Notes: generated from the letters alone by a model not told the origin. A stretch of DNA of 64,000 bases from Lysobacterales bacterium (GCA_028285525.1 JANQOZ010000007.1:1-64000), one strand, 5' to 3'; shown: positions 1 to 64,000, counted from the first letter of the stretch. Program-made: numbers and translations.

Positions 1-2
1 GG

Positions 3-1391
3 TTGGCCACCGCACCGCTGCATGGGTTTGCGGCCGGGGGCGGTAAGCCGCTCGATGTGCTGGTGATCGGTGCCGGACTCGCCGGCCTGAACAGCGCCCT
101 GCTGCTGGAAGAGCTCGGCGCAACGGTGCAGGTGATCGAAAGCCGCTCCCGCATCGGCGGACGCCTGCACACGCTCTACGATCTGCCGGGCCATCCGGAG
201 GTCGGGGGGAATACGATGGCGAGCGGCTACGCCAGGATGATCGACATGGCCAGGCGTCTGGACCTCAAGCTGATCGACTACGCTCCCCGGATCTTCGGCG
301 CCCCACCCCCGGCGCTGGTGCTGGATGGCCACACGCTCAGCCGTGATGAGTGGAGTCAGTCTGCGCGAAATCCTTTTCCCGAAGGCTTCCGAGACAAGAT
401 GCCCTGGGAGTTGATTCCCGCGCGCACCCGAGGAAAAAACCCGCTCGGCGTCTCCGCGGAGTGGCTCAGCCGTGATCGTCACTCCCTCGACGTTCCGCTT
501 CATGACTACCTGAAACAGCAGGGCCTGAGCGACGGCGAGATCCGCCTGGCCTACGACACGGCGCCCTACTACGGCTCCTCAGCCTGGGACGTCTCTGCAC
601 TCATGTACCTGTTCAACGAACGCTGGATTTCTGAGCAGATCAAACTTGGCCCGGCGGCCTACGCCGTCGAGGGTGGTAATCAGAAACTGCCCGAGGCCAT
701 GGCGGAGCAGCTCAAGCACGAGACCCGCCTCGACCAGGAGGTGGTAAGCATCGAGCAGGAATCGGACGCTGTTCGGGTGCGCTGTCGCAACGGCGAGGTC
801 TATCGCGCTCGCTTTGTGGTCTGCTCCCTGCCCTTCTCCAGGGTGCGCGATCTGGCGCTGTATCCCTCCCTTGAGGGCAGTCAGCGACGCGCGGTCAGAA
901 CGTTAGGCTACATGCGCAACACGCTGGTTTTTCTTGTTCCGCGCAAACCGTTCTGGGAAACGGACGAGCTGTCGCCGAGCATGTGGACCAACGGCGGGCT
1001 CGGGTCCGTCATGGCGCAGCGCTTTGGCGACGACCCGAGCGAAGTTACCGGGCTGGTGGTCAACACCCGCGGCTGGGTCGCCGACCGGCTCGACCGCATG
1101 GGTCCGAAGAACGCCCAGGCATTTGCCGTCGCTGAACTGGAGAAGCTCCGGCCCGCCGCGAAGGGTGCGCTCGAGGCGGTGGGTTTTCACTCGTGGTGGC
1201 TGGACCCTCACAACGCCGGCGACTGGGCCATCTTTGCTCCCGGTCAGGTCAGCGACTTTGTCCCAACGATGGCGAAGGCTCATGGGCGAGTGCATTTCTG
1301 CGGCGAGCACACAGCACAAATGAATCGAGGCATGGAGGGGGCGATGGAGTCCGCCGAACGGGTTGCGATGGAGATCGCGCAGCAGCTCTAA
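3..1391 (+). CDS. Flavin-containing amine oxidase (FAD-dependent oxidoreductase)
   Basis: Predicted FAD-dependent amine oxidase that would oxidise an amine or related substrate with O2 or a quinone as acceptor. The N-terminus carries the dinucleotide-binding Rossmann motif VIGAGLAGLNSALLLEELGA, followed by a conserved acidic residue and the GGR motif (about residues 20-55). The C-terminus has the family's FAD-contacting block, HFCGEHTAQMNRGMEGA, near residues 430-450. The length (462 aa) is normal for the family. The only start visible in the window is a TTG at base 3, so the true start may lie just upstream. I see no signal peptide. It is followed by 289 bases without a gene and then a TonB receptor. 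The substrate cannot be read from the sequence. The family is sure, the start is not. Confidence 0.85.
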   Translation: MATAPLHGFAAGGGKPLDVLVIGAGLAGLNSALLLEELGATVQVIESRSRIGGRLHTLYDLPGHPEVGGNTMASGYARMIDMARRLDLKLIDYAPRIFGAPPPALVLDGHTLSRDEWSQSARNPFPEGFRDKMPWELIPARTRGKNPLGVSAEWLSRDRHSLDVPLHDYLKQQGLSDGEIRLAYDTAPYYGSSAWDVSALMYLFNERWISEQIKLGPAAYAVEGGNQKLPEAMAEQLKHETRLDQEVVSIEQESDAVRVRCRNGEVYRARFVVCSLPFSRVRDLALYPSLEGSQRRAVRTLGYMRNTLVFLVPRKPFWETDELSPSMWTNGGLGSVMAQRFGDDPSEVTGLVVNTRGWVADRLDRMGPKNAQAFAVAELEKLRPAAKGALEAVGFHSWWLDPHNAGDWAIFAPGQVSDFVPTMAKAHGRVHFCGEHTAQMNRGMEGAMESAERVAMEIAQQL

Positions 1392-1680
1392 GCGACGCCT
1401 TTCGCGGCGTGAATTCCAAAGCACTTTTTCCCGACACCACGGATCGCCGCTTGACCCTCGACGGCGAAAGTCACCGCCCGTCACCGCCGCACCGGCGCAG
1501 ACATGCAAAAGACTGATACCGATATCAGGTCAGAAGTAACACAGACGCTTTACAGCTTTTGCAAAGCGATGCTAGTTTCACAGTCATGTTACAAATTTTT
1601 AACATCGCAACATGAGGGGACACAGCCACCAGCAAGCCTGTGGCTGATCATTAAAACGACACACCGGGAGGGTGAACACC
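1392..1680 (+). other. Intergenic leader of the TonB receptor gene
   Basis: This stretch of nearly 300 bases is AT-richer than its surroundings in its second half (about 1540-1620). It probably carries the promoter of the downstream receptor. The six bases CATGTT and AACATG form a loose inverted pair around an AT-rich core near 1585-1614. That is too weak to call an operator. The short ORF across it (1503-1697) has no coding signature. Confidence 0.4.
1666..1672 (+). promoter_or_regulatory. Ribosome binding site deciding the TonB receptor start
   Basis: GGGAGGG lies eight bases before ATG 1681. The GTG at 1672 overlaps it, so the ORF-track start three codons earlier is unlikely. Confidence 0.75.
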
Positions 1681-4131
1681 ATGTCCAGAGGTTTTAAGAC
1701 TAGCGTTGTCGCATTGGCGGTATCTGCTGCGGGGCTGGTGGCCCCCGGCATGGCCTGGAGCCAAAGCAGCGCCGCGGACGATGAGGAGATGTTGGAAGAG
1801 CTCATCGTGACCGCCCGGAAGGTCGGGGAGTCCATTCAGGACATCCCGCTTAGCGTGCAAGCGTTCACCGCTGAATCGATTGAAAAGCAGCAGATCGTGA
1901 ACGTCGAGGACATCGTCAAATTCACGCCTGGTGTTGTTATCGCCAACGAGACCGGCAGTCGGCGGAACTCGTCAATACGCTTTCGCGGGATCGAGCCACC
2001 CAACAACGTTCAACGCCAGCTGCAGACCGCGTCATCTTTTATTGACGGCGTCTATCTGTCCGGCAGCAGCCAGTGGGTCTCCATGTTCGACTTGGAGCGG
2101 GTTGAGGTCGTCAAAGGTCCGCAGAGCGCGTTCTTCGGTCGTTCGACGTTTTCCGGCGCGATCAACTACATCACCAAAACACCCGGCAACGAGTTCACCG
2201 GTGACGTTCAGGCCATCGTGGGCGACAACGGACGCCAGGACGTGTGGCTGGCCGCCGAAGGACCGCTGATCGAAGACAAGCTGTCTTTCCGTGTTTCTGG
2301 GCGCTATTACCGCTACGACGGAGCCTGGGACAACTCACCACCGCCCGGGGGTGCACGGCCTGGCGAGGAGTTTGGCGATATCGGTGCGCGGGAAAGCGAC
2401 ACCATCAGCCTGACGCTTTACGCCACGCCGACAGAAAATCTGTCGATCAAGTTTCGTTACCTGGATAACCAGGACGACGACGGACCGGCCAACCAGTTCA
2501 TCATCGCCGGTGAAAACAACAACTGTGGACCCTTTAACGGCGGCCGCAGCAACTACTTCTGCGGCACTCTGAACGCTGGCCTCCTCACACGAGGCACCTC
2601 TATTGAGACCTCGAGTCTCGATGACACGAGATTTGCTGACGATCTCGGCTACGAGGTCGACAACGAATTCATGTCGCTCATCGCGGACTGGGACATCAAC
2701 GGCTCGGGCTACACGCTGACGTCCGTGTCTGGCTGGTACGAAGAATCTCTCAGCGACTACAAGGCCCAGATCCCCGACGAACTGGACGTTTTTGCGTCGT
2801 GGGATGACGAGTCGTTCTCGCAGGAACTACGCCTGACGTCTCCGCAGGACCGGCGCTTCCGCTGGATGATCGGCGCCTACTACCTCGACCTGGAATACTT
2901 CCAGGGTGGGCAGGCTGGCTTCCCCAGCCCAGGGCCTCAAGGTCCGTTCTCTCTGGGCCAGCCCAGAGGTGCCCCCGGACTCTTTGGCGTCAACCCGCAG
3001 CCGATGGAGACCGTGGAGAACAAGGCGATCTTCGGCAGCATCGGCTTTGACATCACCGACCAGCTCACGCTCAGCGTTGAGCTTCGGCGGGAAGAGGAAA
3101 CCCTGGATATCGCCAGCTCGGTGATCCAGGAAGCCATGCCGCTGGACTCCAGCACCGACGAACTGGCAATAGCAACCGCGCAGCAGTTCGGCGGCGCCGA
3201 GCTTCCACTGTCGGGCGAGTTCGATGCCACCCTTCCCAGGGTGATCCTGGACTATGCCCTGTCCGAAAATACGATGATTTACGGCAGCTATTCCGAAGGC
3301 AACAACCCGGGCGGCTTCAACACCGAGGTCATCCAGCTTGAGCCCACGGTTGCGTTGCCGGCGTTCCAGGCCGAGAACCCCGGCATCGGTTACACCATCG
3401 CGCAGGCGGAGCTAGAAGCAATTGAGGTGGGTTTCAAGCACTCGCTCGCCAACGGCCGAGGCTTCATCAATGGCGCCGCCTACTTCATGGACTGGACCAA
3501 CCAGCGCTTTGGTAATTTCCAGCGGGACGTCGACAGCAACGGTGACGGCCGGTTCGTCGCCGGCTCAGACCGGCTTGGCCAGCAGATCGACTTCCAGGGT
3601 AACGGCAGCACGGATATCTGGGGTGTTGAGTTCGCGGGCAGCTACGTCTTCAATGAGAACTGGGCCGTCAGCGGTGGCTATAACTACACCAAGACCGACA
3701 TCCAGGAGTTTCTGGACGGGCAGTCCACCCGGGTACTCGGCAGTCCGGACGCCAGCGGCAGGGAAATTGCCCAGTCGCCGAATCACACCGGCAACATCGG
3801 CGTGGACTGGACCATGCCGGCTGGCGAGATCTTCGGCCAGCGTGGTGGCGAATGGTTTGCCAGGCTGGACTCCTGGTATCAGTCGGAAACCTACACCTGG
3901 GTGATCAACCTCGCCGAGACCGAGGCAGCGTGGCTGCACAACCTGCGCGGCGGCTGGCGCAACGATCGCTACAGCGTCACCTTCTGGGTCGAGAACCTGC
4001 TCGATGATGATCCGGTGCTCGCCTCCCGTCGTACCACCGGCAGCTTCCTGACAGGCACCCTGGGATATTTTGTATCCCTGCCGGAACCGCGGACTTATGG
4101 TCTGACGGTCACCGCGCGCTTCGGTCAGTAA
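1681..4131 (+). CDS. TonB-dependent outer-membrane receptor
   Basis: Outer-membrane active transporter of the TonB-dependent receptor family. The start is ATG 1681, set by the GGGAGGG site just upstream; the ORF-track GTG lies inside that site. A signal peptide (SRGFKTSVVALAVSAAGLVA) is followed by a TonB-box/plug entry, EELIVTARKVGESIQDIPLS, at about residues 30-50. The plug domain runs to about residue 165. A long beta-barrel with alternating aromatic strands ends in an aromatic-rich strand (YGLTVTARFGQ). The length (816 aa) and layout fit the IPR/CirA-like receptors used for plant- or marine-derived organic substrates as well as siderophores. It is followed at once by a strong terminator. 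The ligand is unknown; the neighbouring secreted hydrolase may act on the same compound. Confidence 0.93.
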   Translation: MSRGFKTSVVALAVSAAGLVAPGMAWSQSSAADDEEMLEELIVTARKVGESIQDIPLSVQAFTAESIEKQQIVNVEDIVKFTPGVVIANETGSRRNSSIRFRGIEPPNNVQRQLQTASSFIDGVYLSGSSQWVSMFDLERVEVVKGPQSAFFGRSTFSGAINYITKTPGNEFTGDVQAIVGDNGRQDVWLAAEGPLIEDKLSFRVSGRYYRYDGAWDNSPPPGGARPGEEFGDIGARESDTISLTLYATPTENLSIKFRYLDNQDDDGPANQFIIAGENNNCGPFNGGRSNYFCGTLNAGLLTRGTSIETSSLDDTRFADDLGYEVDNEFMSLIADWDINGSGYTLTSVSGWYEESLSDYKAQIPDELDVFASWDDESFSQELRLTSPQDRRFRWMIGAYYLDLEYFQGGQAGFPSPGPQGPFSLGQPRGAPGLFGVNPQPMETVENKAIFGSIGFDITDQLTLSVELRREEETLDIASSVIQEAMPLDSSTDELAIATAQQFGGAELPLSGEFDATLPRVILDYALSENTMIYGSYSEGNNPGGFNTEVIQLEPTVALPAFQAENPGIGYTIAQAELEAIEVGFKHSLANGRGFINGAAYFMDWTNQRFGNFQRDVDSNGDGRFVAGSDRLGQQIDFQGNGSTDIWGVEFAGSYVFNENWAVSGGYNYTKTDIQEFLDGQSTRVLGSPDASGREIAQSPNHTGNIGVDWTMPAGEIFGQRGGEWFARLDSWYQSETYTWVINLAETEAAWLHNLRGGWRNDRYSVTFWVENLLDDDPVLASRRTTGSFLTGTLGYFVSLPEPRTYGLTVTARFGQ

Positions 4132-4156
4132 GCTAACCGGAGCAAGTAATGATCCG

Positions 4157-4195
4157 AACGGCAGCGACGTCCGACGTCGCTGCCGTTTTTGTTTC
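4157..4195 (+). terminator. Rho-independent terminator after the TonB receptor
   Basis: A perfect 14-bp inverted repeat (AACGGCAGCGACGT and its complement) with a 3-base loop is followed by TTTTTGTTT. It sits 25 bases after the receptor stop and before the hydrolase ribosome binding site, so the hydrolase must have its own promoter or depend on read-through. Confidence 0.92.
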
Positions 4196-4225
4196 CGCCA
4201 CACCTCCACTCGAGGAGGAATCAAT

Positions 4226-5203
4226 ATGAAGTTTTTTCAGCACCTTCCGCTGCTGCTCGCAGCCACCGCAGCACCGGCTTTTGCCCAGCACCCGCCCTCC
4301 GTTACCCAGTGCGCCAAACCGTCAGCCGGCACCATTACCTACGAGGCCATCATCAAGAAATACGCTGACCCCGACTCAAAATTTGCGGTGCTTGAGGGTC
4401 TGGATGGCATCAACACCCACTATAAAGATGAGGGTGACGGGCCGGCCGTGCTGCTGGTACACAGCTCCTCCGGCGATCTGAAAGACTACGATCCCTGGGT
4501 CGCAAGACTCAAAGACCGCTACCGGGTTGTGCGTCTGGACCTGCCGGCTTTCGGCCTTACCGGCGCTGTGCCCAGCGGCAACTATTCGATCGACCGTTAC
4601 CTGATGCTGGTAGACGCCCTGATGGACCATCTGGGCATCGAACGGTTTGCGATTGCCGGCACCTCCTATGGCGGACTCGTGGCCTTCCGCTACGCCGGCA
4701 CTCGCGTGAATCGGGTGACTGCGCTCATTCTTCAGAACTCCGCCGGCGTTGAGTACGGCGGACGCCGCGGCACCGACGAACGCCCGCGGGATTTCTCGAT
4801 GGCCTTCAAGCCCCGAGCGATCACGCCGGAAGACTTCGAAAGGATGCTGAAAATCATGATCAATGACCCGGATCAGGTCACGTCGGAACTCGTTGCCCGC
4901 AAAACCGACTACGCCAACGTCATCGGGCGCGACTGCGAGTCATTTATCGCGGGCAGCCTTTACGAGCGAGGTAACCCGGAGCGGGTATTGAGTCACGTAA
5001 AGGTTCCAGCGCTCGTGCTTTGGGGGGGTGACAGCAACGGTCTGTCAGTGTCGACGGCGGAAGCGTTCGCAAAAGCTTTGGTCAACGCGCCGGTGGTCAA
5101 GAAGATTGTCTACGAGGGAGGCGGTCACTTCATCCACATCGAGCGCCCCGAGCAAACCGGGAAAGACGTGCGCGCGTTTTTGGATGAACTCCTGGCTCCC
5201 TGA
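4226..5203 (+). CDS. Secreted alpha/beta-hydrolase
   Basis: Predicted serine hydrolase with the alpha/beta fold, exported to the periplasm. ATG 4226 follows a strong GAGGAGG site. The first 20 residues (FFQHLPLLLAATAAPAFA) are a clear signal peptide. The nucleophile elbow is GTSYGG near residue 147, the oxyanion region is VLLVHSSSGDLKDYD, and the catalytic histidine is in EGGGHFIHIERPEQ near the end. An acidic residue in LVLWGGDSNGLS is the likely third triad member. At 325 aa it resembles the C-C bond hydrolase / haloperoxidase-like group. The terminator upstream separates it from the receptor gene, but the order receptor-hydrolase suggests a linked substrate. The substrate is unknown. Confidence 0.88.
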   Translation: MKFFQHLPLLLAATAAPAFAQHPPSVTQCAKPSAGTITYEAIIKKYADPDSKFAVLEGLDGINTHYKDEGDGPAVLLVHSSSGDLKDYDPWVARLKDRYRVVRLDLPAFGLTGAVPSGNYSIDRYLMLVDALMDHLGIERFAIAGTSYGGLVAFRYAGTRVNRVTALILQNSAGVEYGGRRGTDERPRDFSMAFKPRAITPEDFERMLKIMINDPDQVTSELVARKTDYANVIGRDCESFIAGSLYERGNPERVLSHVKVPALVLWGGDSNGLSVSTAEAFAKALVNAPVVKKIVYEGGGHFIHIERPEQTGKDVRAFLDELLAP

Positions 5204-5209
5204 AGCCAG

Positions 5210-5782
5210 TCAGTCCTCCTTCAGCTCAAAGTTGATGAAAAAGGGCATGGTCAGGCGACCATCCTCTTTGCTCGCCCCGAAATACTGGTTCGACTTGTGC
5301 GGGACCTGCGTGTCAAAAACGATGAGCCGGTTAAAGCGGTTGGCGATCACGTCGGTCACCTCGTACTCACCGGGGTTGTTCTCCTGATAGAAGAGCGTCC
5401 CGCCATCGAGCGGCGCGCGCGGCGTGAGATAGACCAGGCCTGCCAACCGATACAGCTGAGCGTCGCGGTGCACCCAGCTGTCGCCATCTCCGGCCAGCGT
5501 GAGCTGAAACGAACAGTTGCAGCGAAAATTGGTGGGCGGAAAGCGCAACACGTCGCTCAAGACAAACGCCGTGAACTGCGTGACAAACTGCTGGTGCGTC
5601 GAGTGAAGGGAGGGCCCACGCGATCCGGGCCAGGATTCCTGAGTCCCGTGACGGGCGTTGAACGCTTCGCAGTCGAGAAACTCCTGGCTGAGCGCCCAGC
5701 GCCGAATCTCCTGCGGATCGTCGAACACCCGGTCTTTGACCACGGTAGGGAAAGGGCGAAGCTGGTCTAGCTCGTCGGCCAT
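5210..5782 (-). CDS. DUF6445-type 2-oxoglutarate/Fe(II) oxygenase-fold protein
   Basis: Probably a non-haem iron, 2-oxoglutarate-type oxygenase of the DUF6445 family, whose members are often found beside flavin-dependent halogenases; none is seen here. An iron-binding HxD is visible in WVHRDAQLY (about residue 105). The distal histidine is in DTQVPHKSNQYFG, and a basic residue in GRLTMPFFINFEL could bind 2-oxoglutarate, giving the expected HxD...H...R order. I chose ATG 5782 (MADELDQ) because the upstream in-frame GTG at 5824 adds a non-conserved-looking, charged leader; neither start has a strong ribosome binding site. It is convergent with the hydrolase, six bases apart. The role is unknown. 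Confidence 0.7.
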   Translation of the reverse strand: MADELDQLRPFPTVVKDRVFDDPQEIRRWALSQEFLDCEAFNARHGTQESWPGSRGPSLHSTHQQFVTQFTAFVLSDVLRFPPTNFRCNCSFQLTLAGDGDSWVHRDAQLYRLAGLVYLTPRAPLDGGTLFYQENNPGEYEVTDVIANRFNRLIVFDTQVPHKSNQYFGASKEDGRLTMPFFINFELKED

Positions 5783-5859
5783 GGGGCTATTGTAGCGTGG
5801 AAGGGAATTGATCCTCTTTGGCACAAAGCCAACTCTGGCGGCTCAAGAAAACGCGGCGC

Positions 5860-6315
5860 CTAGCGTAGAAACTGCACTCGGGTGAACGGCCAGGCTTCCT
5901 CGATCCATTCGGACAACGCCTCAGCGAGCGTTGCATCGGTGAGCGCGCCGCCGGTTCGAGTCCAGTAGATCACCGCTGCGTCAAACCCAGGCTGCTCAGC
6001 AGACTCCAAGTAAACGCAGCCCAAAACCTCCTGCCCGGCAGGATCGAGCACCGTGTAGGTAAAGGTCTTCCGCGCGGCAAACTGATCTTCGAGGGTGGCG
6101 ATATCCTCGCGGTTCGCCGCCAGCGTGAAGTCCGGTGACGGCCAGTCACCTGCGAACAACTGCTGCAGCTCCTCGCGGCTGTCCATGACGGCCCGGTAGT
6201 CGGCTTCAGCTTCCGCCTGGGTCAGGGGTTTGAGTCGAAACAGCGAGTGCTCCAGAGAATCTGGAACGATGAAATCCCCCGGAACCAGTTCACGTTGTAC
6301 AGAACTGGAGGACAT
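5860..6315 (-). CDS. GNAT-like acetyltransferase domain protein
   Basis: A small protein of about 151 aa that resembles the GNAT acyltransferase fold. After an acidic, proline-rich start it has FRLKPLTQAEAEADYRAVMD, then a hydrophobic strand pair around FTYTVLDPAGQEVLGCVYLE, and a C-terminal helix pair. The glycine-rich acetyl-CoA loop (Q/RxxGxG/A) is not obvious, so catalytic activity is uncertain. I chose the ATG that gives MSSSSVQREL, because the longer ORF form starts with an unlikely hydrophobic leader and lacks a good ribosome binding site. It stands alone on the minus strand between the oxygenase and the glycan genes. It could equally be a non-enzymatic GNAT-fold protein. Confidence 0.55.
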   Translation of the reverse strand: MSSSSVQRELVPGDFIVPDSLEHSLFRLKPLTQAEAEADYRAVMDSREELQQLFAGDWPSPDFTLAANREDIATLEDQFAARKTFTYTVLDPAGQEVLGCVYLESAEQPGFDAAVIYWTRTGGALTDATLAEALSEWIEEAWPFTRVQFLR

Positions 6316-6444
6316 CGCAGAGATTAAGATGAGTATCCATTGCCACATGAATGATATATCGACCGGCATACCGATTCGACAAAGCCCGTACGGAACGCCA
6401 ATAGCTCTGGCGGACTAGTAGCGACCCGTTGCCAGAAGACTCGG

Positions 6445-7179
6445 TCAGCTCGGGCTTAGCGAACGCTCGTTCAGCATCTCCCGATAGAAAAAGGACTGCC
6501 CGCCCTCGTTGACCAGGCGACGCAGCTGGCTAGCCAATCTGAGCGATCTGTCATCCGGGTGAATTGCCAACCGGATTGGATGACGGTTTCCAGCGATCAG
6601 TAGGTTAAGCGCATTCCAGCAACGGGCGGCGAGACAACGCAGCATGCTGTCGGCCTCAAATCCCACCATCGCGGAAGGGAAGAAACGATGACGCTGTGAG
6701 TCATAGTTGCCCGTGAATGTCTCGAAATAACGGAACGGAGCGGCCGTCAACCGCGCTTGCGATATTGCTCCCATCGCCCAGGCCGGCGGCACATAGAGCT
6801 CGGGACTCGGCAGGTGGTTCTCGGCAAACCACTGATAGCATCGCTCCAGCAGGCGGGCGATGCCCGCCTCGTCGAGCGCCAGGTGCTCGGCGACGTCCCG
6901 GGAGATGGTCAGGCTGTGAAGTCGATGTTTCAGACCTCTGACTCGTTCAACTTTGTGCCGCCAGCCGTGGCCCGCCAGCTCCGCCCCTGTGTCGACGAGC
7001 GTCCGCAACCTTGTCAGCGTCGAGTTGTTCCAGCCAGTGTCTGGAACAACGAGTAGCGTGACCTTGTCGATGCCGCCGTCATGCAGCTCACCGTGAATCG
7101 CTTCTGTTTGCCCAAGGGTCGCCGGCGTGACGTCATGAATCGAGGCCATCAGCTGCCGTTGACTAACGGTGGCCGGCAT
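6445..7179 (-). CDS. DUF2334-type polysaccharide deacetylase-like protein
   Basis: Member of the NodB/polysaccharide deacetylase superfamily, DUF2334 type, likely to remove acyl groups from a sugar or glycolipid. The motif SIHDVTPATL near the start supplies the metal-binding aspartate, and AGHGWRHK near residue 70 supplies the HxxxH pair of metal ligands. YVPPAWAMG around residue 145 is the typical substrate-side loop. At 244 aa it is a bare catalytic domain without a signal peptide, so it acts in the cytoplasm or on a lipid-linked intermediate. Its ATG follows the glycosyltransferase stop by two bases, so the two are translationally coupled. It is the last gene of the sulfotransferase-glycosyltransferase-deacetylase operon. 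Confidence 0.8.
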   Translation of the reverse strand: MPATVSQRQLMASIHDVTPATLGQTEAIHGELHDGGIDKVTLLVVPDTGWNNSTLTRLRTLVDTGAELAGHGWRHKVERVRGLKHRLHSLTISRDVAEHLALDEAGIARLLERCYQWFAENHLPSPELYVPPAWAMGAISQARLTAAPFRYFETFTGNYDSQRHRFFPSAMVGFEADSMLRCLAARCWNALNLLIAGNRHPIRLAIHPDDRSLRLASQLRRLVNEGGQSFFYREMLNERSLSPS

Positions 7180-7181
7180 CG

Positions 7182-8309
7182 CTAGACCTGGCTGCTGAGC
7201 TGCTTAAACCAGTGCTGCAGACTCAGTCGATTCAAGTTTCGTGCTGCCTGCCGCGACTGCGTTGCGCGCTTACGCCGACTAGCTTCGGACAACGCGGCCA
7301 CGTCCCGAATGGCGTCGCTCACCGTTTGACGAGTTCCGATGCGGTAAACGTGTTTGCTTAAGTTCGGCCAATGAACGATGCCGCAGGATTCGGATACGAG
7401 CGCCAGCCTCTCTCGCGCCATGGCCTCAAGCGCGACCGTGCCAAATGACTCAACGTGTGATGGCAAAACGAGCATGTCGGCCCGATCCATCTGTTTCAGC
7501 AGCTGCTTGCGCGACACCCAGCCCAGGTATTCCAGGTTTGGGATCGCGTCAGCCTGTTTGGCGATCTGGTCTTTCAGCGGGCCGTCGCCCGCGATAACAA
7601 AGTCGATTGCCGGTAGCTCCCTGGCAGCGTCGACGAAGCTCTGGATATTTTTTTCCGGGGCCAGCCTGCCTGCAAAAAGCACCCTGCTTAGATCTCCGCT
7701 AAGCGGGGCAACGGGCGCTTCCAGCGAGGAGACCGGCACCAGCGTTCCCATCAGGTCCACCTTCTTTGCGCCCATTTCTTTCGCCAGGTTGACCATTTGA
7801 TCCGAGTTAGCCAGCACGAGATCGGCGTACCGAAACAGGATCTTGTCCGCCCATCCAAACCACAGTCGGCTGAACGATCTCAGAATGGGATTACTGTAAA
7901 GGTCCGTCACGCCGGAATAGTTAGTGTGGAACCCGACGATGAGCCTGGCTCCCAGGCGTCGCGCCCACCATGCGCCGAGTAGACCATAGGGGCCTGGTGT
8001 TGCGACAACAACTGTCTCGGGCCTGTGGGAACGCATCACCTTGCGGAAACGTCCAGGCGAGGGTATCCAGATCCGCTGCGTTGGATCACCCGGCAAAGGA
8101 AATTTCAGATAGTCTCGCGTCGTACCGCTGGGGCACAGGACTTCGCAGGGTACAGACTGAGCACGAAGCTGAGCCAGGAGATCCTGATAGTAGGCGCCGA
8201 CACCGTTTCGTTCCGGAAGGGAGTCGGAAACAATGGCCACGCGACCTGGCCCTCGCCCGAGAAGCAGTTCTGGGGTCTCCGTCGATTGAAGGTCGGTCTC
8301 ACGCAGCAT
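7182..8309 (-). CDS. GT4-family glycosyltransferase
   Basis: Retaining GT-B glycosyltransferase of the GT4 family, resembling mannosyl- or glucosyltransferases that make glycolipids. The N-terminal domain opens with RVAIVSDSLPERNGVGAYYQ, where the glycine-rich loop follows strand one. The C-terminal domain has LFAGRLAPEKNIQSFVDAA and the EX7E nucleotide-sugar motif in ESFGTVALEAMA. I place the start at the ATG at 8309, one base after the sulfotransferase stop; the ORF-track start is 18 codons earlier and would overlap that gene. About 375 aa is normal for the family. There is no signal peptide, so it should act on the cytoplasmic face of the inner membrane. The middle of a three-gene operon suggests a sulfated and deacylated glycan product. 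Confidence 0.85.
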   Translation of the reverse strand: MLRETDLQSTETPELLLGRGPGRVAIVSDSLPERNGVGAYYQDLLAQLRAQSVPCEVLCPSGTTRDYLKFPLPGDPTQRIWIPSPGRFRKVMRSHRPETVVVATPGPYGLLGAWWARRLGARLIVGFHTNYSGVTDLYSNPILRSFSRLWFGWADKILFRYADLVLANSDQMVNLAKEMGAKKVDLMGTLVPVSSLEAPVAPLSGDLSRVLFAGRLAPEKNIQSFVDAARELPAIDFVIAGDGPLKDQIAKQADAIPNLEYLGWVSRKQLLKQMDRADMLVLPSHVESFGTVALEAMARERLALVSESCGIVHWPNLSKHVYRIGTRQTVSDAIRDVAALSEASRRKRATQSRQAARNLNRLSLQHWFKQLSSQV

Positions 8310-8310
8310 T

Positions 8311-9480
8311 TCAGGCAGCTTCCGAAGTCTCGCGAGCAGGAAAAGAAAAGTGCCGGTAAACACTGTCGAACTGGCTCATGATCTTCGCCTCATCCAGCCC
8401 AAAGTCGTCCAGGCTGTAACGATGACGGGACGCGCTACGCTCAGACCGTTGCGACTCGATCCGCAGCTGGCGTCGGAGCGCGGGGCGGACCTCAAGGCCA
8501 ATTCGGGCAAACGCCGAACGTACAGCCTGTTCAGGATTTGTCCGAAGATCTCGGTTTTCCACAAACGTCATTCGCGTCGGGTTTCGATCTCTGGCGCTCG
8601 CGAGATTGAGGTAGTAGAACCGCAGCAGCTCGGTCAAGCGATCGCCAAAATCTTTGTCTACGCCGGTAAACCCGCAGGCGCTCAAGCCCGGCAGCAGGGA
8701 GCTGAGTTGAGAAGGAACGGTGGAGAGTGGATCGCGCATACAGCTAACGATCCTGGCGTCCGGAAACTCATCCAGCAGACTGTGGGCCATGCCGGCAAAC
8801 GAGGCGTTCTTGGACAGAAACGTTTTGTCGGCGCCGAAGACGTAGAGGTGTTTCTGGATGCAGCCTCGATAGTAGTCGAGCATTCTGTTCCGCTCGCCCG
8901 CTGTCAGCTCCTGATCAAATCGCGCCAGCCGCCACAGCCACTTGGCCCTGGGGAAAGGAACCACCTGAATGAAACACGCGTTGAGCGGCAGGAGACACAG
9001 AAAATCCTCCTCCGGGCCAGCAAGCCGAAAGGGGTGCACCTCGTCCATATCGCCAAGCAGCCGGCTAATTGCCCAAGTCAATAGACGGGCTCCGGGGCGC
9101 CCGATCAGGCCGTCGATTTTTTTCAGGCCGAGGACAAACATTTTGGCTGTGACCGACAGACCCAAGAGACACTCCCACAATGTGAAAGTGGTGAACTGTG
9201 AATCGCTGGCCAGCACCGTGTGCAGGTAGGTGGTACCGCTGCGCGGCGGGCCCAGCACGAAGAGCGGTTGACGAATAGCGATCTTTCGGTAGCCCCGAAA
9301 AAAGACCTCGTCGAGCACAAAGCCCGCCCAGTGCAGCAGCTGGAGCGCGAGAAACACCGGCAATAACAGCAAGAGCACCAGTGCTCCTGCCACACTGCGG
9401 CTGCCCGTCACGGGAGACGCCAGCGTTTGTGCCACTAACTGACCAAATCGTTTGAGACTGATGAGAAATAGGATCGGCAC
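8311..9480 (-). CDS. PAPS-dependent sulfotransferase family protein
   Basis: Predicted to transfer a sulfuryl group from PAPS to a carbohydrate or lipid acceptor. The 5'-phosphosulfate-binding loop is GPPRSGTTYLHTVLAS near residue 77. The 3'-phosphate-binding region is RIVSCMRDPLSTVPSQLSS near residue 245, in which the Arg and Ser pair is typical. The N-terminus has a hydrophobic stretch (VAGALVLLLLLPVFLALQLLH) that should anchor it in the inner membrane. The start is a GTG without a good ribosome binding site, so an internal start is possible. It is the first gene of an operon with a glycosyltransferase and a deacetylase, which argues that the acceptor is a glycan or glycolipid. Confidence 0.83.
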   Translation of the reverse strand: MPILFLISLKRFGQLVAQTLASPVTGSRSVAGALVLLLLLPVFLALQLLHWAGFVLDEVFFRGYRKIAIRQPLFVLGPPRSGTTYLHTVLASDSQFTTFTLWECLLGLSVTAKMFVLGLKKIDGLIGRPGARLLTWAISRLLGDMDEVHPFRLAGPEEDFLCLLPLNACFIQVVPFPRAKWLWRLARFDQELTAGERNRMLDYYRGCIQKHLYVFGADKTFLSKNASFAGMAHSLLDEFPDARIVSCMRDPLSTVPSQLSSLLPGLSACGFTGVDKDFGDRLTELLRFYYLNLASARDRNPTRMTFVENRDLRTNPEQAVRSAFARIGLEVRPALRRQLRIESQRSERSASRHRYSLDDFGLDEAKIMSQFDSVYRHFSFPARETSEAA

Positions 9481-9703
9481 GGGTAAAACGCCATCGGCAT
9501 TGCAGCGCGATGGACGCTAGCACAGCAAAATGACAGTTTTTCTAAGCGCTCGGGAAGTCTCCACCCCCGCGAATGGCCCACATCTCGACCCAGGTCGCCG
9601 AGTGGACACCTGATGCTTGCTTCTCCCAGAACCGTTGGCTCCCCCATGCCTGCCAATTCGACAGGTATGGGATGGTCTTAGGCTTCACAGGACTAGCTCT
9701 TCG

Positions 9704-12700
9704 TTAGGGCGTGCCGCAGCTCTCGAACGAATCCGCGATCACCAACCCAGGCACAAGTTCGATCGTTGCCTCGTCCGTGTTGTTCCCTGACGTTGGATCG
9801 TCAACCGCTGAGGAGACCAACACGTCGGTCGAAACCGAGCCCGTGCCGGTCGGAACAATCTCCAGCAGAACCCGTGTGGTTTCTCCGACTCCCAGCACCG
9901 GCAGCAGGCAGGCCACATCGTCCGAACCAGCCACACAGCTCATCGACGGTGAAACGCTTTGCACGGTTGCGCCGGTCGGCAGCGTCACCAAAGCGCTAAC
10001 GTCGGTTGCTGAAGACGGACCGGCGTTGGTGATGGCTGCGGCATACCGGTAGGGCTCGTCAGGCGCCGCCAGCGGCGTGCACTGCTCAAGCTCCACGGAG
10101 AGATCAGCCGCCGAGCCGACACTGATGAAGAAGGTGGCCTCTGGGGAAATATCGTCCCCACCGTTGGCTGTGCCGCCATCGTCTATCAGGCTCACCGTAA
10201 GCTCAGCCGTTCCCGCAGCACCACTGAGCGTAAACGTGAGATCGCCGACGATGTTGACGCTCGGCGTTCCCGTGAGGATCGAAGCCGGGTCGTCGGTCAC
10301 GGAAACCTGGTAGCTGACTACCGCCTGGGAAGTCTCGTTTGGACCGAGATCAACGGATGCGACCCAGCCCGGCACGTTAACGTCACCGCTGCTGCCGGCA
10401 GCGAGTGCCTGCGCCGGGCCCGGGGTAAAGCTTGGCGGGTCGTTCACCGGCTCAACGGTGATGGATACGGAGGCGGTCTCGCTCAGACTGCCGTCCGTCA
10501 CGGTGTAGTCGAATGTTGCGACACCTGAAGCGTCGGCTGGCGGGGAATAGCTGAAGGTGCCGTCTACATTGAGGGTAACCGTGCCGCCGACACCGTTTGC
10601 GGTGAGGGTACCGGCATTGGTCACGCTTAAGGCCGCAGGCCCGCTGTCGTTCGCGAGCACGCCGTCATCAGCCTCGTCCGCATTGGCGCTGCCGTCCGCG
10701 TCATCCGCGAGCAAAGTTCCGTCCTCGAGCATCGTATAGCTGTCAGCGGTAGCGGTAAGCGGAATCAGCGTATCCACAATGGCAACCTGGATGTCTTCGA
10801 CCTCACCATCGTCAACCCGACCGGTCGGCGAAGACGCATCGCCGTTGGTGTCAAAGCGAACTCGGGCGAAGCTGGTACCGAGCGCAGCGCCGGCGGGGAC
10901 GCTGACGGTGAAGCTGTGCGTTCCGGCGTCCCGGAACTCATCGATAATCACGTATTCCTCGGAGTTGTTCCAAACGCCGTTGGCGTCAAAATCCACCCAG
11001 GCGTTGACGTAACCGTCCGTTGAGATGGTCACGTCGACATTCACATCAGCACCGGTCAGCAACGCGCTGGCGAAGCTGACGCCGTCTTCATCACCCCCGG
11101 TCAGGTCATCGCCGGTTGCGTCAGCATTTGGCTGGCCGTCACTCTCGCTGTCGATGCTGCTGCCAAGAATCACGCCGCCCACAACGCGATGGCGTGCACC
11201 GTCGTCTGCCAGTGTTGTGGCGTAGGGTGCTGGCGCGTCGCCAAAGTCGAGTGATTCGCCAAGAGTTACCCGATAGTCCTCCACCTCGCCGTCAAACGTC
11301 GTGTACTGGGTAAACGGCATGCCGTAGCTATCCAGCCGGGCTCTCAGGAATGTCTCCCCCAGGTTCGCGTCAATCGGAACGGCAACAGACAATTCCGTGT
11401 CGCCGCTGCTCAGAAGGCGGTTGAAAACAACGTGTTCTTCAATACCATCCCAGTCCCCGCTGTTATCCCAGTCGACCCATACGTTGAGATAGCCTCCCGC
11501 GGGGGCGGTCACCGTCACCACCGCCGTTTGGCCAACTAATAATTCGGCTGGCAGCTGCAGCCCGTCTTCGTCATCTAGACCGTCAAGATCATCACCGAGC
11601 GCTTCATTGTCGGGAATCCCCTCGACCTCAGCGTCCTTCTCGATGCCCAGCCGAAACGCTGCATTCGGGCCGTCAGCGCGATGACAGGCACCCGCGCGAT
11701 CCCCCGAGGTCGGAAAGGTTGGGTCCGGCGCGTCACCGCAGTCGACAGCGCCGAAGCTCCAAAGCTCATCGCCGCCGTAGCCGGCACCGGCAGAAAACAG
11801 CGTTGCAGTGCCGAGCCTGGCAAAGTCCGCCGGCCCGCCACCGTTTTCATTGCCCACCGGTCCGAGAGACTCGGTGCCGGCACCGGTTCCATCGCTTCGC
11901 CACAACACCTCTGGCCCGTTGTTAGGATTTCTCGCGGCAAAGAGCACTTCAGATCCGGCGTCAAAAAAGGACCGGGGATCGGACGAGCCGCTAGGGTTTA
12001 AGTCCGCCAGCCTGGCGGTGGATGTGCCGTCGGTTGTCCAAGGCTCACGCCCGCTAATGCCATCATCTGCACTGAACCAAAGCCTGCCCTGCACGACGGC
12101 AAAATTTCGCGGAAAGCTGCCGGTGGAGCCAGACGCAATATTCTGGACCAGTTCGACAGAGGTGCCGTCGGTTCGCCAAAGCTCGCGCCCACTGCTGCCG
12201 TCGTCCGCCTCAAAGTACGCAAACCCGCCAAGGACCGAAAACTCGCTGGCCGGATTCAGCGCCTCGACCAGCTGGGTGCCAATCGCTATGCCGTTACTGC
12301 GCCACAAGCCACCGCTCGCTTCGAACACCACCGTGCCGTTAACCTCGGCAAAGTTCGACGGAAAAGATCCTTGCGAGCCAACCACCAGTTCAGCCAGCGG
12401 CTGGGTACCAGGCCCCGTGCCGTCACTGATCCATGGTTCGATGTTGCCGGTGCTATTAGTCGAGGCGCGGAAGTACAGCAGACCACCGACGGCGGCCAGT
12501 TCACCGATGCTGCCGAACTGACCGCTCAACGTCTCTGCCACCTGACTCGTACCGCCGGTGGTTCCGTCGCTGCGCCAGAGCTCGCGGCCGGACCCCGTGC
12601 CGTCGTCAGCAAAAAAGTACAGCAGTCCGTTGTACTGGGTCAGCTCACGGAATGAGTCAGCAAAATCGAACACCGGCGTCGCGCCGCCGGCCTGTCCGTT

Positions 12701-14302
12701 GGTGCGAAACAGGGTCGGCTGGCCGCCATTGTTGGCGCGCAGATACAGCGCGCCGCTATAGACCTGCATCGAGCGATCGAAGTCGTCACATCCTGATTCC
12801 AGCCCCGGATTGATATCCTGCACCAGTATTGTCCCGGCGGACGTGCCGTCAGTGCGCCACAGCTCTCTACCGTGAACACCGTCGTCTGCACAGAAGTACA
12901 GAAAGCCGCCGAAGGGGACCAGGTGTTCAACACCGGATCCGTTAGTAAAGCGGCTGAGCGTCGAAACCTGAACCGTGTTGCCTGCCGTACCGTCACTGCG
13001 AACCAGCTCGTTGCTGGTGTTGCCCGCAAAAAAGGCAAATCCATTAGACGTCACCATAGCGCTGGTGCCGACGCCATCATCGGGTCCCGGCCCAAGCTCC
13101 AGCACGCGAGCAGTGTTGCCCGGCGCACCGCCACTCAACCAAAGCTCGCGACCCGCACCGTCAGCCACGTCGGCAAAAAAGATGGCCGTACCACCATTGA
13201 GGTCTTTGAGATTAGTGATCGAAGAGCCACCCGACCCATTGAGATCGATCAGCGTCGGCGTTGTGCCAGTGACGCTCCAAAGCTCTCGACCGTTGGTCCC
13301 GTCGTCAGCCGTGAAGAAGACCTGATTGCCCACGGCAACCAGTTCCTCGGGGTTGGAGGATTGCTGGCCCAAACGCAGATCGATGGGGCCCGTTCCGGCC
13401 GTCAGTCCATTGCTGAACCAAAGCTCCGTCCCGGTGGTAAATCCGCCGTCAGTCGCCGCAAAATAGATCTGGCCGCCGGCGACCGCCAGGTTGGACAGGA
13501 TACTGAAGAGCCCCGTCGAGGTGTCTGCGACCAGCGTATTGCCTTGCCCGTCGCTGGTCCAAAGCTGGGTGTCGCTGCCGTTATTGGAGGCCGCAAAAGC
13601 CACACCGGCAGCAAAGGAGACAAGGTTAAACGGGTTCGAGCTGCCCGATGGATTGATGTCCCCCACCTGACTGGCGACGCCACCGCTGACGGTCCACAGC
13701 TCGGTGTCACCGTTGTTTGTCCCTCGCATGAAGACACGGTCACCGGTGCTGACAAGCCAGCGCGGGTTCTGCACCGCAGGGTATGACTGCACCCCGACGC
13801 CATCGCTGGAAAACAAAATTCCGTTGGCTTCAAAAAACACTTCCGTTGAGGTTATCGCCCACGCGCGAAACGCGTCGTCGCCGTCACTAAGGGAGCTGAA
13901 GGAGCTCACGCGCCGCGTGCCGCTTTCGGTGCCATCCGACGTCCAGAGCTGGCTGCCGTTGGCCCTAAAGAAAAGCGCGTCTCCGACCCGAACGATATTT
14001 CGCGGCGACGATGAGTCCCCACCTGGATTAATGTCTTTAACAAGCTCCGCGCCGCTTCCGGTTAGCGGAACGCGGACCAGCTCACAGCCAAAAAACTCTT
14101 CTTCGATGCAGGCGCCGAAGTAGAAAAAGCCATTCAGCTCAGCGCCGAAGTTGAAGACGCCGCTGCCGCCGGTGGTTTGATTGATATCCAACAGAGGGAT
14201 CGGCGTTTGCGCAGCGACAGGCCGAGTCCAAAACGCCGCAGCGAAGAGGAACGGCAAAACCAATAAACACGGTAAAAATGGGCGATTGTTGATCGGGGGC
14301 AT
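9704..14302 (-). CDS. Giant secreted ELWxxDGT-repeat / GEVED / cadherin-like / DUF11 protein
   Basis: A 1532-residue exported surface protein. ATG 14302 has a good AAGGAG site and a signal peptide (PCLLVLPFLFAAAFWTRPVAAQ). Residues of about 30-850 are made of many ELWRTDGT-type repeats, expected to fold as beta-propellers. Two GEVED domains follow (about 855-1015 and 1017-1165), each with WVDWDNSGDW or WVDFDANGVW and a GEVEDY-like ending. A cadherin/VCBS-like domain (about 1186-1285, ending in VNDPPSF), an Ig-like stretch and a DUF11 domain (about 1400-1515) complete it. It ends in VIADSFESCGTP, a variant of the C-terminal tag seen in four other secreted proteins here. It lies 75 bases after the Ser/Thr kinase gene on the same strand, probably in the same operon. 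The likely role is adhesion or matrix. Confidence 0.88.
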   Translation of the reverse strand: MPPINNRPFLPCLLVLPFLFAAAFWTRPVAAQTPIPLLDINQTTGGSGVFNFGAELNGFFYFGACIEEEFFGCELVRVPLTGSGAELVKDINPGGDSSSPRNIVRVGDALFFRANGSQLWTSDGTESGTRRVSSFSSLSDGDDAFRAWAITSTEVFFEANGILFSSDGVGVQSYPAVQNPRWLVSTGDRVFMRGTNNGDTELWTVSGGVASQVGDINPSGSSNPFNLVSFAAGVAFAASNNGSDTQLWTSDGQGNTLVADTSTGLFSILSNLAVAGGQIYFAATDGGFTTGTELWFSNGLTAGTGPIDLRLGQQSSNPEELVAVGNQVFFTADDGTNGRELWSVTGTTPTLIDLNGSGGSSITNLKDLNGGTAIFFADVADGAGRELWLSGGAPGNTARVLELGPGPDDGVGTSAMVTSNGFAFFAGNTSNELVRSDGTAGNTVQVSTLSRFTNGSGVEHLVPFGGFLYFCADDGVHGRELWRTDGTSAGTILVQDINPGLESGCDDFDRSMQVYSGALYLRANNGGQPTLFRTNGQAGGATPVFDFADSFRELTQYNGLLYFFADDGTGSGRELWRSDGTTGGTSQVAETLSGQFGSIGELAAVGGLLYFRASTNSTGNIEPWISDGTGPGTQPLAELVVGSQGSFPSNFAEVNGTVVFEASGGLWRSNGIAIGTQLVEALNPASEFSVLGGFAYFEADDGSSGRELWRTDGTSVELVQNIASGSTGSFPRNFAVVQGRLWFSADDGISGREPWTTDGTSTARLADLNPSGSSDPRSFFDAGSEVLFAARNPNNGPEVLWRSDGTGAGTESLGPVGNENGGGPADFARLGTATLFSAGAGYGGDELWSFGAVDCGDAPDPTFPTSGDRAGACHRADGPNAAFRLGIEKDAEVEGIPDNEALGDDLDGLDDEDGLQLPAELLVGQTAVVTVTAPAGGYLNVWVDWDNSGDWDGIEEHVVFNRLLSSGDTELSVAVPIDANLGETFLRARLDSYGMPFTQYTTFDGEVEDYRVTLGESLDFGDAPAPYATTLADDGARHRVVGGVILGSSIDSESDGQPNADATGDDLTGGDEDGVSFASALLTGADVNVDVTISTDGYVNAWVDFDANGVWNNSEEYVIIDEFRDAGTHSFTVSVPAGAALGTSFARVRFDTNGDASSPTGRVDDGEVEDIQVAIVDTLIPLTATADSYTMLEDGTLLADDADGSANADEADDGVLANDSGPAALSVTNAGTLTANGVGGTVTLNVDGTFSYSPPADASGVATFDYTVTDGSLSETASVSITVEPVNDPPSFTPGPAQALAAGSSGDVNVPGWVASVDLGPNETSQAVVSYQVSVTDDPASILTGTPSVNIVGDLTFTLSGAAGTAELTVSLIDDGGTANGGDDISPEATFFISVGSAADLSVELEQCTPLAAPDEPYRYAAAITNAGPSSATDVSALVTLPTGATVQSVSPSMSCVAGSDDVACLLPVLGVGETTRVLLEIVPTGTGSVSTDVLVSSAVDDPTSGNNTDEATIELVPGLVIADSFESCGTP

Positions 14303-14377
14303 TGGAGACTCTCCTTAGGCTCACATACCCCACAACGCTTTTCGGAGCCGCATCGGCTCATCGGGCCAGAAACTTTC

Positions 14378-17017
14378 TTAAGGAGATGCCGCCAGAAGAG
14401 CCTCTGCGCGTTCGACCAGATAATGCGATTCGCCTTTGGCACCGGCGATGGTGGAACGCGCTGACGTCAGCAGAAGCTGGGCCCGCGCCGGGTCCGACGT
14501 TCTGAGCGCGCTGCCCAGAAACAGCTGCGCCTCCCCCACCAGCCAGTGCTTTGCCGGCAGTTTGGCTTCACGCACCGCGAGTCCCCGTTCGAGCAACGGT
14601 AACGCGTCTTCCTCCTCGCCTAACCGCGCCAGGGCCCGACCCAGACCAAGCAGGCTGTAGCTGATAAACAGATGGTCTTCGGGCAGCTTTGCTTCACGAA
14701 CGGTGAGCGAACGTTGATAGGCGTCTTTTGCCTCATCCAGCGAACCCAGTTCCAGCAATGCCTGAGCCAGGTTGCTGACCACCGTTGCGGTCACAGGATG
14801 ATCCGGGCCAAGTGCCTTTTCCACAATCGGGAGCGCCTCTCGGTATTGCGCCTCCGCGTCCTGAAAACGGGCCGCAGATAAATGAAGCATACCCAGATTA
14901 TTCAGCGACTCAGCCACCCGCATGTGCTCGCCGCCAAGCGCCGCGAGTCGGATGTCCAGTGCCTGGGTGAGAGGCATGAGCGCGTCGTCGCTCTGACCCA
15001 GCGCGTCGAGCACCAGGCCCAGATTGGTGAGAGACTGAGCCTGCTCCGGGTGCGGCTGCGGATAAACCTCCTGCCGCAGAGCCACGGCGCGTTCAAAATA
15101 CGATTTTGCGACGGCGAGATCACCCTGGCGGAAGTGGGCCAACCCCAGGTTGTTGATAGTGGTGGCGTAGGCTGAGTCCAGGCGCAGCTGCGGCGTTTCC
15201 TCGATCTTGGCTTCCCGAATCTGTAGCGATTGGCCCAGCAGCTTGCGAACGGCGTCGTAACGCCCCTCCGAAAACTCGATCGAAGCGAGATTGTTCAGCG
15301 ATTCGGCGTAAGCCAGGCTCTCCGCGCCCTTAAGCGTCAGCTCCAGTTCAGCCGCCGCGGACAGGTCTTCTCTCGCCAACGCAAATTGCCCCCGGAGACC
15401 GCGAACCCGGCCGCGCCGCCCCAAAAAGTCGGCCTCCAGCTCCGGGGAATTCACGGCAAACTCCCGGAGCAGCCCAAGCGCCTCGGTATACGCGTTGTCC
15501 GCCGCCTCCAGCTGCCCCCGAAGACGGGCGTTTTCGCCAACCTGCGCCCTGACTCTCGCCTGGCGCTGCGCCGCCCCCGGCGAAGCTGGACTAGGCGGCA
15601 GCAGCGACGCGGCTTCGTCCAAAACCGCCTTACCCTGCTCAAATTCACCGAGCCCCTCATAGGTCCGCGCAATAACCAGCAGAAGATCAATGCGGGTCTC
15701 CCCGAGACTTGCCGGATTGCTGCGCAGACGCTCCAGGCCCTGCGCAAGCGCCTTACGTGTTTCGGGGTCTGCGCCTGGATTGACCTCCGGATTGGCCGTT
15801 TCGAAGACGCTGACCAGCAGGTCGGTCACGCTGACCGCCCGATCGCGTTCCTGGGCCGCTTCCTGCGAAGCCAGACGCGCTCGGTCGCGCTCTTCGCGAA
15901 CGCGTTCAGCTTGCCTTGCTGTTGCGATCGCAAAGCCAACAACCAGCGCGGCTACCAGCGCCGCAAACGCAACGCTCACCCGATTTCGGCCGACGAATTT
16001 CTTCAGCAGGTACGTACGGGACGGCGGCATCGCCTCGAGCGGCAGCCCTTGTTGAAAGCGCGACAGGTCACTGGCCAGCTGAGCTCCCCCGGGATAGCGA
16101 TGATCCGGATCCCGATGTGTTGCGCGCCGGATCAGTGCAACCAGCTCCGGATGCAACCCCGCCAGGTCAGGCACCTCCCCGGGCTTCGAACCACTCCCGG
16201 TCAGGAGCTCTGCGAGCAGCAGCCCGCACTGATAGCTGTCGGTAGCGGTGGTCACCCGACCGCCATCGAGCTGCTCGGGCGCTGCTGCACCCGGGGAATA
16301 CCCCTCAGCGCCGCCTTCATCGCCGCTGCTTCGCGAGATCCCAAAGTCTAGCAGCTTGACCACCCCTTCCCGAGTCACCAGGACATTGCTGCCTTTGATA
16401 TCACTGTGGATGACAAGGTTCCTGTGGGCATAGCTGACGGCCTCCATGAGATCCGCCATCAGCGACAGGATCGCCTTCGGACTTAGCTGTTGTTCCCGGC
16501 AGTAGGTGGTGATGGGAACCCCTTCCAGATACTCCATCACGAAGTACGCGCCCAGCTCGTCGTCCACGCCAGCGTCGTGAAGCTGAGCGATATGGGGGTG
16601 TGACAGCGCCGCGAGCGTGCGCATTTCCTCGGCGAAGCGCTCAGCCATGCGTTCGTTGTCGAAAGTAATCGGCATCATCTTGATGACGACCTGGCGCTCG
16701 AAGTGTCCGTCCGCGCGTCGCGCCAAAAACACCGCGCCCATGCCTCCTTGCGCAACCAGGTGCTCGATCTGGTACGCGCCAACCCGATGCCCACGGGCGG
16801 CAAAGTCCTCCAGCTCTTCGGACTGCCGTTCCAGGAGGTCGCTGGACAACTGATCAAAGAAAGGGCCGGCCTTCCCCGCGCTGATCAGCAGCTCCTCAAC
16901 GGCACGGCGGAGATCGGCATCATCCGCGCACGCCTCATCGAGGAAACCATCGCGCAACGTTTCGTCTTGGTCTAAGGCAGCCAGAAAGATGGCTTCCGCT
17001 TGAGCTTTGCTTACCAC
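14378..17017 (-). CDS. Membrane Ser/Thr protein kinase with TPR sensor region
   Basis: Hanks-type Ser/Thr kinase of 879 aa. The kinase domain (about residues 80-345) has the glycine-rich loop VAQGGMGAVFLARR, the ATP lysine in VVIKMM, the catalytic loop VIHSDIKGSNVLV near 205 and the metal-binding DFGIS near 222. The usual HRD is HSD: the catalytic Asp stays, but the Arg that contacts a phosphorylated activation loop is replaced, so regulation probably differs from RD kinases. One transmembrane helix (FAALVAALVVGFAIATA) lies near 355, then a coiled-coil-like RAR-rich stretch. From about 440 to the end there are tandem TPRs with NNLGxxH cores, where partners should bind. The GTG start lies seven bases after the sigma factor stop. 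Kinases of this build are a known partner of Sig-70_X6 ECF factors. Confidence 0.9.
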   Translation of the reverse strand: MVSKAQAEAIFLAALDQDETLRDGFLDEACADDADLRRAVEELLISAGKAGPFFDQLSSDLLERQSEELEDFAARGHRVGAYQIEHLVAQGGMGAVFLARRADGHFERQVVIKMMPITFDNERMAERFAEEMRTLAALSHPHIAQLHDAGVDDELGAYFVMEYLEGVPITTYCREQQLSPKAILSLMADLMEAVSYAHRNLVIHSDIKGSNVLVTREGVVKLLDFGISRSSGDEGGAEGYSPGAAAPEQLDGGRVTTATDSYQCGLLLAELLTGSGSKPGEVPDLAGLHPELVALIRRATHRDPDHRYPGGAQLASDLSRFQQGLPLEAMPPSRTYLLKKFVGRNRVSVAFAALVAALVVGFAIATARQAERVREERDRARLASQEAAQERDRAVSVTDLLVSVFETANPEVNPGADPETRKALAQGLERLRSNPASLGETRIDLLLVIARTYEGLGEFEQGKAVLDEAASLLPPSPASPGAAQRQARVRAQVGENARLRGQLEAADNAYTEALGLLREFAVNSPELEADFLGRRGRVRGLRGQFALAREDLSAAAELELTLKGAESLAYAESLNNLASIEFSEGRYDAVRKLLGQSLQIREAKIEETPQLRLDSAYATTINNLGLAHFRQGDLAVAKSYFERAVALRQEVYPQPHPEQAQSLTNLGLVLDALGQSDDALMPLTQALDIRLAALGGEHMRVAESLNNLGMLHLSAARFQDAEAQYREALPIVEKALGPDHPVTATVVSNLAQALLELGSLDEAKDAYQRSLTVREAKLPEDHLFISYSLLGLGRALARLGEEEDALPLLERGLAVREAKLPAKHWLVGEAQLFLGSALRTSDPARAQLLLTSARSTIAGAKGESHYLVERAEALLAASP

Positions 17018-17024
17018 AGCAGCG

Positions 17025-17534
17025 CTATGGGTCCTCCGCCGGGTCTATCGACATTTTCTGATAAAGCAGCGTCCGGGCGGCCAACCAATCCCGTTTGACC
17101 GTGGCAGGTGAAAGCCCCGCTGCCTTGGCGGTTTCCTCGATGGACAGACCGCCGAACGTGCGGCACTCAAATACCTGAGCCAGACGCGGATGATCGGCCT
17201 CCAATTCGTTTAACGCTTTGTCGAGCTCGATCAGCTCATCGGTACGATGCAGGGAAACCAGCTGAACCTGATCCAGCGGCACGTCGGTAGTGTCGCCACC
17301 CCGTTTCTGTCGCTGCCAGTGCCGAGCGTTGTCGACCAGGACGCTGCGCATCGCGCTTGAAGCCATCAGCAGAAAGCTCTCGCTCTCGATTTCGGGTCGC
17401 GCTTCAACCAGCTTCAGGTAGGCTTCATGAATAATGCTGCGCGTGGAGAGCGGCTGTTTGGCCCAGACCCGAAGCCGCTGACCCCGGGCCAGCTTCTTGA
17501 GCGCGTCATAGATTTCGGGGGTAAGCTCGCTCAT
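17025..17534 (-). CDS. ECF sigma factor, Sig-70_X6 (TIGR02999-like) type
   Basis: Extracytoplasmic-function sigma factor of 169 aa. Region 2 is seen in STRSIIHEAYLKLVEARPEI and FLLMASSAMRSVLVDNARHW. Region 4 is the helix-turn-helix FGGLSIEETAKAAGLSPATV followed by KRDWLAARTLLYQ. The basic linker QRQKRGGD and the overall order match the Sig-70_X6 group, which is commonly encoded next to a Ser/Thr kinase with TPRs. I chose ATG 17534 (MSELTPEIYDAL); the ORF-track form is 40 codons longer with no conserved sequence. There is no anti-sigma factor nearby, so the kinase probably takes that role. It heads a likely operon with the kinase and the giant secreted protein. Confidence 0.88.
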   Translation of the reverse strand: MSELTPEIYDALKKLARGQRLRVWAKQPLSTRSIIHEAYLKLVEARPEIESESFLLMASSAMRSVLVDNARHWQRQKRGGDTTDVPLDQVQLVSLHRTDELIELDKALNELEADHPRLAQVFECRTFGGLSIEETAKAAGLSPATVKRDWLAARTLLYQKMSIDPAEDP

Positions 17535-17729
17535 CCCGATCAGCTGAGTCGGTTGCCACCACCGTGGCACAAAACGCGCAACACAACGATGGATATAGGT
17601 TTGATTGCGATAGTCGGCAGCCGTCGGCCCGATGTCAAGCGCGGGCCGCGCCACCTACGAACTCTGCCTCCGAGTCGGCTTTTCGGTCCTGTAAGATAGG
17701 GATAAACCACGCAATGCCGGAATAGTGTT

Positions 17730-18431
17730 ATGACAAAGACTGAAGTCATGGATCTGCTCAAGACCAACCAGAACGAGCGCGGTATCGCTAACTGGAAAGA
17801 AATGGCAAAAGACAGTGGGCTGAAAAGCTTCGGTATCGGCCTGACGGTTCTACGGAAGCTGGCTAAGCAGGTTGGCAAGGACCATAAACTGGCCAAGCAG
17901 CTTTGGAACACCAAGGTCTATGACGCCAAGGTGATCGCGCTGCTGATCGACGACCCCAAGCAAATGACCCGCGACCAGGTAGAAGGACAAGTCGATAACC
18001 TGTCGGGAGGCTACCTTGCCCACGTGTTTTCCTCCTGCGGGGCAACGCTCGCTAAGACGAGCTTCGGGCGCGAGCTGGCCGACGACTGGATGGCCAGCGA
18101 CGACCCGGTCCGGAAGCGTTGCGCCTACGGTCTACAGTATGAGTTCTCCAAGTCCAAGACCAAGTCGGCGCCCGACGACGCGTACTTCATTGACGTCATC
18201 AAGCGCATCGACAAGGAGTTTGGCAAGCAGGACATCGACACTCAGATGGCCATGGGCGCCGCGATCATGGGAATCGGCATGCGCAGCAAGCCGCTGCACG
18301 GGCCGGCGCTCAAGGTTGCGAAGAAAATCTGCCCGATCGATTTTGATCCGACCGGCAAGTGCGACCCTTTCGACGCCGTCAAGCACCTCACCAGCGATCG
18401 CGTCAAACAGAAACTTGGATTGGCTGGGTGA
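17730..18431 (+). CDS. DNA alkylation repair (AlkD/AlkC-like) HEAT-repeat protein
   Basis: Predicted alpha-helical HEAT-like repeat protein of the DNA alkylation repair family (PF08713), whose studied members remove N3- and N7-alkylated bases. The whole 233 residues read as paired helices: GLKSFGIGLTVLRKLAKQVG, then KQLWNTKVYDAKVIALLIDD, a hallmark of the family (W.s...E.r..A..ll). The basic residues on these helices would contact DNA. The ribosome binding site is weak. It is divergent from the sigma factor with a 195-base gap. I cannot confirm the catalytic aspartate/tryptophan set of AlkD, so a non-catalytic DNA-binding role remains possible. Confidence 0.78.
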   Translation: MTKTEVMDLLKTNQNERGIANWKEMAKDSGLKSFGIGLTVLRKLAKQVGKDHKLAKQLWNTKVYDAKVIALLIDDPKQMTRDQVEGQVDNLSGGYLAHVFSSCGATLAKTSFGRELADDWMASDDPVRKRCAYGLQYEFSKSKTKSAPDDAYFIDVIKRIDKEFGKQDIDTQMAMGAAIMGIGMRSKPLHGPALKVAKKICPIDFDPTGKCDPFDAVKHLTSDRVKQKLGLAG

Positions 18432-18463
18432 TACCCCAGTAGATCCTCAGGGCTTGAGCGTCT

Positions 18464-18931
18464 CTAGCGATCCGCAAGCAAGGCTCGGAGTTCGGTGAGG
18501 AGATTCACGTCGCGCTCAAGCTCGGTATTGAAACGAGGCACCAGGGTCATCTCTTCACCGCTTTTGGTGATGACCACCAGCCGCTGTCGGTCATCACGCC
18601 GCGCCTCGCTTGAAACAATGGCGAGACGGTCAATCTGGTCGAATTCCAACTCTGCCCGCTCCCGGCGAAGTAACGTCATCCGCCGCCAGCGCACAACCTG
18701 GGTGTCGCGATCAAAATGGATGATGCTGACGAGCCGTAGCGTCAAGAAGGACCAGGTAAACAGAACCGCCGCCGCTCCAAGCACAAAGCCGCGAACCGAA
18801 GCGAGCGCGCTTTGCTCATGGAGATCCCATAACGCAAAAGCGAGATAGGCCACCGCGAAGGGCGCAAACACGGTCGTCAGCCAGGGCGTCTCGTGAATAC
18901 GGATTCCAGACTCGTGTTTGGTGAAATGCAA
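18464..18931 (-). CDS. Small membrane protein with bacterial PH-like C-terminal domain
   Basis: I do not recognise a named family. The protein (about 155 aa) has two predicted transmembrane helices, AVAYLAFALWDL and GFVLGAAAVLFTWSFLTLRL, followed by a soluble beta-rich part: HFDRDTQVVRWRRMTLLRRE, then FDQIDRLAIVSSEARRDDRQ and RLVVITKSGEEMTLVPRF. That order (two helices, then strands with VVR.RR) is typical of small bacterial PH-like membrane proteins. No ATG fits; I place the start at a TTG at 18931 that follows an AAGGGAA site. The ORF track extends 34 codons further without support. It converges with the AlkD-like gene. Confidence 0.6.
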   Translation of the reverse strand: MHFTKHESGIRIHETPWLTTVFAPFAVAYLAFALWDLHEQSALASVRGFVLGAAAVLFTWSFLTLRLVSIIHFDRDTQVVRWRRMTLLRRERAELEFDQIDRLAIVSSEARRDDRQRLVVITKSGEEMTLVPRFNTELERDVNLLTELRALLADR

Positions 18932-19346
18932 TTGTGGTTCCCTTGCATGCTGACTCAGCTTGTTGCCTGGCGGGCGAAGGATCACCACCTGGTCGCGGCA
19001 TCCGTTTACCCAGCCGCCATTGCACAAAAGCACGGCTCAAACCGAAGTGAAATTTGCGAGCAGCAGTGCGCGGTAGACTTTGGCCTGCCCCACCCTCAAA
19101 GAGAAGCAGGCACGCCCAAAACAGGCTGATCGGCGGCTCCGGTACGAACTAAAGACCCCCTGCATAGCCTCGCCAACGCTTCGCTCAAACGATTGAAATT
19201 TACTGCGTTACCGCGCTGATCATTACTTGTTGAAACGGCAGTCCCGCGTGATAGCATGAAGGTTCCGTGAAGGCCGCACTACGCCCACTCGGGCACCGGT
19301 TTTCACAAAGCACGAAATCGCAAAAACACACTCGCTGGAGGCGCTA
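18932..19346 (+). other. 415-base region without genes before the aldehyde dehydrogenase
   Basis: It must contain the promoters of the minus-strand membrane protein and of the ALDH gene. I looked for a sigma-54 site (TGGCAC-N5-TTGC), since related acoD/exaC genes often use one, and found no convincing match. I see no hairpin, repeat or conserved ORF. Confidence 0.5.
18938..18944 (-). promoter_or_regulatory. Ribosome binding site supporting the TTG 18931 start
   Basis: AAGGGAA on the minus strand lies six bases before TTG 18931. It is the only good site in the N-terminal region of that ORF. Confidence 0.55.
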
Positions 19347-20870
19347 ATGAACATCATGACCAACCTGGAGGCGACAGCCCACATGTCGCCGTTTGCCGAA
19401 CGTTACGACAACTTTATCGGCGGGGAATTTCGCGCGCCCAGCGACGGTCGTTACTTTGACAACATCAGCCCGCTGACCGGCCAGGCCATCGGCGAGGTCG
19501 CTCGCTCGAGCGAGGTCGACGTGAACCTGGCGCTCGACGCCGCCCACGCGGCCAAAGACGCCTGGGGCAAAACCAGCACCACGGACCGCGCCAACATGCT
19601 GATGCGTGTTGCGCAGGTGCTGGAGGACAACCTCGACCTGCTGGCCATCTGCGAAACCTGGGACAACGGCAAAGCCATCCGCGAAACCCGCGCTGCTGAC
19701 CTGCCGCTGGCGATCGATCACTTTCGCTATTTTGCGTCGGTGATCCGAGGCCAGGAGGGTTCGATGGGCGAGATCGACAACGACACGATCGCCTATCACT
19801 TCCATGAGCCTCTGGGCGTTGTCGGGCAGATCATTCCCTGGAACTTCCCGCTGCTGATGGCGGCATGGAAACTGGCCCCGGCGCTGGCAGCGGGCAACTG
19901 CGTGGTGCTCAAGCCCGCGGAGCAAACCCCCGGGACCATCATGACCTTCTGCGAACTGATCGCCGAGATCCTGCCTCCCGGCGTGCTGAACGTGGTCAAC
20001 GGGTTTGGCCTCGAAGCCGGCAAACCGCTGGCACAGTCCGACCGCATCGCCAAAGTAGCATTCACCGGTGAGACCACGACCGGCCGGCTGATCATGCAGT
20101 ACGCCACCGAAAACATCATTCCGGTCACGCTGGAGCTCGGCGGCAAGTCGCCCAACATCTTCCACAAAGACGTGATGGCCGAGGACGATGCGTTCCTCGA
20201 CAAGGCGCTGGAAGGGTTTGTCATGTTCGCCCTCAACCAGGGTGAGGTCTGCACCTGCCCGTCGCGTGCCTTGATCCATGAGGACATCTACGACGAGTTC
20301 ATGGCCCGGGCCATCGAGCGCACCAAAGCGATCAACCTCGGCGACCCGCGCGAAGCTGACACGATGATGGGCGCGCAGGCGTCATCCGAGCAGAAAGAGA
20401 AGATCCTCTCCTACTTTGACATCGGCCGTCAGGAAGGCGCCGAGTTCCTGCTGGGTGGCACCGAGCGCCAAATGGAAGGCGACCTCGCCGGCGGCTACTA
20501 CATCAACCCGACGGTCCTGCGCGGCAACAACAAGATGCGTGTCTTCCAAGAGGAGATCTTCGGACCGGTCGTTTCCGTAACCACGTTCAAAGATGAAAAC
20601 GAAGCGCTGGAGATCGCGAACGACACCCTGTACGGGCTCGGCGCCGGCGTCTGGACGCGCGATGGCAACAAAGCCTATCGCTTCGGTCGGGCGATCAAGG
20701 CCGGCCGGGTGTGGACCAACTGCTATCACCTTTATCCGGCCCACGCCGCCTTCGGCGGCTACAAGCAGTCGGGCATCGGTCGCGAGAACCACAAGATGAT
20801 GCTCAACCACTACCAGCAAACGAAAAACATGCTGGTGAGCTACAGCCCCGACAAGCTGGGCTTTTTCTGA
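19347..20870 (+). CDS. NAD-dependent aldehyde dehydrogenase (AldB/AcoD/ExaC type)
   Basis: Cytoplasmic aldehyde dehydrogenase that oxidises acetaldehyde or similar short aldehydes to the acid. The NAD-binding loop is [11 protein letters not shown], the general-base glutamate is in [11 protein letters not shown] (about residue 265), and the catalytic cysteine is in [12 protein letters not shown] near 300. That CTCPSR wording marks the AldB/AcoD/ExaC branch. The length (507 aa) is full. ATG 19347 follows a GGAGG site. It is followed by a 28-bp palindrome and a DUF779 gene, a pairing known for this ALDH branch, so the two are probably co-transcribed. Likely used in ethanol or acetoin catabolism; no alcohol dehydrogenase is next to it. 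Confidence 0.93.
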
Positions 20871-20885
20871 GCCCTGAACTGAATT

Positions 20886-20913
20886 CAATGCGGGGCCCGC
20901 GGGCCCCGCATTG
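20886..20913. repeat. 28-bp perfect GC palindrome between ALDH and DUF779 genes
   Basis: CAATGCGGGGCCCG is followed directly by its exact reverse complement. As RNA it would form a very stable hairpin 15 bases after the ALDH stop and 16 bases before the next start codon. There is no T-run, so it is not a standard terminator. It could stabilise the upstream mRNA, tune the second gene or be bound as DNA. Confidence 0.85.
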
Positions 20914-20929
20914 CCGTTAGAATCACCTC

Positions 20930-21319
20930 ATGACCGAATCGATCAGCTGCGCCACCGACGACATGCCCATTCCCGGCACCGACCCTGACGCGCCCGTGGT
21001 TGCCACCGCAGCCGCTCTCGAACTGCTGCGGGAAATCCAGGAGACTCACGGCGACGTGATGTTCCACCAGTCTGGCGGCTGCTGCGATGGATCGTCGCCC
21101 ATGTGCTACCCCAAAGGCGAGTTTCCGCTGGGATCCAAGGACGTCAAGCTAGGGGAAATCGGCGGCGCGGAGTTTTATATCTCCGGCCCGCAGTATGAAG
21201 CCTGGAAGCACACGCAGCTCATTCTGGACATGGTGCCCGGTCGCGGAGGGATGTTCAGCCTCGACAACGGCACCGAGCGGCGCTTCCTGATTCGATCCCG
21301 GGTGCGCGATAACGCTTAG
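20930..21319 (+). CDS. DUF779 family protein
   Basis: Small cytoplasmic protein (129 aa) of the DUF779 family, which is repeatedly found beside acetaldehyde-type ALDH genes. Its key region is HQSGGCCDGSSPMCYPKGEF, with two adjacent cysteines and a third cysteine that could bind a metal or take part in redox chemistry. The rest, FYISGPQYEAWKHTQLILDM and GGMFSLDNGTERRFLIRSR, is strongly conserved in the family. It follows the ALDH gene by 59 bases across a palindrome. A role in handling the aldehyde or protecting the enzyme is an inference from context. It converges with the SLC13 permease gene. Confidence 0.85.
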   Translation: MTESISCATDDMPIPGTDPDAPVVATAAALELLREIQETHGDVMFHQSGGCCDGSSPMCYPKGEFPLGSKDVKLGEIGGAEFYISGPQYEAWKHTQLILDMVPGRGGMFSLDNGTERRFLIRSRVRDNA

Positions 21320-21328
21320 CGGGCTCAC

Positions 21329-23125
21329 CTAGAGCGGCCACACAATGGCGATCACCGGAATCGACACGAGTAATACCAAAATCTCCAGCGGCAGCCCCAT
21401 CCGCCAGTAGTCGCCGAACTGGTAGCCGCCCGGGCCAAGAATCAGCGTGTTGTTCTTGTGGCCAATCGGCGTCAGGAACGCGCAGCTTGCCGCCACGGCA
21501 ACTCCCATCAGAAACGCGTCCGGATTGGCGTCCAGGCGATTGGCCACGTCAATCGCGATCGGCGCGGCAATCAGCGCCGTGGCGACGTTGTTCAACACGT
21601 CCGACAGCGTCATGGTGATCACCATCAGCGCCGCGAGCACCGCCAGCGGCGTCCAGCCCTGGGTCAGCCCCACCAGCCCGTTGGCCAGCACCTCGGTACC
21701 GCCGGATACCTCCAGCGCCACGCCGATCGGGATCATCGAACCCAGCAACACGATGACCGGCCACTCCACTGAATCGAAGAGTTCGCTCAACGGAACGATG
21801 TTGAACGCCACGTACCCGACGACCACCGCGCCCAGAGCAACCGGCAGGTAAACCCAGCCAAGGCTGGCAGCCAGGATAGCGGCGGCAAAGAGCCCGACCG
21901 CCAGGGCGGCCTTGGACCGCTGAACGATCTCAAGCCCCCGGTCCGCCAGCGGCAGACAGCCCAGCCAGCCCACCACGTCATTGAGAGTGTTGGCCGGGCC
22001 CAGCAACAGCAGGATGTCCCCGGGGCGAATCGTGAGCCGACGCAGGCGCTTGCGGGTTCGCTTCCCCGAGCGCGATACGCCGATCAGCGAGACACCCTGG
22101 CGATACAGCAGCTGGATCTCGTCAGCAGTGCGGCCGTCGATTCGGCTGCCGCGCGGCACCACGCACTCGATGACGTCGACCGCCGCTGAGGCCGCGCCGC
22201 CGTTGTCGCCCGCCGTTGCCTGACCGACGTAGTTGAGCTTGGCCGCGCCGATAAAGCGGTCGATGTTGTCCGGGGCTCCCTCGAGCACAATCAGGTCGCT
22301 TTTCTTCACGACGTTGCCGTGTCCGGTGCCCGGAAGCCGCTTGCCGCGGCGAACCAGCCCGACCAGCTCGACTTCGTTTTCCAGGGCGAGCTCGTCGAGC
22401 GATTCCAATGGCTGCTCCAGCACCGGCGAGTCTTCTCGCAGGCTGGCCTCAGCAATGAAGTCCTGAAACTCGGCGAGGTCTTTGCCGGTATCAGACTTGG
22501 CCCGCGCTACCGGAATCAGCTTGAAGCCGACGAGCACCACAAACAGCACCCCCACGACCGATACGGCAGCGCCGACCGGCGCAAAGTCGAACATGCTGTA
22601 GGCCTCGCCGAGCGCGTCCTCCCGAAAGGTGGCAATAACGATGTTGGGCGGTGTTCCGATCAGCGTGACCATACCGCCGAGAATGGACGCGAACGACAGC
22701 GGCATCAGCGTCATCGCCGGGCTGCGTTTCGCCTTGCGCGCCGCCTGGATATCGACCGGCATCAGCAGCGCCAGCGCCGCGACGTTGTTCATCACGGTGG
22801 ACAGCGCAGCAGCCGCGGCCCCCATGATGCCGATGTGCAGACGAATGCCGTGACTGGCGCTGAGCAGTTTGCGCGCGAGCAGCTCAATCGCGCCCGAACG
22901 TGACAGCCCGCGGCTCACGATCAGGACGAGCGCAATGATCACCACCGCCGGATGCCCAAACCCCGAAAACACCTCAGCTTTCGGGATCACTCCGAGCAGA
23001 TACGCCGCCACCAGTGCGCCAAACGCCACCACGTCGTAGCGGATGCGACCCCAGATAAGCAGCCCAAAAAGCACCAGGACCAGCGCGAAGAGCAGCAGCT
23101 GATCGGTTGTAAGACCGAGGAACAT
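21329..23125 (-). CDS. SLC13/DASS-type permease with two RCK_C domains
   Basis: Inner-membrane ion-coupled anion transporter of the SLC13 (divalent anion:Na+ symporter) family, for dicarboxylates, sulfate or a similar ion. Two membrane halves flank a cytoplasmic insert. The first half has LLLFALVLVLFGLLIWGRIR and the re-entrant motif MNNVAALALLMPV; the second has LSDVLNNVATALIAAP, the matching SNT-type hairpin. The insert (about residues 200-385) holds two TrkA-C/RCK_C domains, the second ending in LRRLTIRPGDILLLLG, which usually sense a ligand. The start is ATG 23125; the ORF-track start is a TTG six codons earlier. The length (598 aa) is normal for the SAC1/YbhI-like type. The substrate is not readable. 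Confidence 0.88.
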   Translation of the reverse strand: MFLGLTTDQLLLFALVLVLFGLLIWGRIRYDVVAFGALVAAYLLGVIPKAEVFSGFGHPAVVIIALVLIVSRGLSRSGAIELLARKLLSASHGIRLHIGIMGAAAAALSTVMNNVAALALLMPVDIQAARKAKRSPAMTLMPLSFASILGGMVTLIGTPPNIVIATFREDALGEAYSMFDFAPVGAAVSVVGVLFVVLVGFKLIPVARAKSDTGKDLAEFQDFIAEASLREDSPVLEQPLESLDELALENEVELVGLVRRGKRLPGTGHGNVVKKSDLIVLEGAPDNIDRFIGAAKLNYVGQATAGDNGGAASAAVDVIECVVPRGSRIDGRTADEIQLLYRQGVSLIGVSRSGKRTRKRLRRLTIRPGDILLLLGPANTLNDVVGWLGCLPLADRGLEIVQRSKAALAVGLFAAAILAASLGWVYLPVALGAVVVGYVAFNIVPLSELFDSVEWPVIVLLGSMIPIGVALEVSGGTEVLANGLVGLTQGWTPLAVLAALMVITMTLSDVLNNVATALIAAPIAIDVANRLDANPDAFLMGVAVAASCAFLTPIGHKNNTLILGPGGYQFGDYWRMGLPLEILVLLVSIPVIAIVWPL

Positions 23126-23276
23126 GGCGCAAGGGTGACGCAAAAACCGCAGCGGGGGAAGACCTTTTGTGATGCGTGGGACCGCTGGTCACTACAGCGA
23201 ATCTTGTTTGCCGCGCTCGGACTTCGCCCAGCGCTGATAGTTTAGGGGAAACCGGAACTCAGTACGTTGGACTGTC

Positions 23277-24467
23277 ATGAATTCATTGACGAAATGGCTT
23301 CTGGCCAGCTGCTGTTGCTTCTGGGTCAGCGGAGTGAGCGCGATGATCTCAGGATTGCCCACGCTGCGGATCGAAGTTGATGGCCGGGATATCGGGTCCC
23401 CCGTCAAGCTCGATATTGCCAGCTCGATTCTCTCCTGCAATAACCCCCGACAAGTAACCGCAGAGGTCGTTGAGACCATCACCGATCGACTGCCGTTTGG
23501 CCCGGTCCAGCATCTGGATATCACGCTTGTGGACAACAATCCGCTGGAGACGCCTCTGTGCGATGTTGCGGGCAACGCCCGCTTCGAGATTCCGGTCGGC
23601 GTCCTCAAAGGGCCGATCATCACCACCCGAGTTCAGATCCAGGATCTCGCCCGGACTGAGAGCGGCGACACAGAGGTTCTCACCGAAGAACTTCCATCGC
23701 CGCAATGGCGCCTCGATCGCCCTCTGCGGTCGGTGACCGTTCCAACCGACCCCACATCATTAGACAAGATTACCGTCTTGGTTCACTCAGCGTCTCAAGC
23801 CGGGGCCACACGCAGCGACCGGTTCTCTCGGATCTCCCTCGTACTCCGAGGCGACCAGTCACGCGAGAGCAGCTGGCGCATACAAGAAGTGGACCTCGGT
23901 CGGGTACCGGCAGGTTACGCCATCGAACGCCTGACCCGCCTGGACAGTGACAGCTACTTTGACCTGGTGGACGCAGGACTGGCCAGCGAGCCTGGCGGGT
24001 TGCCCTTTTCAAGCCTTGAGTTCCAGGAGTTTGATGTGGTTGCCCATCGAGTTCCTGTTGAAGCCTCGGGAAGCTGGTACAACCCGGACAATTCCGGCCA
24101 GGGTCTGTCGATTCAGGTGTTGGACGATACGAGGCTGATTGCCTACTGGTATCGCTTTGACTCAGCAGGAAACCCCGTTTGGCTTTTTGGCGATGGCCAG
24201 GTCATGCCTCCGGATGAGGGGAACTCCGGTGTGCTCGTCGAATTCGACGCGTTCTTGAGCGACAGGCCAACGGCAGATTCCGAACCTGCACTCACGCCCT
24301 GGGGTACCTGGCAAATGCGCTTCACCGCATGCGGTGAAGCAGAGTTCAGCTGGCAACCGGATCTGGATGGCTTCGAAGCAGGGGCTGAGAACATTCAGCA
24401 GCTGGCGGGAATCGGAGCCGCCGATTGTGCTTCTCGTGTGCGATCGCCGCTCGATCTAAGCCCTTAG
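23277..24467 (+). CDS. Secreted protein with SGxWYNPDxSGQG C-terminal domain
   Basis: Exported protein of 396 aa with no named function. The N-terminus is a signal peptide (WLLASCCCFWVSGVSA). The first 250 residues are beta-rich and unrecognised. The last part, from about residue 262, is a domain seen in many gammaproteobacterial secreted proteins: GSWYNPDNSGQGLSIQVLDD, then IAYWYRFDSAGNPVWLFGDG, and CGEAEFSWQPD, usually with a W-Y-P-SG-G pattern in which a cysteine pair closes the fold. Unlike four neighbours it lacks the [DN]-G-F-E C-terminal tag. It is divergent from the permease. The role is unknown, perhaps surface or matrix binding. Confidence 0.7.
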   Translation: MNSLTKWLLASCCCFWVSGVSAMISGLPTLRIEVDGRDIGSPVKLDIASSILSCNNPRQVTAEVVETITDRLPFGPVQHLDITLVDNNPLETPLCDVAGNARFEIPVGVLKGPIITTRVQIQDLARTESGDTEVLTEELPSPQWRLDRPLRSVTVPTDPTSLDKITVLVHSASQAGATRSDRFSRISLVLRGDQSRESSWRIQEVDLGRVPAGYAIERLTRLDSDSYFDLVDAGLASEPGGLPFSSLEFQEFDVVAHRVPVEASGSWYNPDNSGQGLSIQVLDDTRLIAYWYRFDSAGNPVWLFGDGQVMPPDEGNSGVLVEFDAFLSDRPTADSEPALTPWGTWQMRFTACGEAEFSWQPDLDGFEAGAENIQQLAGIGAADCASRVRSPLDLSP

Positions 24468-24507
24468 CCGTCGCTGCCGTAAGCGTCCTACCCGCTGTGG
24501 CAAATCG

Positions 24508-25059
24508 TTAGAGCAAACGCGCGGCCACCACTCCGGCGGCTGAGCCGGCACCGACAAACGCACCCCAGGCTCGCCCGAGCATGCCGGGGCTGCCGTCTTT
24601 GCGATCGGCCGCGTCCTGGCGGTGATGGTCCTCATCCGCCTGGAACTGACGCAGCTGTTCAGCCAGCTCGCGCCATTCTTCGCGCTTGTCGAGCTCGACA
24701 ATCTGGTCCTCGTAGTGTTTCACCACAAAGGTTTCGACCGCGGCGATGGTCGCGTAGACGGCCCTGCGCCCGAAGAGCGCCGGCATGGCGCCCAGCGTCC
24801 AGCCCGCGAGCCACCAGACCGGAGTGAGCCTGGTTTGGGCCTGCTTCGGGAGCCACTGCTCAAAGAAGGCCAGGTGCACGCGCTCGGCATCACGGTGCTC
24901 ACCCGCAAACTTGATGATTTCGGGATCGCGGCTGACCGCCAGGATGCCGTCGTAGATCGCTACGGCACCGGTTTCGCCGGCGTGGTCTGAGCGAAGATCC
25001 CGAATCAGCCGGGTCGGTAGCTCAAGCTGATCGAAGCTCGGCAGGTTCGATTGGCTCAC
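24508..25059 (-). CDS. coq7: Demethoxyubiquinone hydroxylase (COQ7 family)
   Basis: Di-iron monooxygenase that hydroxylates C6 of the ubiquinone ring, the next-to-last ring modification. All iron ligands of the COQ7 type are visible: Glu in DHAGETGAVAIY (about residue 30), the ExxH pair in EHRDAERVHL, Glu in AVETFVVKHYEDQI and the ExxH pair in QADEDHHRQDAA. The hydrophobic segment WWLAGWTLGAMPALFG would sit on the membrane. At 183 aa it is a little shorter than the Pseudomonas protein but complete. Its ATG overlaps the ubiG stop by four bases, so the two last steps are coupled. Organisms with coq7 usually lack ubiF. Confidence 0.93.
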   Translation of the reverse strand: MSQSNLPSFDQLELPTRLIRDLRSDHAGETGAVAIYDGILAVSRDPEIIKFAGEHRDAERVHLAFFEQWLPKQAQTRLTPVWWLAGWTLGAMPALFGRRAVYATIAAVETFVVKHYEDQIVELDKREEWRELAEQLRQFQADEDHHRQDAADRKDGSPGMLGRAWGAFVGAGSAAGVVAARLL

Positions 25060-25808
25060 GAGATTTGAAGCCTTTGGTTTTTTGTTGCGACAAGCATGTA
25101 GTTCACCAGCAGGCTAGGCGTCAGCTTGAAGTTACGGGTCAGCGGGTTCACGGAAACGCCCGACCACGATCGGGGTTCCACGCCGTGCTTACTCATCAAG
25201 GCAGCGACTTCGGAAGGCTTGCGCAGCAGCGCGTAGTGATGAGTACCACGCGGTAACCAGCGCAGAATATACTCGGCGCCGACAATAGCGGTCAGCCAGG
25301 CAATCGGGTTGCGGTTGATGGTTGCCACGAACATAAGGCCATCGTCAGCCACCAGCTCGCAGCTGGCGGCTAGAAACGTGGGCAGATCATCGACGTGCTC
25401 CACCACCTCCATGGAAAACACGACGTCGTAGCGGGCGCCGCTCGCGGCCAGCGTCTCCACAGGCGTGTGCTCGTAGCGGATCGACAGGCCGAGTCGGCTG
25501 GCATGGGTCTGGGCGACGGCAATGTTGCGCTCCGCCACGTCTATGCCGTGGACGTCGGCTCCCAGCCGGGCCAGCGCCACGCTCAGAATGCCGCCGCCGC
25601 AGCCAACGTCGAGCACGCGAAGCCCGGCGAGCGGCCGATCGGCTTCCTCGGCGGTACGCCCGCGGGCCCGCAGCTGATCAACAATCCAGCTCACGCGCAG
25701 CTTGTTCAGCTCGTGGAGCGGGCGAAAGGGCCCGGTTTGATCCCACCACTGGTCGGCCAGTCGATTGTAGTAGTCCACCTCTGCCGGGCGGATCGTCGTG
25801 CTTTCCAT
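25056..25808 (-). CDS. ubiG: Ubiquinone biosynthesis O-methyltransferase UbiG
   Basis: SAM-dependent O-methyltransferase acting twice in ubiquinone synthesis, on the C5 and C6 hydroxyls. The N-terminal helix VDYYNRLADQWWDQTGPFRP and the following LHELNKLRVSWI are diagnostic of UbiG. The SAM-binding motif I is LRVLDVGCGGGILSVALA near residue 65, with the acidic motif II in GADVHGIDVAERNI. FVATINRNPIAWLTAIVGAE, near residue 165, contains the membrane-binding insert of the family. The length (250 aa) is normal. It is first in a two-gene unit with coq7, overlapping it by four bases. Confidence 0.95.
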   Translation of the reverse strand: MESTTIRPAEVDYYNRLADQWWDQTGPFRPLHELNKLRVSWIVDQLRARGRTAEEADRPLAGLRVLDVGCGGGILSVALARLGADVHGIDVAERNIAVAQTHASRLGLSIRYEHTPVETLAASGARYDVVFSMEVVEHVDDLPTFLAASCELVADDGLMFVATINRNPIAWLTAIVGAEYILRWLPRGTHHYALLRKPSEVAALMSKHGVEPRSWSGVSVNPLTRNFKLTPSLLVNYMLVATKNQRLQIS

Positions 25809-25904
25809 CGGTATACCTGCCTATCAACGCCGCAATTTTCGCGGACAGAACGACAAGAAATCGTCGATCGCGCGTTGAGCTTTTCTTCAGGTATCGTTGC
25901 GGCG

Positions 25905-26393
25905 CTAGTCTTCGGTGGGCTCCTCGGCAGGCAGCTTCCAGGCGAGCAAGCCTGTTGGCAGCGTGAGCGCAAACATGATGATCGCGCCGGCGACCAGCGT
26001 GTAGATACCCGATCCGAATTGAACGGACCATTCAAATTTGCGCGTCAGATCCAGGAAAATGTCGGTGCCGATTACGCCCACGACAATCACCAGGGTGAAC
26101 ACCTGATAGGCTCGGGCCAGCACCTGAGCCCGAATCAGGCGCTCCGCCTCGTCCAGATACTGCAGGTGCTCCTGGAAAATTCGCGCCACGCCGGTGCGGT
26201 AGAGCCCAAACAGCACGGCGGTTAGGGCGATGATGACCAGCAGCGAGCCAAAGCCGCCCTGCTTCGGTCCCAGCTCCAGCGCGTCGATGGTCGCGCCCGC
26301 CAGGTAGCAAACCGGCCCGGCCAGCGTCAGCCAGCGCACCCACATCACGCGCATCGGCGGCTGGTGGGGAAAACGCGGTGTTCGTTCAAGCAT
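25905..26393 (-). CDS. Four-helix membrane protein encoded with an XRE regulator
   Basis: Predicted inner-membrane protein of 162 aa with four transmembrane helices: LTLAGPVCYLAGATIDAL, SLLVIIALTAVLFGLY, YQVFTLVIVVGVIGTDIFL and YTLVAGAIIMFALTLPTGLLAW. It is probably a DUF2178-like small membrane protein, but I cannot name the family with certainty. The start codon overlaps the stop of the XRE regulator by one base (TAATG), so the two are translated together. Pairs of a short XRE repressor and a small membrane protein are widespread and often self-regulated. The function is unknown. Confidence 0.7.
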   Translation of the reverse strand: MLERTPRFPHQPPMRVMWVRWLTLAGPVCYLAGATIDALELGPKQGGFGSLLVIIALTAVLFGLYRTGVARIFQEHLQYLDEAERLIRAQVLARAYQVFTLVIVVGVIGTDIFLDLTRKFEWSVQFGSGIYTLVAGAIIMFALTLPTGLLAWKLPAEEPTED

Positions 26394-26632
26394 TATGTCA
26401 GTCCTTCCTTGTTCATCGCCTGCCGGGAGAGGAGCTCAAACGGCTCCAGCGAAAAAACCATTTCCACCGGCAGGTCAAAAAATCGAGCGAGCTTCAGCGC
26501 CAGCTCGAGGCTGGCGTTGTAGTCACCCCGCTCCAGGTAACCGATGGTCTGGAAGTTCACGTTTACCGCCTGGGCCAGGGCTTTTCTCGACAGCCCGCGC
26601 TCAGCCCGGAGCACTGCAATTCGGTTGTACAT
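26393..26632 (-). CDS. Short XRE-family transcriptional regulator
   Basis: A 79-aa DNA-binding protein that is little more than one Cro/C1-type helix-turn-helix: IAVLRAERGLSRKALAQAVN, then VNFQTIGYLERGDYNASLEL and ALKLARFFDLPVEMVF. It is of the YozG-like type. ATG 26632 is preceded by an AT-rich region holding an inverted repeat that is a good candidate for its own operator. It is the first gene of a two-gene unit with a membrane protein. It may also control the divergent secreted-protein gene, whose promoter region it shares. Confidence 0.85.
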   Translation of the reverse strand: MYNRIAVLRAERGLSRKALAQAVNVNFQTIGYLERGDYNASLELALKLARFFDLPVEMVFSLEPFELLSRQAMNKEGLT

Positions 26633-26654
26633 GAGACTAGCCTAGAACAATATG

Positions 26655-26668
26655 TTGTATATCTACAA
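26655..26668. promoter_or_regulatory. Candidate operator of the XRE regulator
   Basis: TTGTA-TATC-TACAA is a 5-bp inverted repeat lying about 23 bases upstream of the XRE start codon in an AT-rich patch (26645-26695). Its position and symmetry suit auto-repression. Binding is not shown by the sequence. Confidence 0.45.
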
Positions 26669-26759
26669 TATTTAGAAAGATACTTGTAATGCTATGACAA
26701 ACGTGTATGGCTCAAGCTTTTTTCGGCCGGAGCCAGCGCCGGCGGGTACCATAAGGCCT

Positions 26760-27383
26760 ATGAAAGCGCTCGCTAACAGCCTGCTAACCACCGGTATGCT
26801 GCTGTGTATTCAGCACGCGTTCGCGGAGGAGCTCACGTTTCGGTTCGAAGCGGTTCGTGCCGGGAGCTACAACGCGGCGCCGACCGGCAGCCTGACGGCT
26901 CAGGCAGCGCAAGTATCAACGATTACAGGACAGTTTGGGTTCGACACAGCCGCTCAGATAACGGCAGGCGCCGGTATACCCGGGCGGGTCTCCTACGCCA
27001 CCTACGCGACAGGATTCATCGAGGTCGATGAGCTGGATCTGAGGAGCCTCAATGGCACCCCGAGCCTGCGTGTCGGCGATGGCGTCCTTCAGGAGGGCAA
27101 TCCGGCATTGAGCCATCCAGATGATCTGATCGTGTCCTACGACAACGTGTCGTTGGATAAACCCATCGATACCGTGTCGATCCGCTTGAACTACAAGACT
27201 CCAGACGCGCTCGACACCACGGCGGTTCCCGCAGCGCTGAAGTTCTCTGAGTTTGAATCGGCGACGCTCACGTTCAGCAACCGCATCGACAGTCTGTCGA
27301 GCGGCCGACGCCAGCCAGCCGCCGCACCCGCCGAACCAAGCATGGTGACCTTTAAGATCATCGGTCTCGAACTACGCCGCTAA
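26760..27383 (+). CDS. Secreted protein of unknown function
   Basis: A 207-aa exported protein. I chose ATG 26760, since it begins a good signal peptide (KALANSLLTTGMLLCIQHAFAEE); the ORF-track start is 22 codons earlier and lacks one. The mature part is beta-rich, with LTFRFEAVRAGSYNAAPTG and a repeat-free body (FGFDTAAQITAGAGIPGRVS; LIVSYDNVSLDKPIDTVSIR). This pattern resembles the choice-of-anchor type secreted proteins with PEP-CTERM-like jelly-roll folds, but no anchor is present. It has no [DN]-G-F-E tag. It shares its promoter region with the XRE unit and is 45 bases ahead of the beta-helix gene. Confidence 0.6.
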   Translation: MKALANSLLTTGMLLCIQHAFAEELTFRFEAVRAGSYNAAPTGSLTAQAAQVSTITGQFGFDTAAQITAGAGIPGRVSYATYATGFIEVDELDLRSLNGTPSLRVGDGVLQEGNPALSHPDDLIVSYDNVSLDKPIDTVSIRLNYKTPDALDTTAVPAALKFSEFESATLTFSNRIDSLSSGRRQPAAAPAEPSMVTFKIIGLELRR

Positions 27384-27428
27384 CGCGCCTGCCGTGTGCG
27401 CTTTGCCACGGCGGGTCGTTGTAAGGGC

Positions 27429-28958
27429 ATGAACACTCCGTCGATCAATCTGTTTCTTTGCTCAAAGCGACGTCGCGCGCGATCTGTTCGACCAGCACCG
27501 CTGCGCCTGCTGCCGATTTGGCTCGTCTGCCTCGTTGTTTCATCCACCTCTCTGGCGCAGGTGGTCCTCCCCACCTATCGCGAGTTCACGGTCGATACGC
27601 TGTCCGACGACCTGAACCCGGCAGGATGCTCGCTTCGGGAGGCCATCGAATCGGTCAACACCGGCGGCAACGTTGGAGGCTGCATTGCTGTGGCGCTCTC
27701 GGGAAATGAGCTGGACACCATTCGCTTCAGCCCCACCATTCTTCCCGGCCAGATCTTTCTGACCGGCCGGTTGCTCGTGGAGGCGGGGCTGCGCCTGCTG
27801 GGACCTCAGGACATGACGCTCGAGATCAGCGGCTCAAACCTGGTTCAGCTCATGCTGATCAGTGACCAGTCACCCGGCGTTGAGCTCAGGCATCTGGAGC
27901 TGACGCAGGGGTTCTCCAGCACCAATGGCGGAGGGATCTCCGCGCTGGCACCGCTGGCCGTTTTCGACAGCGTGATCAGCCAATGTGAATCGACGGCCGT
28001 GGGGGGTGCCATTATCGCGTCGGGTGGGCTGACGCTCGACAACGTCACTCTCGATGACAACGCTGCTCGGAACGCGGGTGCCGTCTACAGCGTCGGGCCG
28101 CTCCAGATTGTTGACAGCGTTTTTTCCGGCAACACGGCCTCCGGCTCCATCGATGGCGGCGGCGCCCTGTGGGTCGAACATGGTAGTGCTGACCCGATCC
28201 AGAAAAACATCAGCGGCACCCGCTTTTCCGGCAACGAGGCAGCGAGAGGCGGCGCTATCCTCGTTTCCAACACGGGCGACGTCCCCGCCGAGCCGTTGAT
28301 TATCGAATCCTCCACGTTCGAGGACAATCGAGCCACCGCCGGCAGCGGTTCAGCCATGATGCAACAGGATGCGAGCCATACTGCGATCATTCGCCGATCG
28401 CTCCTCGTCGACTCGTTGCAGAGCGTGGCGGAAACCCAGATCGACCAGGAAGGCGTGCCGAGCGACACCGCGCGGATTCAGCTGATCAACACAACGGTGG
28501 TCGGCAACGACGGGCTGCGGGCCAACAGTCAGCTCGACCTGCGAAACGTCACGATGGTGCTGACCACTCCGCAGGCCGGTACGGCCCTGGAGGTGAGCCC
28601 CGGCAGAACCGCCCGCATTCGGAACTCGATTCTGCTGTCCGAAGGCGGGGCAGACTGCCTCGGCGCGATGGCAAATATCGTGGAAAACGAAAACAACCTG
28701 TTGTTCACCAGCACCTGTGCGGAAACCGGGACGAATATCATCACCGATGACGCCCAGCTCGGTCCGCTGCAGGACAACGGCGGCGCAACTTTCTCCAGGG
28801 CGCCGCTGCCGGGAAGCCCCGTGATCGATGCCGGCAGCATCTTCTGTCCAGCGGACGATCAGCGGGGCGTTCTCCGCAGCGACAGCCTCTGCGACATCGG
28901 GGCAGTGGAAGCGGACCCGTCCGACGCCCTGTTTGCAGACGGCTTCGAGCTGCCGTAA
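27429..28958 (+). CDS. Secreted CSLREA-domain right-handed beta-helix protein
   Basis: Exported beta-helix protein of 509 aa. ATG 27429 follows a TAAGGG site and starts a long, arginine-rich signal peptide ending near VCLVVSSTSLAQ. The CSLREA domain is plain: FTVDTLSDDLNPAGCSLREA, then NxGGNVGGC. The middle has imperfect beta-helix turns such as NNVTLDDNAARNAGAVYS-like VFSGNTASGS and FSGNEAARGGAI, a fold common in surface polysaccharide-binding or protease-resistant proteins. It ends in DALFADGFELP, one of five copies of a C-terminal tag in this window. It lies one base before the convergent MAPEG gene. The role is presumably adhesion or surface structure. Confidence 0.85.
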   Translation: MNTPSINLFLCSKRRRARSVRPAPLRLLPIWLVCLVVSSTSLAQVVLPTYREFTVDTLSDDLNPAGCSLREAIESVNTGGNVGGCIAVALSGNELDTIRFSPTILPGQIFLTGRLLVEAGLRLLGPQDMTLEISGSNLVQLMLISDQSPGVELRHLELTQGFSSTNGGGISALAPLAVFDSVISQCESTAVGGAIIASGGLTLDNVTLDDNAARNAGAVYSVGPLQIVDSVFSGNTASGSIDGGGALWVEHGSADPIQKNISGTRFSGNEAARGGAILVSNTGDVPAEPLIIESSTFEDNRATAGSGSAMMQQDASHTAIIRRSLLVDSLQSVAETQIDQEGVPSDTARIQLINTTVVGNDGLRANSQLDLRNVTMVLTTPQAGTALEVSPGRTARIRNSILLSEGGADCLGAMANIVENENNLLFTSTCAETGTNIITDDAQLGPLQDNGGATFSRAPLPGSPVIDAGSIFCPADDQRGVLRSDSLCDIGAVEADPSDALFADGFELP

Positions 28959-28959
28959 C

Positions 28960-29361
28960 TCAGAGCAGGGTCCTGACGGTCTGCCAGATCGCATAACCTG
29001 CGGCGATCAGCAGCACAAGGGTTGTCACGCCCGCGCCGGCAATCCGCAGCGGATGCGATATGGGCTGTTGATGCAGGCCCAGCGGATGCGCGATGCGCGC
29101 CAGCACCAGCGCGCCACCGAGCCCATGAAGCAGGCCGGCGGGTGCGCCGTTGGCCTCGATCAAGCCCAGCAGAATCACGGCCATCGGCACCCATTCCACC
29201 GCGTTACCGTGACGTCGAATTGCCACCAGCAAAGCGGTGTCGCCACCGTCACCGACGGACACGCCCGCTTTCCCCCGGGAAGTGCCGGCCCCAAACGCCA
29301 GGACGATCAGAACGAGTGCGAGGATGCCGGCATAGAGCGCTGTAACGGGCAGAGCCAACAT
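28960..29361 (-). CDS. MAPEG family membrane protein
   Basis: Integral membrane protein of 133 aa in the MAPEG (membrane-associated proteins in eicosanoid and glutathione metabolism) family. Four transmembrane helices are visible, the first LPVTALYAGILALVLIVLAF. The diagnostic sequence RRHGNAVEWVPMAVILLGLI follows, with the R-x-H-x-N-x-x-E pattern of the glutathione site. LARIAHPLGLHQQP is the third conserved block. Its ATG overlaps the stop of the YCII gene by one base (TGATG), so the start is not the GTG proposed by the ORF track. Bacterial homologues are often glutathione transferases or detoxifying proteins. Confidence 0.85.
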   Translation of the reverse strand: MLALPVTALYAGILALVLIVLAFGAGTSRGKAGVSVGDGGDTALLVAIRRHGNAVEWVPMAVILLGLIEANGAPAGLLHGLGGALVLARIAHPLGLHQQPISHPLRIAGAGVTTLVLLIAAGYAIWQTVRTLL

Positions 29362-29675
29362 CACATGTCGCTCGCTTCAGCCAGCTCTACTGAGCCGCCG
29401 TGGATCGTGATCAGTGGACAGATCCGCGCCTTGCCGATCGCGTCCTCGACGTCATTGGCCTCAATGATGCTGTAGCCGCTCGCCGGGTTCGGGCCACCGT
29501 TGTCCACAACGCCATCGACGCTGACCGTGGTGGACGGCCCGACCGGATTGCCGCCGTCGATCACCGCGCTGCCGAGCGAGCCAAACCACTGACCCCAGGC
29601 ATCCATCGCTTCACTTTTTTCCGCTTCCGTTTCTGGATGATCACCGCCGTGGTACACAAAAAGGTATTTGGGCAT
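29361..29675 (-). CDS. YCII-related domain protein
   Basis: A 104-aa cytoplasmic protein of the YCII-related/DGPF family: KYLFVYHGGDHPETEAEKSE at the start, FGSLGSAVIDGGNPVGPS in the middle and GYSIIEANDVEDAIGKARIC as the ferredoxin-like core. The family's His-Asp pair (YHGGD) is present. Related proteins sit beside sigma factors as PhyR-like or YCII-ECF pairs, but none is here; this one is coupled by a one-base overlap to a MAPEG gene. Function unknown. Confidence 0.85.
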   Translation of the reverse strand: MPKYLFVYHGGDHPETEAEKSEAMDAWGQWFGSLGSAVIDGGNPVGPSTTVSVDGVVDNGGPNPASGYSIIEANDVEDAIGKARICPLITIHGGSVELAEASDM

Positions 29676-29788
29676 AACACATTGCTCCTGAGCTGTTGGG
29701 TGTCGCTGAAGTTCTGCTTTAGCTTGAAATAGAGATTATCAACATGTATTTGGGCAATCATCGGGCATTTTCGCGGGTTTCCCTTGCC

Positions 29789-29794
29789 TATAAT
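29789..29794 (+). promoter_or_regulatory. TATAAT-like -10 element upstream of the PucR-like regulator
   Basis: TATAAT matches the sigma-70 -10 hexamer exactly and lies 23 bases before ATG 29818. I see no convincing -35 at 16-18 bases upstream, so it may need an activator. Confidence 0.35.
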
Positions 29795-29817
29795 TGTGCA
29801 GTTTCTACAATCATCGG

Positions 29818-31083
29818 ATGTCTGACGCCTACAAATCGCTGAGCGAAGCTCTGGAACGCCTCCGACAGGGTCCAGTGGCCGGCCAGCTCTCCAAAGCGAT
29901 GAAGCAACAGGAGACCCGCGTGCGCCAGGCGTTGGTCGACGCGGTGCTCAGGGACATCCCGGCTTTTTCTACCACCCGCAATCCGCAGATCCGCCAGGAG
30001 CTGACCCAGCATTGTCAGGACCACGTCGCGGAGATGGCCGCTCTGCTGGACGGCCGCGCCGTGGAGGACTTCGGGTTTGTCGACCGCAACGCGCGTCAAC
30101 GCGCCGAGCAGCACTTTCCGCTGGAGGCGATTCTTCACGCCTACCGCTGTGGCCAGCGCGTTTTCACCGCCTGGTTTCGGCAGGCGGGATCTGCTGTCGA
30201 CGTGGATACGCCCTCGCTCGAGGCGATGACCGATCTTGCAATCGAGTACACCGACGGCATCAGCAACGTGTGCACGAGCGCCTACGTCGATCAGGTGCGG
30301 CTGCTGGCCGACCTGGAAAGCGATCGTCGAGGCCAGCTGCTAGACATGCTGCTCCACGGCTACGACGAATCCGACGGACGCGTCGCCAGGGTTCTGGGTG
30401 ATGCGGGCTTTCTGGACCAGCGGCGGGCTTACTGCGTCGTGGTTGCCAGATCCGTCGATCCGGCCGAGATGCTCAACGCGCGTCGGGCGCGACGTCTCGC
30501 CAAGGCGCTTACCGAAGCGTTTACCGCCGATCCGGCGCACTGCCTTGTCGACGTTCGGGACAATCTCGTAGTTGGTCTGCTGTCGGCGCTTCACCGGATG
30601 TCCGGCTGGACGCAGCCGGCCCAATCTCTGGCGGCCGGCGCCGCCGCCAGGCTGGCCACGCTGGGTAACGCGGTACTCGTTGGCACCAGCAGCGATCTGT
30701 TTCATACGGCGAAGATACCCACCGGATTGCGTCAGGCGAAAATGGCGCTGAATCAGGCGAGTGTGGAGCGCCGTGTGCTGCGCTTTGATGAGCTGACGCT
30801 GCGTCAGGTTGCGCTCGATACGGCCAGGGACGAGCTGCGGCCGGTGCTGCCCGACTGGGCGCTGGCGCTGCGCGCGAAGGACGACGATTCAGGAAATGTC
30901 TTAAGCGATACGCTGCGGGCCTACGCGGACGCGAGCATGAATATCCTCAAGGCGGCTGCCGTTCTATCCGTCCACCCGAACACCATTTACGCCAGACTCG
31001 ACAAGGTTCGCGACGTTTCCGGGCTGGAGCCCAAGGCCTTTCACCAGCTCAATGAGCTGCTGATCGCCTGCGACTGCACCTGA
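29818..31083 (+). CDS. PucR-type transcriptional regulator with RsbRD-like N-terminal domain
   Basis: Cytoplasmic regulator of 421 aa. The N-terminal 160 residues resemble the RsbRD/RsbR N-terminal sensor fold: RVRQALVDAVLRDIPAFSTT, then QRAEQHFPLEAILHAYRCGQ, where the family keeps a His and Arg-Gly. A middle region (about 190-330) with LLDMLLHGYDESDGRVARVL is the CdaR GGDEF-like domain. The C-terminus is the PucR helix-turn-helix: LRAYADASMNILKAAAVLSV followed by HPNTIYARLDKVRDVSGLEP. I chose ATG 29818 (MSDAYKSL) over the ORF-track start eight codons earlier, because the exact TATAAT lies across that first codon. The regulated genes are not evident. The divergent YCII/MAPEG pair is a candidate target. 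Confidence 0.82.
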   Translation: MSDAYKSLSEALERLRQGPVAGQLSKAMKQQETRVRQALVDAVLRDIPAFSTTRNPQIRQELTQHCQDHVAEMAALLDGRAVEDFGFVDRNARQRAEQHFPLEAILHAYRCGQRVFTAWFRQAGSAVDVDTPSLEAMTDLAIEYTDGISNVCTSAYVDQVRLLADLESDRRGQLLDMLLHGYDESDGRVARVLGDAGFLDQRRAYCVVVARSVDPAEMLNARRARRLAKALTEAFTADPAHCLVDVRDNLVVGLLSALHRMSGWTQPAQSLAAGAAARLATLGNAVLVGTSSDLFHTAKIPTGLRQAKMALNQASVERRVLRFDELTLRQVALDTARDELRPVLPDWALALRAKDDDSGNVLSDTLRAYADASMNILKAAAVLSVHPNTIYARLDKVRDVSGLEPKAFHQLNELLIACDCT

Positions 31084-31102
31084 GCAAGCGAAGCATGAAG
31101 GC

Positions 31103-31215
31103 ATGGGGTCAGAAGCATGGGGTCAGAGTAAAGGGTCAGAGTAATTACTCTGACCCTTTACTCTGACCCCGGCAATTTCTCTGACCTCGGCAATTTTGAC
31201 CCCGGCAATTTCGAG
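31103..31215. repeat. GGGTCAGAG/GACCCCGGCAATTT repeat cluster
   Basis: A mosaic of short repeats after the PucR-like gene. GGGGTCAGA occurs twice near its start, then a 52-bp palindrome, then three copies of GACCyCGGCAATTT within 50 bases. Elements with this GGGTCAGAG/CTCTGACCC core are common in gammaproteobacterial genomes and resemble REP sequences moved by REP-associated tyrosine transposases; no transposase gene is in the window. Confidence 0.8.
31119..31170. repeat. 52-bp perfect palindrome (REP-like)
   Basis: The half GGGGTCAGAGTAAAGGGTCA-GAGTAA is followed by its exact reverse complement, with an AATT centre and no loop. It contains two nested GGGTCAGAG units per arm. Transcribed from either strand it gives a long hairpin. 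The perfect symmetry suggests recent formation or selection. Confidence 0.92.
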
Positions 31216-31226
31216 AGCCGTGCACC

Positions 31227-31275
31227 CAAAAAAAGAAAAACCGCCCTAGCTGCCGTCCATAGCGGCTAAGGCGGT
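31227..31275 (-). terminator. Terminator after the subtilase-EAL operon
   Basis: Read on the minus strand, ACCGCCTTAGC pairs with GCTAGGGCGGT (one mismatch) around a loop of about 14 bases and is followed by TTTTTCTTTTTTT. It lies some 75 bases downstream of the EAL stop codon. Confidence 0.85.
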
Positions 31276-31349
31276 AAGCGTCGATGACAACAGTTCATCG
31301 GCTTGACCGGCCTATCCTTGAGCCGACAGGAGTGTTGTGATTCGGGCGC

Positions 31350-32201
31350 CTAGCCGAGCACCAGGCTTGCCGGCCACTGCACCTCGTCGCTGAGAAAACT
31401 CATGAGCGATTCGGCCTGCATGGGCATGGCGTAGCCAAACCCCTGCCCCCAGCGAAAGCCGAGAGTCTTGAGCGTCTGCTCCTGGTCGATGGTTTCGATG
31501 CCTTCGGCAATCACCTCGAGACCGAGCCGGGACGCCAGGGCCAGCACACCTTCGAGCATGCCGAGCCGAACTTCCGAGTTACCCGTGTCCTGCAGCACCA
31601 GCCGGTCGATCTTGATGGCGCTGAATGGCAGGTCGCGAAGCGAAGCCGCGCAGGCGTAGCCGACGCCAAAGTCGTCGAGCACCACTCGTGATCCTCGGCT
31701 GGCCAGCTTGACGAGCTGGCTGGCGCCAGCGCTGGCCGCAGAAAAACCCTGGCGCTCGGTCAATTCAAACTCAATGTCGCCGTGCGACAGACCGCGTTTG
31801 CTTAGCTCTTCGGTGACGAAGTCGGCCAGCGTGCAGTCCAGGTTGAGCTGATTGGCTGCCAGGTTTACGGCAACCCGGATTCCCGGCAGCTGTCGGCTGC
31901 GCAGCGCCTTCAGGTCTTCGCAGGCCCGGGCGATCACGGCCCGGCCAAACTCGACGATTAGGTTGTGATGCTCCAGCTCATCGATGAAGCGATCCGGGTA
32001 GACCAGCTCACCGTTGCGGTCGCGCAGCCTTGCCAGCGCCTCGGCGGCCACCGTGCGGCCGCTGTTCAGGCAGTACTGGGGCTGGTAGTGGAGCTCCATG
32101 CGGCCCTCCCTCAGAGCCGCACGAACCTCCTCAACGCTGTACCGGTTGGCGCAATCAGGCTTTGCCGGTCGAATGGGAACTACCTTGTTTGCGTGTGTCA
32201 T
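31350..32201 (-). CDS. EAL-domain cyclic-di-GMP phosphodiesterase
   Basis: Cytoplasmic protein of 283 aa that is almost only an EAL domain, so it should hydrolyse c-di-GMP to pGpG. The signature is AEALARLRD near residue 53. The other catalytic residues are present: Asn in RVAVNLAANQL, Glu in EFELTERQG, DDFGVGYA, the lysine in IKIDR and Glu in EVIAEGIET. No sensor domain or membrane segment is visible. The ribosome binding site is strong (AAGGAG). It follows the subtilase gene by 27 bases and ends before a good terminator, so both belong to one operon. Which signal it reads is unclear. Confidence 0.92.
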   Translation of the reverse strand: MTHANKVVPIRPAKPDCANRYSVEEVRAALREGRMELHYQPQYCLNSGRTVAAEALARLRDRNGELVYPDRFIDELEHHNLIVEFGRAVIARACEDLKALRSRQLPGIRVAVNLAANQLNLDCTLADFVTEELSKRGLSHGDIEFELTERQGFSAASAGASQLVKLASRGSRVVLDDFGVGYACAASLRDLPFSAIKIDRLVLQDTGNSEVRLGMLEGVLALASRLGLEVIAEGIETIDQEQTLKTLGFRWGQGFGYAMPMQAESLMSFLSDEVQWPASLVLG

Positions 32202-32228
32202 GGCTACTCTCCTTGTAGCTCGCGCCGC

Positions 32229-33878
32229 TTATTCCTGCTCGACCCAGCTGTTGACGCTGGTGGTCTCGGTCAGACCGTTGGCCCACAGGTAGCCGTTCGC
32301 CCAGAGATAGCCGTTGGCCCAGAGGTAGCCGTTGGCCCACAGATAGCCGTTGGCCCACAGGTAGCCATTGGCGGCTGCTTCGCTGTCCTTCCACTTATAG
32401 CCATTGGCCCACAGGTAGCCGTTCGCCCACAGATAACCGTCAACGCCTTCGATGTAGAAGTCGCCGTCCTCATTCTGGCGAGCCAGACCACCGAAGTGGG
32501 CGGTGCCCGCCAGGTCAGCAGAGACATCGAGGCCTACGTTGGCGCAGCCGATTTCAGTGCTCAGCACCGCTTCGGCCGCATTTACCATGCCCGCACCCTG
32601 CTGGAAGATGCTGTAGGCCAGGTCGCCGCCGGGCTTGCGCGCGGCCTGAGCGCTGGCTAGCAGCCGGCACTTCACGTCGTCGGGCGTCAGGCTCGGATCG
32701 TAGTCCAGCATCAACGCGACAACCCCGGATACCACCGCTGCGGATTGCGAGGTTCCTGAAATGTTGTAGTACCCAGACTCACCGGCGCGCGATTCTGGAT
32801 AATTGGTTGCGAGGTAAGAATTGCGATCCATCTGGCCGAGCATATGACCGCCGGGTGCTACAACGTCAGGCTTTACAAAACCTTCGTAGGTGGGACCTGC
32901 GGCCGAGAAACTGGCTAGTAAATCGTCAGTGGGGTTGTTGGTGAAGTTGTCGGTCATGGCGCCGACCGTGATGACGTAGGGCACGTTACCCGGCACGCCG
33001 ATCGTCATCGCTTCCGGACCGTCGTTGCCGGCGGAGGCCACCACCACGATGCCGGCTTCCCAGGCCGCCATCACCGCCTGGTTCAGCGGATCGTCCCAGT
33101 AGTGAGAGCGCGGCTCAGCGGAGAAAGACAGGTTCAGCACGCGGATGTCGTGCACCTGCTGGTTCTGGACGATCCAATCGATGCCGCGGATCACGTCCGC
33201 GTAGGTGCCGGTGCCGTCGTCACCAAACGCTTTGACCATCACCAGATTCGACTCTGGCGCGATCCCGTTGGACCAGCGGCCATCTTCCTCACCCGAGCCG
33301 CTGCCCATCACCGTGGCGACGTGGCTGCCGTGACCGTAGGAATCCCTCACCACGTCCAGGGTGCCCGCCGTATCGGTGATCGCGTTGTAGCCGACGGTTA
33401 CTCTTGAGCGGCCGTCCTCACCCGGGCCCCAGCGCAGTGAATCCAATTTTTTGGCGCCCGTATCAATCATTGCCACGGTGACACCGCGGCCGGTAACACC
33501 CGAGCTGTGCAGGGCGCTGGCGTCCACCACGCGAGGGGCGCCAGCTTGCTTGCCCTCGTATTCATTTCGGTCTGCGACTTCGACCTTGTTGTCGTGCATC
33601 AGGCGGACGCCGGGGAAGCGGGCCTTCAGCTCCGCGATTTCCGAGTCGGTCATCTCAGCGCCGACGCTCTTGATGATCCCCAACTCGTGGGTGATCTCAC
33701 CGCCGACGGTCGTGACCGCGGTAACCACCTGCTCCAGCGAGGCGCCCTGGACGATGACGTCACGGGCCACCTCCGGCCCGGCACCCGGCGACTGGGTGAG
33801 GGTGATGCCAGCGGCAACGACCCCAACGAGGGCAGTGGCGGCCAGTGCTTTCTTGATGCTTTTGCTCAGTGATTTCAT
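32229..33878 (-). CDS. Subtilisin-like S8 protease with C-terminal GYLWAN repeats
   Basis: Secreted serine protease of 549 aa. I chose ATG 33878, which opens a signal peptide (SLSKSIKKALAATALVGVVA); the ORF-track start is 30 codons upstream. A propeptide-like region reaches about residue 120. The S8 triad is complete: Asp in VAMIDTGAKKLDS, His in SYGHGSHVATVMGSG and Ser in ISGTSQSAAVVSG. After about residue 490 comes a run of seven exact GYLWAN hexapeptides plus one decayed GYKWKD, split into groups of two and five by SEAAAN. The protein then ends LTETTSVNSWVEQE, with no sorting tag. It forms an operon with an EAL gene and is divergent from a TonB receptor. Substrate unknown. Confidence 0.92.
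   Translation of the reverse strand: MKSLSKSIKKALAATALVGVVAAGITLTQSPGAGPEVARDVIVQGASLEQVVTAVTTVGGEITHELGIIKSVGAEMTDSEIAELKARFPGVRLMHDNKVEVADRNEYEGKQAGAPRVVDASALHSSGVTGRGVTVAMIDTGAKKLDSLRWGPGEDGRSRVTVGYNAITDTAGTLDVVRDSYGHGSHVATVMGSGSGEEDGRWSNGIAPESNLVMVKAFGDDGTGTYADVIRGIDWIVQNQQVHDIRVLNLSFSAEPRSHYWDDPLNQAVMAAWEAGIVVVASAGNDGPEAMTIGVPGNVPYVITVGAMTDNFTNNPTDDLLASFSAAGPTYEGFVKPDVVAPGGHMLGQMDRNSYLATNYPESRAGESGYYNISGTSQSAAVVSGVVALMLDYDPSLTPDDVKCRLLASAQAARKPGGDLAYSIFQQGAGMVNAAEAVLSTEIGCANVGLDVSADLAGTAHFGGLARQNEDGDFYIEGVDGYLWANGYLWANGYKWKDSEAAANGYLWANGYLWANGYLWANGYLWANGYLWANGLTETTSVNSWVEQE
32277..32438 (-). repeat. 18-bp tandem repeats encoding GYLWAN
   Basis: Five contiguous 18-bp units (32277-32367) and two more near 32402-32438 encode GYLWAN. 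Copies differ mainly at third codon positions. Similar W-rich tails are known on S8 proteases of other phyla. The unit should be prone to gain and loss by slippage. Confidence 0.92.
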
Positions 33879-34200
33879 GTCAAACAGTCCGTTGTGTGAA
33901 TCGATGGCCCCTATGGAGCAAGCACTGTGCCAACATGAGTTGTGGGGGAGAGAATTGCGATAAAACAATAAATATCAATGATTTAAAGAAAAAGGAATCG
34001 ACTTGCGTGCGGCCCGTCTCGCGATCTGTTGAACGCAATAATCGGGGCTAAGCGAAAAAAACGGTGTGCATACGCAAAATTTTGGTGTGGAAGCGCCGTT
34101 AATAGACCTTTAGCGGTATTAACGGTGTATCGAGTAGCGTATCCTCGCTGCCCAGAAAATCGCCACGAACCGAGAATTCAAGCCTAAGCCCACGATTTAT
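33879..34200. other. Divergent promoter region of protease and TonB receptor genes
   Basis: This 322-base region is markedly AT-rich compared with its neighbours, especially at 33955-34000 and 34055-34130, and contains no convincing gene. The divergent protease-EAL operon and the receptor gene must both start here. It contains one clear inverted repeat, listed separately. Confidence 0.7.
34096..34125. promoter_or_regulatory. Candidate operator: 9-bp inverted repeat with 12-base spacer
   Basis: CCGTTAATA, 12 bases, then TATTAACGG: a perfect 9-bp inverted repeat 75 bases before the receptor start. Spacing of about two helix turns between arm centres suits a dimeric regulator. No known operator consensus matches. 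Confidence 0.5.
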
Positions 34201-36333
34201 ATGATCTCGCCGACCCACAGCAGCCCCACAAAACAACCAGCGAGATGGTCTCCTGGATTGTCTGCTTTGGCGCTCACAATGCTTTTTGCCGCAGAAACTT
34301 CTCTCGCAAAGCCGCAAAACGATGCAAGCGTAAACGTGGGCGGTACGGACGTGCTCCAGGGACAGCAGGTTTGTGACGGGGCGTCCTGTACTGTGACCTA
34401 CCAGGCCGCGTTCTTCACGCGCTATGCCCCCGTCACGGCGCTCGACATGGTTCAGAACGTCCCCGGCTTCTCGCTGGACGATGGCGACGGCTCCCGGGGT
34501 TTTGCCGGCAGCGCCGGCAACGTGCTGCTCGACGGGAAGCGCGTTTCATCGAAAAGCGAAGAGCCCTCGGACGTCTTGCTGCGTATCCCGGCGTCACGGA
34601 TTGAACGGATCGAGGTGATCCGCGGACAAACCGGCGGCACCGACCTGCGCGGCCAGACAGTCATCGCCAACGTCATCCGCCGGAGCGGCGGAACGTCCGG
34701 CGCGTGGACCCTCGGCGGCAACGCCTTTGAGGACGACAACGTCGGCTTCCCCTTTGGGCGCGTGTCGGCCGCAACAGAGCTGGGGCGGGCCAGCGTCAAC
34801 ATCGGCGTGGAAGCCAGTCATTACCTGCGCGTGCGCAACAGAGATGAACGGGTGCTCGGGCCTGTCGGCGACCTGCTGGAGACCCGCGATGAAATTTTCC
34901 GGGAAACAGGCACCCGGGGCACGTTCACGCTGCAAAGCCGAATGCCGGTGGGCGACGCAACGCTCCGCTTGAACGCAAGCTACACCGCTTTCGACGAAGA
35001 CGGCGGCGAAACATCCATAAGGACTCCCGAAGGAGACTCAAGTTTTGTGCTGTTTCAGGGCGATACCGATGAAGGTGACACGCTCGAGCTTGGCCTCGAC
35101 GGGGAGCGGCCGCTGTCCGCTTCGCTCGACGGAAAGCTGATCGGCATCTATCGGCGGACCAATTTCACCGAAATGGGCTCACTCGTCCTTCGTGACCAGA
35201 ACCTCACCAACAGCGCCACCTTGTTTGATTCGGTGGAAACCGAGTCGATTCTGCGCCTGGAATTTGACTACGGCGGCCTTGACGGGCATCTGATCGAGGC
35301 GGCGGTCGAAGGCGCCGTCAATCGGCTGGAAAGTGAGTTTGAGCTGCGACGGAACGTGGACGGATCGCTGGTTGTCCAGGACGTGCCCGGCGCGGTGACC
35401 GAGATCGAAGAAGAACGCACGGACCTGACGCTGTCCGACAGTTTTGCGCTTGGGCCCGTGGCCGTCGACCTGATTCTGGCGGCGGAGTTTTCGACTATCA
35501 CCCAGACCGGCGGCTTTGCCGACGAGCGAGATTTCACCTTCTTCAAGCCCGGGATGATTCTGACCTATGCGCCCAGCGAAGCGCTCCAATACCGCGTTAA
35601 CGCGCAGCGCGAGGTCGGGCAGCTGAATTTCAACGACTTTGCCAGCGCCGCTGACCTCGGAGACGTCGAGCTGTCGCTCGGCAACCCGGCGCTGGCTCCC
35701 GAGACCACGGTGGCCCTGCAGGCGTCGCTGGAGCGACGTTTTGGAGAGCTGGGGGTGATGACGCTGACGGCATTTCACGACGACATCTCAGACGTGCAGG
35801 ACCTCCTGCCGCTGGAGGGGGTCCTGGAGGTTCCGGGCAATATCGGTGATGGCACCCGGTCAGGGTTGAACGCAACCGCAACGCTACCTCTGGATGCGCT
35901 TGGCGTGTCCAACGGCCGCCTGGACCTTTCAGGCGAGTGGCAAACGTCATCCGTGACCGATCCGCTCACCGGCGAGGACCGGCGCCTTTCTGGGGAGCGT
36001 CGCTGGCGGGCTGACATCGCCTTTCGTCAGGACCTCACGGCCCGTAAATTCGCCTGGGGTGGCGACATATCTTTTTTCGACGACGCGCCTCAGTTTGGCC
36101 TGGATGAGCGCGACAACTTCCAAAACGGCGTTGACCTGGATGCGTTTATCGAAACGCGGGCCGTCGGCGCGCTGCGCATACGCCTGGGTTTTGAAAACAT
36201 CCTGGGCAACGGCACGGAACGCCGGCGAGAGGTCTTCGATGGCCCAAGAAGCGAGGGCGTGCGGGCCTTTACCGAAACGCGCGACGGCACCAACCCGCGC
36301 CAGGTGTTTCTGGACATCAGCGGGACGTTCTAG
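34201..36333 (+). CDS. TonB-dependent receptor-like outer-membrane protein
   Basis: Outer-membrane receptor of 710 aa. The N-terminus (LSALALTMLFAAETSLAKPQ) is a signal peptide. The plug domain is seen in LDMVQNVPGFSLDDGDGSRG and then RIERIEVIRGQTGGTDLRGQ (about residues 75-155); the long beta-barrel follows, ending in the terminal strand RQVFLDISGTF. A cysteine pair in GQQVCDGASC precedes the plug, an unusual spot for this family. Members of this form (plug, PGFSLDDGD) are mostly reported as oligopeptide or glycan receptors. It is divergent from a secreted protease, so uptake of peptides released by the protease is an attractive but unproven idea. Confidence 0.9.
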   Translation: MISPTHSSPTKQPARWSPGLSALALTMLFAAETSLAKPQNDASVNVGGTDVLQGQQVCDGASCTVTYQAAFFTRYAPVTALDMVQNVPGFSLDDGDGSRGFAGSAGNVLLDGKRVSSKSEEPSDVLLRIPASRIERIEVIRGQTGGTDLRGQTVIANVIRRSGGTSGAWTLGGNAFEDDNVGFPFGRVSAATELGRASVNIGVEASHYLRVRNRDERVLGPVGDLLETRDEIFRETGTRGTFTLQSRMPVGDATLRLNASYTAFDEDGGETSIRTPEGDSSFVLFQGDTDEGDTLELGLDGERPLSASLDGKLIGIYRRTNFTEMGSLVLRDQNLTNSATLFDSVETESILRLEFDYGGLDGHLIEAAVEGAVNRLESEFELRRNVDGSLVVQDVPGAVTEIEEERTDLTLSDSFALGPVAVDLILAAEFSTITQTGGFADERDFTFFKPGMILTYAPSEALQYRVNAQREVGQLNFNDFASAADLGDVELSLGNPALAPETTVALQASLERRFGELGVMTLTAFHDDISDVQDLLPLEGVLEVPGNIGDGTRSGLNATATLPLDALGVSNGRLDLSGEWQTSSVTDPLTGEDRRLSGERRWRADIAFRQDLTARKFAWGGDISFFDDAPQFGLDERDNFQNGVDLDAFIETRAVGALRIRLGFENILGNGTERRREVFDGPRSEGVRAFTETRDGTNPRQVFLDISGTF

Positions 36334-36354
36334 TGGGCCTTAGTCCACCGCCGC

Positions 36355-36954
36355 TCACGTTGCGGTGAGCGCCGCCGGCGAAAACAAGACTCCAAAAAGC
36401 TGGCACCAGATCACCACGCTGCCGTACTCGCTGACGTTTACATCGGACGGCACCTCGTAATTCTGGTTGCCCACGTTCCCCTTCAGCGTGCCAAGACTGA
36501 CGTATCCGTCCTCTTCGACGTGAGCGGCGGTCGTCGGGTTCGGGTGCTTGGCCAGGTACACGTAGAGCGCGGGACCATTGGTGGTACGGAAGTCTTCGAA
36601 GCGAACAATGTGCCGACCGTCGGGCAAGGCGTAAAGATTGGCGACACCTTCCCCCTGGTGAATCGAGTCAGCGTCGACAAACATGCCGCTGGCAATAACG
36701 CGGGGCGATTCCGCCGGCATGGCCTCAGCCGTAGACCGGTCGGCCATGCCGGCCGCTGCGGCCATGATGTCGGCTTTCATCGCCATTCGCTTTTCTTCCG
36801 GCATCGCCATGACGCCGCCCATGTCGAACGAGCCGTCCTCGAGGACGAAGGTGAGCGGCTCATCCACCGCCTCGTCGATGAACAGCGGAGAGATAAAAAA
36901 CCAGCCGGCGGCAAAGCCAGCGATGACAACAACGGCGACAACGGCATTTTTCAT
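36355..36954 (-). CDS. DM13-domain membrane-anchored protein
   Basis: Protein of 199 aa with an N-terminal anchor (VVAVVVIAGFAAGWFFISPL) and a DM13 domain (about residues 90-195). The domain shows HIVRFEDFRTTNGPALYVYL, then YVSLGTLKGNVGNQNYEVPS and YGSVVIWCQLFGVLFSPAAL, with the conserved cysteine of DM13, thought to act in electron transfer or hydroxylation. A methionine-rich linker (MAMPEEKRMAMKADIMAAAA) lies between. The ribosome binding site is AAGGA close to the ATG. It is convergent with the TonB receptor. Function in bacteria is unknown, perhaps redox sensing in the periplasm. Confidence 0.85.
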   Translation of the reverse strand: MKNAVVAVVVIAGFAAGWFFISPLFIDEAVDEPLTFVLEDGSFDMGGVMAMPEEKRMAMKADIMAAAAGMADRSTAEAMPAESPRVIASGMFVDADSIHQGEGVANLYALPDGRHIVRFEDFRTTNGPALYVYLAKHPNPTTAAHVEEDGYVSLGTLKGNVGNQNYEVPSDVNVSEYGSVVIWCQLFGVLFSPAALTAT

Positions 36955-37001
36955 CGTGTTTTCCTAAGGAGTGCGACTACCTGCGTAAGGCTTACTAAGT
37001 A

Positions 37002-37538
37002 CTAGACGGCATGGGGAAACAGGCTGTTGGTGTAAGGCATGAGCGCCAGCATCATGGTGTCAGCATAAACGCTTTCCCGGGTCATCAGCCCGTCCGTCAG
37101 CAGGCCAAACGCGCCGCCACCCTGCTTGCTGTTGAGCGTCGAAAAGACACGATCGTTCGCCTCACCCAGCTCCATACCCTGATCGATCAGCTCGGCGATC
37201 GCCGGAGGCAGCGGCAGGCTGGCGCTGCGCGCCTGGCTCGACCGGCTGTCGGAACCTTCAACGTGCATCCAGGCAAACGCCAGCAGCTGCGATCCGATTG
37301 TTTCGATACCGCCCTCGACGCCCACCCAGAAATCCGCCCCGGGCTGGGCTTTTCTGGCCGCCGCGGCGCGACCGGCAGCGCCGGCGCGAGTTTCCTGGTC
37401 ACCGACCGGCTGCTCTGCGACGCCTGACGGCACGCTGATCCCACCGATCTCAACAGCCGTATCGGGAAACAGCGCCTCAAACGCGGTTCGCGCCGCTGCG
37501 ACCTTAACCGGATTTTTCGAAGCCACAACCACTCGCAC
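37002..37538 (-). CDS. yjjX: Inosine/xanthosine triphosphatase (YjjX family)
   Basis: Predicted house-cleaning nucleotidase that hydrolyses ITP and XTP so they are not used in RNA and DNA. The sequence follows E. coli YjjX closely: RVVVASKNPVKVAAARTAFE at the start, then SGVAEQPVGDQETRAGAAGR and ADFWVGVEGGIE, and the C-terminal GLMTRESVYADTMMLALMPY. The start is a GTG at 37538 after a GGAG site; the ORF track runs nearly 100 codons further with no similarity. The length is then 178 aa, as expected. It is transcribed away from the DPH6-like gene. Confidence 0.9.
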   Translation of the reverse strand: MRVVVASKNPVKVAAARTAFEALFPDTAVEIGGISVPSGVAEQPVGDQETRAGAAGRAAAARKAQPGADFWVGVEGGIETIGSQLLAFAWMHVEGSDSRSSQARSASLPLPPAIAELIDQGMELGEANDRVFSTLNSKQGGGAFGLLTDGLMTRESVYADTMMLALMPYTNSLFPHAV

Positions 37539-37546
37539 GTTCAATG

Positions 37547-37550
37547 CTCC
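37547..37550 (-). promoter_or_regulatory. Ribosome binding site deciding the yjjX GTG start
   Basis: GGAG on the minus strand, eight bases before GTG 37538. The start it gives matches the family N-terminus. Confidence 0.6.
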
Positions 37551-37661
37551 GTTTGCTGCAGCACCGATTGTATCGCTAGACGGATAGCGTCGGAGCGAAT
37601 CCGGCACACGCAGCCAGCGGACTGTTGATGTGCCAAGATGCTGACCTCTGAACGTTCTGAC

Positions 37662-37667
37662 GAAGGG
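37662..37667 (+). promoter_or_regulatory. Ribosome binding site supporting the TTG 37675 start
   Basis: GAAGGG lies seven bases before the TTG start of the DPH6-like gene. No ATG in that frame precedes the conserved PP-loop. Confidence 0.55.
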
Positions 37668-37674
37668 TTCGGGC

Positions 37675-38352
37675 TTGGCGAATCGAATATGGCTCTGGTG
37701 GAGCAGCGGCAAAGACAGCGCCTGGGCGCTGCGGACCCTGAACCAGGATCCCGCCCAGCAGGTGGAAGCGCTGGTGACCTCCATCAACGCCGACGCCGAC
37801 CGCGTAGCGATGCACGCCGTCCGGCGCACGCTGCTGGAGGCCCAGGGTGAAGCGCTGGGCCTTCCTGTTGTCGTCGCCGAAATCCCTTACCCCTGCCCGA
37901 ACGGCGCCTACGAGGCCGCGGCCGCGCGCGTGATTGCACAGGCCGAGGCCGCGGGCGTCACCCACATGGCGTTTGGTGATCTGTTCCTGGAAGACATTCG
38001 GGCCTACAGAGAAACCCTGCTGGCCGAATCGCAGATCGAGCCCATCTTCCCGCTGTGGCAACGCAACACCAAAGACCTGGCGACCGAGATGATCGAGGGC
38101 GGTCTCGAAGCGTTCCTGACCTGCGTTGACCCCAAAGCGCTCGACCCCAAGCTGGCGGGCCGTCGCTTCGATCACCAGCTGCTGGAGGAACTGCCGGCGA
38201 GCGTTGACCCCTGCGGCGAAAACGGCGAGTTCCACACCTTCGTGACCCGGTCACCCGACTTCTCTGTCGACGTGCCCGTCAGCGTCGGCGAACGCGTTGA
38301 GCGGGACGGGTTCTGGTTTGCGGACCTGAAGCCGAAGCCCGGCGCACAATAG
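37675..38352 (+). CDS. DPH6/DUF71-type PP-loop ATPase (adenine nucleotide alpha hydrolase-like)
   Basis: ATP-using enzyme of 225 aa in the DUF71 group, whose eukaryotic member DPH6 amidates diphthine. The PP-loop is WWSSGKDSAWALR at residues of about 8-20, in which SSGKDS replaces the usual SGGKDS. The C-terminal signature CGENGEFHTFVT is intact. The rest (YEAAAARVIAQAEAAGVTHM, FGDLFLEDIRAYRE) matches the bacterial TIGR00290-like branch, whose substrate is unknown since bacteria have no diphthamide. It starts at a TTG with a GAAGGG site. It lies between yjjX and a diguanylate cyclase, without operon links. Confidence 0.83.
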   Translation: MANRIWLWWSSGKDSAWALRTLNQDPAQQVEALVTSINADADRVAMHAVRRTLLEAQGEALGLPVVVAEIPYPCPNGAYEAAAARVIAQAEAAGVTHMAFGDLFLEDIRAYRETLLAESQIEPIFPLWQRNTKDLATEMIEGGLEAFLTCVDPKALDPKLAGRRFDHQLLEELPASVDPCGENGEFHTFVTRSPDFSVDVPVSVGERVERDGFWFADLKPKPGAQ

Positions 38353-38377
38353 CGCCGGGAGCGGTTGGTTCCCAGGC

Positions 38378-40192
38378 CTAGGAACGTACGGGCAGCAGGT
38401 CGGTCGCCCGACGACCGTAACGCTTGGCCAGCGTCGGTGAGAACACGACAACGCAGTTCCGCCCGTCCGATTTCGCCTGATAGAGCGCGCGGTCTGCGGC
38501 GTCAAAAAAGGCGGCCGCGGTGGTGAAGCGGTCGTCTTGCATGGAAACCACGCCGATGCTCACCGAGAGGCGCTCGCCGCGCATGTCCGCGTCACTGACG
38601 CTCGTCCTCAGGTGCTCGGCGATTTCGCTCGCCGCGGCGCGGTCGGCGCCGGGCATGATGATGGCAAACTCTTCGCCGCCGTAGCGGCACACATGATCCT
38701 GCGGTCTGGCATTGTCCTGCAGCACCGCCCCTACCATCTTTAGGGCTTCGTCACCCCAGGCGTGACCGAACCGGTCGTTGAAGTTCTTAAAATGATCGAT
38801 GTCGACCATCAGCAGCGCCAGCGCCTGCCCCTGGCCGCCGGCACGCTCAAATTCTGCCAGCAGCTTTTCATCGAAGAAGCGACGATTGGCCAGGCTGGTC
38901 AATGGGTCGGTGAGGCTCTGACGCTGCAGGGAGTCCACCCGGCTGGCCAAGCCGAGCGACAGCAGCACCATTTCGATCAGGGAACCGATCTGCTGCCCGT
39001 GTTCCGTCACCACGTTGTGAGGCAGCAGCCCAAAGGTTTTCAGCATGTAGGCCATGACGCCGAGCAGGAGCGCTCCCCAGGCGAGCATGAAGTAGCGCGC
39101 CGGCCGATACCCCTTAAGCAAGGTGACAGTGCCACAGAGGATGATCTGCGACACCACAATCACCGTGAGCCCCGAAAGCGGCACGATGATCGAGCGATAA
39201 GGCAGGAACGATCCAACGACCAGCACGACCGCGATCACCCCCTGGAGATAGATCGAAATCGTATCCAGCCGTGGCGCGTTTTCCGAAAGCCTCAGAAAGA
39301 CCCGGGTGAAGTGCATGCCAAAAAACAGCGACAGCGTCAGCATCACCACCAGCGACTGGTTGGCCCACCAGGGCATGTCGGGCCAGAAGTATTGAAAGGC
39401 GAAACCGTTGTTGACGGCAAAGTAGATGCCGTAGCTGGCCACATAAAGCAGGTAATAAAGAAACGCTTTGTCCTTCACCGTCAGCCACATCAGCAGGTTG
39501 TACAGCACCAGCACGACAAAGCCGCCGTAGTAGATGCCGAAAGCCAGCTGCTGACGGCTGATGCTCGCGAGCATCGGGGTCTGCTGACTAGCGGTCAGGC
39601 TGATGTTGACCGAACCGCGGGTGAAATAGCGGAAGTAAAAGTCGACCTGCGCGCCGGCCGGGAGGACGACCGGAAAAATGTAGTCCTTATGCGCGATGTC
39701 CCTGGTGGCAAACGGCAGGCGGTCACCGGTCTGACGATGAACCCAGCCGCCGGCCTGTTGTGGATCTCGGTACCAGAGGTCGAGGTGATCAAGAAGGGGA
39801 TACGATTCGCGAAGTAACAGCGCCTGATCGATCTGGCTGTCGTTGGCGAAGGTCACGCGAACCCACCAGGCCGACGAGCTGAAGCCGTAGTTCGGAGACC
39901 CGTCAACGGCGCTGAACTGCTCAGCGTAGGATGCGGAGCTGATCTCATCGATGCTCAGCGCCGCTTCCGTATCCTCAAACACGGCGATATGCGGCGTGAG
40001 ATCGAGCACCTCTGATGTGAGCGCTACGGATATGGGGTTGGGCTGCGAGGCTGCGCTTCGACTGGCGGTGCCGGACAGAGCGTCGTCGGCGGCTTGAGAA
40101 GTGGCGGCCGGCAGAGGCTCGGGCTGCTGGGCCAGCGCCAATACAGGCAACAACAAAAGAAGCCCGATAGATTTCAGTTGCCGGACCCCCAA
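38378..40192 (-). CDS. 7TMR-DISM diguanylate cyclase
   Basis: Membrane diguanylate cyclase of 604 aa, making c-di-GMP. A signal sequence (SIGLLLLLPVLALAQQ) is followed by an extracellular 7TMR-DISMED2 domain (about residues 45-180, with YPLLDHLDLWYRD), which usually binds a carbohydrate or similar ligand. The 7TM block lies at about 205-400. The GGDEF domain is at 430-595, with CRYGGEEFAIIMPG near 505. The inhibitory site RPQD sits exactly five residues before GGEEF, so product inhibition is likely. The start is a TTG without a clear ribosome binding site; an alternative start nearby is possible. It is divergent from the first RoxA-like gene by 137 bases, so its ligand may be linked to that unit. 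Confidence 0.92.
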   Translation of the reverse strand: MGVRQLKSIGLLLLLPVLALAQQPEPLPAATSQAADDALSGTASRSAASQPNPISVALTSEVLDLTPHIAVFEDTEAALSIDEISSASYAEQFSAVDGSPNYGFSSSAWWVRVTFANDSQIDQALLLRESYPLLDHLDLWYRDPQQAGGWVHRQTGDRLPFATRDIAHKDYIFPVVLPAGAQVDFYFRYFTRGSVNISLTASQQTPMLASISRQQLAFGIYYGGFVVLVLYNLLMWLTVKDKAFLYYLLYVASYGIYFAVNNGFAFQYFWPDMPWWANQSLVVMLTLSLFFGMHFTRVFLRLSENAPRLDTISIYLQGVIAVVLVVGSFLPYRSIIVPLSGLTVIVVSQIILCGTVTLLKGYRPARYFMLAWGALLLGVMAYMLKTFGLLPHNVVTEHGQQIGSLIEMVLLSLGLASRVDSLQRQSLTDPLTSLANRRFFDEKLLAEFERAGGQGQALALLMVDIDHFKNFNDRFGHAWGDEALKMVGAVLQDNARPQDHVCRYGGEEFAIIMPGADRAAASEIAEHLRTSVSDADMRGERLSVSIGVVSMQDDRFTTAAAFFDAADRALYQAKSDGRNCVVVFSPTLAKRYGRRATDLLPVRS

Positions 40193-40329
40193 AGCTGCGC
40201 ACCTGAATCGTTATCTTCAGTACTCGATCCTACAAACAAAGGGATTTTTGTCAAATTTGTTCAAAAATTCCCGTTGCTTTCCAAACCGTCTCAAGCCATG
40301 GTGGTGCTGCGTAATCCATTGGGGGATGT

Positions 40330-42009
40330 ATGCGCAAACTGATGCTGATCGCGTCGGTGTTAACCCTGCTTACCCTGGCGGCATGGTTCACACTCTCGCG
40401 TGAGCGGGCCCAGGTCGGGCCGGCGCTAAAAACCGGCGACGCCGTCAACGGGTCGCCTGACGTGATATCGCTTGAGCAGGGCTGGACCGCGGCCACGCGC
40501 AGCTGGCTGTACTCGGCCAGTTTTGGCTCGCGGCTGATGCCATACGCCTGGGTCTCCGCTTTGGAGCAGGCCAAAAGCAGCGATCCGTGGCTTGATCCAG
40601 CGAACGTGGAGGCGCTCGGCCTCCTGCGGCAGCAAGCAGACTCCCACAACCCAGACGCTCTGCCCGTGGGCTTCACCCGCGACGTCGACGAGCAGGGTGA
40701 GGCGTGGGTGGGCCTCGGCTGCGCAGCCTGTCACGTCGGGCAAATTCACTTCGGCGACAAGCGCCTGCGCATCGACGGCGGGCCAGCGATGCTGAATTTC
40801 ACCGCGTTCGAAAAATCGCTGCTTGACGCAATGAACGCGACCCTCGAGCAGCCGCAGAAGTTCGCCCGCTTTGCCGCGGCGCTGGGTCAGTCGGCTGACC
40901 GCGAAGGACCGCTCGCTAAGCGGCTAAGGGAGACCGCGGCGAACCTGTCGATCCGGCACCAGATGAACCAAACATCGGTGCCTTACGGCTTTGGCCGGCT
41001 TGACGCGTTTGGCCAGATTTTCAACGCAGCGACCGAAACGTTCACTAACCAGCCGGGCAACAGCCAGCCGCCGGATGCCCCGGTGAGCTACCCGATGCTG
41101 TGGAGCGCGCCGCACCTGGACCTGGTGCAGTGGAACGGATCGGCACCTAACTCGGGGCCCGGGCCACTGATTCAAAACGTGACGACCGCCATCGCGGTGT
41201 ATGGAACGGTTGAGCTGGCGCAACCGGAGTCCGAACTGGCCTCAGCGCGCGGCTACCGCTCGAGCGTCAACTTCGACAACCTCGGCAAGATCCAGAACCA
41301 CATGTATGAGCTGACGGCCCCAGCCTGGCCTGAGGATATTCTTGGTCCGATCGATCGCGAGGCGGCTGAGCGCGGCGGCGCGCTTTACGACGATCTTTGC
41401 CTGCAGTGTCACGAGCGTATCGATCGATCGGACCCGCAGCGCAAGCTGCGAGCGGTCCTGACGCCCGTGGACGAAATCGGGACCGACCCGACGGCGGCAG
41501 GCAACTTCATCAGCAACACGGCGGCCACCGGACCACTGCAGGGACAGCATCAGGCGGTGGTGGCCGGCGAACGCTTTGGGGCCTCGTCCAGCGCCATTCT
41601 GATGGTGGTGAACCTCGCGCTTGGCGCCACGCTGCGGCATCCGGTCGAGGCGCTGCACGCGACGCTGACCGGCTATCACGACGTGCTCAAAGCCAAACTC
41701 GACGACCGACCGAACTTCTATAAAGCGCGCGCCCTCGACGGCATCTGGGCGTCGCCGCCTTATCTTCACAACGGATCGGTACCCAGCCTCTATGAGCTGC
41801 TGCTGCCAGCCGAGCAGCGCAGTCAAGAGTATTACGTGGGTTCACGGGAGTATCAGCCCAAGTTTCTGGGCCTTGAGACCGATAAGACGACCCATAGCAG
41901 CCTGTTCGATACGACGTTGCCGGGCAACAGCAACAGCGGCCATGAGTACGGCGCCGAGCTGACCGAAGCACAGCGAATGGATTTGCTGGAACACCTAAAG
42001 ACGCTCTAG
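40330..42009 (+). CDS. RoxA-like di-heme c-type protein 1
   Basis: Exported di-heme protein of 559 aa, of the group that includes the rubber oxygenases RoxA/RoxB and long di-heme peroxidase-like proteins. The N-terminal membrane signal is LIASVLTLLTLAAWFTL. Two CXXCH haem sites are visible: CAACH at residues 131-135 and CLQCH at 357-361, so both are c-type haems. The long C-terminal part has IWASPPYLHNGSVPSLYELL, a motif shared by this group. It is longer than the BCCP-type di-heme peroxidases (about 320 aa). The next gene, of the same family, begins nine bases after its stop. It probably acts in the periplasm or outside on a lipid or polymer, but the substrate is unknown. Confidence 0.85.
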   Translation: MRKLMLIASVLTLLTLAAWFTLSRERAQVGPALKTGDAVNGSPDVISLEQGWTAATRSWLYSASFGSRLMPYAWVSALEQAKSSDPWLDPANVEALGLLRQQADSHNPDALPVGFTRDVDEQGEAWVGLGCAACHVGQIHFGDKRLRIDGGPAMLNFTAFEKSLLDAMNATLEQPQKFARFAAALGQSADREGPLAKRLRETAANLSIRHQMNQTSVPYGFGRLDAFGQIFNAATETFTNQPGNSQPPDAPVSYPMLWSAPHLDLVQWNGSAPNSGPGPLIQNVTTAIAVYGTVELAQPESELASARGYRSSVNFDNLGKIQNHMYELTAPAWPEDILGPIDREAAERGGALYDDLCLQCHERIDRSDPQRKLRAVLTPVDEIGTDPTAAGNFISNTAATGPLQGQHQAVVAGERFGASSSAILMVVNLALGATLRHPVEALHATLTGYHDVLKAKLDDRPNFYKARALDGIWASPPYLHNGSVPSLYELLLPAEQRSQEYYVGSREYQPKFLGLETDKTTHSSLFDTTLPGNSNSGHEYGAELTEAQRMDLLEHLKTL

Positions 42010-42018
42010 GGGGAACAG

Positions 42019-44340
42019 ATGAGTGACGAACAACCGGGCGCTGTTCGGCGGCTGATCGGCAGCGTGGCTGGACTCACGCTTGGGCGGCTCTTTAAGTGGG
42101 CGCTCGTCGTCGGGCTGGCGCTGGCGCTCGTGGCTGCAGCCGGGTTTGCGGTTTTTGTGCTGGCTCCGGTCACCACCATTCCGGCCTACGAGCCGATCGA
42201 CGAGACCGTGTACCTGGGTCAGGGCTGGGGTCTTGAGCGCGGCTCGCAGCCGCGGCAAACCTATTACTACACCCCTCAGGGCACCAGCCTGCCGCAGGGG
42301 GAAACGGTCAACCCGCTGCGCTACGACTGGTTCGTCCATCTTGAGCTGCCGTTCAGCCGGGAACGATTCGCTGCGCCGGACCATCTGAGGCGCTTTCGGT
42401 TTTTGGTTGACAGCGAGCCCACGCCCGCCAACCCGGACCTCCTGCCGGTGGGCTTCACGCGCCACTTTAATCCGCTGATCGGCGAGGACGTGCTGGATCT
42501 GACGTGTGCCGCCTGCCACTCCGGTGAAATTCACTACACCAAAGACGGCAAGCGGTACGCCCTGCGAATCGACGGTGGCCAGGCCATGCACGCATTTACC
42601 GACATGAGCCGAGGCAACTTTGGTCCTGTGCTATTGGCGTCCCTGATCGCCACCTATGCCAACCCGCTCAAGTTCAGCCGCTTTGCCGAAGCCGTGATCG
42701 GTCCGAACTATCCGGAAGGGAAAAGCCGGCTTCGCTCGCAGCTGGGCCAAACGATCGGCGCGTTCCTGAAGCAGGGACAGAACAATCCGCTGCGGCATCT
42801 ATACCCGATGACCGAGGGTTTTGGGCGCACCGATGCGCTCGGGCGAATCGCCAACACGGTTTTTGGCGACCATCTGGTGCCGGCCAACTACGAGATATCC
42901 GACGCGCCGGTGAGCTTTCCCTACGTGTGGAATATCTGGAAGTTTGACTGGGTGCAGTACACGGGGTCGGTGAATCAGCCGCTTGCTCGGAACGTCGGTG
43001 AAGCGCTGGGCGTCGGCGCCATGATCAACCTGACCAACAGCTACGGCAGCCCGGTCCTCGCGGAGGACCGCTTTACCAGCTCGGTGGCCATCCGCGACCT
43101 GGTCAAGATCGAGCGAACGTTGCAGCAGCTCACGCCGCCGCAGTGGCCTGAGGAGATCCTGGGTCCGGTCGATCAGGCGAAGGCGGAAATCGGCAAGAAT
43201 CTCTTCCAGGACCTTTGCCAGCATTGCCACGGACCACATGTCGCCAGCCAGGCGCGTCAGGAGGCGCGGGCGCCCGGCAAACCAGCGCCGTCAACCGAGT
43301 GGCAAATCCCGGTAATCCCGGTATCGGAAATCGGAACCGACGCGGCGTCCGCCACGGGGTTCGTGGAGCGTCGCTACGATCTGACGGCTGCCGGCATCAC
43401 TGACGAGCAGGTTGCAGAACTGGTTGGCCCGCTGCTCGACGAGAGCCTGCGCCGCAACGGACGCTATCGGCTCCGAGAGGTGCTGACTGGGAGACAGCAG
43501 GCGGGTCTCGACGTCGGGCCGCTACCGACGCTGGTCGCGGACTACCCGCTTTCCGAGAAAACGCCGCCCGCCGCGGTGGATCAAGTTTTTGCACAGATCG
43601 CTGGCGCGCTCGACGACCTCTTACCCACCCGCCCATCTGCACGTGCCGATCAGCCGCCGCACGACGCTGTGGTGTGTGAACTCGATTGCCAAACCGATCA
43701 CCTCTACTGGCTCACAACCCAGGGGCGACAGCACGCGAAGGCGACGCTGGCCGCGGTGGACACCTCGAAGGTCAGTCTCGGCCAGGGGCTCAACATCGTG
43801 GGGCTGCTCATCAAAAATCGATTTTTTGAGGCCTACGGCGTCTCTGCTGAGGAGAAGGCCTGCATCCAGGGCTTCGGCATTCTGGACCTCCCGCAGGTGG
43901 TCGACGGCTACAAACCCCGGCCGCTCGAAGGCGTCTGGGCAACCCCACCCTTCCTGCACAACGGCTCGGTACCCAGCCTCTATCACATGCTGCTGCCGCC
44001 GGAGGAACGCCCATCGCGCTTTTTTGTCGGCCGCCAGGAATATGATCCGCGCCACGCCGGCTACGTCAGCGAACCGGTAGCGGGCAGCGAAAATCACGGA
44101 TTCTGGTTTGACGCCAGCCTGCCCGGCAACCGGAATGCGGGACACAGCTTCACCGCCAGCGCTGAAACCTGGCAGGCCCATCGGCGAGACCCGGCGGCAA
44201 ACCCGCTGCCCGGCGGCGTGATCGGCCCGCAGTTGTCGGACGAGCAGCGCTGGGCGCTGGTGGAGTATCTGAAAATCCACAAGGACGAGCCCGGGACACC
44301 GGCTGACTTTGAGCCCGTGGCCTGCGGACCCTGGCATTGA
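42019..44340 (+). CDS. RoxA-like di-heme c-type protein 2
   Basis: A 773-aa relative of the preceding protein, with a transmembrane anchor (WALVVGLALALVAAAGFAVF) at about residues 30-50 in place of a cleaved signal. Two haem sites are present, CAACH at 163-167 and CQHCH at 400-404. The extra length lies mainly between the second haem site and the C-terminal region. FATPPFLHNGSVPSLYHMLL-like sequence (WATPPFLHNGSVPSLYHMLL) marks the family C-terminal block. ATG 42019 follows a GGGGGAA-like site. Its stop overlaps the start of the patatin gene by four bases, so the di-heme protein and the lipase are made together. The pair with gene 1 suggests a hetero-complex or two-step electron transfer. Confidence 0.83.
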   Translation: MSDEQPGAVRRLIGSVAGLTLGRLFKWALVVGLALALVAAAGFAVFVLAPVTTIPAYEPIDETVYLGQGWGLERGSQPRQTYYYTPQGTSLPQGETVNPLRYDWFVHLELPFSRERFAAPDHLRRFRFLVDSEPTPANPDLLPVGFTRHFNPLIGEDVLDLTCAACHSGEIHYTKDGKRYALRIDGGQAMHAFTDMSRGNFGPVLLASLIATYANPLKFSRFAEAVIGPNYPEGKSRLRSQLGQTIGAFLKQGQNNPLRHLYPMTEGFGRTDALGRIANTVFGDHLVPANYEISDAPVSFPYVWNIWKFDWVQYTGSVNQPLARNVGEALGVGAMINLTNSYGSPVLAEDRFTSSVAIRDLVKIERTLQQLTPPQWPEEILGPVDQAKAEIGKNLFQDLCQHCHGPHVASQARQEARAPGKPAPSTEWQIPVIPVSEIGTDAASATGFVERRYDLTAAGITDEQVAELVGPLLDESLRRNGRYRLREVLTGRQQAGLDVGPLPTLVADYPLSEKTPPAAVDQVFAQIAGALDDLLPTRPSARADQPPHDAVVCELDCQTDHLYWLTTQGRQHAKATLAAVDTSKVSLGQGLNIVGLLIKNRFFEAYGVSAEEKACIQGFGILDLPQVVDGYKPRPLEGVWATPPFLHNGSVPSLYHMLLPPEERPSRFFVGRQEYDPRHAGYVSEPVAGSENHGFWFDASLPGNRNAGHSFTASAETWQAHRRDPAANPLPGGVIGPQLSDEQRWALVEYLKIHKDEPGTPADFEPVACGPWH

Positions 44341-46409
44341 CCGCCAGCGAATACACCAAAGACTTCGACCAGGTGCTGCAGGATGAGCAGGCCTGGCTAA
44401 GGCAGCGGCGGGCAGCGGTTGATCTGCCCGAGGACGAAGAGCAGCTAGCGGTATGTTTTTCGGGCGGCGGGATTCGTTCGGCGGTCTTCAACCTGGGCGT
44501 CCTCCAGGGATTGGAGTCGATGGGGCTGTTGAAACGGGTCGATTACCTGTCCTCGGTTTCCGGTGGCGGCTACATCGCATCGTGCCTCACCTGGCTGCGA
44601 CACCGACTCGGTCCCGAGGAAAGTGAGACCTTTTACGCGCCGCTGGCGAACGAGCCGGGGACGGTGGTGGACTGGCTTCGCAACAACGGCAGCTACCTGA
44701 TCAGCCCCCGGGGCTTTTCGATCTGGACGCTGCTGGCGGCGATCCTCGCCGGCACGCTGCTGAACCTCGCCGTGATGGTGCCGCCGATGCTCCTGCTCGT
44801 GACGCTGGCCGCCCAGGACTGGCTGCCGCTTGATTTTCCGCCCTGGCTGCTGATCCCCGGCGGCACCCCGCTACAGGGTCACGACGGTTTTGTCCTCGCG
44901 CTGTATCTGTCCGGCGCCGCAGCGCTGACCTACCTGCTGATGGTGCTCGCCTTCGCCGCGATGAGCGCCGCACCGTTTGCCCGTTCAGGCGTTGGGCTGG
45001 TCGACGTCCGCAGGCTGATGGGAAACCTGATGTTTAGCGCCATTGCTCTGTTTGCCGTCGGCATGGTGCCCGTCCTGCACAGTCTGGACGACCTCGCCAT
45101 GCGCCACCTGAGCTCCGAGCTGGCGGCGGCAACCACCCGCAGCCTGACCTATATGATCCCGATGGTCACCGGCCTGGTCACCATGATCCGGAAACAGTCC
45201 GCCAAAACCGGCAACGGTCCGGCGATCGGGCTCGGGCTGTTTCTCTATGGGTGCCTCGTGCTGACCTATCACCTCGTCGCGCATGTCGACCTGCTGGACA
45301 GCCTGGTGTTCGTCTCCATGCTCGGCCTCTCAGTTGTGCTGGCGCTGGGTTGCGACGTGAATCTGATCTCCATGCACCACTACTATCGGGCCCGCATGGC
45401 GCACGCTTTTATGCCCCGAACCCGCGAGGGTGACAGCAGTGAAGCCGGCGACCGGCAGGCCATGGCCTTCAGACTTGAGCAGGTGGTGCCCGAGTCGGGC
45501 GGACCGTTTCATCTGCTCAACGCCAATATGAACACCACCTCATCCCACTCCGTGAAGCTGCGCGGCCGGGGTGGCGATAACTTCGTTTTCTCACCGCTCT
45601 ACTGCGGCGCCACCTCAACGGGCTATCGAAAAACCAACAACTTTCTCAACGGCGCGATGGAGCTATCCACCGCGCTGACCATCTCCGGCGCCGCGCTCGA
45701 CCCAAATACGCCGACAACCCGTGCGCGACCCATCGCCTTCCTGATGGCCCTGTTCAACCTTCGGCTCGGATACTGGATTCGAAGCCCCCGCACCACCGGT
45801 CGGCGACCGCTTGCGGCGTGGCTGGCGTTTATGACCCGCGAGATGCTCGGCGTCGGCCTCAACGAAAAGGCCGGCTACCTCCACCTCTCCGACGGCGCCC
45901 ATTTTGAGAACCTCGGCCTGTATGAACTGCTGCGCCGACGCTGCCGCTTTATCATCGCCACCGACGCCGGCTCCGATCCCAAGCTCACGATGGACGAAAT
46001 GGGCAAAGCAATCCAGCGGGCACGCGTGGATTTCCGGGCTGACGTATCGCTGAACGTGGATCCGCTGTTCGACGAAATGGATAAGCCGCTGGCCGACTGC
46101 GCCCACGCCCTGGGCCGCATCACCTATGCGGACGGCAGTACCGGGCAGATCCTTTATCTTCGGCCGATGATGTGCCGGGGCATGACGGCCGACCTTTACG
46201 CCTTCTGGCGCAAGGACCCGGCGTTTCCGAATGACCCCACGGCGGATCAGTTTTACGACGAGGAGCACTTTGAGGCTTACCGCGAGCTGGGCCTGCAGAT
46301 CATCAGGCGCGTAGGGCTCGGCAAAGGCTCGCTGGCCGACGTGCCTCTGAATGACCTATTCGCCAACGTTCGAGAACACCAGGAAGAACACGCGGAAGAA
46401 GCCGGCTAG
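44337..46409 (+). CDS. Multi-pass membrane patatin-like phospholipase
   Basis: Predicted lipid acyl hydrolase with a Ser-Asp dyad, 690 aa. The oxyanion loop is FSGGGIRSAVFNLG (residues 41-54). The nucleophile is Ser75 in SSVSGGGYIAS, closer to the cPLA2 wording than to GxSxG. The dyad Asp is D519 in LSDGAHFENLG. Between them lies an insert with about six transmembrane helices, such as AILAGTLLNLAVMVPPMLLL, FVLALYLSGAAALTYLLMVL and LDSLVFVSMLGLSVVLALG, so the active site is tied to the inner membrane. The only possible start is a TTG inside the stop of the di-heme gene (TTGA overlap), which couples their translation. It probably releases fatty acids or lysolipids used by the di-heme proteins. 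Confidence 0.85.
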   Translation: MTASEYTKDFDQVLQDEQAWLRQRRAAVDLPEDEEQLAVCFSGGGIRSAVFNLGVLQGLESMGLLKRVDYLSSVSGGGYIASCLTWLRHRLGPEESETFYAPLANEPGTVVDWLRNNGSYLISPRGFSIWTLLAAILAGTLLNLAVMVPPMLLLVTLAAQDWLPLDFPPWLLIPGGTPLQGHDGFVLALYLSGAAALTYLLMVLAFAAMSAAPFARSGVGLVDVRRLMGNLMFSAIALFAVGMVPVLHSLDDLAMRHLSSELAAATTRSLTYMIPMVTGLVTMIRKQSAKTGNGPAIGLGLFLYGCLVLTYHLVAHVDLLDSLVFVSMLGLSVVLALGCDVNLISMHHYYRARMAHAFMPRTREGDSSEAGDRQAMAFRLEQVVPESGGPFHLLNANMNTTSSHSVKLRGRGGDNFVFSPLYCGATSTGYRKTNNFLNGAMELSTALTISGAALDPNTPTTRARPIAFLMALFNLRLGYWIRSPRTTGRRPLAAWLAFMTREMLGVGLNEKAGYLHLSDGAHFENLGLYELLRRRCRFIIATDAGSDPKLTMDEMGKAIQRARVDFRADVSLNVDPLFDEMDKPLADCAHALGRITYADGSTGQILYLRPMMCRGMTADLYAFWRKDPAFPNDPTADQFYDEEHFEAYRELGLQIIRRVGLGKGSLADVPLNDLFANVREHQEEHAEEAG

Positions 46410-46487
46410 CGCGACGCTTGTTTGAAACCGACTGGGCTTCTAGCGTAAAACGGGATTGCCATTCCCGGCATAACCGGAAGCTGAGCC

Positions 46488-47276
46488 ATGAAACATCGCC
46501 CCCACTTCACCCTCGCGCTCCTGCTGCTCTCATCGGTTGCCTTAGCCCAAGGCGGAATTACGAGCGGCTATGGCGCGATCGCGGACGTCGGCTTTTACGA
46601 CAGCTGCGCCACAATCTGCCTCCGGCCCGGGGGGCTCGATGACCAGCGGGTCGACGGCGGCGAGTTTTTTGAGAACGCTGCGGCAGACCTTTTCAACAGC
46701 GGTACCGAGAACGCCTTTGGTTCAGCCTCGTTTAACGGTGATGCGTTCAGCCCGCTGCTGCGCGCCCGAGCCCGTTCGCCGCTGGATGACAACAACGCGG
46801 TCGACGCGATCGTGACCGCGATCCAGGGCTATACGTTTATGGGCGCGTCGCCGGAGACCTTCACGATACTGGCTTCACTGACCGGCACGGTCGATCAGCC
46901 CGACAACAGGGCTGAAGGCGTGATCCGAGGTCGAATTGCGGTCTACCGCTATGAGAACGCCACGTTCAGCACCGACTTCGCGACCTTCATTTTTGAGGAG
47001 GTTGCCGGAGAAGGTGAGGTGATCGATCAGGCCCAGCTCTTTCTTCTGCCGACCCTGGATCTCTCCGAAGACACCCTGGAGTTCACGCTCAATCCTGGTG
47101 ATGAGGTCTACGTGTTTATGCAGCTGGAGAGTAAGAGCGAGCGTGGTGCCGTAGTCGATGCCACCAACACGTTCGGCGTTTCCTTTACCAGCGGTGATTC
47201 AGCGATGCTCAGCCCGGTAGTCGAGCCACTCCCTGAACTGGTGTTCTCCGACGGATTCGAGACCCTCGCCCCCTAG
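46488..47276 (+). CDS. Secreted protein with C-terminal DGFE tag
   Basis: Exported protein of 262 aa that I do not recognise. The signal peptide is FTLALLLLSSVALAQGG. The mature part has an N-terminal cysteine pair (YDSCATICLRPGG) and a beta-rich body ending in LEFTLNPGDEVYVFMQLESK, which resembles secreted jelly-roll proteins. It ends in ELVFSDGFETLAP, one of five copies of the tag in this window. It follows the patatin gene by 78 bases, with its own ATG. It may be independent of the upstream operon, and it converges with the GGDEF gene. Function unknown. Confidence 0.65.
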   Translation: MKHRPHFTLALLLLSSVALAQGGITSGYGAIADVGFYDSCATICLRPGGLDDQRVDGGEFFENAAADLFNSGTENAFGSASFNGDAFSPLLRARARSPLDDNNAVDAIVTAIQGYTFMGASPETFTILASLTGTVDQPDNRAEGVIRGRIAVYRYENATFSTDFATFIFEEVAGEGEVIDQAQLFLLPTLDLSEDTLEFTLNPGDEVYVFMQLESKSERGAVVDATNTFGVSFTSGDSAMLSPVVEPLPELVFSDGFETLAP

Positions 47277-47330
47277 CGGTTGGGGCGGCCGCAGTCGAGT
47301 CCGTCGCAGACCTGAGCCTGACACTGGTAA

Positions 47331-50231
47331 TCACGCCGATCCGGGAATGGAAAAGACGCGGTTTTTGCCGCTGTCTTTGCCGGCCAGCAGGCAGGCGTCA
47401 GCGCGATTGATGGTATTCATCGGCGATTCACCGGGCGCCATCTGCGCCAGACCGATGGTGATGGAGACGGGCGTCTCGGCAAGGCTGCTGTCCGGCTGCT
47501 GACTGCTGACCGCCAGGCGAACCTTTTCCATCGCCTCGTGAGCGGTTTCCATATCGGTCGAACGAAACTGGATCACAAACTCCTCGCCGCCCCAGCGGGC
47601 CACCAGCGAGTTTGCCGGCGCCGCGCGCTTCAGCACGTCCGCGACGTGGCGCAACACCCTGTCTCCCACCTCATGGCCATGCTGATCGTTGACCTGCTTG
47701 AAGTTGTCCGCGTCGAGCAGCGCAAAGTAACGCTGCGAATCAGGCGCCTCCGCTTCGACCTGCTTGAGAAACCCGCGGCGGTTGGCGAGCTTGGTCAGGT
47801 GGTCCGTTGCGGCGGACTTGGCGAGCGACTGATTTGCCTCGCGCAGCGCGCGCGTCTGGCGCTCGACCTCGGCCGTCAGCACGCGGTTGCGATCGCGGAT
47901 ACGCTGCGTGTTCCAGAAGCTGAGAAGGAATACCGCCAGCAGCAGCGTTCCCACGGCAGCCGCCTGACCGGGGACCGTCTGCCACCAGGCCGGGTCCACA
48001 ACAATCGGCAGCACCGTTGACGCTCGATTCCAGATGCCGTTGGCGTTGGCACCCTGAAGCTCGAAGCGATACTCCCCCGGGGCGAGACCGGTCAGCAGCA
48101 CCTCGGGGTCGCCGGTCGCCTCGGACCAGTCGTCATCGTCACCGAGCAGGCGCCAGCGGAAACGATTGGCCGACGGATTACGAAAATCCGACGCGAGGTA
48201 GCGTACGCGAACGGTGGACTGGCCGGGGCTTAACGCCATGGGCTGCTGAGACGGCACCGGCTGACCGTCAATCCAGGCTCTGGTAATGGCCAGCTGCGGC
48301 GGCTGGGGATTGAGCAGGACCTGATCAGGCAGGAAGCTGACGAAGCCGCCAAGACCGCCGAAGTACACGCGATTGTTCTTCCCAACATACCCGGCGCGCG
48401 CGTAGAACTCTTCGACCAGCAGCCCATCAGCGGTGGTAAATCGGGTTACGCTGAGCGTCGACGGATCGATGGCCACCACCCCTCGGGTTGTTCCCGCCCA
48501 GATTCGACCCGCGCCCTCGGCCAGGCGCTGCACGGCGGTGTTGGGGAATTCGCGAATCAGGTTGACCGACAGGCTCTCGCCGGTCACCGGATCAAACCGG
48601 CTCAGGCCGAAACTGGTGGCGATCCACAGCGCCGCGTCGGTTGGCAGCAGATCGTGTATCAGGCCTTCGATCGCGAGCGATTCGCGCTCGAAAGACGTAA
48701 TGACGCCCTGTGGATCGATCCGGGCGATGCCCGCATCCCATAGGCCCAGCCAGGTGGCGCCCAGTCCGTCCACCTCGATATCGCTGACCGCAACACCGGG
48801 AATTGACTCAGCACCGCCCCGCACCAGCTGCTTGAACGAGCCGTCGGGCCTGAAGCGGAAGAGTCCGTCAGTAAACGTTCCGACGTCAGTGGTGCCGTCT
48901 GGCGCCACGTTCACCGCCGTCACCATCATGCCTTTGACGGCATCGAACTGTGGCGCGGGCCCGAGCAATCCGCTGTCCGGGTCGAAGCGGAGGAGTCCAT
49001 CGTAGGTGCCAAGCAGTACGCCGTCGCCGCTGCGCTCCAGCCGATTGATTGAGAGCCCCTCGGTACCTGGAATCTGCTCGAGCTGGCCGCTGCCCTGATT
49101 TTTCTGGAGTCGCCACAGGCCTCGTCGCGATCCGATCAGCACATCGTCGGCGTCCAGCTCGATGAGCGTATCGGCCGTATCCAGACTGGAATCCAGAGAG
49201 AATCCGTCAAAGCCCCGCGCCGTCGGAAGCGCGAGGATGACTCCCGCTTCCCGGGTGGCGATCCAGCCGACGCCGGTTTCGTCAAAAAAGATCCGACGGA
49301 TGTTGCGGTCGGGGAAAAGACTCAGCTCTGAGCGGCCGAAGGGAGAAACGCGTTCACCGTTGCCGTCGAAAGCCACCAGGCCGGCGAGCGTTCCGGCCAG
49401 CACGTTGCCGGACGGCGACAGGGTCAGCGTGTTGATCAGCGGCAGGCCGTCCTGTACGCGCTTAAGCCCCACATCCGAACTACGATAAACCGCCTGATTA
49501 TCTGCCACCCACAAGAATTCGCCGTCGTGAAGCACCGCCCGGGGGTGGCCAGACCAGGCCGTGTCTGGGCGTACCTCGTCGCCATCCAGATCGAACAGCC
49601 CCCGGTCCGTGGCGGCCCAGACCTTGCCCGAAGGATCTTCGGTCAGCGACCAAACGCGGCCGAAACTACCGCCGTCGGGCAACTTGACCGGCACCAGCTC
49701 AGTGCTGGTGGCACTGTCCAGACGATAGAGGCCGTCATCGGCTGAGCCCACCCAGATCCGGCTCTCCCGATCCTCGAAAAGCACCTGGATTCGCTGCGGC
49801 GGCTGTTCAGGGTTCAGACGAGCAAAACGACCGTCAGAGTCGAGCAGGCGGTTGAGACCACCACCCCAGGTCCCGATCAGCACCTGGCCGCTGCGCGTAG
49901 CCAGAACTTCACCGGCAGCTGAATGCGAAATCGACGAAGAATTTGCCGGGTCGTGTAAGAACGCGTCAACGCGATAACCGTCGTAGCGATTGGCGCCACC
50001 CGCGGCAAGACCAAACCACATTTGGCCCTGGTTATCCCGCGAGACGCTGTAGACGGTTGAGTCGGACAGGCCGTCAGCCAGGGTCAGAACATCAAAGTGA
50101 ACGGCGCTGCGGCTGGACCAGATCGACGCGTCAGCCGCGTAAAGCAGCCGCGAACAACAACCCAGCAGGAGTAGACTGGTGAACCCGAGACGAACAGCAA
50201 TGGCGAGGCGGCTGGTCGGCAACGTCGGCAC
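47331..50231 (-). CDS. Reg_prop/Y_Y_Y ligand-sensing diguanylate cyclase
   Basis: Membrane-bound diguanylate cyclase of 966 aa. A signal sequence (LGFTSLLLLGCCSRLLYAAD) is followed by some 650 residues of Reg_prop beta-propeller repeats (SDSTVYSVSRDNQGQMWFG is typical), giving two seven-bladed propellers, and a Y_Y_Y domain (about 690-755, SEATGDPEVLLTGLAPGEYR) beside the membrane. A transmembrane helix (AAAVGTLLLAVFLLSFW) precedes the GGDEF domain (about 815-960), whose active-site loop is VARWGGEEFVIQF. The RxxD inhibitory site is absent at the expected place (PANS), unlike the DISM cyclase. The propeller/Y_Y_Y form is known from hybrid two-component sensors of glycans, here joined to GGDEF. 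The GTG start has no clear ribosome site. Confidence 0.9.
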   Translation of the reverse strand: MPTLPTSRLAIAVRLGFTSLLLLGCCSRLLYAADASIWSSRSAVHFDVLTLADGLSDSTVYSVSRDNQGQMWFGLAAGGANRYDGYRVDAFLHDPANSSSISHSAAGEVLATRSGQVLIGTWGGGLNRLLDSDGRFARLNPEQPPQRIQVLFEDRESRIWVGSADDGLYRLDSATSTELVPVKLPDGGSFGRVWSLTEDPSGKVWAATDRGLFDLDGDEVRPDTAWSGHPRAVLHDGEFLWVADNQAVYRSSDVGLKRVQDGLPLINTLTLSPSGNVLAGTLAGLVAFDGNGERVSPFGRSELSLFPDRNIRRIFFDETGVGWIATREAGVILALPTARGFDGFSLDSSLDTADTLIELDADDVLIGSRRGLWRLQKNQGSGQLEQIPGTEGLSINRLERSGDGVLLGTYDGLLRFDPDSGLLGPAPQFDAVKGMMVTAVNVAPDGTTDVGTFTDGLFRFRPDGSFKQLVRGGAESIPGVAVSDIEVDGLGATWLGLWDAGIARIDPQGVITSFERESLAIEGLIHDLLPTDAALWIATSFGLSRFDPVTGESLSVNLIREFPNTAVQRLAEGAGRIWAGTTRGVVAIDPSTLSVTRFTTADGLLVEEFYARAGYVGKNNRVYFGGLGGFVSFLPDQVLLNPQPPQLAITRAWIDGQPVPSQQPMALSPGQSTVRVRYLASDFRNPSANRFRWRLLGDDDDWSEATGDPEVLLTGLAPGEYRFELQGANANGIWNRASTVLPIVVDPAWWQTVPGQAAAVGTLLLAVFLLSFWNTQRIRDRNRVLTAEVERQTRALREANQSLAKSAATDHLTKLANRRGFLKQVEAEAPDSQRYFALLDADNFKQVNDQHGHEVGDRVLRHVADVLKRAAPANSLVARWGGEEFVIQFRSTDMETAHEAMEKVRLAVSSQQPDSSLAETPVSITIGLAQMAPGESPMNTINRADACLLAGKDSGKNRVFSIPGSA

Positions 50232-50382
50232 GTCAGGCGATTAAAGCCAGAGTGTACCAGCCCTCCCCGGCCATCACTGTGAAATCTGGTGACACCGAAG
50301 CTACCAATATCGCGACCATAGCTACATCCGCTACCCCGCGTCTCGTGGGACAATAGGCGCCCAGCTTTCGTCGGAGGTTTCT

Positions 50383-50901
50383 ATGCAACGCAAGACGATC
50401 TTTTTTGTGCTGACCCTGCTCCACTTTGCACCTTCCTGGGCGCAGGGTACCGTCAAAACAACCGCTCAGGACGACCAGCGAACCGTGGCCGTTGCCGCGA
50501 GCCAGGGAGCCAGAGACTTTCAGGCAAGCTGGGGCTATGCGCCAGCGGTTCGCACCGGCGACTACATCCATATGTCCGGCGTGATCGCCGGGCCGCCGGC
50601 CACTGAGCCGATTGGTTCCGAGCTGTTTAAGGACAGTCTTCGGCGCACTTTCTCAGACCTTCAAAAAACGCTCGAGTCGCTGGATGCGTCGCTGCAAGAC
50701 GTCGTGCGCATCAACAGCTACCACGTTTTTTCCAGCAAGTACTTCACCGAGGGCAAGCTTGCCCACATGGAGGCTTTGCGCGAGGTAAAGCGCGAATTTA
50801 TGGGGGCGCACACGCCAGCCTGGACCGCCATTGGCGTCAGCGAGCTGTTCACCGACACGGGGCTTGTGGAAATCGAGCTCACGGTCTACGCACCTCGATA
50901 G
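50383..50901 (+). CDS. Exported Rid (YjgF/YER057c) family protein lacking the catalytic Arg
   Basis: Rid-superfamily protein of 172 aa, strikingly with a signal peptide (KTIFFVLTLLHFAPSWAQG), whereas RidA is cytoplasmic. The trimeric core is seen in VRTGDYIHMSGVIAGPP and FSDLQKTLESLDASLQDVVR. Where RidA has the substrate-binding Arg105 in PARSCVEV, this protein has PAWTAIGV, so 2-iminoacid deamination as in RidA is not expected. The family's Glu at the C-terminus (VEIELTVYAP) is present. The ribosome binding site GGAGG is strong. It lies 27 bases before a crotonase gene on the same strand. The role in the periplasm is unknown. Confidence 0.85.
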   Translation: MQRKTIFFVLTLLHFAPSWAQGTVKTTAQDDQRTVAVAASQGARDFQASWGYAPAVRTGDYIHMSGVIAGPPATEPIGSELFKDSLRRTFSDLQKTLESLDASLQDVVRINSYHVFSSKYFTEGKLAHMEALREVKREFMGAHTPAWTAIGVSELFTDTGLVEIELTVYAPR

Positions 50902-50928
50902 CTATCGATACAGGACACAGGGCAGCTC

Positions 50929-51651
50929 ATGGATTCCCCTCTCGTTGACTACCGCCTGGAAGATGGCGTGGCCACGATCGTCATGGACGATGGAAAGCGT
51001 AACGCGCTCTCGCCGGCCATGCTCCAGGCACTGCGGCAGGGGATCGACCGTGCCGAGCGTGACCGCGCCGTGATCGTCCTCACCGGCCGGGAGGACGTCT
51101 TCTCAGCCGGTTTCGACCTGAAGGTCATGAGGCGTGGCGGCGCTACCGCGCTCGGCATGCTCCGGACCGGCTACGGCCTGACGGCACGAGTGATGGCCTA
51201 CCCCTATCCGGTCATTGCCGCCTGCAGCGGACACGCGATGGCGATGGGGGTGTTCCTCATGCTGTCGGCCGATCACGTCATCGGAAGCCGCGGCGACTTC
51301 AAGATCTCCGCCAACGAGGTGGCCATCGGGCTGACCATGCCGCGGGTTGCGGCGCTCACGCTGAAGCACCGCCTGAACCCCGCCGCCTACCAGCGGGCCG
51401 TCACGCTGTCCGCCTTCTTCAACGTCGAGGAAGCCCTCGCCGCAGGGTTTTTCGACCGGCTCACCGAACCATCCGAACTGCTGGATGAAGCCCGCAGGGC
51501 CGCCGCCGAATTCAAAGCGCTTGATCTGTACGCGCATCAAAGATCGAAGCGCCGTATCAGGGCGACGACCCTGCGCAAGATCCGGCTGGGCCTGCCGCTC
51601 GATCTGCTGGACGCCGTGTGGCTTGGCATCAAGGGTACGCGCCCACGCTGA
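50929..51651 (+). CDS. Enoyl-CoA hydratase/isomerase (crotonase) family protein
   Basis: Cytoplasmic crotonase-fold protein of 240 aa. The core is present: VIVLTGREDVFSAGFDLKVM forms the first oxyanion-hole region and ACSGHAMAMGVFLMLSADHV the second. A glutamate in SANEVAIGLTMP stands where enoyl-CoA hydratase has one of its two catalytic Glu; the second (in the PG..GT region) is not kept, so this may be an isomerase, hydrolase or other crotonase. Its ribosome site is weak. It follows the Rid gene by 27 bases and could be co-transcribed with it. No fatty-acid oxidation partners are in the window. Confidence 0.85.
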   Translation: MDSPLVDYRLEDGVATIVMDDGKRNALSPAMLQALRQGIDRAERDRAVIVLTGREDVFSAGFDLKVMRRGGATALGMLRTGYGLTARVMAYPYPVIAACSGHAMAMGVFLMLSADHVIGSRGDFKISANEVAIGLTMPRVAALTLKHRLNPAAYQRAVTLSAFFNVEEALAAGFFDRLTEPSELLDEARRAAAEFKALDLYAHQRSKRRIRATTLRKIRLGLPLDLLDAVWLGIKGTRPR

Positions 51652-51716
51652 TGACGCGTGATGCAATGACGCCGGCTTGACGAGGGGTTTTCTAAGTTAT
51701 CGACTGTTGACTTAGG

Positions 51717-52190
51717 ATGATTGTGATGGACGTTGCTTTTCAAAGTTACCTGCTGCTGGGGCTTCTCAGCCTGCTGACCTTCTATGTGGGTGCGCTGGTA
51801 TTCGGCTCCGGGGCCGTGGCGCCGCTGGTGATCCGGGTGCTGGGTGAGCAAACGGGTGGGCCGCTGCTGCGCGCCTACTGGCCCCGCTATCATGCGTTTG
51901 CGGTCGGCGGCGGCATCCTCATCACCCTCGGGGCTGCGGTCATCGGCGTCACCGGGGATCTCTCAAAAACGCTCACGCTGGCTTACCTGATTCCCGCCGC
52001 GATCATGACCGCGCTCTTCGCCATCGGCTGGCGCCTGATCCCGGCGATCAACGCCGCTAGAGACGACGGCCAGAACGCCCGCTTCGATCGGCTGCACCGG
52101 CTGGACGTGATGCTGGTAAGCGTCGGCATGCTGCTGGGTCTGGGCCTGGCGGTTGCGATGCTGCTGACGCTGCCCGGTCAGCTGGCCTGA
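51717..52190 (+). CDS. DUF4149-like four-helix membrane protein
   Basis: Small inner-membrane protein of about 157 aa that resembles the DUF4149/TMEM205-like family. Four transmembrane helices are seen: LLGLLSLLTFYVGALVFGSG, AVGGGILITLGAAVIGV, TLAYLIPAAIMTALFAIGW and VSVGMLLGLGLAVAMLLTL. The basic and charged middle loop (RDDGQNARFDRLHRLD) matches the family. The ATG at 51717 or the one nine bases later can both be used; an AGGA site just before favours the later one (51726). No function can be assigned. Confidence 0.7.
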   Translation: MIVMDVAFQSYLLLGLLSLLTFYVGALVFGSGAVAPLVIRVLGEQTGGPLLRAYWPRYHAFAVGGGILITLGAAVIGVTGDLSKTLTLAYLIPAAIMTALFAIGWRLIPAINAARDDGQNARFDRLHRLDVMLVSVGMLLGLGLAVAMLLTLPGQLA

Positions 52191-52297
52191 ACCCGTGCAG
52201 CTGCTGTGGCCTATCCAGAGCCGGCTGACACAGCACCGATGACCGGGTCGGTTGCACGGCCGGTCCGGCCATCTCACGCGGCGCTGCGACACGGCTA

Positions 52298-53014
52298 GTG
52301 CAGGCGCGGAACGCCGACGTTCTGACCCTACGGTGGCTAAGCTGGCTGCCCCTGATTGTGTTCGTTCTGCCGGTGCTGGCGGTGAACCTGGCCTGGTGGA
52401 TTTCTACCGAAGCTGAGGCCATACCCGCCTGCATCCCTTACCTGCATGGCTGCGCAAGCATCAGCGCGGCCGGGCGCGGGGAGCCCGCTATCTTCATGTT
52501 TCGCGGGGCCATGATCGCCAATGCGGTGCTGACGATGTTGTTCTGGACGCTGGCCGCCGTCTGGCTGCGCCTGCTGGCCGTTCCGGCGAGCTTTCGACTG
52601 CGTGCGATGACGGTCCTTGGGATCGGTGGGAGTCTTTTCCTCATCGTTTACGTGGTGTACCTCGGCACGGACGGCGAAGGCTACCGGCTGATGCGGCGGT
52701 ACGGCATCAACTGCTATTTTGGTCTGTCCTATCTGGCCCAGCTCATTCTGGCCGGCTACGTCTGGCAACACGGCGAGCGCTGGGGGCTGTCGCGCAGACT
52801 CTCGCGGGTCATGCTGTCCGCGTGCGTGCTGCTGCTGCTGATGGGGCTGGCGAGTGTCCCGGCCAAAGATTGGGCGCTGGATCGCAAAGCGCTCAGCAAT
52901 ATCCTGGAATGGAATCTTTCGCTGCTGCTCGTTGGGTTTTACGGGCTCTGCCAGCTCGCTTTTCGAAAAACCGCCATCCGCGTCGACGTCCGGGTTTCGC
53001 CAACCGAAGGGTAG
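52298..53014 (+). CDS. Multi-pass membrane protein of unknown function
   Basis: Predicted membrane protein of 238 aa with six hydrophobic helices, for example WLPLIVFVLPVLAVNLAWW, ANAVLTMLFWTLAAVWLRLL, LIVYVVYLGTDGEGYRLM and LLLLMGLASVPAKDW. The loop after helix one, CIPYLHGCASISAAGRGEPA, has a cysteine pair. The arrangement with a CxSISxxGRGEPA loop followed by FRGAMI is reminiscent of Frag1/DRAM/Sfk1-like proteins, but only weakly. The start is a GTG at 52298, without a good ribosome site, so it is uncertain. It lies alone before the universal stress gene. Confidence 0.6.
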   Translation: MQARNADVLTLRWLSWLPLIVFVLPVLAVNLAWWISTEAEAIPACIPYLHGCASISAAGRGEPAIFMFRGAMIANAVLTMLFWTLAAVWLRLLAVPASFRLRAMTVLGIGGSLFLIVYVVYLGTDGEGYRLMRRYGINCYFGLSYLAQLILAGYVWQHGERWGLSRRLSRVMLSACVLLLLMGLASVPAKDWALDRKALSNILEWNLSLLLVGFYGLCQLAFRKTAIRVDVRVSPTEG

Positions 53015-53062
53015 CGCGAGAGCCCCACGGCAATACGACCATTTGGGAATAAGCAGGGTCTC

Positions 53063-53126
53063 GCCATACTGATAGTATGGCTTGGCGGCAAGCCGTGAAT
53101 GAGGGTCACTAGCTCATGCCGCCAAG
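53063..53126 (+). promoter_or_regulatory. Structured leader before the universal stress gene
   Basis: Two perfect inverted repeats lie in the leader: GCCATACT-GAT-AGTATGGC (53063-53081), and CTTGGCGGCA paired with TGCCGCCAAG (53081-53090 and 53117-53126, loop 26 bases). They abut, so they could stack in an mRNA leader. The second ends 14 bases before the AAGGAG site of the Usp gene (53139-53144), so it could control access to it. No T-run follows. Confidence 0.6.
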
Positions 53127-53151
53127 GGAGCAATACTGAAGGAGATCCTGG

Positions 53152-54051
53152 ATGCCATTTAACAATATTCTCGTTGCGGTTCATCCCGACGAGACAGAAA
53201 CCACCGCGCTCGAGCGGGCCACAAAAATCGCCCAGCACTGTGATGCCAAGCTTCATCTGCACATGGTGATGTGGAAACCCAATCTGGCGCGCGATCTTTT
53301 CCACATTACCGATCAGGGGAAAGCTGATCAGGAAAAGCTGGTGAGCGAGGGAACAGATCGGCTTGACCAGCTCAAAAGCCAGCTCGACGTGCCCGTTGCC
53401 AATACGAAAGTCCATTGGGGACATCCGTTCGATGAGCAGCTGCTTCAGGCCATCGAGACAGAAAAGCCTGATCTGGTTGTGATGGCCACTACCCGTGATG
53501 ATCGGCCGAGCACCAGCGAATGGCGCCTGATCCGCGGATGCAAAACGCCGCTCCTGCTGTGTCACCATCACGATTGGGCGTCACCGCCGCGGACGCTGGC
53601 CTGCGTCGACCCCGGTCACGCACACGACAAAACCGACGAGATCGACCAGGCGATTATCAACCTTTCAGAGCGACTCGAAGCCTCCCTCGGCCAGCCTTAC
53701 GAGCTGCTGCACGCGGCCGGCATGACGCCCGTGCTGGATGGCGACCAGCCCTACACGTACCAGTATCGGGACAAACACGACGGCGACAACGAGGCCGCGA
53801 TCCGGGAACTGTTACCGGCTGACAAGGCAGCGCAGGTACCGGTGCATTTTTCTCACTCGACGCCGGCCGAGGCGATCACCGCTTTTGTCGAAACCCGCAA
53901 GTTTGATATCTGCGTGCTGGGGCTGGTCAATCGAACCCGCTGGCAGGAGCTGCTGATCGGCAGCACGCCGCGCGATCTGATTCCGAAAATGAACTGCGAT
54001 CTGCTGCTGCTGCCACATCCGGGAGCCAGCTGGGTGCCGGCCAGCGCTTAG
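53152..54051 (+). CDS. Tandem universal stress protein (UspE-like)
   Basis: Cytoplasmic stress protein of 299 aa with two UspA-like domains in tandem, as in UspE. Domain one is at about residues 3-145 (NNILVAVHPDETETTALERA to TPLLLCHHHDWAS). Domain two starts at about 150 (PRTLACVDPGHAHDKTDEID) and ends in CDLLLLPHPGASW. The typical nucleotide-binding Gly-rich end is visible as GLVNRTRWQELLIGST in domain two. The strong AAGGAG site lies seven bases before ATG 53152. Its leader has two inverted repeats, which suggests post-transcriptional control. It is convergent with the c-di-GMP pair; stress control of adhesion or motility is possible. Confidence 0.92.
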   Translation: MPFNNILVAVHPDETETTALERATKIAQHCDAKLHLHMVMWKPNLARDLFHITDQGKADQEKLVSEGTDRLDQLKSQLDVPVANTKVHWGHPFDEQLLQAIETEKPDLVVMATTRDDRPSTSEWRLIRGCKTPLLLCHHHDWASPPRTLACVDPGHAHDKTDEIDQAIINLSERLEASLGQPYELLHAAGMTPVLDGDQPYTYQYRDKHDGDNEAAIRELLPADKAAQVPVHFSHSTPAEAITAFVETRKFDICVLGLVNRTRWQELLIGSTPRDLIPKMNCDLLLLPHPGASWVPASA

Positions 54052-54064
54052 TGGGCCGGGTTCG

Positions 54065-55381
54065 TCAGGAGGCCCTGCGAAATTTTGCGCCCTGCTGGCT
54101 GAGACCGTCGTACTGCTTAAGCCAGAGGAGATACTCTTCGTGGGGCATGGGCTTGGCGATAAAGAACCCCTGCGCGTAGTCGCAGCCCATGCTCGCCAGC
54201 AGCCGAAACGTGTCGGCATCCTCGACACCTTCCGCGGTGATCGTCATATCGAAGGCGTGCGCGAGCTCGATCACCAGCCGCGCAATTTTTCGGTCGGCTT
54301 CGCTGGACACCATCCGCTGGACAAACATCTTGTCGAGCTTCACCTCGTCGGCGGGGATATCTCGAAAATAAGCCAGCGAGGAGTAGCCGGTGCCGAAATC
54401 ATCCAGAGAAATCTGGACGCCGAGATCGGCCAGCTCCTCAAATTTCTGAAAGTTCTTTTCGGGGTCGGACAGCGCCGAGCTTTCCGTGACCTCGAGCACG
54501 AGAGCGTCTCGCGGCACCTCCCAAACGCCGAGACAGTTGCTCACCATGTCGATCAGGTCGGGGTCGGCCATGACGGTCGGCGACAGGTTGACGGAGATCG
54601 TCTGCGGGCCAAAGCGGTCTGGCCATTTGGCTGCAAGCTGCAGCGATACGTTGAGCGCCCACTGGGTCATGCTGTTGATCAGGCCCGCCCGTTCGCCCGC
54701 AGCGATGAACTGCTCCGGCGGAACATAACCGCGGATGCCGCTTTTCCATCGCATCAGTGCTTCGGCACCCACCGGGCGACGACTGCTCATCTGGACCTTC
54801 GGCTGAAAAAACATCCGCAGGTCACCGGAAACAAAAGCAGACTCCAGCTCAAACTCCAGGCTGACGGCGTTGTCGTCGGACTCATCGGCGTCAGCGTCGG
54901 AGAGAAGGTAGCTCTCTTCGCTCTCGCGGGCCTGTCTCATGGCCCGTTCGGCATGCGCAAAAAGGCGGTCAAAATTTGAGCTGTGGTTTGGGCTGACCGC
55001 GATGCCGGCCGAGCCTTTCATAACAACCTTGTGACCACAGAGCTCAATCGGTGCTTCCATCATCCGAAACAGCTTGGCTGCGGCCAGCACGGCATGGCCC
55101 TGATTCATAATTCCCGGCAGGATCAAGGCAAACTGGTTGCCGCCGATGCGGGCCACCAGATCCCGCTTGCGGGCAACGCCGGTGGCCAGCGACGCGACGT
55201 GCCTGAGCGCCTCGTCTCCAACCTGAAACCCAAACTGGTCGTTGATCCGGTAGAAGCGATCGAGGTCGATGATCACGAGTCCCAGCAGATGCCCCATCGT
55301 GATCGCCTGCTCACAGTGCAGCTTCAGGCGCTGCATGAAGCTCCCCCGGTCCTGAAGTCCTGTGAGCTTATCCTCGTTCAC
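54065..55381 (-). CDS. Degenerate GGDEF plus active-looking EAL protein
   Basis: Cytoplasmic 438-aa protein with a GGDEF domain (residues 1-165) joined to an EAL domain (about 180-430). The GGDEF motif is GGNQF (VARIGGNQFALILPG), so cyclase activity should be lost, but the RKRD inhibitory-site sequence five residues before it is intact; such domains often bind c-di-GMP or GTP and tune the EAL part. The EAL catalytic set is complete: AEALMRW, TISVNLSP, LEVTESSAL, DDFGTGYSS, the lysine in VKLDK and ITAEGVED. It should degrade c-di-GMP under allosteric control. Its ATG overlaps the stop of the HD-GYP gene by four bases, so the two are translated as a unit. Confidence 0.92.
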   Translation of the reverse strand: MNEDKLTGLQDRGSFMQRLKLHCEQAITMGHLLGLVIIDLDRFYRINDQFGFQVGDEALRHVASLATGVARKRDLVARIGGNQFALILPGIMNQGHAVLAAAKLFRMMEAPIELCGHKVVMKGSAGIAVSPNHSSNFDRLFAHAERAMRQARESEESYLLSDADADESDDNAVSLEFELESAFVSGDLRMFFQPKVQMSSRRPVGAEALMRWKSGIRGYVPPEQFIAAGERAGLINSMTQWALNVSLQLAAKWPDRFGPQTISVNLSPTVMADPDLIDMVSNCLGVWEVPRDALVLEVTESSALSDPEKNFQKFEELADLGVQISLDDFGTGYSSLAYFRDIPADEVKLDKMFVQRMVSSEADRKIARLVIELAHAFDMTITAEGVEDADTFRLLASMGCDYAQGFFIAKPMPHEEYLLWLKQYDGLSQQGAKFRRAS

Positions 55382-56610
55382 AGAAACAGATTCTCCGTGT
55401 CGAGACCGTAAGAGCTGGGCGGCAGACCGCGCTTGATGGTTATGGAGTCATCCCCCGCCTCGAAACGCTCCTTCAAATCCAGCTCGACGAATTCCTCAAG
55501 CGGCTGCTTGTTCTCATCCAGCAGCAGCATCAGCTTGGGCTGGAGGCGGCGGATGCCGTTGAGCGAGATCACCACGCCAACCTCGCCGCTGTTCAGCTCG
55601 ACCAGCGTCCCCGTCGGGAAGATGCCGACCGCCTGGATAAACTGTTCAACCAGCTCGCTTTGGTATTCCACGCCCCGCCACTCGTAGAGCAGGTTGACCG
55701 CACTGTGCGGCGACATCGCTTTGGCATAGAGCCGTTCACTCGTCAGCGCGTCGTACGTGTCAACAATGCCGGCAATGCGGCCGAACATCGGAATCTCCCG
55801 GCCCCGCAGACCCGCGGGATAACCGTTGCCGTCGAAGCGCTCGTGGTGAGTCGCCACCATCTCGATCACCTTGTCGTCAGCGGCGGAGGTTTCCGACAGG
55901 ATGTCCACGCTGTGCTGGACATGACTCTGGAGCGTCTTGAGCGCATCTTCTGAGAGCTGCTCGGCGTGGTTGAGCAGCTCAACTGGAATCCGGGTCTTGC
56001 CGACGTCCAGCAGCAGGCCGCCGAGAGCCAGGCGCTCTATCGATCCACGATTCAGGCCCAGGTGACGTCCGAAGGTGGCGGCCCAGACCGAGGTACCCAG
56101 GGAGTGGCGGTAGGAATAGACGTCCTTGCGCTTTAGGTCGGTCAGGCAGGCGAAGGCGTCAGGACACCGCATGATCGAATCGATCATCAGCGCGACACCC
56201 TCCGAGAGACGATCGAGGTCCAGCTTCTTGCCATGGCGAAGGTCCGTCATCACCTGGCTGATGTCCTGATTCAGCGAATCGTAGGTTTGGGACGCCTGAC
56301 CGATCTCCTCCCGGATCTCGGTCTGCTGCTCGTAGTCGGTGTCCCGGAGCTCTTCGATCTCCGCAACCGCCTGCGGATCGAGCTCCTGATGATCGTCGTG
56401 AACGACAAATCTCGGGTCGGGCGCTTCTCCCCGGCTGGTGTCGACAAACACGTGCCGGCAAAACTTGGTGAGCTGCTGCAGCTGATCCGGATTGCGCACG
56501 TGGAATCCCTGCAGCGAAAACGGCGTTTCCAGCCACGGCCGATCGAGCCGGCTGACAAACATGCCGATACGCACCGTGTTGGTTCGGATTTTGACCTCGG
56601 ACAGGTTCAC
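55378..56610 (-). CDS. DUF3391 / HD-GYP-like protein with altered HD motif
   Basis: Cytoplasmic 410-aa protein of the c-di-GMP phosphodiesterase class. Residues 1-130 form a DUF3391 domain (VRIGMFVSRLDRPWLETPFS), common ahead of HD-GYP. The HD-GYP domain (about 150-330) has the GYP part intact: MVATHHERFDGNGYPAGLRG and FGRIAGIVDTYDALTSER. The HD part is altered: where HDIGK is expected, LDVGK is found, so one metal-binding His is missing. A C-terminal region follows (VELNSGEVGVVISLNGIRRL). The GTG start is without a strong site. It precedes the GGNQF-EAL gene with a four-base overlap, forming one unit. It is probably a sensor or a weak enzyme. Confidence 0.9.
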   Translation of the reverse strand: MNLSEVKIRTNTVRIGMFVSRLDRPWLETPFSLQGFHVRNPDQLQQLTKFCRHVFVDTSRGEAPDPRFVVHDDHQELDPQAVAEIEELRDTDYEQQTEIREEIGQASQTYDSLNQDISQVMTDLRHGKKLDLDRLSEGVALMIDSIMRCPDAFACLTDLKRKDVYSYRHSLGTSVWAATFGRHLGLNRGSIERLALGGLLLDVGKTRIPVELLNHAEQLSEDALKTLQSHVQHSVDILSETSAADDKVIEMVATHHERFDGNGYPAGLRGREIPMFGRIAGIVDTYDALTSERLYAKAMSPHSAVNLLYEWRGVEYQSELVEQFIQAVGIFPTGTLVELNSGEVGVVISLNGIRRLQPKLMLLLDENKQPLEEFVELDLKERFEAGDDSITIKRGLPPSSYGLDTENLFL

Positions 56611-56703
56611 AAAAGAGAGCCGAATTTTTCCTTAAAGACGACCCATCGGCGACTGAAGCCAAATCTTTAGTGTGCGCTCCACCGCGCCAGCCGTTGGCGG
56701 CGT

Positions 56704-58116
56704 TCAGTCGGTGCTGGTTTCGAAGCCGTTTGCAAAGAGCAGCGGCAGCAGGCGCTGGCCCCAGAGCTCAAACTTGTTGTCGATACCGCCGTTGGCGTTA
56801 TCGTCACCCCACCAGGTGACCAGCACTCCCGCGGAGGAAGCCGCTACCGTAGGAAGTAGCCCACTAAAGCTGGTGTTGTCGCCGCCCATGTTGCTGATCT
56901 GTACCTGGTCGGCGCCGGGCGCGGGGTCAGCGCCTGCTCGGATCACGCGAAGATAGACCTCGCGGTCCGGGTCGTTTTGTACCCGCAAATTGCCGCTCCA
57001 GGACACAAAATAGGCCCCTTCTCCGCTCGAATAAAACAGGCCCGGGCGACCCGCCTCGAGACATTGGCCGCCAGGCTGGCAGTCGATGTTGACCCCGGAA
57101 CGCGAAAAGCTGTCCACAAACGCCGAGAAGCTGATCCGAAATTTTCCGGTGCCAAGCGCGTTGCCGGCAGAGTCGATGCGCCGCCCGAACATCTCGTACG
57201 ACTCTTGAACGACCCCCTCAGCCGGATCACTGTGGGCAAACACAATCAGGTATTCACCAAGGTCAGGATTAAAGGCAATTTCTGACCGCGCGGTGAAAAA
57301 CCCTGGCGTTGCGTAGGCGCGCTCAGGCGTTAGCTGCGGGGTGCCGTTGGCCGAGAGGATCTGATAGCGGGGGCTTTCCGTATTGTTCCCCCAGGTCACG
57401 AGATACTCATTGTCCACGTCGTTGTACGCAACGGTCGCATTGACCTTTGACCCGTCGATGCTGTCGACCCGAAAGGCCTCTCCAATCGGCATCCCGGTTG
57501 CGGCGTTGAAGCGCCGAGCCTGGATCGTTCGGTTGAAGACTCCCTCTGTAACGCGCGCCCAAACCACCAGAAATTCGCCGTCCTGTGAATTGAAGGCGAT
57601 ATCGGGCCGGATATCAGAGGTAGCACCATCATCGACCACAAATACCGGGCCTATTGGCTGCCCGCTCGAATCAATCAAGCGCCCGTAGACATCCACGCTA
57701 CTCGCGCCGAATTCCGAGTCCTGCGCGGTGTAAACGACCACGTACCCGTTGCGAATCGGGTCATAGGCAAGCCGCCGTTCCTGCGGCGTTCCTCCGGCGG
57801 CCCCGATACCGTCGACGCTGGTGAGCAGCACCGGGTCTCCGATGGGAGAACCGAACCGGTCCAGCCGGAGTCCGTACATCTCGATTTCTTCTGAAGCCAC
57901 CGGCGGCTCTGGCCGTCGGCCGAGAAACACCAGGAAGTATTCGTCGTTCTGCGGGTTGTACACCATGGTCTGGCGGGCCGCGAAGGCGAACGTGTCGTCG
58001 GCCGGGCCAAAGTTGGTGATTCGAAAATCATCCGCTCCTGTTTCGCGGAGCTGCGCCGTGGCAGAAAAGCAGGTCAGTAAGCCAGCGATAAACAGAGCTG
58101 TGGTTTTTGCGCTCAT
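56704..58116 (-). CDS. Secreted beta-propeller-like protein with DGFE-type tag
   Basis: Exported protein of 470 aa. I chose ATG 58116, preceded by AAAGGA six bases away; the ORF-track start is a TTG eight codons upstream. The signal peptide is KTTALFIAGLLTCFSATAQ. The mature part has many repeats of the form YNPQNDEYFLVFLG, FNSQDGEFLVVWARVTE, YNDVDNEYLVTWGNN and FNPDLGEYLIVFAH, roughly 60 residues apart, so a beta-propeller or similar fold is likely. It ends in LLFANGFETSTD, a copy of the C-terminal tag. No enzyme motif is visible. Probably a surface or extracellular protein. Confidence 0.72.
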   Translation of the reverse strand: MSAKTTALFIAGLLTCFSATAQLRETGADDFRITNFGPADDTFAFAARQTMVYNPQNDEYFLVFLGRRPEPPVASEEIEMYGLRLDRFGSPIGDPVLLTSVDGIGAAGGTPQERRLAYDPIRNGYVVVYTAQDSEFGASSVDVYGRLIDSSGQPIGPVFVVDDGATSDIRPDIAFNSQDGEFLVVWARVTEGVFNRTIQARRFNAATGMPIGEAFRVDSIDGSKVNATVAYNDVDNEYLVTWGNNTESPRYQILSANGTPQLTPERAYATPGFFTARSEIAFNPDLGEYLIVFAHSDPAEGVVQESYEMFGRRIDSAGNALGTGKFRISFSAFVDSFSRSGVNIDCQPGGQCLEAGRPGLFYSSGEGAYFVSWSGNLRVQNDPDREVYLRVIRAGADPAPGADQVQISNMGGDNTSFSGLLPTVAASSAGVLVTWWGDDNANGGIDNKFELWGQRLLPLLFANGFETSTD

Positions 58117-58122
58117 GACGAT

Positions 58123-58128
58123 TCCTTT
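58123..58128 (-). promoter_or_regulatory. Ribosome binding site deciding start 58116
   Basis: AAAGGA on the minus strand lies six bases before ATG 58116. Confidence 0.6.
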
Positions 58129-58207
58129 GATGGGCTTCAAAGGTCATAAGCGCAAAGGGCCGGCGAACGGGATCACCGATCGTCAGGAAATTCCTGATCG
58201 CCGGTGA

Positions 58208-59242
58208 TCAGTCGAAGGTGACCACAACCTTCCCGACGTGCTGTGCGCTGGCGAGGTACTGCAGTGCCGCCGGCGCTTCGTCGAAGGGGAACCGACGATC
58301 GATGTGCGGGCTGACCCCGTTCTGGCTGCAGGCCCGCAGCAGGTCCGCAAAGTTCCTGCGGCTGCCGGCCGTGATCCCCTGTACGACAACGTTCTTGATC
58401 AACATCGCGGTGAGAGTCGGCCCCTGCGCCGGAACGCCTCCCAGGGCCCCCAGAAATCCGAGCCGCGCGTTTGGCGCGCAGGCCGCAAGCGACTGATCCA
58501 GCGTGCTGAGGCCAACGGTTTCCACGACAATGTCGGCGCCGCCGGTCTGCTCGACGACGGCGTTTTCCCAGTCCGGCCGTTCACGGTAGTTGATGGTGCT
58601 GTCAGCACCGAGGGATCGCGCGAGTTCGAGCTTCTCATCGCTCGAGGAGGTGATGACAACCCTGGCGCCGTTCATCTTGGCGATCTGCAGCGCCATGATG
58701 GAAACGCCGCCCGTGCCGAGCGTCAGCACAACGTCTCCGGCCTTCACCTTGCCCAGCACTTCGACCACCCGCCACGCCGTGATGCCGGCAGCCCCCAGGG
58801 CTGCAGCCGACTCAAAGCTGAGGTTTTCGGGCAGCTTTACGCAGGCGCTGGCGGGCAGCCGCACCACCTCGGAGAGCCAGCCATCGGCCGTGTTGCCCAG
58901 GTCTGCTGCGAAGATGCTTGGGTCATAAGCACCGTCGAGCCACAGATTGAAGTGGGGCGCGGATACCCGGTCCCCAACCGAAATGCCAGAAACCTTCGCC
59001 CCGACCGCCACCACCTCGCCGGCACCGTCACCCAAGGGGACGCGGCTGTCGGGCTTCTTGGCACCGTAGCGGCCTTCAAGCACCATGATGTCGCGATAGT
59101 TCAGCGACGCAGCCCGGGTCTTGATCAGTACCTCACCAGGGCCCGGCTCACCGATCTCTCGCTTCACTCGTCTCAGTGAATCGACGCCAGCCTGCTCGCC
59201 AACCTCATACGCACTTACGTCCTTAAAGACCGAATCGGCCAT
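58208..59242 (-). CDS. Zinc-type MDR alcohol dehydrogenase / quinone oxidoreductase-like
   Basis: NAD(P)-dependent medium-chain dehydrogenase/reductase of 344 aa. The GroES-like domain has GEVLIKTRAASLNYRDIMV and VPLGDGAGEVVAVGAKVSG; in place of the catalytic-zinc Cys of alcohol dehydrogenase it has NYRD, as in quinone oxidoreductases, so zinc is probably absent. The Rossmann part has VLTLGTGGVSIMALQIAKM, the nucleotide loop. The ATG at 59242 (MADSVFKDV) is well placed; the ORF-track start adds 28 codons of arginine-rich, non-conserved sequence. It lies between two secreted-protein genes and has no operon partners. Substrate unknown. Confidence 0.88.
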   Translation of the reverse strand: MADSVFKDVSAYEVGEQAGVDSLRRVKREIGEPGPGEVLIKTRAASLNYRDIMVLEGRYGAKKPDSRVPLGDGAGEVVAVGAKVSGISVGDRVSAPHFNLWLDGAYDPSIFAADLGNTADGWLSEVVRLPASACVKLPENLSFESAAALGAAGITAWRVVEVLGKVKAGDVVLTLGTGGVSIMALQIAKMNGARVVITSSSDEKLELARSLGADSTINYRERPDWENAVVEQTGGADIVVETVGLSTLDQSLAACAPNARLGFLGALGGVPAQGPTLTAMLIKNVVVQGITAGSRRNFADLLRACSQNGVSPHIDRRFPFDEAPAALQYLASAQHVGKVVVTFD

Positions 59243-59347
59243 GGCACACCCAATTGTTGTGGTCAAAAAGCGAGTATAGGGGCAGCGCTGGCGGGGTGTA
59301 CACAAATGCCGGCCCTGCAGCATCAATCCAGTAAGCAGGAACCGCGA

Positions 59348-60616
59348 TCAGTCCTCGAAGCCGTCCCGGAAGACGACGGCCACCGGCTCGTCAGCGCCGA
59401 GCAGCGTCAGGGTAGACCGTCGGACGCCGTCGAAATCGAAGGCCGCCGCGGAGGTCCGCGGGATCATCTGGACATTCGTTGCGCCGGCAAGCGAAAGATG
59501 CAGATCACCACTTGGCGCATCGATGAACCAATCAGCCTGGGCGCTGGACTGGTTGTCGGCGACGCTTGCGGAAGCGCCGTTTCGCAGGGTGACGTTGGCG
59601 TCGAGCAGGTTCCCCTGCACCTCAACGTTCGTGGTGTCGGCAAAACGGACCTCAACCGCGTTGCTGTATCGGCCGCTGGTCAGCACCGTGTTGTGCAGGA
59701 CGCTGGCGTTGGGCGACGCCGCGTAGATCCCCACATCGACCGCGTAAGCTGCCGCCGGATCCCAGCGGATAAAGTTATTGCGCACGGTGCCGCCCAGATG
59801 GTCGACACCGCCGATCAGCCCAAGGGAAACGCCGCGGGAGGAGTCGATGATGGTGTTGCCTTCGACCAGCGTGTCCCTTGAGCCCTGCCACATCAGGATC
59901 GACGGGCCTGCCAGCGCCTGGTTCTGGCACTTGATGCCCCGGATGAGGTTGTCTCGAATGACCCAGCCGTCTACGCCGATCGCGTCGATGCCGTTGGTAT
60001 AGCAGGAATTAGGCGGACTGCCCTCCGGATGCACAATCGCACCAACGTTGTAGAATATCTCGGAATACTCGATGGTCACGTCGTCCGCCCCACCGCCCGA
60101 CGCTTTAATGATCTGCTGACCGGCATCGAAGAACCGGCTGTGAAAAATGCGTACGCGAGCGGCCCCCTGATCACCCTGAATCGCCACCGCATGGTAGTAG
60201 ACGTTGCCGACGCTCAGATCGGCGATGGTCACATCCGTCGCGGTGAAGATCTGAATGCCAAAGGGCACGCTGGTATTCAGCATGCCGGCACCGAGCAGCG
60301 TCACGTCCTCGGGATTGCCGGTGCTGCCGCGCAGCTGAATATTGCTGATGGGGCTGGCACCAAATCGCCCGACGGTGAGACGACCGTCGACGCCATTCGG
60401 GAAGTTCACCGAAGCCAGATCGTAAACACCGGGCGCGATCACAATCGCCTGGTTGCTTTGAAGGTTCCAACAGGCGTCGGCCAGCTGCTGTGCTGTCGCG
60501 ACGTTGATAACGGTCATCGAGGGATCAGGCTGCGCCAGCGGTGGCGCCTGATCGGGCGTTCGAGCGCCGCAGTGGTTCCACGCCAGCAGGGCACCGATGA
60601 TCAGCAGTAGTCGCAT
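59348..60616 (-). CDS. Secreted right-handed beta-helix protein with DGFE tag
   Basis: Exported beta-helix protein of 422 aa, related to pectate lyase-like and other surface beta-helices. I chose ATG 60616, which starts a signal sequence with a possible lipobox-like cysteine (LLLIIGALLAWNHCGART). The helix begins at VINVATAQQLADACWNLQSN and IVIAPGVYDLASVNFP, and continues with turns such as NIQLRGSTGNPEDVTLLGAG, IEYSEIFYNVGAIVHPEGS and DTLVEGNTIIDSSRGVSLGL. It ends in VAVVFRDGFED. No lyase catalytic set is apparent to me. It lies 124 bases after the TPR-TonB gene on the same strand. Confidence 0.82.
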   Translation of the reverse strand: MRLLLIIGALLAWNHCGARTPDQAPPLAQPDPSMTVINVATAQQLADACWNLQSNQAIVIAPGVYDLASVNFPNGVDGRLTVGRFGASPISNIQLRGSTGNPEDVTLLGAGMLNTSVPFGIQIFTATDVTIADLSVGNVYYHAVAIQGDQGAARVRIFHSRFFDAGQQIIKASGGGADDVTIEYSEIFYNVGAIVHPEGSPPNSCYTNGIDAIGVDGWVIRDNLIRGIKCQNQALAGPSILMWQGSRDTLVEGNTIIDSSRGVSLGLIGGVDHLGGTVRNNFIRWDPAAAYAVDVGIYAASPNASVLHNTVLTSGRYSNAVEVRFADTTNVEVQGNLLDANVTLRNGASASVADNQSSAQADWFIDAPSGDLHLSLAGATNVQMIPRTSAAAFDFDGVRRSTLTLLGADEPVAVVFRDGFED

Positions 60617-60740
60617 GGCCACAACCATAGCGACCGAGGACGCTCGGTTCAGTGAGCTAAGCCCTATTTTCGTGAGCTTGGGCGAGACCCCATTCCGCCG
60701 GACTGCCTCCCTAAATGGGACATCAGACACCTTGGGATCG

Positions 60741-61997
60741 TCAGGTGAGCGGGAGTTCGGGCTCCTGAAACGCGACCCAGATCACCTGGTCCTCGCGCGG
60801 CAGCGGCTGGTCGCCGTCGAAAAGCGGTCGAAAACGAGTCTTGCCGAAATAGGCCTGCGCCGCCTGCCGCTGCGCGACGTTCGTGTTGCTGTCCAGCACC
60901 CGGATTCGTTCAGGTCGGCCGTCGGCCTTGAGGCTGAAGCTGACCTTAAACCAGGTGTGGTTACCCAGCTCATCCGGATCGAGCACCTTAAATGGCCCTC
61001 TCACGAGCTGGCGGGTGGCCAGGCGCTGCTGCGTCGCCTCTCCCAGGCCGGGTTCACTTTCCGCCATCCGCCAGGCTTGCCGATAGACCTTCAGCGCCTC
61101 GCGTTCGCGAGAAAACATCATCGGCATGTCAGCGAGATTGAGCGTGACCGAGAGACGGCGAGCGGCGCTGAAAGCTGACGGGTTGCTGTCTACCAGTTCC
61201 TTTGCCTCGCGGAGCATATCGAGAGACCGACTCTGGATAGCTGGCGAGTAAACGAACGCGACCGCCTTACCGGTCATGAGATCGACCTTGCTCGGAACCG
61301 AACTGCCGTTCTCATCCTCGAGACGTTTCAGCGCGGTTCGATAGAGGGTCAGCGCCGGACGATACATGCCTCGCGCGGAAAGCCAGACGCCCAGCGTGTT
61401 GATGGCCTCCACGGTTTCCTGTGAAGCATCACCGTGATTGCGCCGCTGCAGCTTGATGGCGTTGGCGTAAAGCTGCTCCGCCTCCCAGAGTTCACCCATC
61501 ATCTTCATCGAGTCCGCCTTGGCGTAGATCAGCGGCACCTGCTCCTCGTTCAGCATCCCCTGGTGGCGATGGGTGAGGTGCTGGGAGCGGGAAAGGGAAT
61601 CCGCTGCGTCTCGATGTCGCCCAAGCGCCTGCTCGCTGAGCCCCAGGTATGCCAGGGGCTCCACCAGTTCTTCGTGGAACTGGCCGAGGTGCTGCTGCAT
61701 CCGCGGAATGGCCCGGCGCAGAATCATCCTCGCCCGATCGGGCTCACCGGCCTGCAGAAACAATTGCCCCAACCAAACCTGCTGTCGTGCTGCCGGCAGG
61801 CTTTGCTCCCCGTATTCCTGCTCCAGCTCACGCAGCTCCTGCTGCGCGGCTGCCAGCGACTGCTTGCTGGCTGACGGATCAGCGGGCGGCGGGTCGAGCA
61901 GCGGCTGCGCGTGTACGCCGGGAAACAACAGGGTCACCAGCAACGCCGAAATCAATCGAAGCTGGTGGTGGACTGGGTGTGCCTGGTCACATTTCAT
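60741..61997 (-). CDS. TPR protein with C-terminal TonB domain
   Basis: Periplasmic protein of 418 aa. I chose ATG 61997, which begins a signal peptide (LRLISALLVTLLFPGVHAQ). The middle (about residues 40-300) is a run of TPR-like helices (LAAAQQELRELEQEYGEQS; NTLGVWLSARGMYRPALTLY). The last 90 residues resemble the TonB C-terminal fold: WFKVSFSLKADGRPERIRVL, then QRQAAQAYFGKTRFRPLFDG. It lacks the Pro-rich linker of true TonB and has no N-terminal ExbB/D anchor beyond the signal, so it is a TonB-fold relative rather than an energising TonB. No ribosome site is clear for either start. It may scaffold envelope proteins. Confidence 0.8.
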   Translation of the reverse strand: MKCDQAHPVHHQLRLISALLVTLLFPGVHAQPLLDPPPADPSASKQSLAAAQQELRELEQEYGEQSLPAARQQVWLGQLFLQAGEPDRARMILRRAIPRMQQHLGQFHEELVEPLAYLGLSEQALGRHRDAADSLSRSQHLTHRHQGMLNEEQVPLIYAKADSMKMMGELWEAEQLYANAIKLQRRNHGDASQETVEAINTLGVWLSARGMYRPALTLYRTALKRLEDENGSSVPSKVDLMTGKAVAFVYSPAIQSRSLDMLREAKELVDSNPSAFSAARRLSVTLNLADMPMMFSREREALKVYRQAWRMAESEPGLGEATQQRLATRQLVRGPFKVLDPDELGNHTWFKVSFSLKADGRPERIRVLDSNTNVAQRQAAQAYFGKTRFRPLFDGDQPLPREDQVIWVAFQEPELPLT

Positions 61998-62207
61998 GGG
62001 TGCAACCGGAGGAGACAAAAGGGTGATAATCGTCAAAGGTTAGCCCAAAAGCCGAAGCCGTTGGTAAACGTTACGTCAAGTGCGCGGGGTGAGAATCCAG
62101 GAACGCGGTGACTAATCCCGAGCCTTCAGTCAGAACCACTAAAGTCCCGGAACAAGCGGCCGATCTAACCGACTGCCAAAGAAACCTATGCAAGTAAGGA
62201 CACGATA

Positions 62208-62435
62208 ATGCAGGTGAAGGGAAACAGCTTTCAGTTCGCGCAGCTTGGCATCCAGCGCGGTACGAAACAGCTCAACGAGGCGGCGTCGACGATCGCCCGC
62301 GATAGCGCGGAGCCGAAAGATATCAATAGCGCGCTGGTCTTGATGATTGAGAGCCGGCAGCAGGTTGAAGCGTCGGTCCGCGTCATTGAACGATCCAACC
62401 GTGCGCTGGAATCACTGATCGATCTGAATGCCTAA
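62208..62435 (+). CDS. Short flagellar rod/hook D0-like protein
   Basis: A 75-aa protein after an AAGGA site (62197-62201) with good spacing, so it is probably real. Its N-terminal half, FAQLGIQRGTKQLNEAASTI, resembles the N-terminal D0 helix of rod/hook proteins (FlgB, FlgC, FlgG), in which AL..GL.a...LnvaAnNiAN recurs. Its C-terminal half, SALVLMIESRQQVEASVRVI and ERSNRALESLIDLNA, resembles the matching C-terminal D0 helix. The D1 body that normally lies between them is missing. No flagellar genes are near. It could be a diverged axial protein or a fold that joined two rod helices. It is convergent with the hybrid kinase. The relationship rests on my reading only. Confidence 0.6.
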   Translation: MQVKGNSFQFAQLGIQRGTKQLNEAASTIARDSAEPKDINSALVLMIESRQQVEASVRVIERSNRALESLIDLNA

Positions 62436-62458
62436 ACGACGAAGCTGACGGATGTCGC

Positions 62459-64000
62459 TTAAAAAAGCTTGTTTACCGCTTCCATCAGCGCCGTGATGGT
62501 ATAGGGCTTTTTAATAATGGGCTCTCTGAGCGAGTCTTGCACGTCCTCAGGGATGAAGCCGGAAACGAGCAGAATCGCGACGTCCTGCGACAACTCCCGA
62601 ATCGCCAGCGCCACTTCCTGGCCGCCGAGCTCCGGCATGACGAGGTCGAGCACAACCAGCTGAATTTCATCCTGGTGAGACTTGTATTGCTCAAGCGCCT
62701 CAACGCCGTTGGCGGCTGTTAAGGCCCGATAGCCTGCCTTTTCCAGCACCATTCGGGTCAAGTTGACGATCTCGGCATTATCGTCGGCGATCAGCGCAAC
62801 TTTCCCGGAGTTAGGCATCTTTTCTCGAGGCAGGTTGTCGTTGGTCTTCGCTTCCATGGGAGTGGTTTCGGCCAGCGGTAGAAAAACTGTAAAACAGGCT
62901 CCCGTCCCTGGCGCTGCTTCGACGTTGATCAAGCCTTTGTGCTGCTCAACGATACTGTAACAGTTTGATAGACCCAGGCCTGAACCGGTCTCATTCCCTT
63001 TGGTGGTAAAGAATGGATCGAAGATGCGCGGCAGGATATCCGGCTCGATGCCCGGTCCGTTATCGCGAACGGAAACCGACACATATTCGCCGGGTAGCAG
63101 GTTTGGCCTTCCTTCGAGGGCTCGGCTGTCGAGATGTTTACGGCCCGTAGTGATCGAAACACGCCCCGTACCTTCGATCGCATCGCGGGCGTTGAAACAC
63201 AGGTTGAGAAGCGCCTGCTCAAGCTGAGACTTGTCGATACGCACCGGCAGTTGCTCGTTCATCAGCTCGATCGTCAGTTCGACTGAAGCCGGCAGCGTGC
63301 GAATCAGAAGATCGTGGAGCTCAACAACGTACTCGTTGATATCGAAGACTTCGGGGCGGGAGGCGTCCTGGCGGCTCAGGGTTGCCAGCTTGTCCGTCAG
63401 CCCGACAGCGCGCTCGGCCACGTTACGAATCTGTTCAAGCAATTCCCGGTGCCGCGCATCGCTGTCCTCATCCATCAGTGCGAAGTCGATGTTGCCGAGG
63501 ATCACCTGCAGCAGATTATTGAAATCGTGGGTGATACCACCCGCAAGTTCACCCATCGCGCGCATCTTTTGTGAATGCGAGATGCTCTGTTCCAGCTGTT
63601 TGACTTCGGTGACGTCTCTGCCGACGGCCGTAATCGCCGTCAGGTTCCCCGATTCGTCAAAGATCCCTCGGTTCGACCAGGCCAACCAGCGCCAGCCATC
63701 TTTGGTCATCGCTCGCTGCTCGTGGTACGACGTGTGCGGAGGCTCCAGGAGGCTCTCGAGCGAGCGTTGGGTCAGCTCGCGATCTTCCTTGTGCACAAGC
63801 GGCATAAAGTTTGACCCCATCAACTCCTCTTCTGACTTACCAAAAACCTCGCAGTAGCTTGGGCTGATGTACTGGAACTCACCCTGAGGATTGACCTTGA
63901 CGACCATGTCGATCTGGTTTTCAACGAGCAGCCGGTATTTGTCTTCATTCTCCTCGATCTTGGATTGCTTCAGCAGCGCACTGCGCATGGCTAAAGCCAG
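62459..64000 (-). CDS. PAS-hybrid histidine kinase with receiver domain (partial)
   Basis: Hybrid sensor kinase. The frame is open to the window edge, so the gene is cut; the ATG at 63988 is internal to a longer reading frame. A PAS domain (KYRLLVENQIDMVVKVNPQG, about residues 18-125) is followed by the phosphoacceptor region SHSQKMRAMGELAGGITHDF, whose His is the phosphorylation site. The ATPase has NARDAIEGTGRV and DNGPGIEPDILPRIFDPFFT, then ETGSGLGLSNCY. The receiver (about 385-505) has VALIADDNAEIV, the acceptor Asp in VVLDLVMPELGG and the Lys in KKPYT. It is convergent with the small D0-like protein. No regulator gene partner is in the window. Confidence 0.92.
   Translation of the reverse strand: MALAMRSALLKQSKIEENEDKYRLLVENQIDMVVKVNPQGEFQYISPSYCEVFGKSEEELMGSNFMPLVHKEDRELTQRSLESLLEPPHTSYHEQRAMTKDGWRWLAWSNRGIFDESGNLTAITAVGRDVTEVKQLEQSISHSQKMRAMGELAGGITHDFNNLLQVILGNIDFALMDEDSDARHRELLEQIRNVAERAVGLTDKLATLSRQDASRPEVFDINEYVVELHDLLIRTLPASVELTIELMNEQLPVRIDKSQLEQALLNLCFNARDAIEGTGRVSITTGRKHLDSRALEGRPNLLPGEYVSVSVRDNGPGIEPDILPRIFDPFFTTKGNETGSGLGLSNCYSIVEQHKGLINVEAAPGTGACFTVFLPLAETTPMEAKTNDNLPREKMPNSGKVALIADDNAEIVNLTRMVLEKAGYRALTAANGVEALEQYKSHQDEIQLVVLDLVMPELGGQEVALAIRELSQDVAILLVSGFIPEDVQDSLREPIIKKPYTITALMEAVNKLF

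Follow-up and report, generated by a model that had tools for sequence, protein, structure and literature searches.

Genes at the locus

The analysed window, a stretch of 64,000 nucleotides, carries on its plus strand the genes of two di-haem c-type proteins of the NCBIfam family NF040606, here termed DH1 (40330..42009, 559 aa) and DH2 (42019..44340, 773 aa), followed by the gene of a patatin/cPLA2-like lipase, PAT (44337..46409, 690 aa, TTG start). Divergent from them, on the minus strand, lies a DISM-type diguanylate cyclase (DGC; 38378..40192, 604 aa). This assignment is based on Pfam, ortholog conservation and alignment: the 7TMR-DISMED2 (119.6 bits), 7TMR-DISM_7TM (187.1 bits) and GGDEF (153.1 bits) domains all score above the Pfam cut-off, and the active-site motif GGEEF is intact and invariant across 11 aligned orthologues. 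Upon re-reading of the sequence, the open reading frames, their spacing, the four CXXCH sites and the overlap of the DH2 stop with the PAT start (TTGA, 44337..44340, plus strand) were found exactly as given in the original prediction. The 4-nt junction, in the form NTGA, was found again in at least 10 related loci, and this recurrence suggests translational coupling of DH2 and PAT.

DH1 and DH2 had been proposed to belong to the same family, and this holds: they score 571 and 487 bits, respectively, with the NF040606 model (“di-heme-cytochrome C peroxidase”, cut-off 150) and are mutual homologues with an E-value of 1e-48 (35% identity over 400 aa and 48% over 94 aa). The CXXCH sites are located at residues 131 (CAACH) and 357 (CLQCH) in DH1 and at 163 (CAACH) and 400 (CQHCH) in DH2. 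Besides, both proteins contain an HNGSVP motif (PYLHNGSVP at 477 in DH1, PFLHNGSVP at 644 in DH2) and a C-terminal G-N-x-N-x-G-H motif (GNSNSGH at 532 and GNRNAGH at 703), and these positions show little or no variation among 32 members of NF040606. The N-terminus of DH1 is a hydrophobic anchor, with a lipobox-like signal in several of its orthologues, and that of DH2 a single transmembrane anchor. Because of these anchors and the c-type haem sites, both proteins are most likely periplasmic, a placement drawn from the established biology of c-type cytochromes.

PAT contains the motifs SGGGIR, SVSGGG (Ser75) and SDGA (Asp519) and matches the Pfam Patatin profile PF01734 with 32.1 bits (gathering threshold 27.7), covering profile positions 1-52 only with its N-terminal part. 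In the AlphaFold model (pLDDT 85, pTM 0.85), residues 129-338 form six long helices, which together with the motifs bears out the earlier description of a patatin-like lipase with about six transmembrane helices between the catalytic Ser75 and Asp519. The best Foldseek matches of this model are human cytosolic phospholipases A2 (1cjy, E 1.3e-6, probability 1.0, TM-scores about 0.4), with 5iz5 as a further match to the cPLA2 fold. Like the cPLA2/patatin family, PAT therefore combines a Gly-rich oxyanion motif and a Ser-Asp dyad with this fold; unlike its members, it carries the six predicted helices inserted between Ser and Asp, and no C2 domain was seen. Since Lys and Arg occur in two short loops (211-218 and 286-293, with 1-2 residues) and not in the three periplasmic loops, the catalytic halves are predicted to be cytosolic. 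By family and motifs, PAT is assigned to the patatin/cPLA2-like enzymes and would act as an acyl hydrolase on a putative lipid substrate.

Conservation and arrangement of the gene set

Named genomes were first scanned with an alignment of NF040606 proteins, which yielded 80 loci. The four best relatives of DH1, found in a gammaproteobacterial MAG (L111), two Dokdonella MAGs (L112, L114) and Marinobacterium nitratireducens (L113), are each accompanied by DH2 and PAT, and no convincing further flanking gene is shared among these loci and the window. At the other 76 loci, a PAT-family gene lies within the flanks in one case (L127) and a DISM-GGDEF gene in three, where it is distant and 25-28% identical. 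An order-wide search with a DH2 profile returned a strong orthologue (>1200 bits) in 13 of the 399 genomes of the window's order. Together with L112 and L113 (with L111 entered as G401 and L114 as G738), these make a set of 15 genomes from two orders, which are related to each other and hence do not stand for 15 independent events.

In each of the 15 genomes, DH2 has PAT as the next gene on its strand, and the DISM-DGC is represented by an orthologue (47-53% identity, 91% in the congener). Thus, a search for the same gene order in other genomes, as suggested along with the original prediction, shows that the set is not unique to this bacterium. Four arrangements were observed: i) DGC divergent from DH1-DH2-PAT (the window and its congener G369), ii) DGC and DH1 divergent, and DH2-PAT facing DH1 in convergent orientation (eight genomes: G401, L112, G738, G625, G645, G677, G658 and G612), iii) DH1-DH2-PAT-DGC on one strand (L113) and iv) DH2-PAT-DGC without DH1 (G372, G381, G389, and G408 where visible). 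DH1 is accordingly present in 11 of the 15 clusters; no second match was found in G372, G381 and G389, and in G408 the contig ends. As three genomes lack DH1, the core of the module, with DH2 as its central gene, does not depend on it. Apparent frameshifts split some of the MAG genes (DGC and PAT in L114/L217, PAT in L223).

The proposed three-gene system is therefore extended: the lipase/di-haem set is conserved as predicted, but the unit consists of four genes, and the DGC, whose divergent position was confirmed, belongs to the conserved cluster and is no bystander. With three DISM genes in the 6.2 Mb of the window's own genome, the chance presence of one within 6 kb amounts to about 0.6% per locus. 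That the genes only travel together, without a joint function, would suit the rarity of the set in the order and the fact that all our evidence is comparative, yet we judge this very improbable, because the set persists in four arrangements, because the compared loci share nothing else in their flanks and because of the apparently coupled DH2-PAT junction. It is very likely that the gene linkage is real and functional.

The di-haem family and its neighbourhoods

DH1 and DH2 resemble RoxA, RoxB and RoxC in their di-haem architecture, in the C-terminal RoxA-like_Cyt-c segment that Pfam detects in both proteins, and in the GN-N-GH ligand region. This Pfam domain and a weak profile match to the RoxA structure 4b2n (E 2.5e-21) would speak for rubber oxygenases acting on a polyisoprene-like polymer, which was one side of the original proposal of lipid or polymer oxidation. 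However, with the RoxA, RoxB and RoxC models, whose cut-offs are 900-1000 bits, DH1 reaches 47-61 and DH2 33-43 bits, far below family level. The link to RoxA was likewise not borne out by a tree of 77 proteins (BCCP and MauG left out), in which the four Rox-like rows are grouped in a clade of their own (support 100) and the DH1 clade (11 rows, support 98) and the DH2 clade (18 rows, support 100) lie separately within NF040606; the join of Rox with another group is unsure due to long branches, so that the separation can be used and the deep order cannot. Moreover, DH1 and DH2 are anchored and not secreted, and rubber cleavage leaves the conserved membrane lipase without a role. On family scores, tree separation and membrane anchoring, polymer oxidation was rejected and appears barely credible.

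The same tree rejects a recent tandem duplication of DH1 and DH2, as they fall into different NF040606 clades. Rox-like proteins were found by a RoxB-family search in 2 of 339 genomes of the class and not in the window's own genome. A plasmid search with DH2 matched only rhizobial and related NF040606 members (~29-36%) and gave no close orthologue. Nor do the two proteins match the models of ordinary peroxidases as their family, an outcome that would have spoken against the original proposal: MauG and BCCP models were not among the matches of DH1 and DH2 at E<=1, and DH1 showed a weak match to the MbnH family (E 0.14).

In P. aeruginosa, two RoxA-like di-haem proteins, PA2078 and PA2077, convert oleate to 10-H(P)OME and 7,10-DiHOME in the periplasm, and PA2077 requires both its haems (PMC4496055). 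These oxylipins promote biofilm (PMC5155153) and act as signals (PMC5155153, PMC6377657). Like DH1/DH2, PA2078-PA2077 (FadCcp, 10S-DOX, 7,10-DS) are an adjacent, periplasmic pair of RoxA-like di-haem proteins with two CXXCH sites each and the HNGSVP motif. Unlike in the window's module, neither a lipase nor a DGC is reported for that operon, the known regulator of the oleate-diol synthase pair being the transcription factor OdsR (PMC6377657), and PA2077 and PA2078 are paralogues with 43% identity, whereas DH1 and DH2 belong to different NF040606 branches. By analogy, this precedent makes the proposed chemistry plausible for the fold class to which DH1 and DH2 would belong. The original view that no such pathway is described thus stands for the gene set, which is absent from the papers searched (searches for a patatin and di-haem or a DISM and lipase system found none), but not for a fatty-acid pathway with two di-haem proteins, which is known from PA2077/PA2078, a pair that had gone uncited. 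For the members of NF040606, the literature searched contains no demonstrated activity.

The lipid side of the original proposal is supported by the genes found next to NF040606 members. Catalase-related proteins (PF00199) are encoded at 12 of the 80 loci and P450s at 8, the latter 20-40 nt downstream; an LCAT-like lipase lies upstream at 5 of the 80, all in related methylotrophs and hence not independent, and a GDSL lipase and a Tle1-like phospholipase occur at one locus each (L139 and L124). In a phylum scan, a catalase-related gene adjoined the di-haem gene in 14/14 DH2-like loci fetched. Five more genomes contain a second form of the cluster without the DISM-DGC, in which DH2 and PAT are joined by two other proteins, one catalase-related and one lactonase-like (SGL; SMP-30/gluconolactonase-like). 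Three of them (G376, G384, G398) have the SGL gene, a DH2-like gene (44%) and directly thereafter the catalase-related gene, with a TM-patatin convergent; the other two (G1058, G1076) have PAT-SGL-DH2-catalase-related on one strand and nearby a MASE7-like GGDEF protein, which represents another sensor class. No catalase-related gene is found in the clusters with the DISM-DGC, nor was one detected in the window's own genome with a 3-row profile, which is a weak negative. DH1 and the catalase-related protein may therefore be alternatives for the second place in the module. L091 and L092 encode, next to TM-patatins, members of a separate di-haem family (DHx), whose distance is too large for an assignment to this system.

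Oxylipin pathways lead from a lipase via an oxygenase to a haem protein that converts the hydroperoxide (PMC11719350). The catalase-related, P450 and lipase partners are characteristic of such pathways and equally suit a repair of lipid hydroperoxides. As in the cascades of lipoxygenases and haem dioxygenases, a catalase-related or P450 gene repeatedly follows at NF040606 loci; unlike there, the oxygenase would be a c-type di-haem protein instead of a lipoxygenase or fungal DOX. In the case of repair, the main rival, PAT would excise peroxidised acyl chains from membrane phospholipids, DH1 and DH2 would act as periplasmic peroxidases for the reduction of the lipid hydroperoxides and the DGC would report oxidative membrane damage. 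The excision of oxidised chains by phospholipases is a known principle, the NCBIfam name of NF040606 denotes a di-haem cytochrome c peroxidase, and the catalase-related neighbours suit the removal of peroxides no less than the making of oxylipins. On the other hand, the precedents in the wider family, Rox and PA2077, are oxygenases and not peroxidases, and P450 genes at such short distance resemble hydroperoxide conversion more than detoxification, so that we consider repair possible, albeit doubtful.

A candidate module for fatty-acid oxygenation and c-di-GMP signalling

Among the roles considered, lipid oxidation has the most support. In our view, the observed linkage is best explained by a membrane-bound module for fatty-acid oxygenation and signalling, a reading towards which we lean slightly when its inferred chemistry and sensing are taken in full. 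PAT, embedded in the inner membrane, would hydrolyse membrane lipids and free presumably unsaturated acyl chains, which would be oxygenated by DH2 from its inner-membrane anchor and by the likewise anchored, periplasmic DH1. By analogy to PA2077/PA2078 with oleate and from the gene neighbours, one di-haem protein might make the hydroperoxide and the other convert it, with the catalase-related haem protein taking the position of the second enzyme instead of DH1 in other clusters. The DGC would then read the product, or the resulting membrane state, in the periplasm and make c-di-GMP.

The oxygenation reading is favoured by the presence of DH2, PAT and DISM-DGC in 15/15 genomes with four arrangements and two orders, and the conserved linkage of the DGC makes product sensing by this protein a testable hypothesis. 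Against it count the absence of DH1 from three of the 15 genomes and a Foldseek search of the DH2 model versus the PDB, which returned neither RoxA nor any significant match, although this outcome speaks neither for nor against a RoxA fold. Besides, the catalytic halves of PAT are predicted to be cytosolic and the haem proteins periplasmic, so the released chain must cross the membrane. Product sensing in particular is opposed by the prediction that DISMED2 binds carbohydrate (PMC8846402). A coupling of lipid-signal making to c-di-GMP turnover is found in the DSF system RpfF-RpfR (PMC6361424, PMC8846402); the enzymes of our module are unrelated to it, and the putative sensor is DISMED2/7TM, whereas RpfR uses PAS.

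A reversed flow of information, in which the DGC output regulates PAT and the haem proteins provide a redox input to the DGC, could also account for PAT and DGC occurring together in 15/15 clusters, including those without DH1. Among patatins, CapV has cyclic GMP-AMP as its activator. It thereby sets a precedent for a phospholipase activated by a cyclic dinucleotide (PMC6401482, PMC9095652). Since five DH2-PAT clusters lack a DISM-DGC and the Pfam search of PAT showed no nucleotide-binding domain, we regard such control as unlikely.

The gene set suggests a bacterial pathway not described so far, by which membrane fatty acids are released, oxidised and reported by c-di-GMP. What looks new is only the coupling to a lipase and a DGC, as the periplasmic di-haem fatty-acid pathway is already known (PMC4496055); in the papers found, oxylipin making by bacterial di-haem proteins is documented for P. 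aeruginosa (PMC4496055, PMC5155153). Tentatively, the module may even be a self-contained bacterial counterpart of the eicosanoid cascade, with a membrane cPLA2-like lipase, c-type di-haem dioxygenases and an oxidised lipid as ligand of the DISM-DGC. For NF040606, a large family across several phyla, the neighbourhood with lipases and hydroperoxide-handling haem proteins provides a testable function. A review describes c-di-GMP networks without a known lipid sensor domain (PMC8846402), and the DISM-DGC, fixed beside putative lipid-oxidising enzymes, is a concrete candidate for a lipid sensor in such networks. If true, the eicosanoid-like reading would give the first identified lipid-sensing c-di-GMP input of the 7TMR-DISM receptor class.

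Genes downstream of the module

Immediately 3' of PAT, the patatin-like lipase gene with six transmembrane helices, the window encodes a secreted protein of 262 aa (46488-47276, plus strand) that matched nothing in Pfam. Its counterpart in the congener (L209, 15462-16247) shares 90% identity, and no counterpart turned up at the remaining loci. Just 3' of the module lies a second GGDEF protein of 966 aa (47331-50231, minus strand), in which inspection by eye suggested putative beta-propeller-like repeats; the congener has a GGDEF match at the equivalent position and on the same strand.

Patatins and RoxA-like pairs at other loci

In other genomes, transmembrane patatins of the PAT family adjoin a separate, very distant di-haem family of ~715 aa with a PF[LF]HNNALG motif (L091, 3533-8582; L092, 6735-11525). 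At L072 (7414-10849), a gene resembling the di-haem gene DH1 (42%) is convergent to a patatin of a different, soluble type. Shorter RoxA-like di-haem proteins of about 490-600 aa form tandem pairs at L216 (5681-12540), L088 (7018-10006) and L090 (3069-6368). One of these pairs is accompanied by a catalase-related gene as well as by an alpha/beta hydrolase.

NF040606 genes with cytochrome P450

A cytochrome P450 gene follows 3' of an NF040606 (di-haem peroxidase subfamily) gene at L179 (9692-15176), L188 (9773-13223), L159, L168, L181 and L183, where the two genes overlap or are separated by at most about 40 nt. Together, they possibly constitute an oxygenase-P450 pair.
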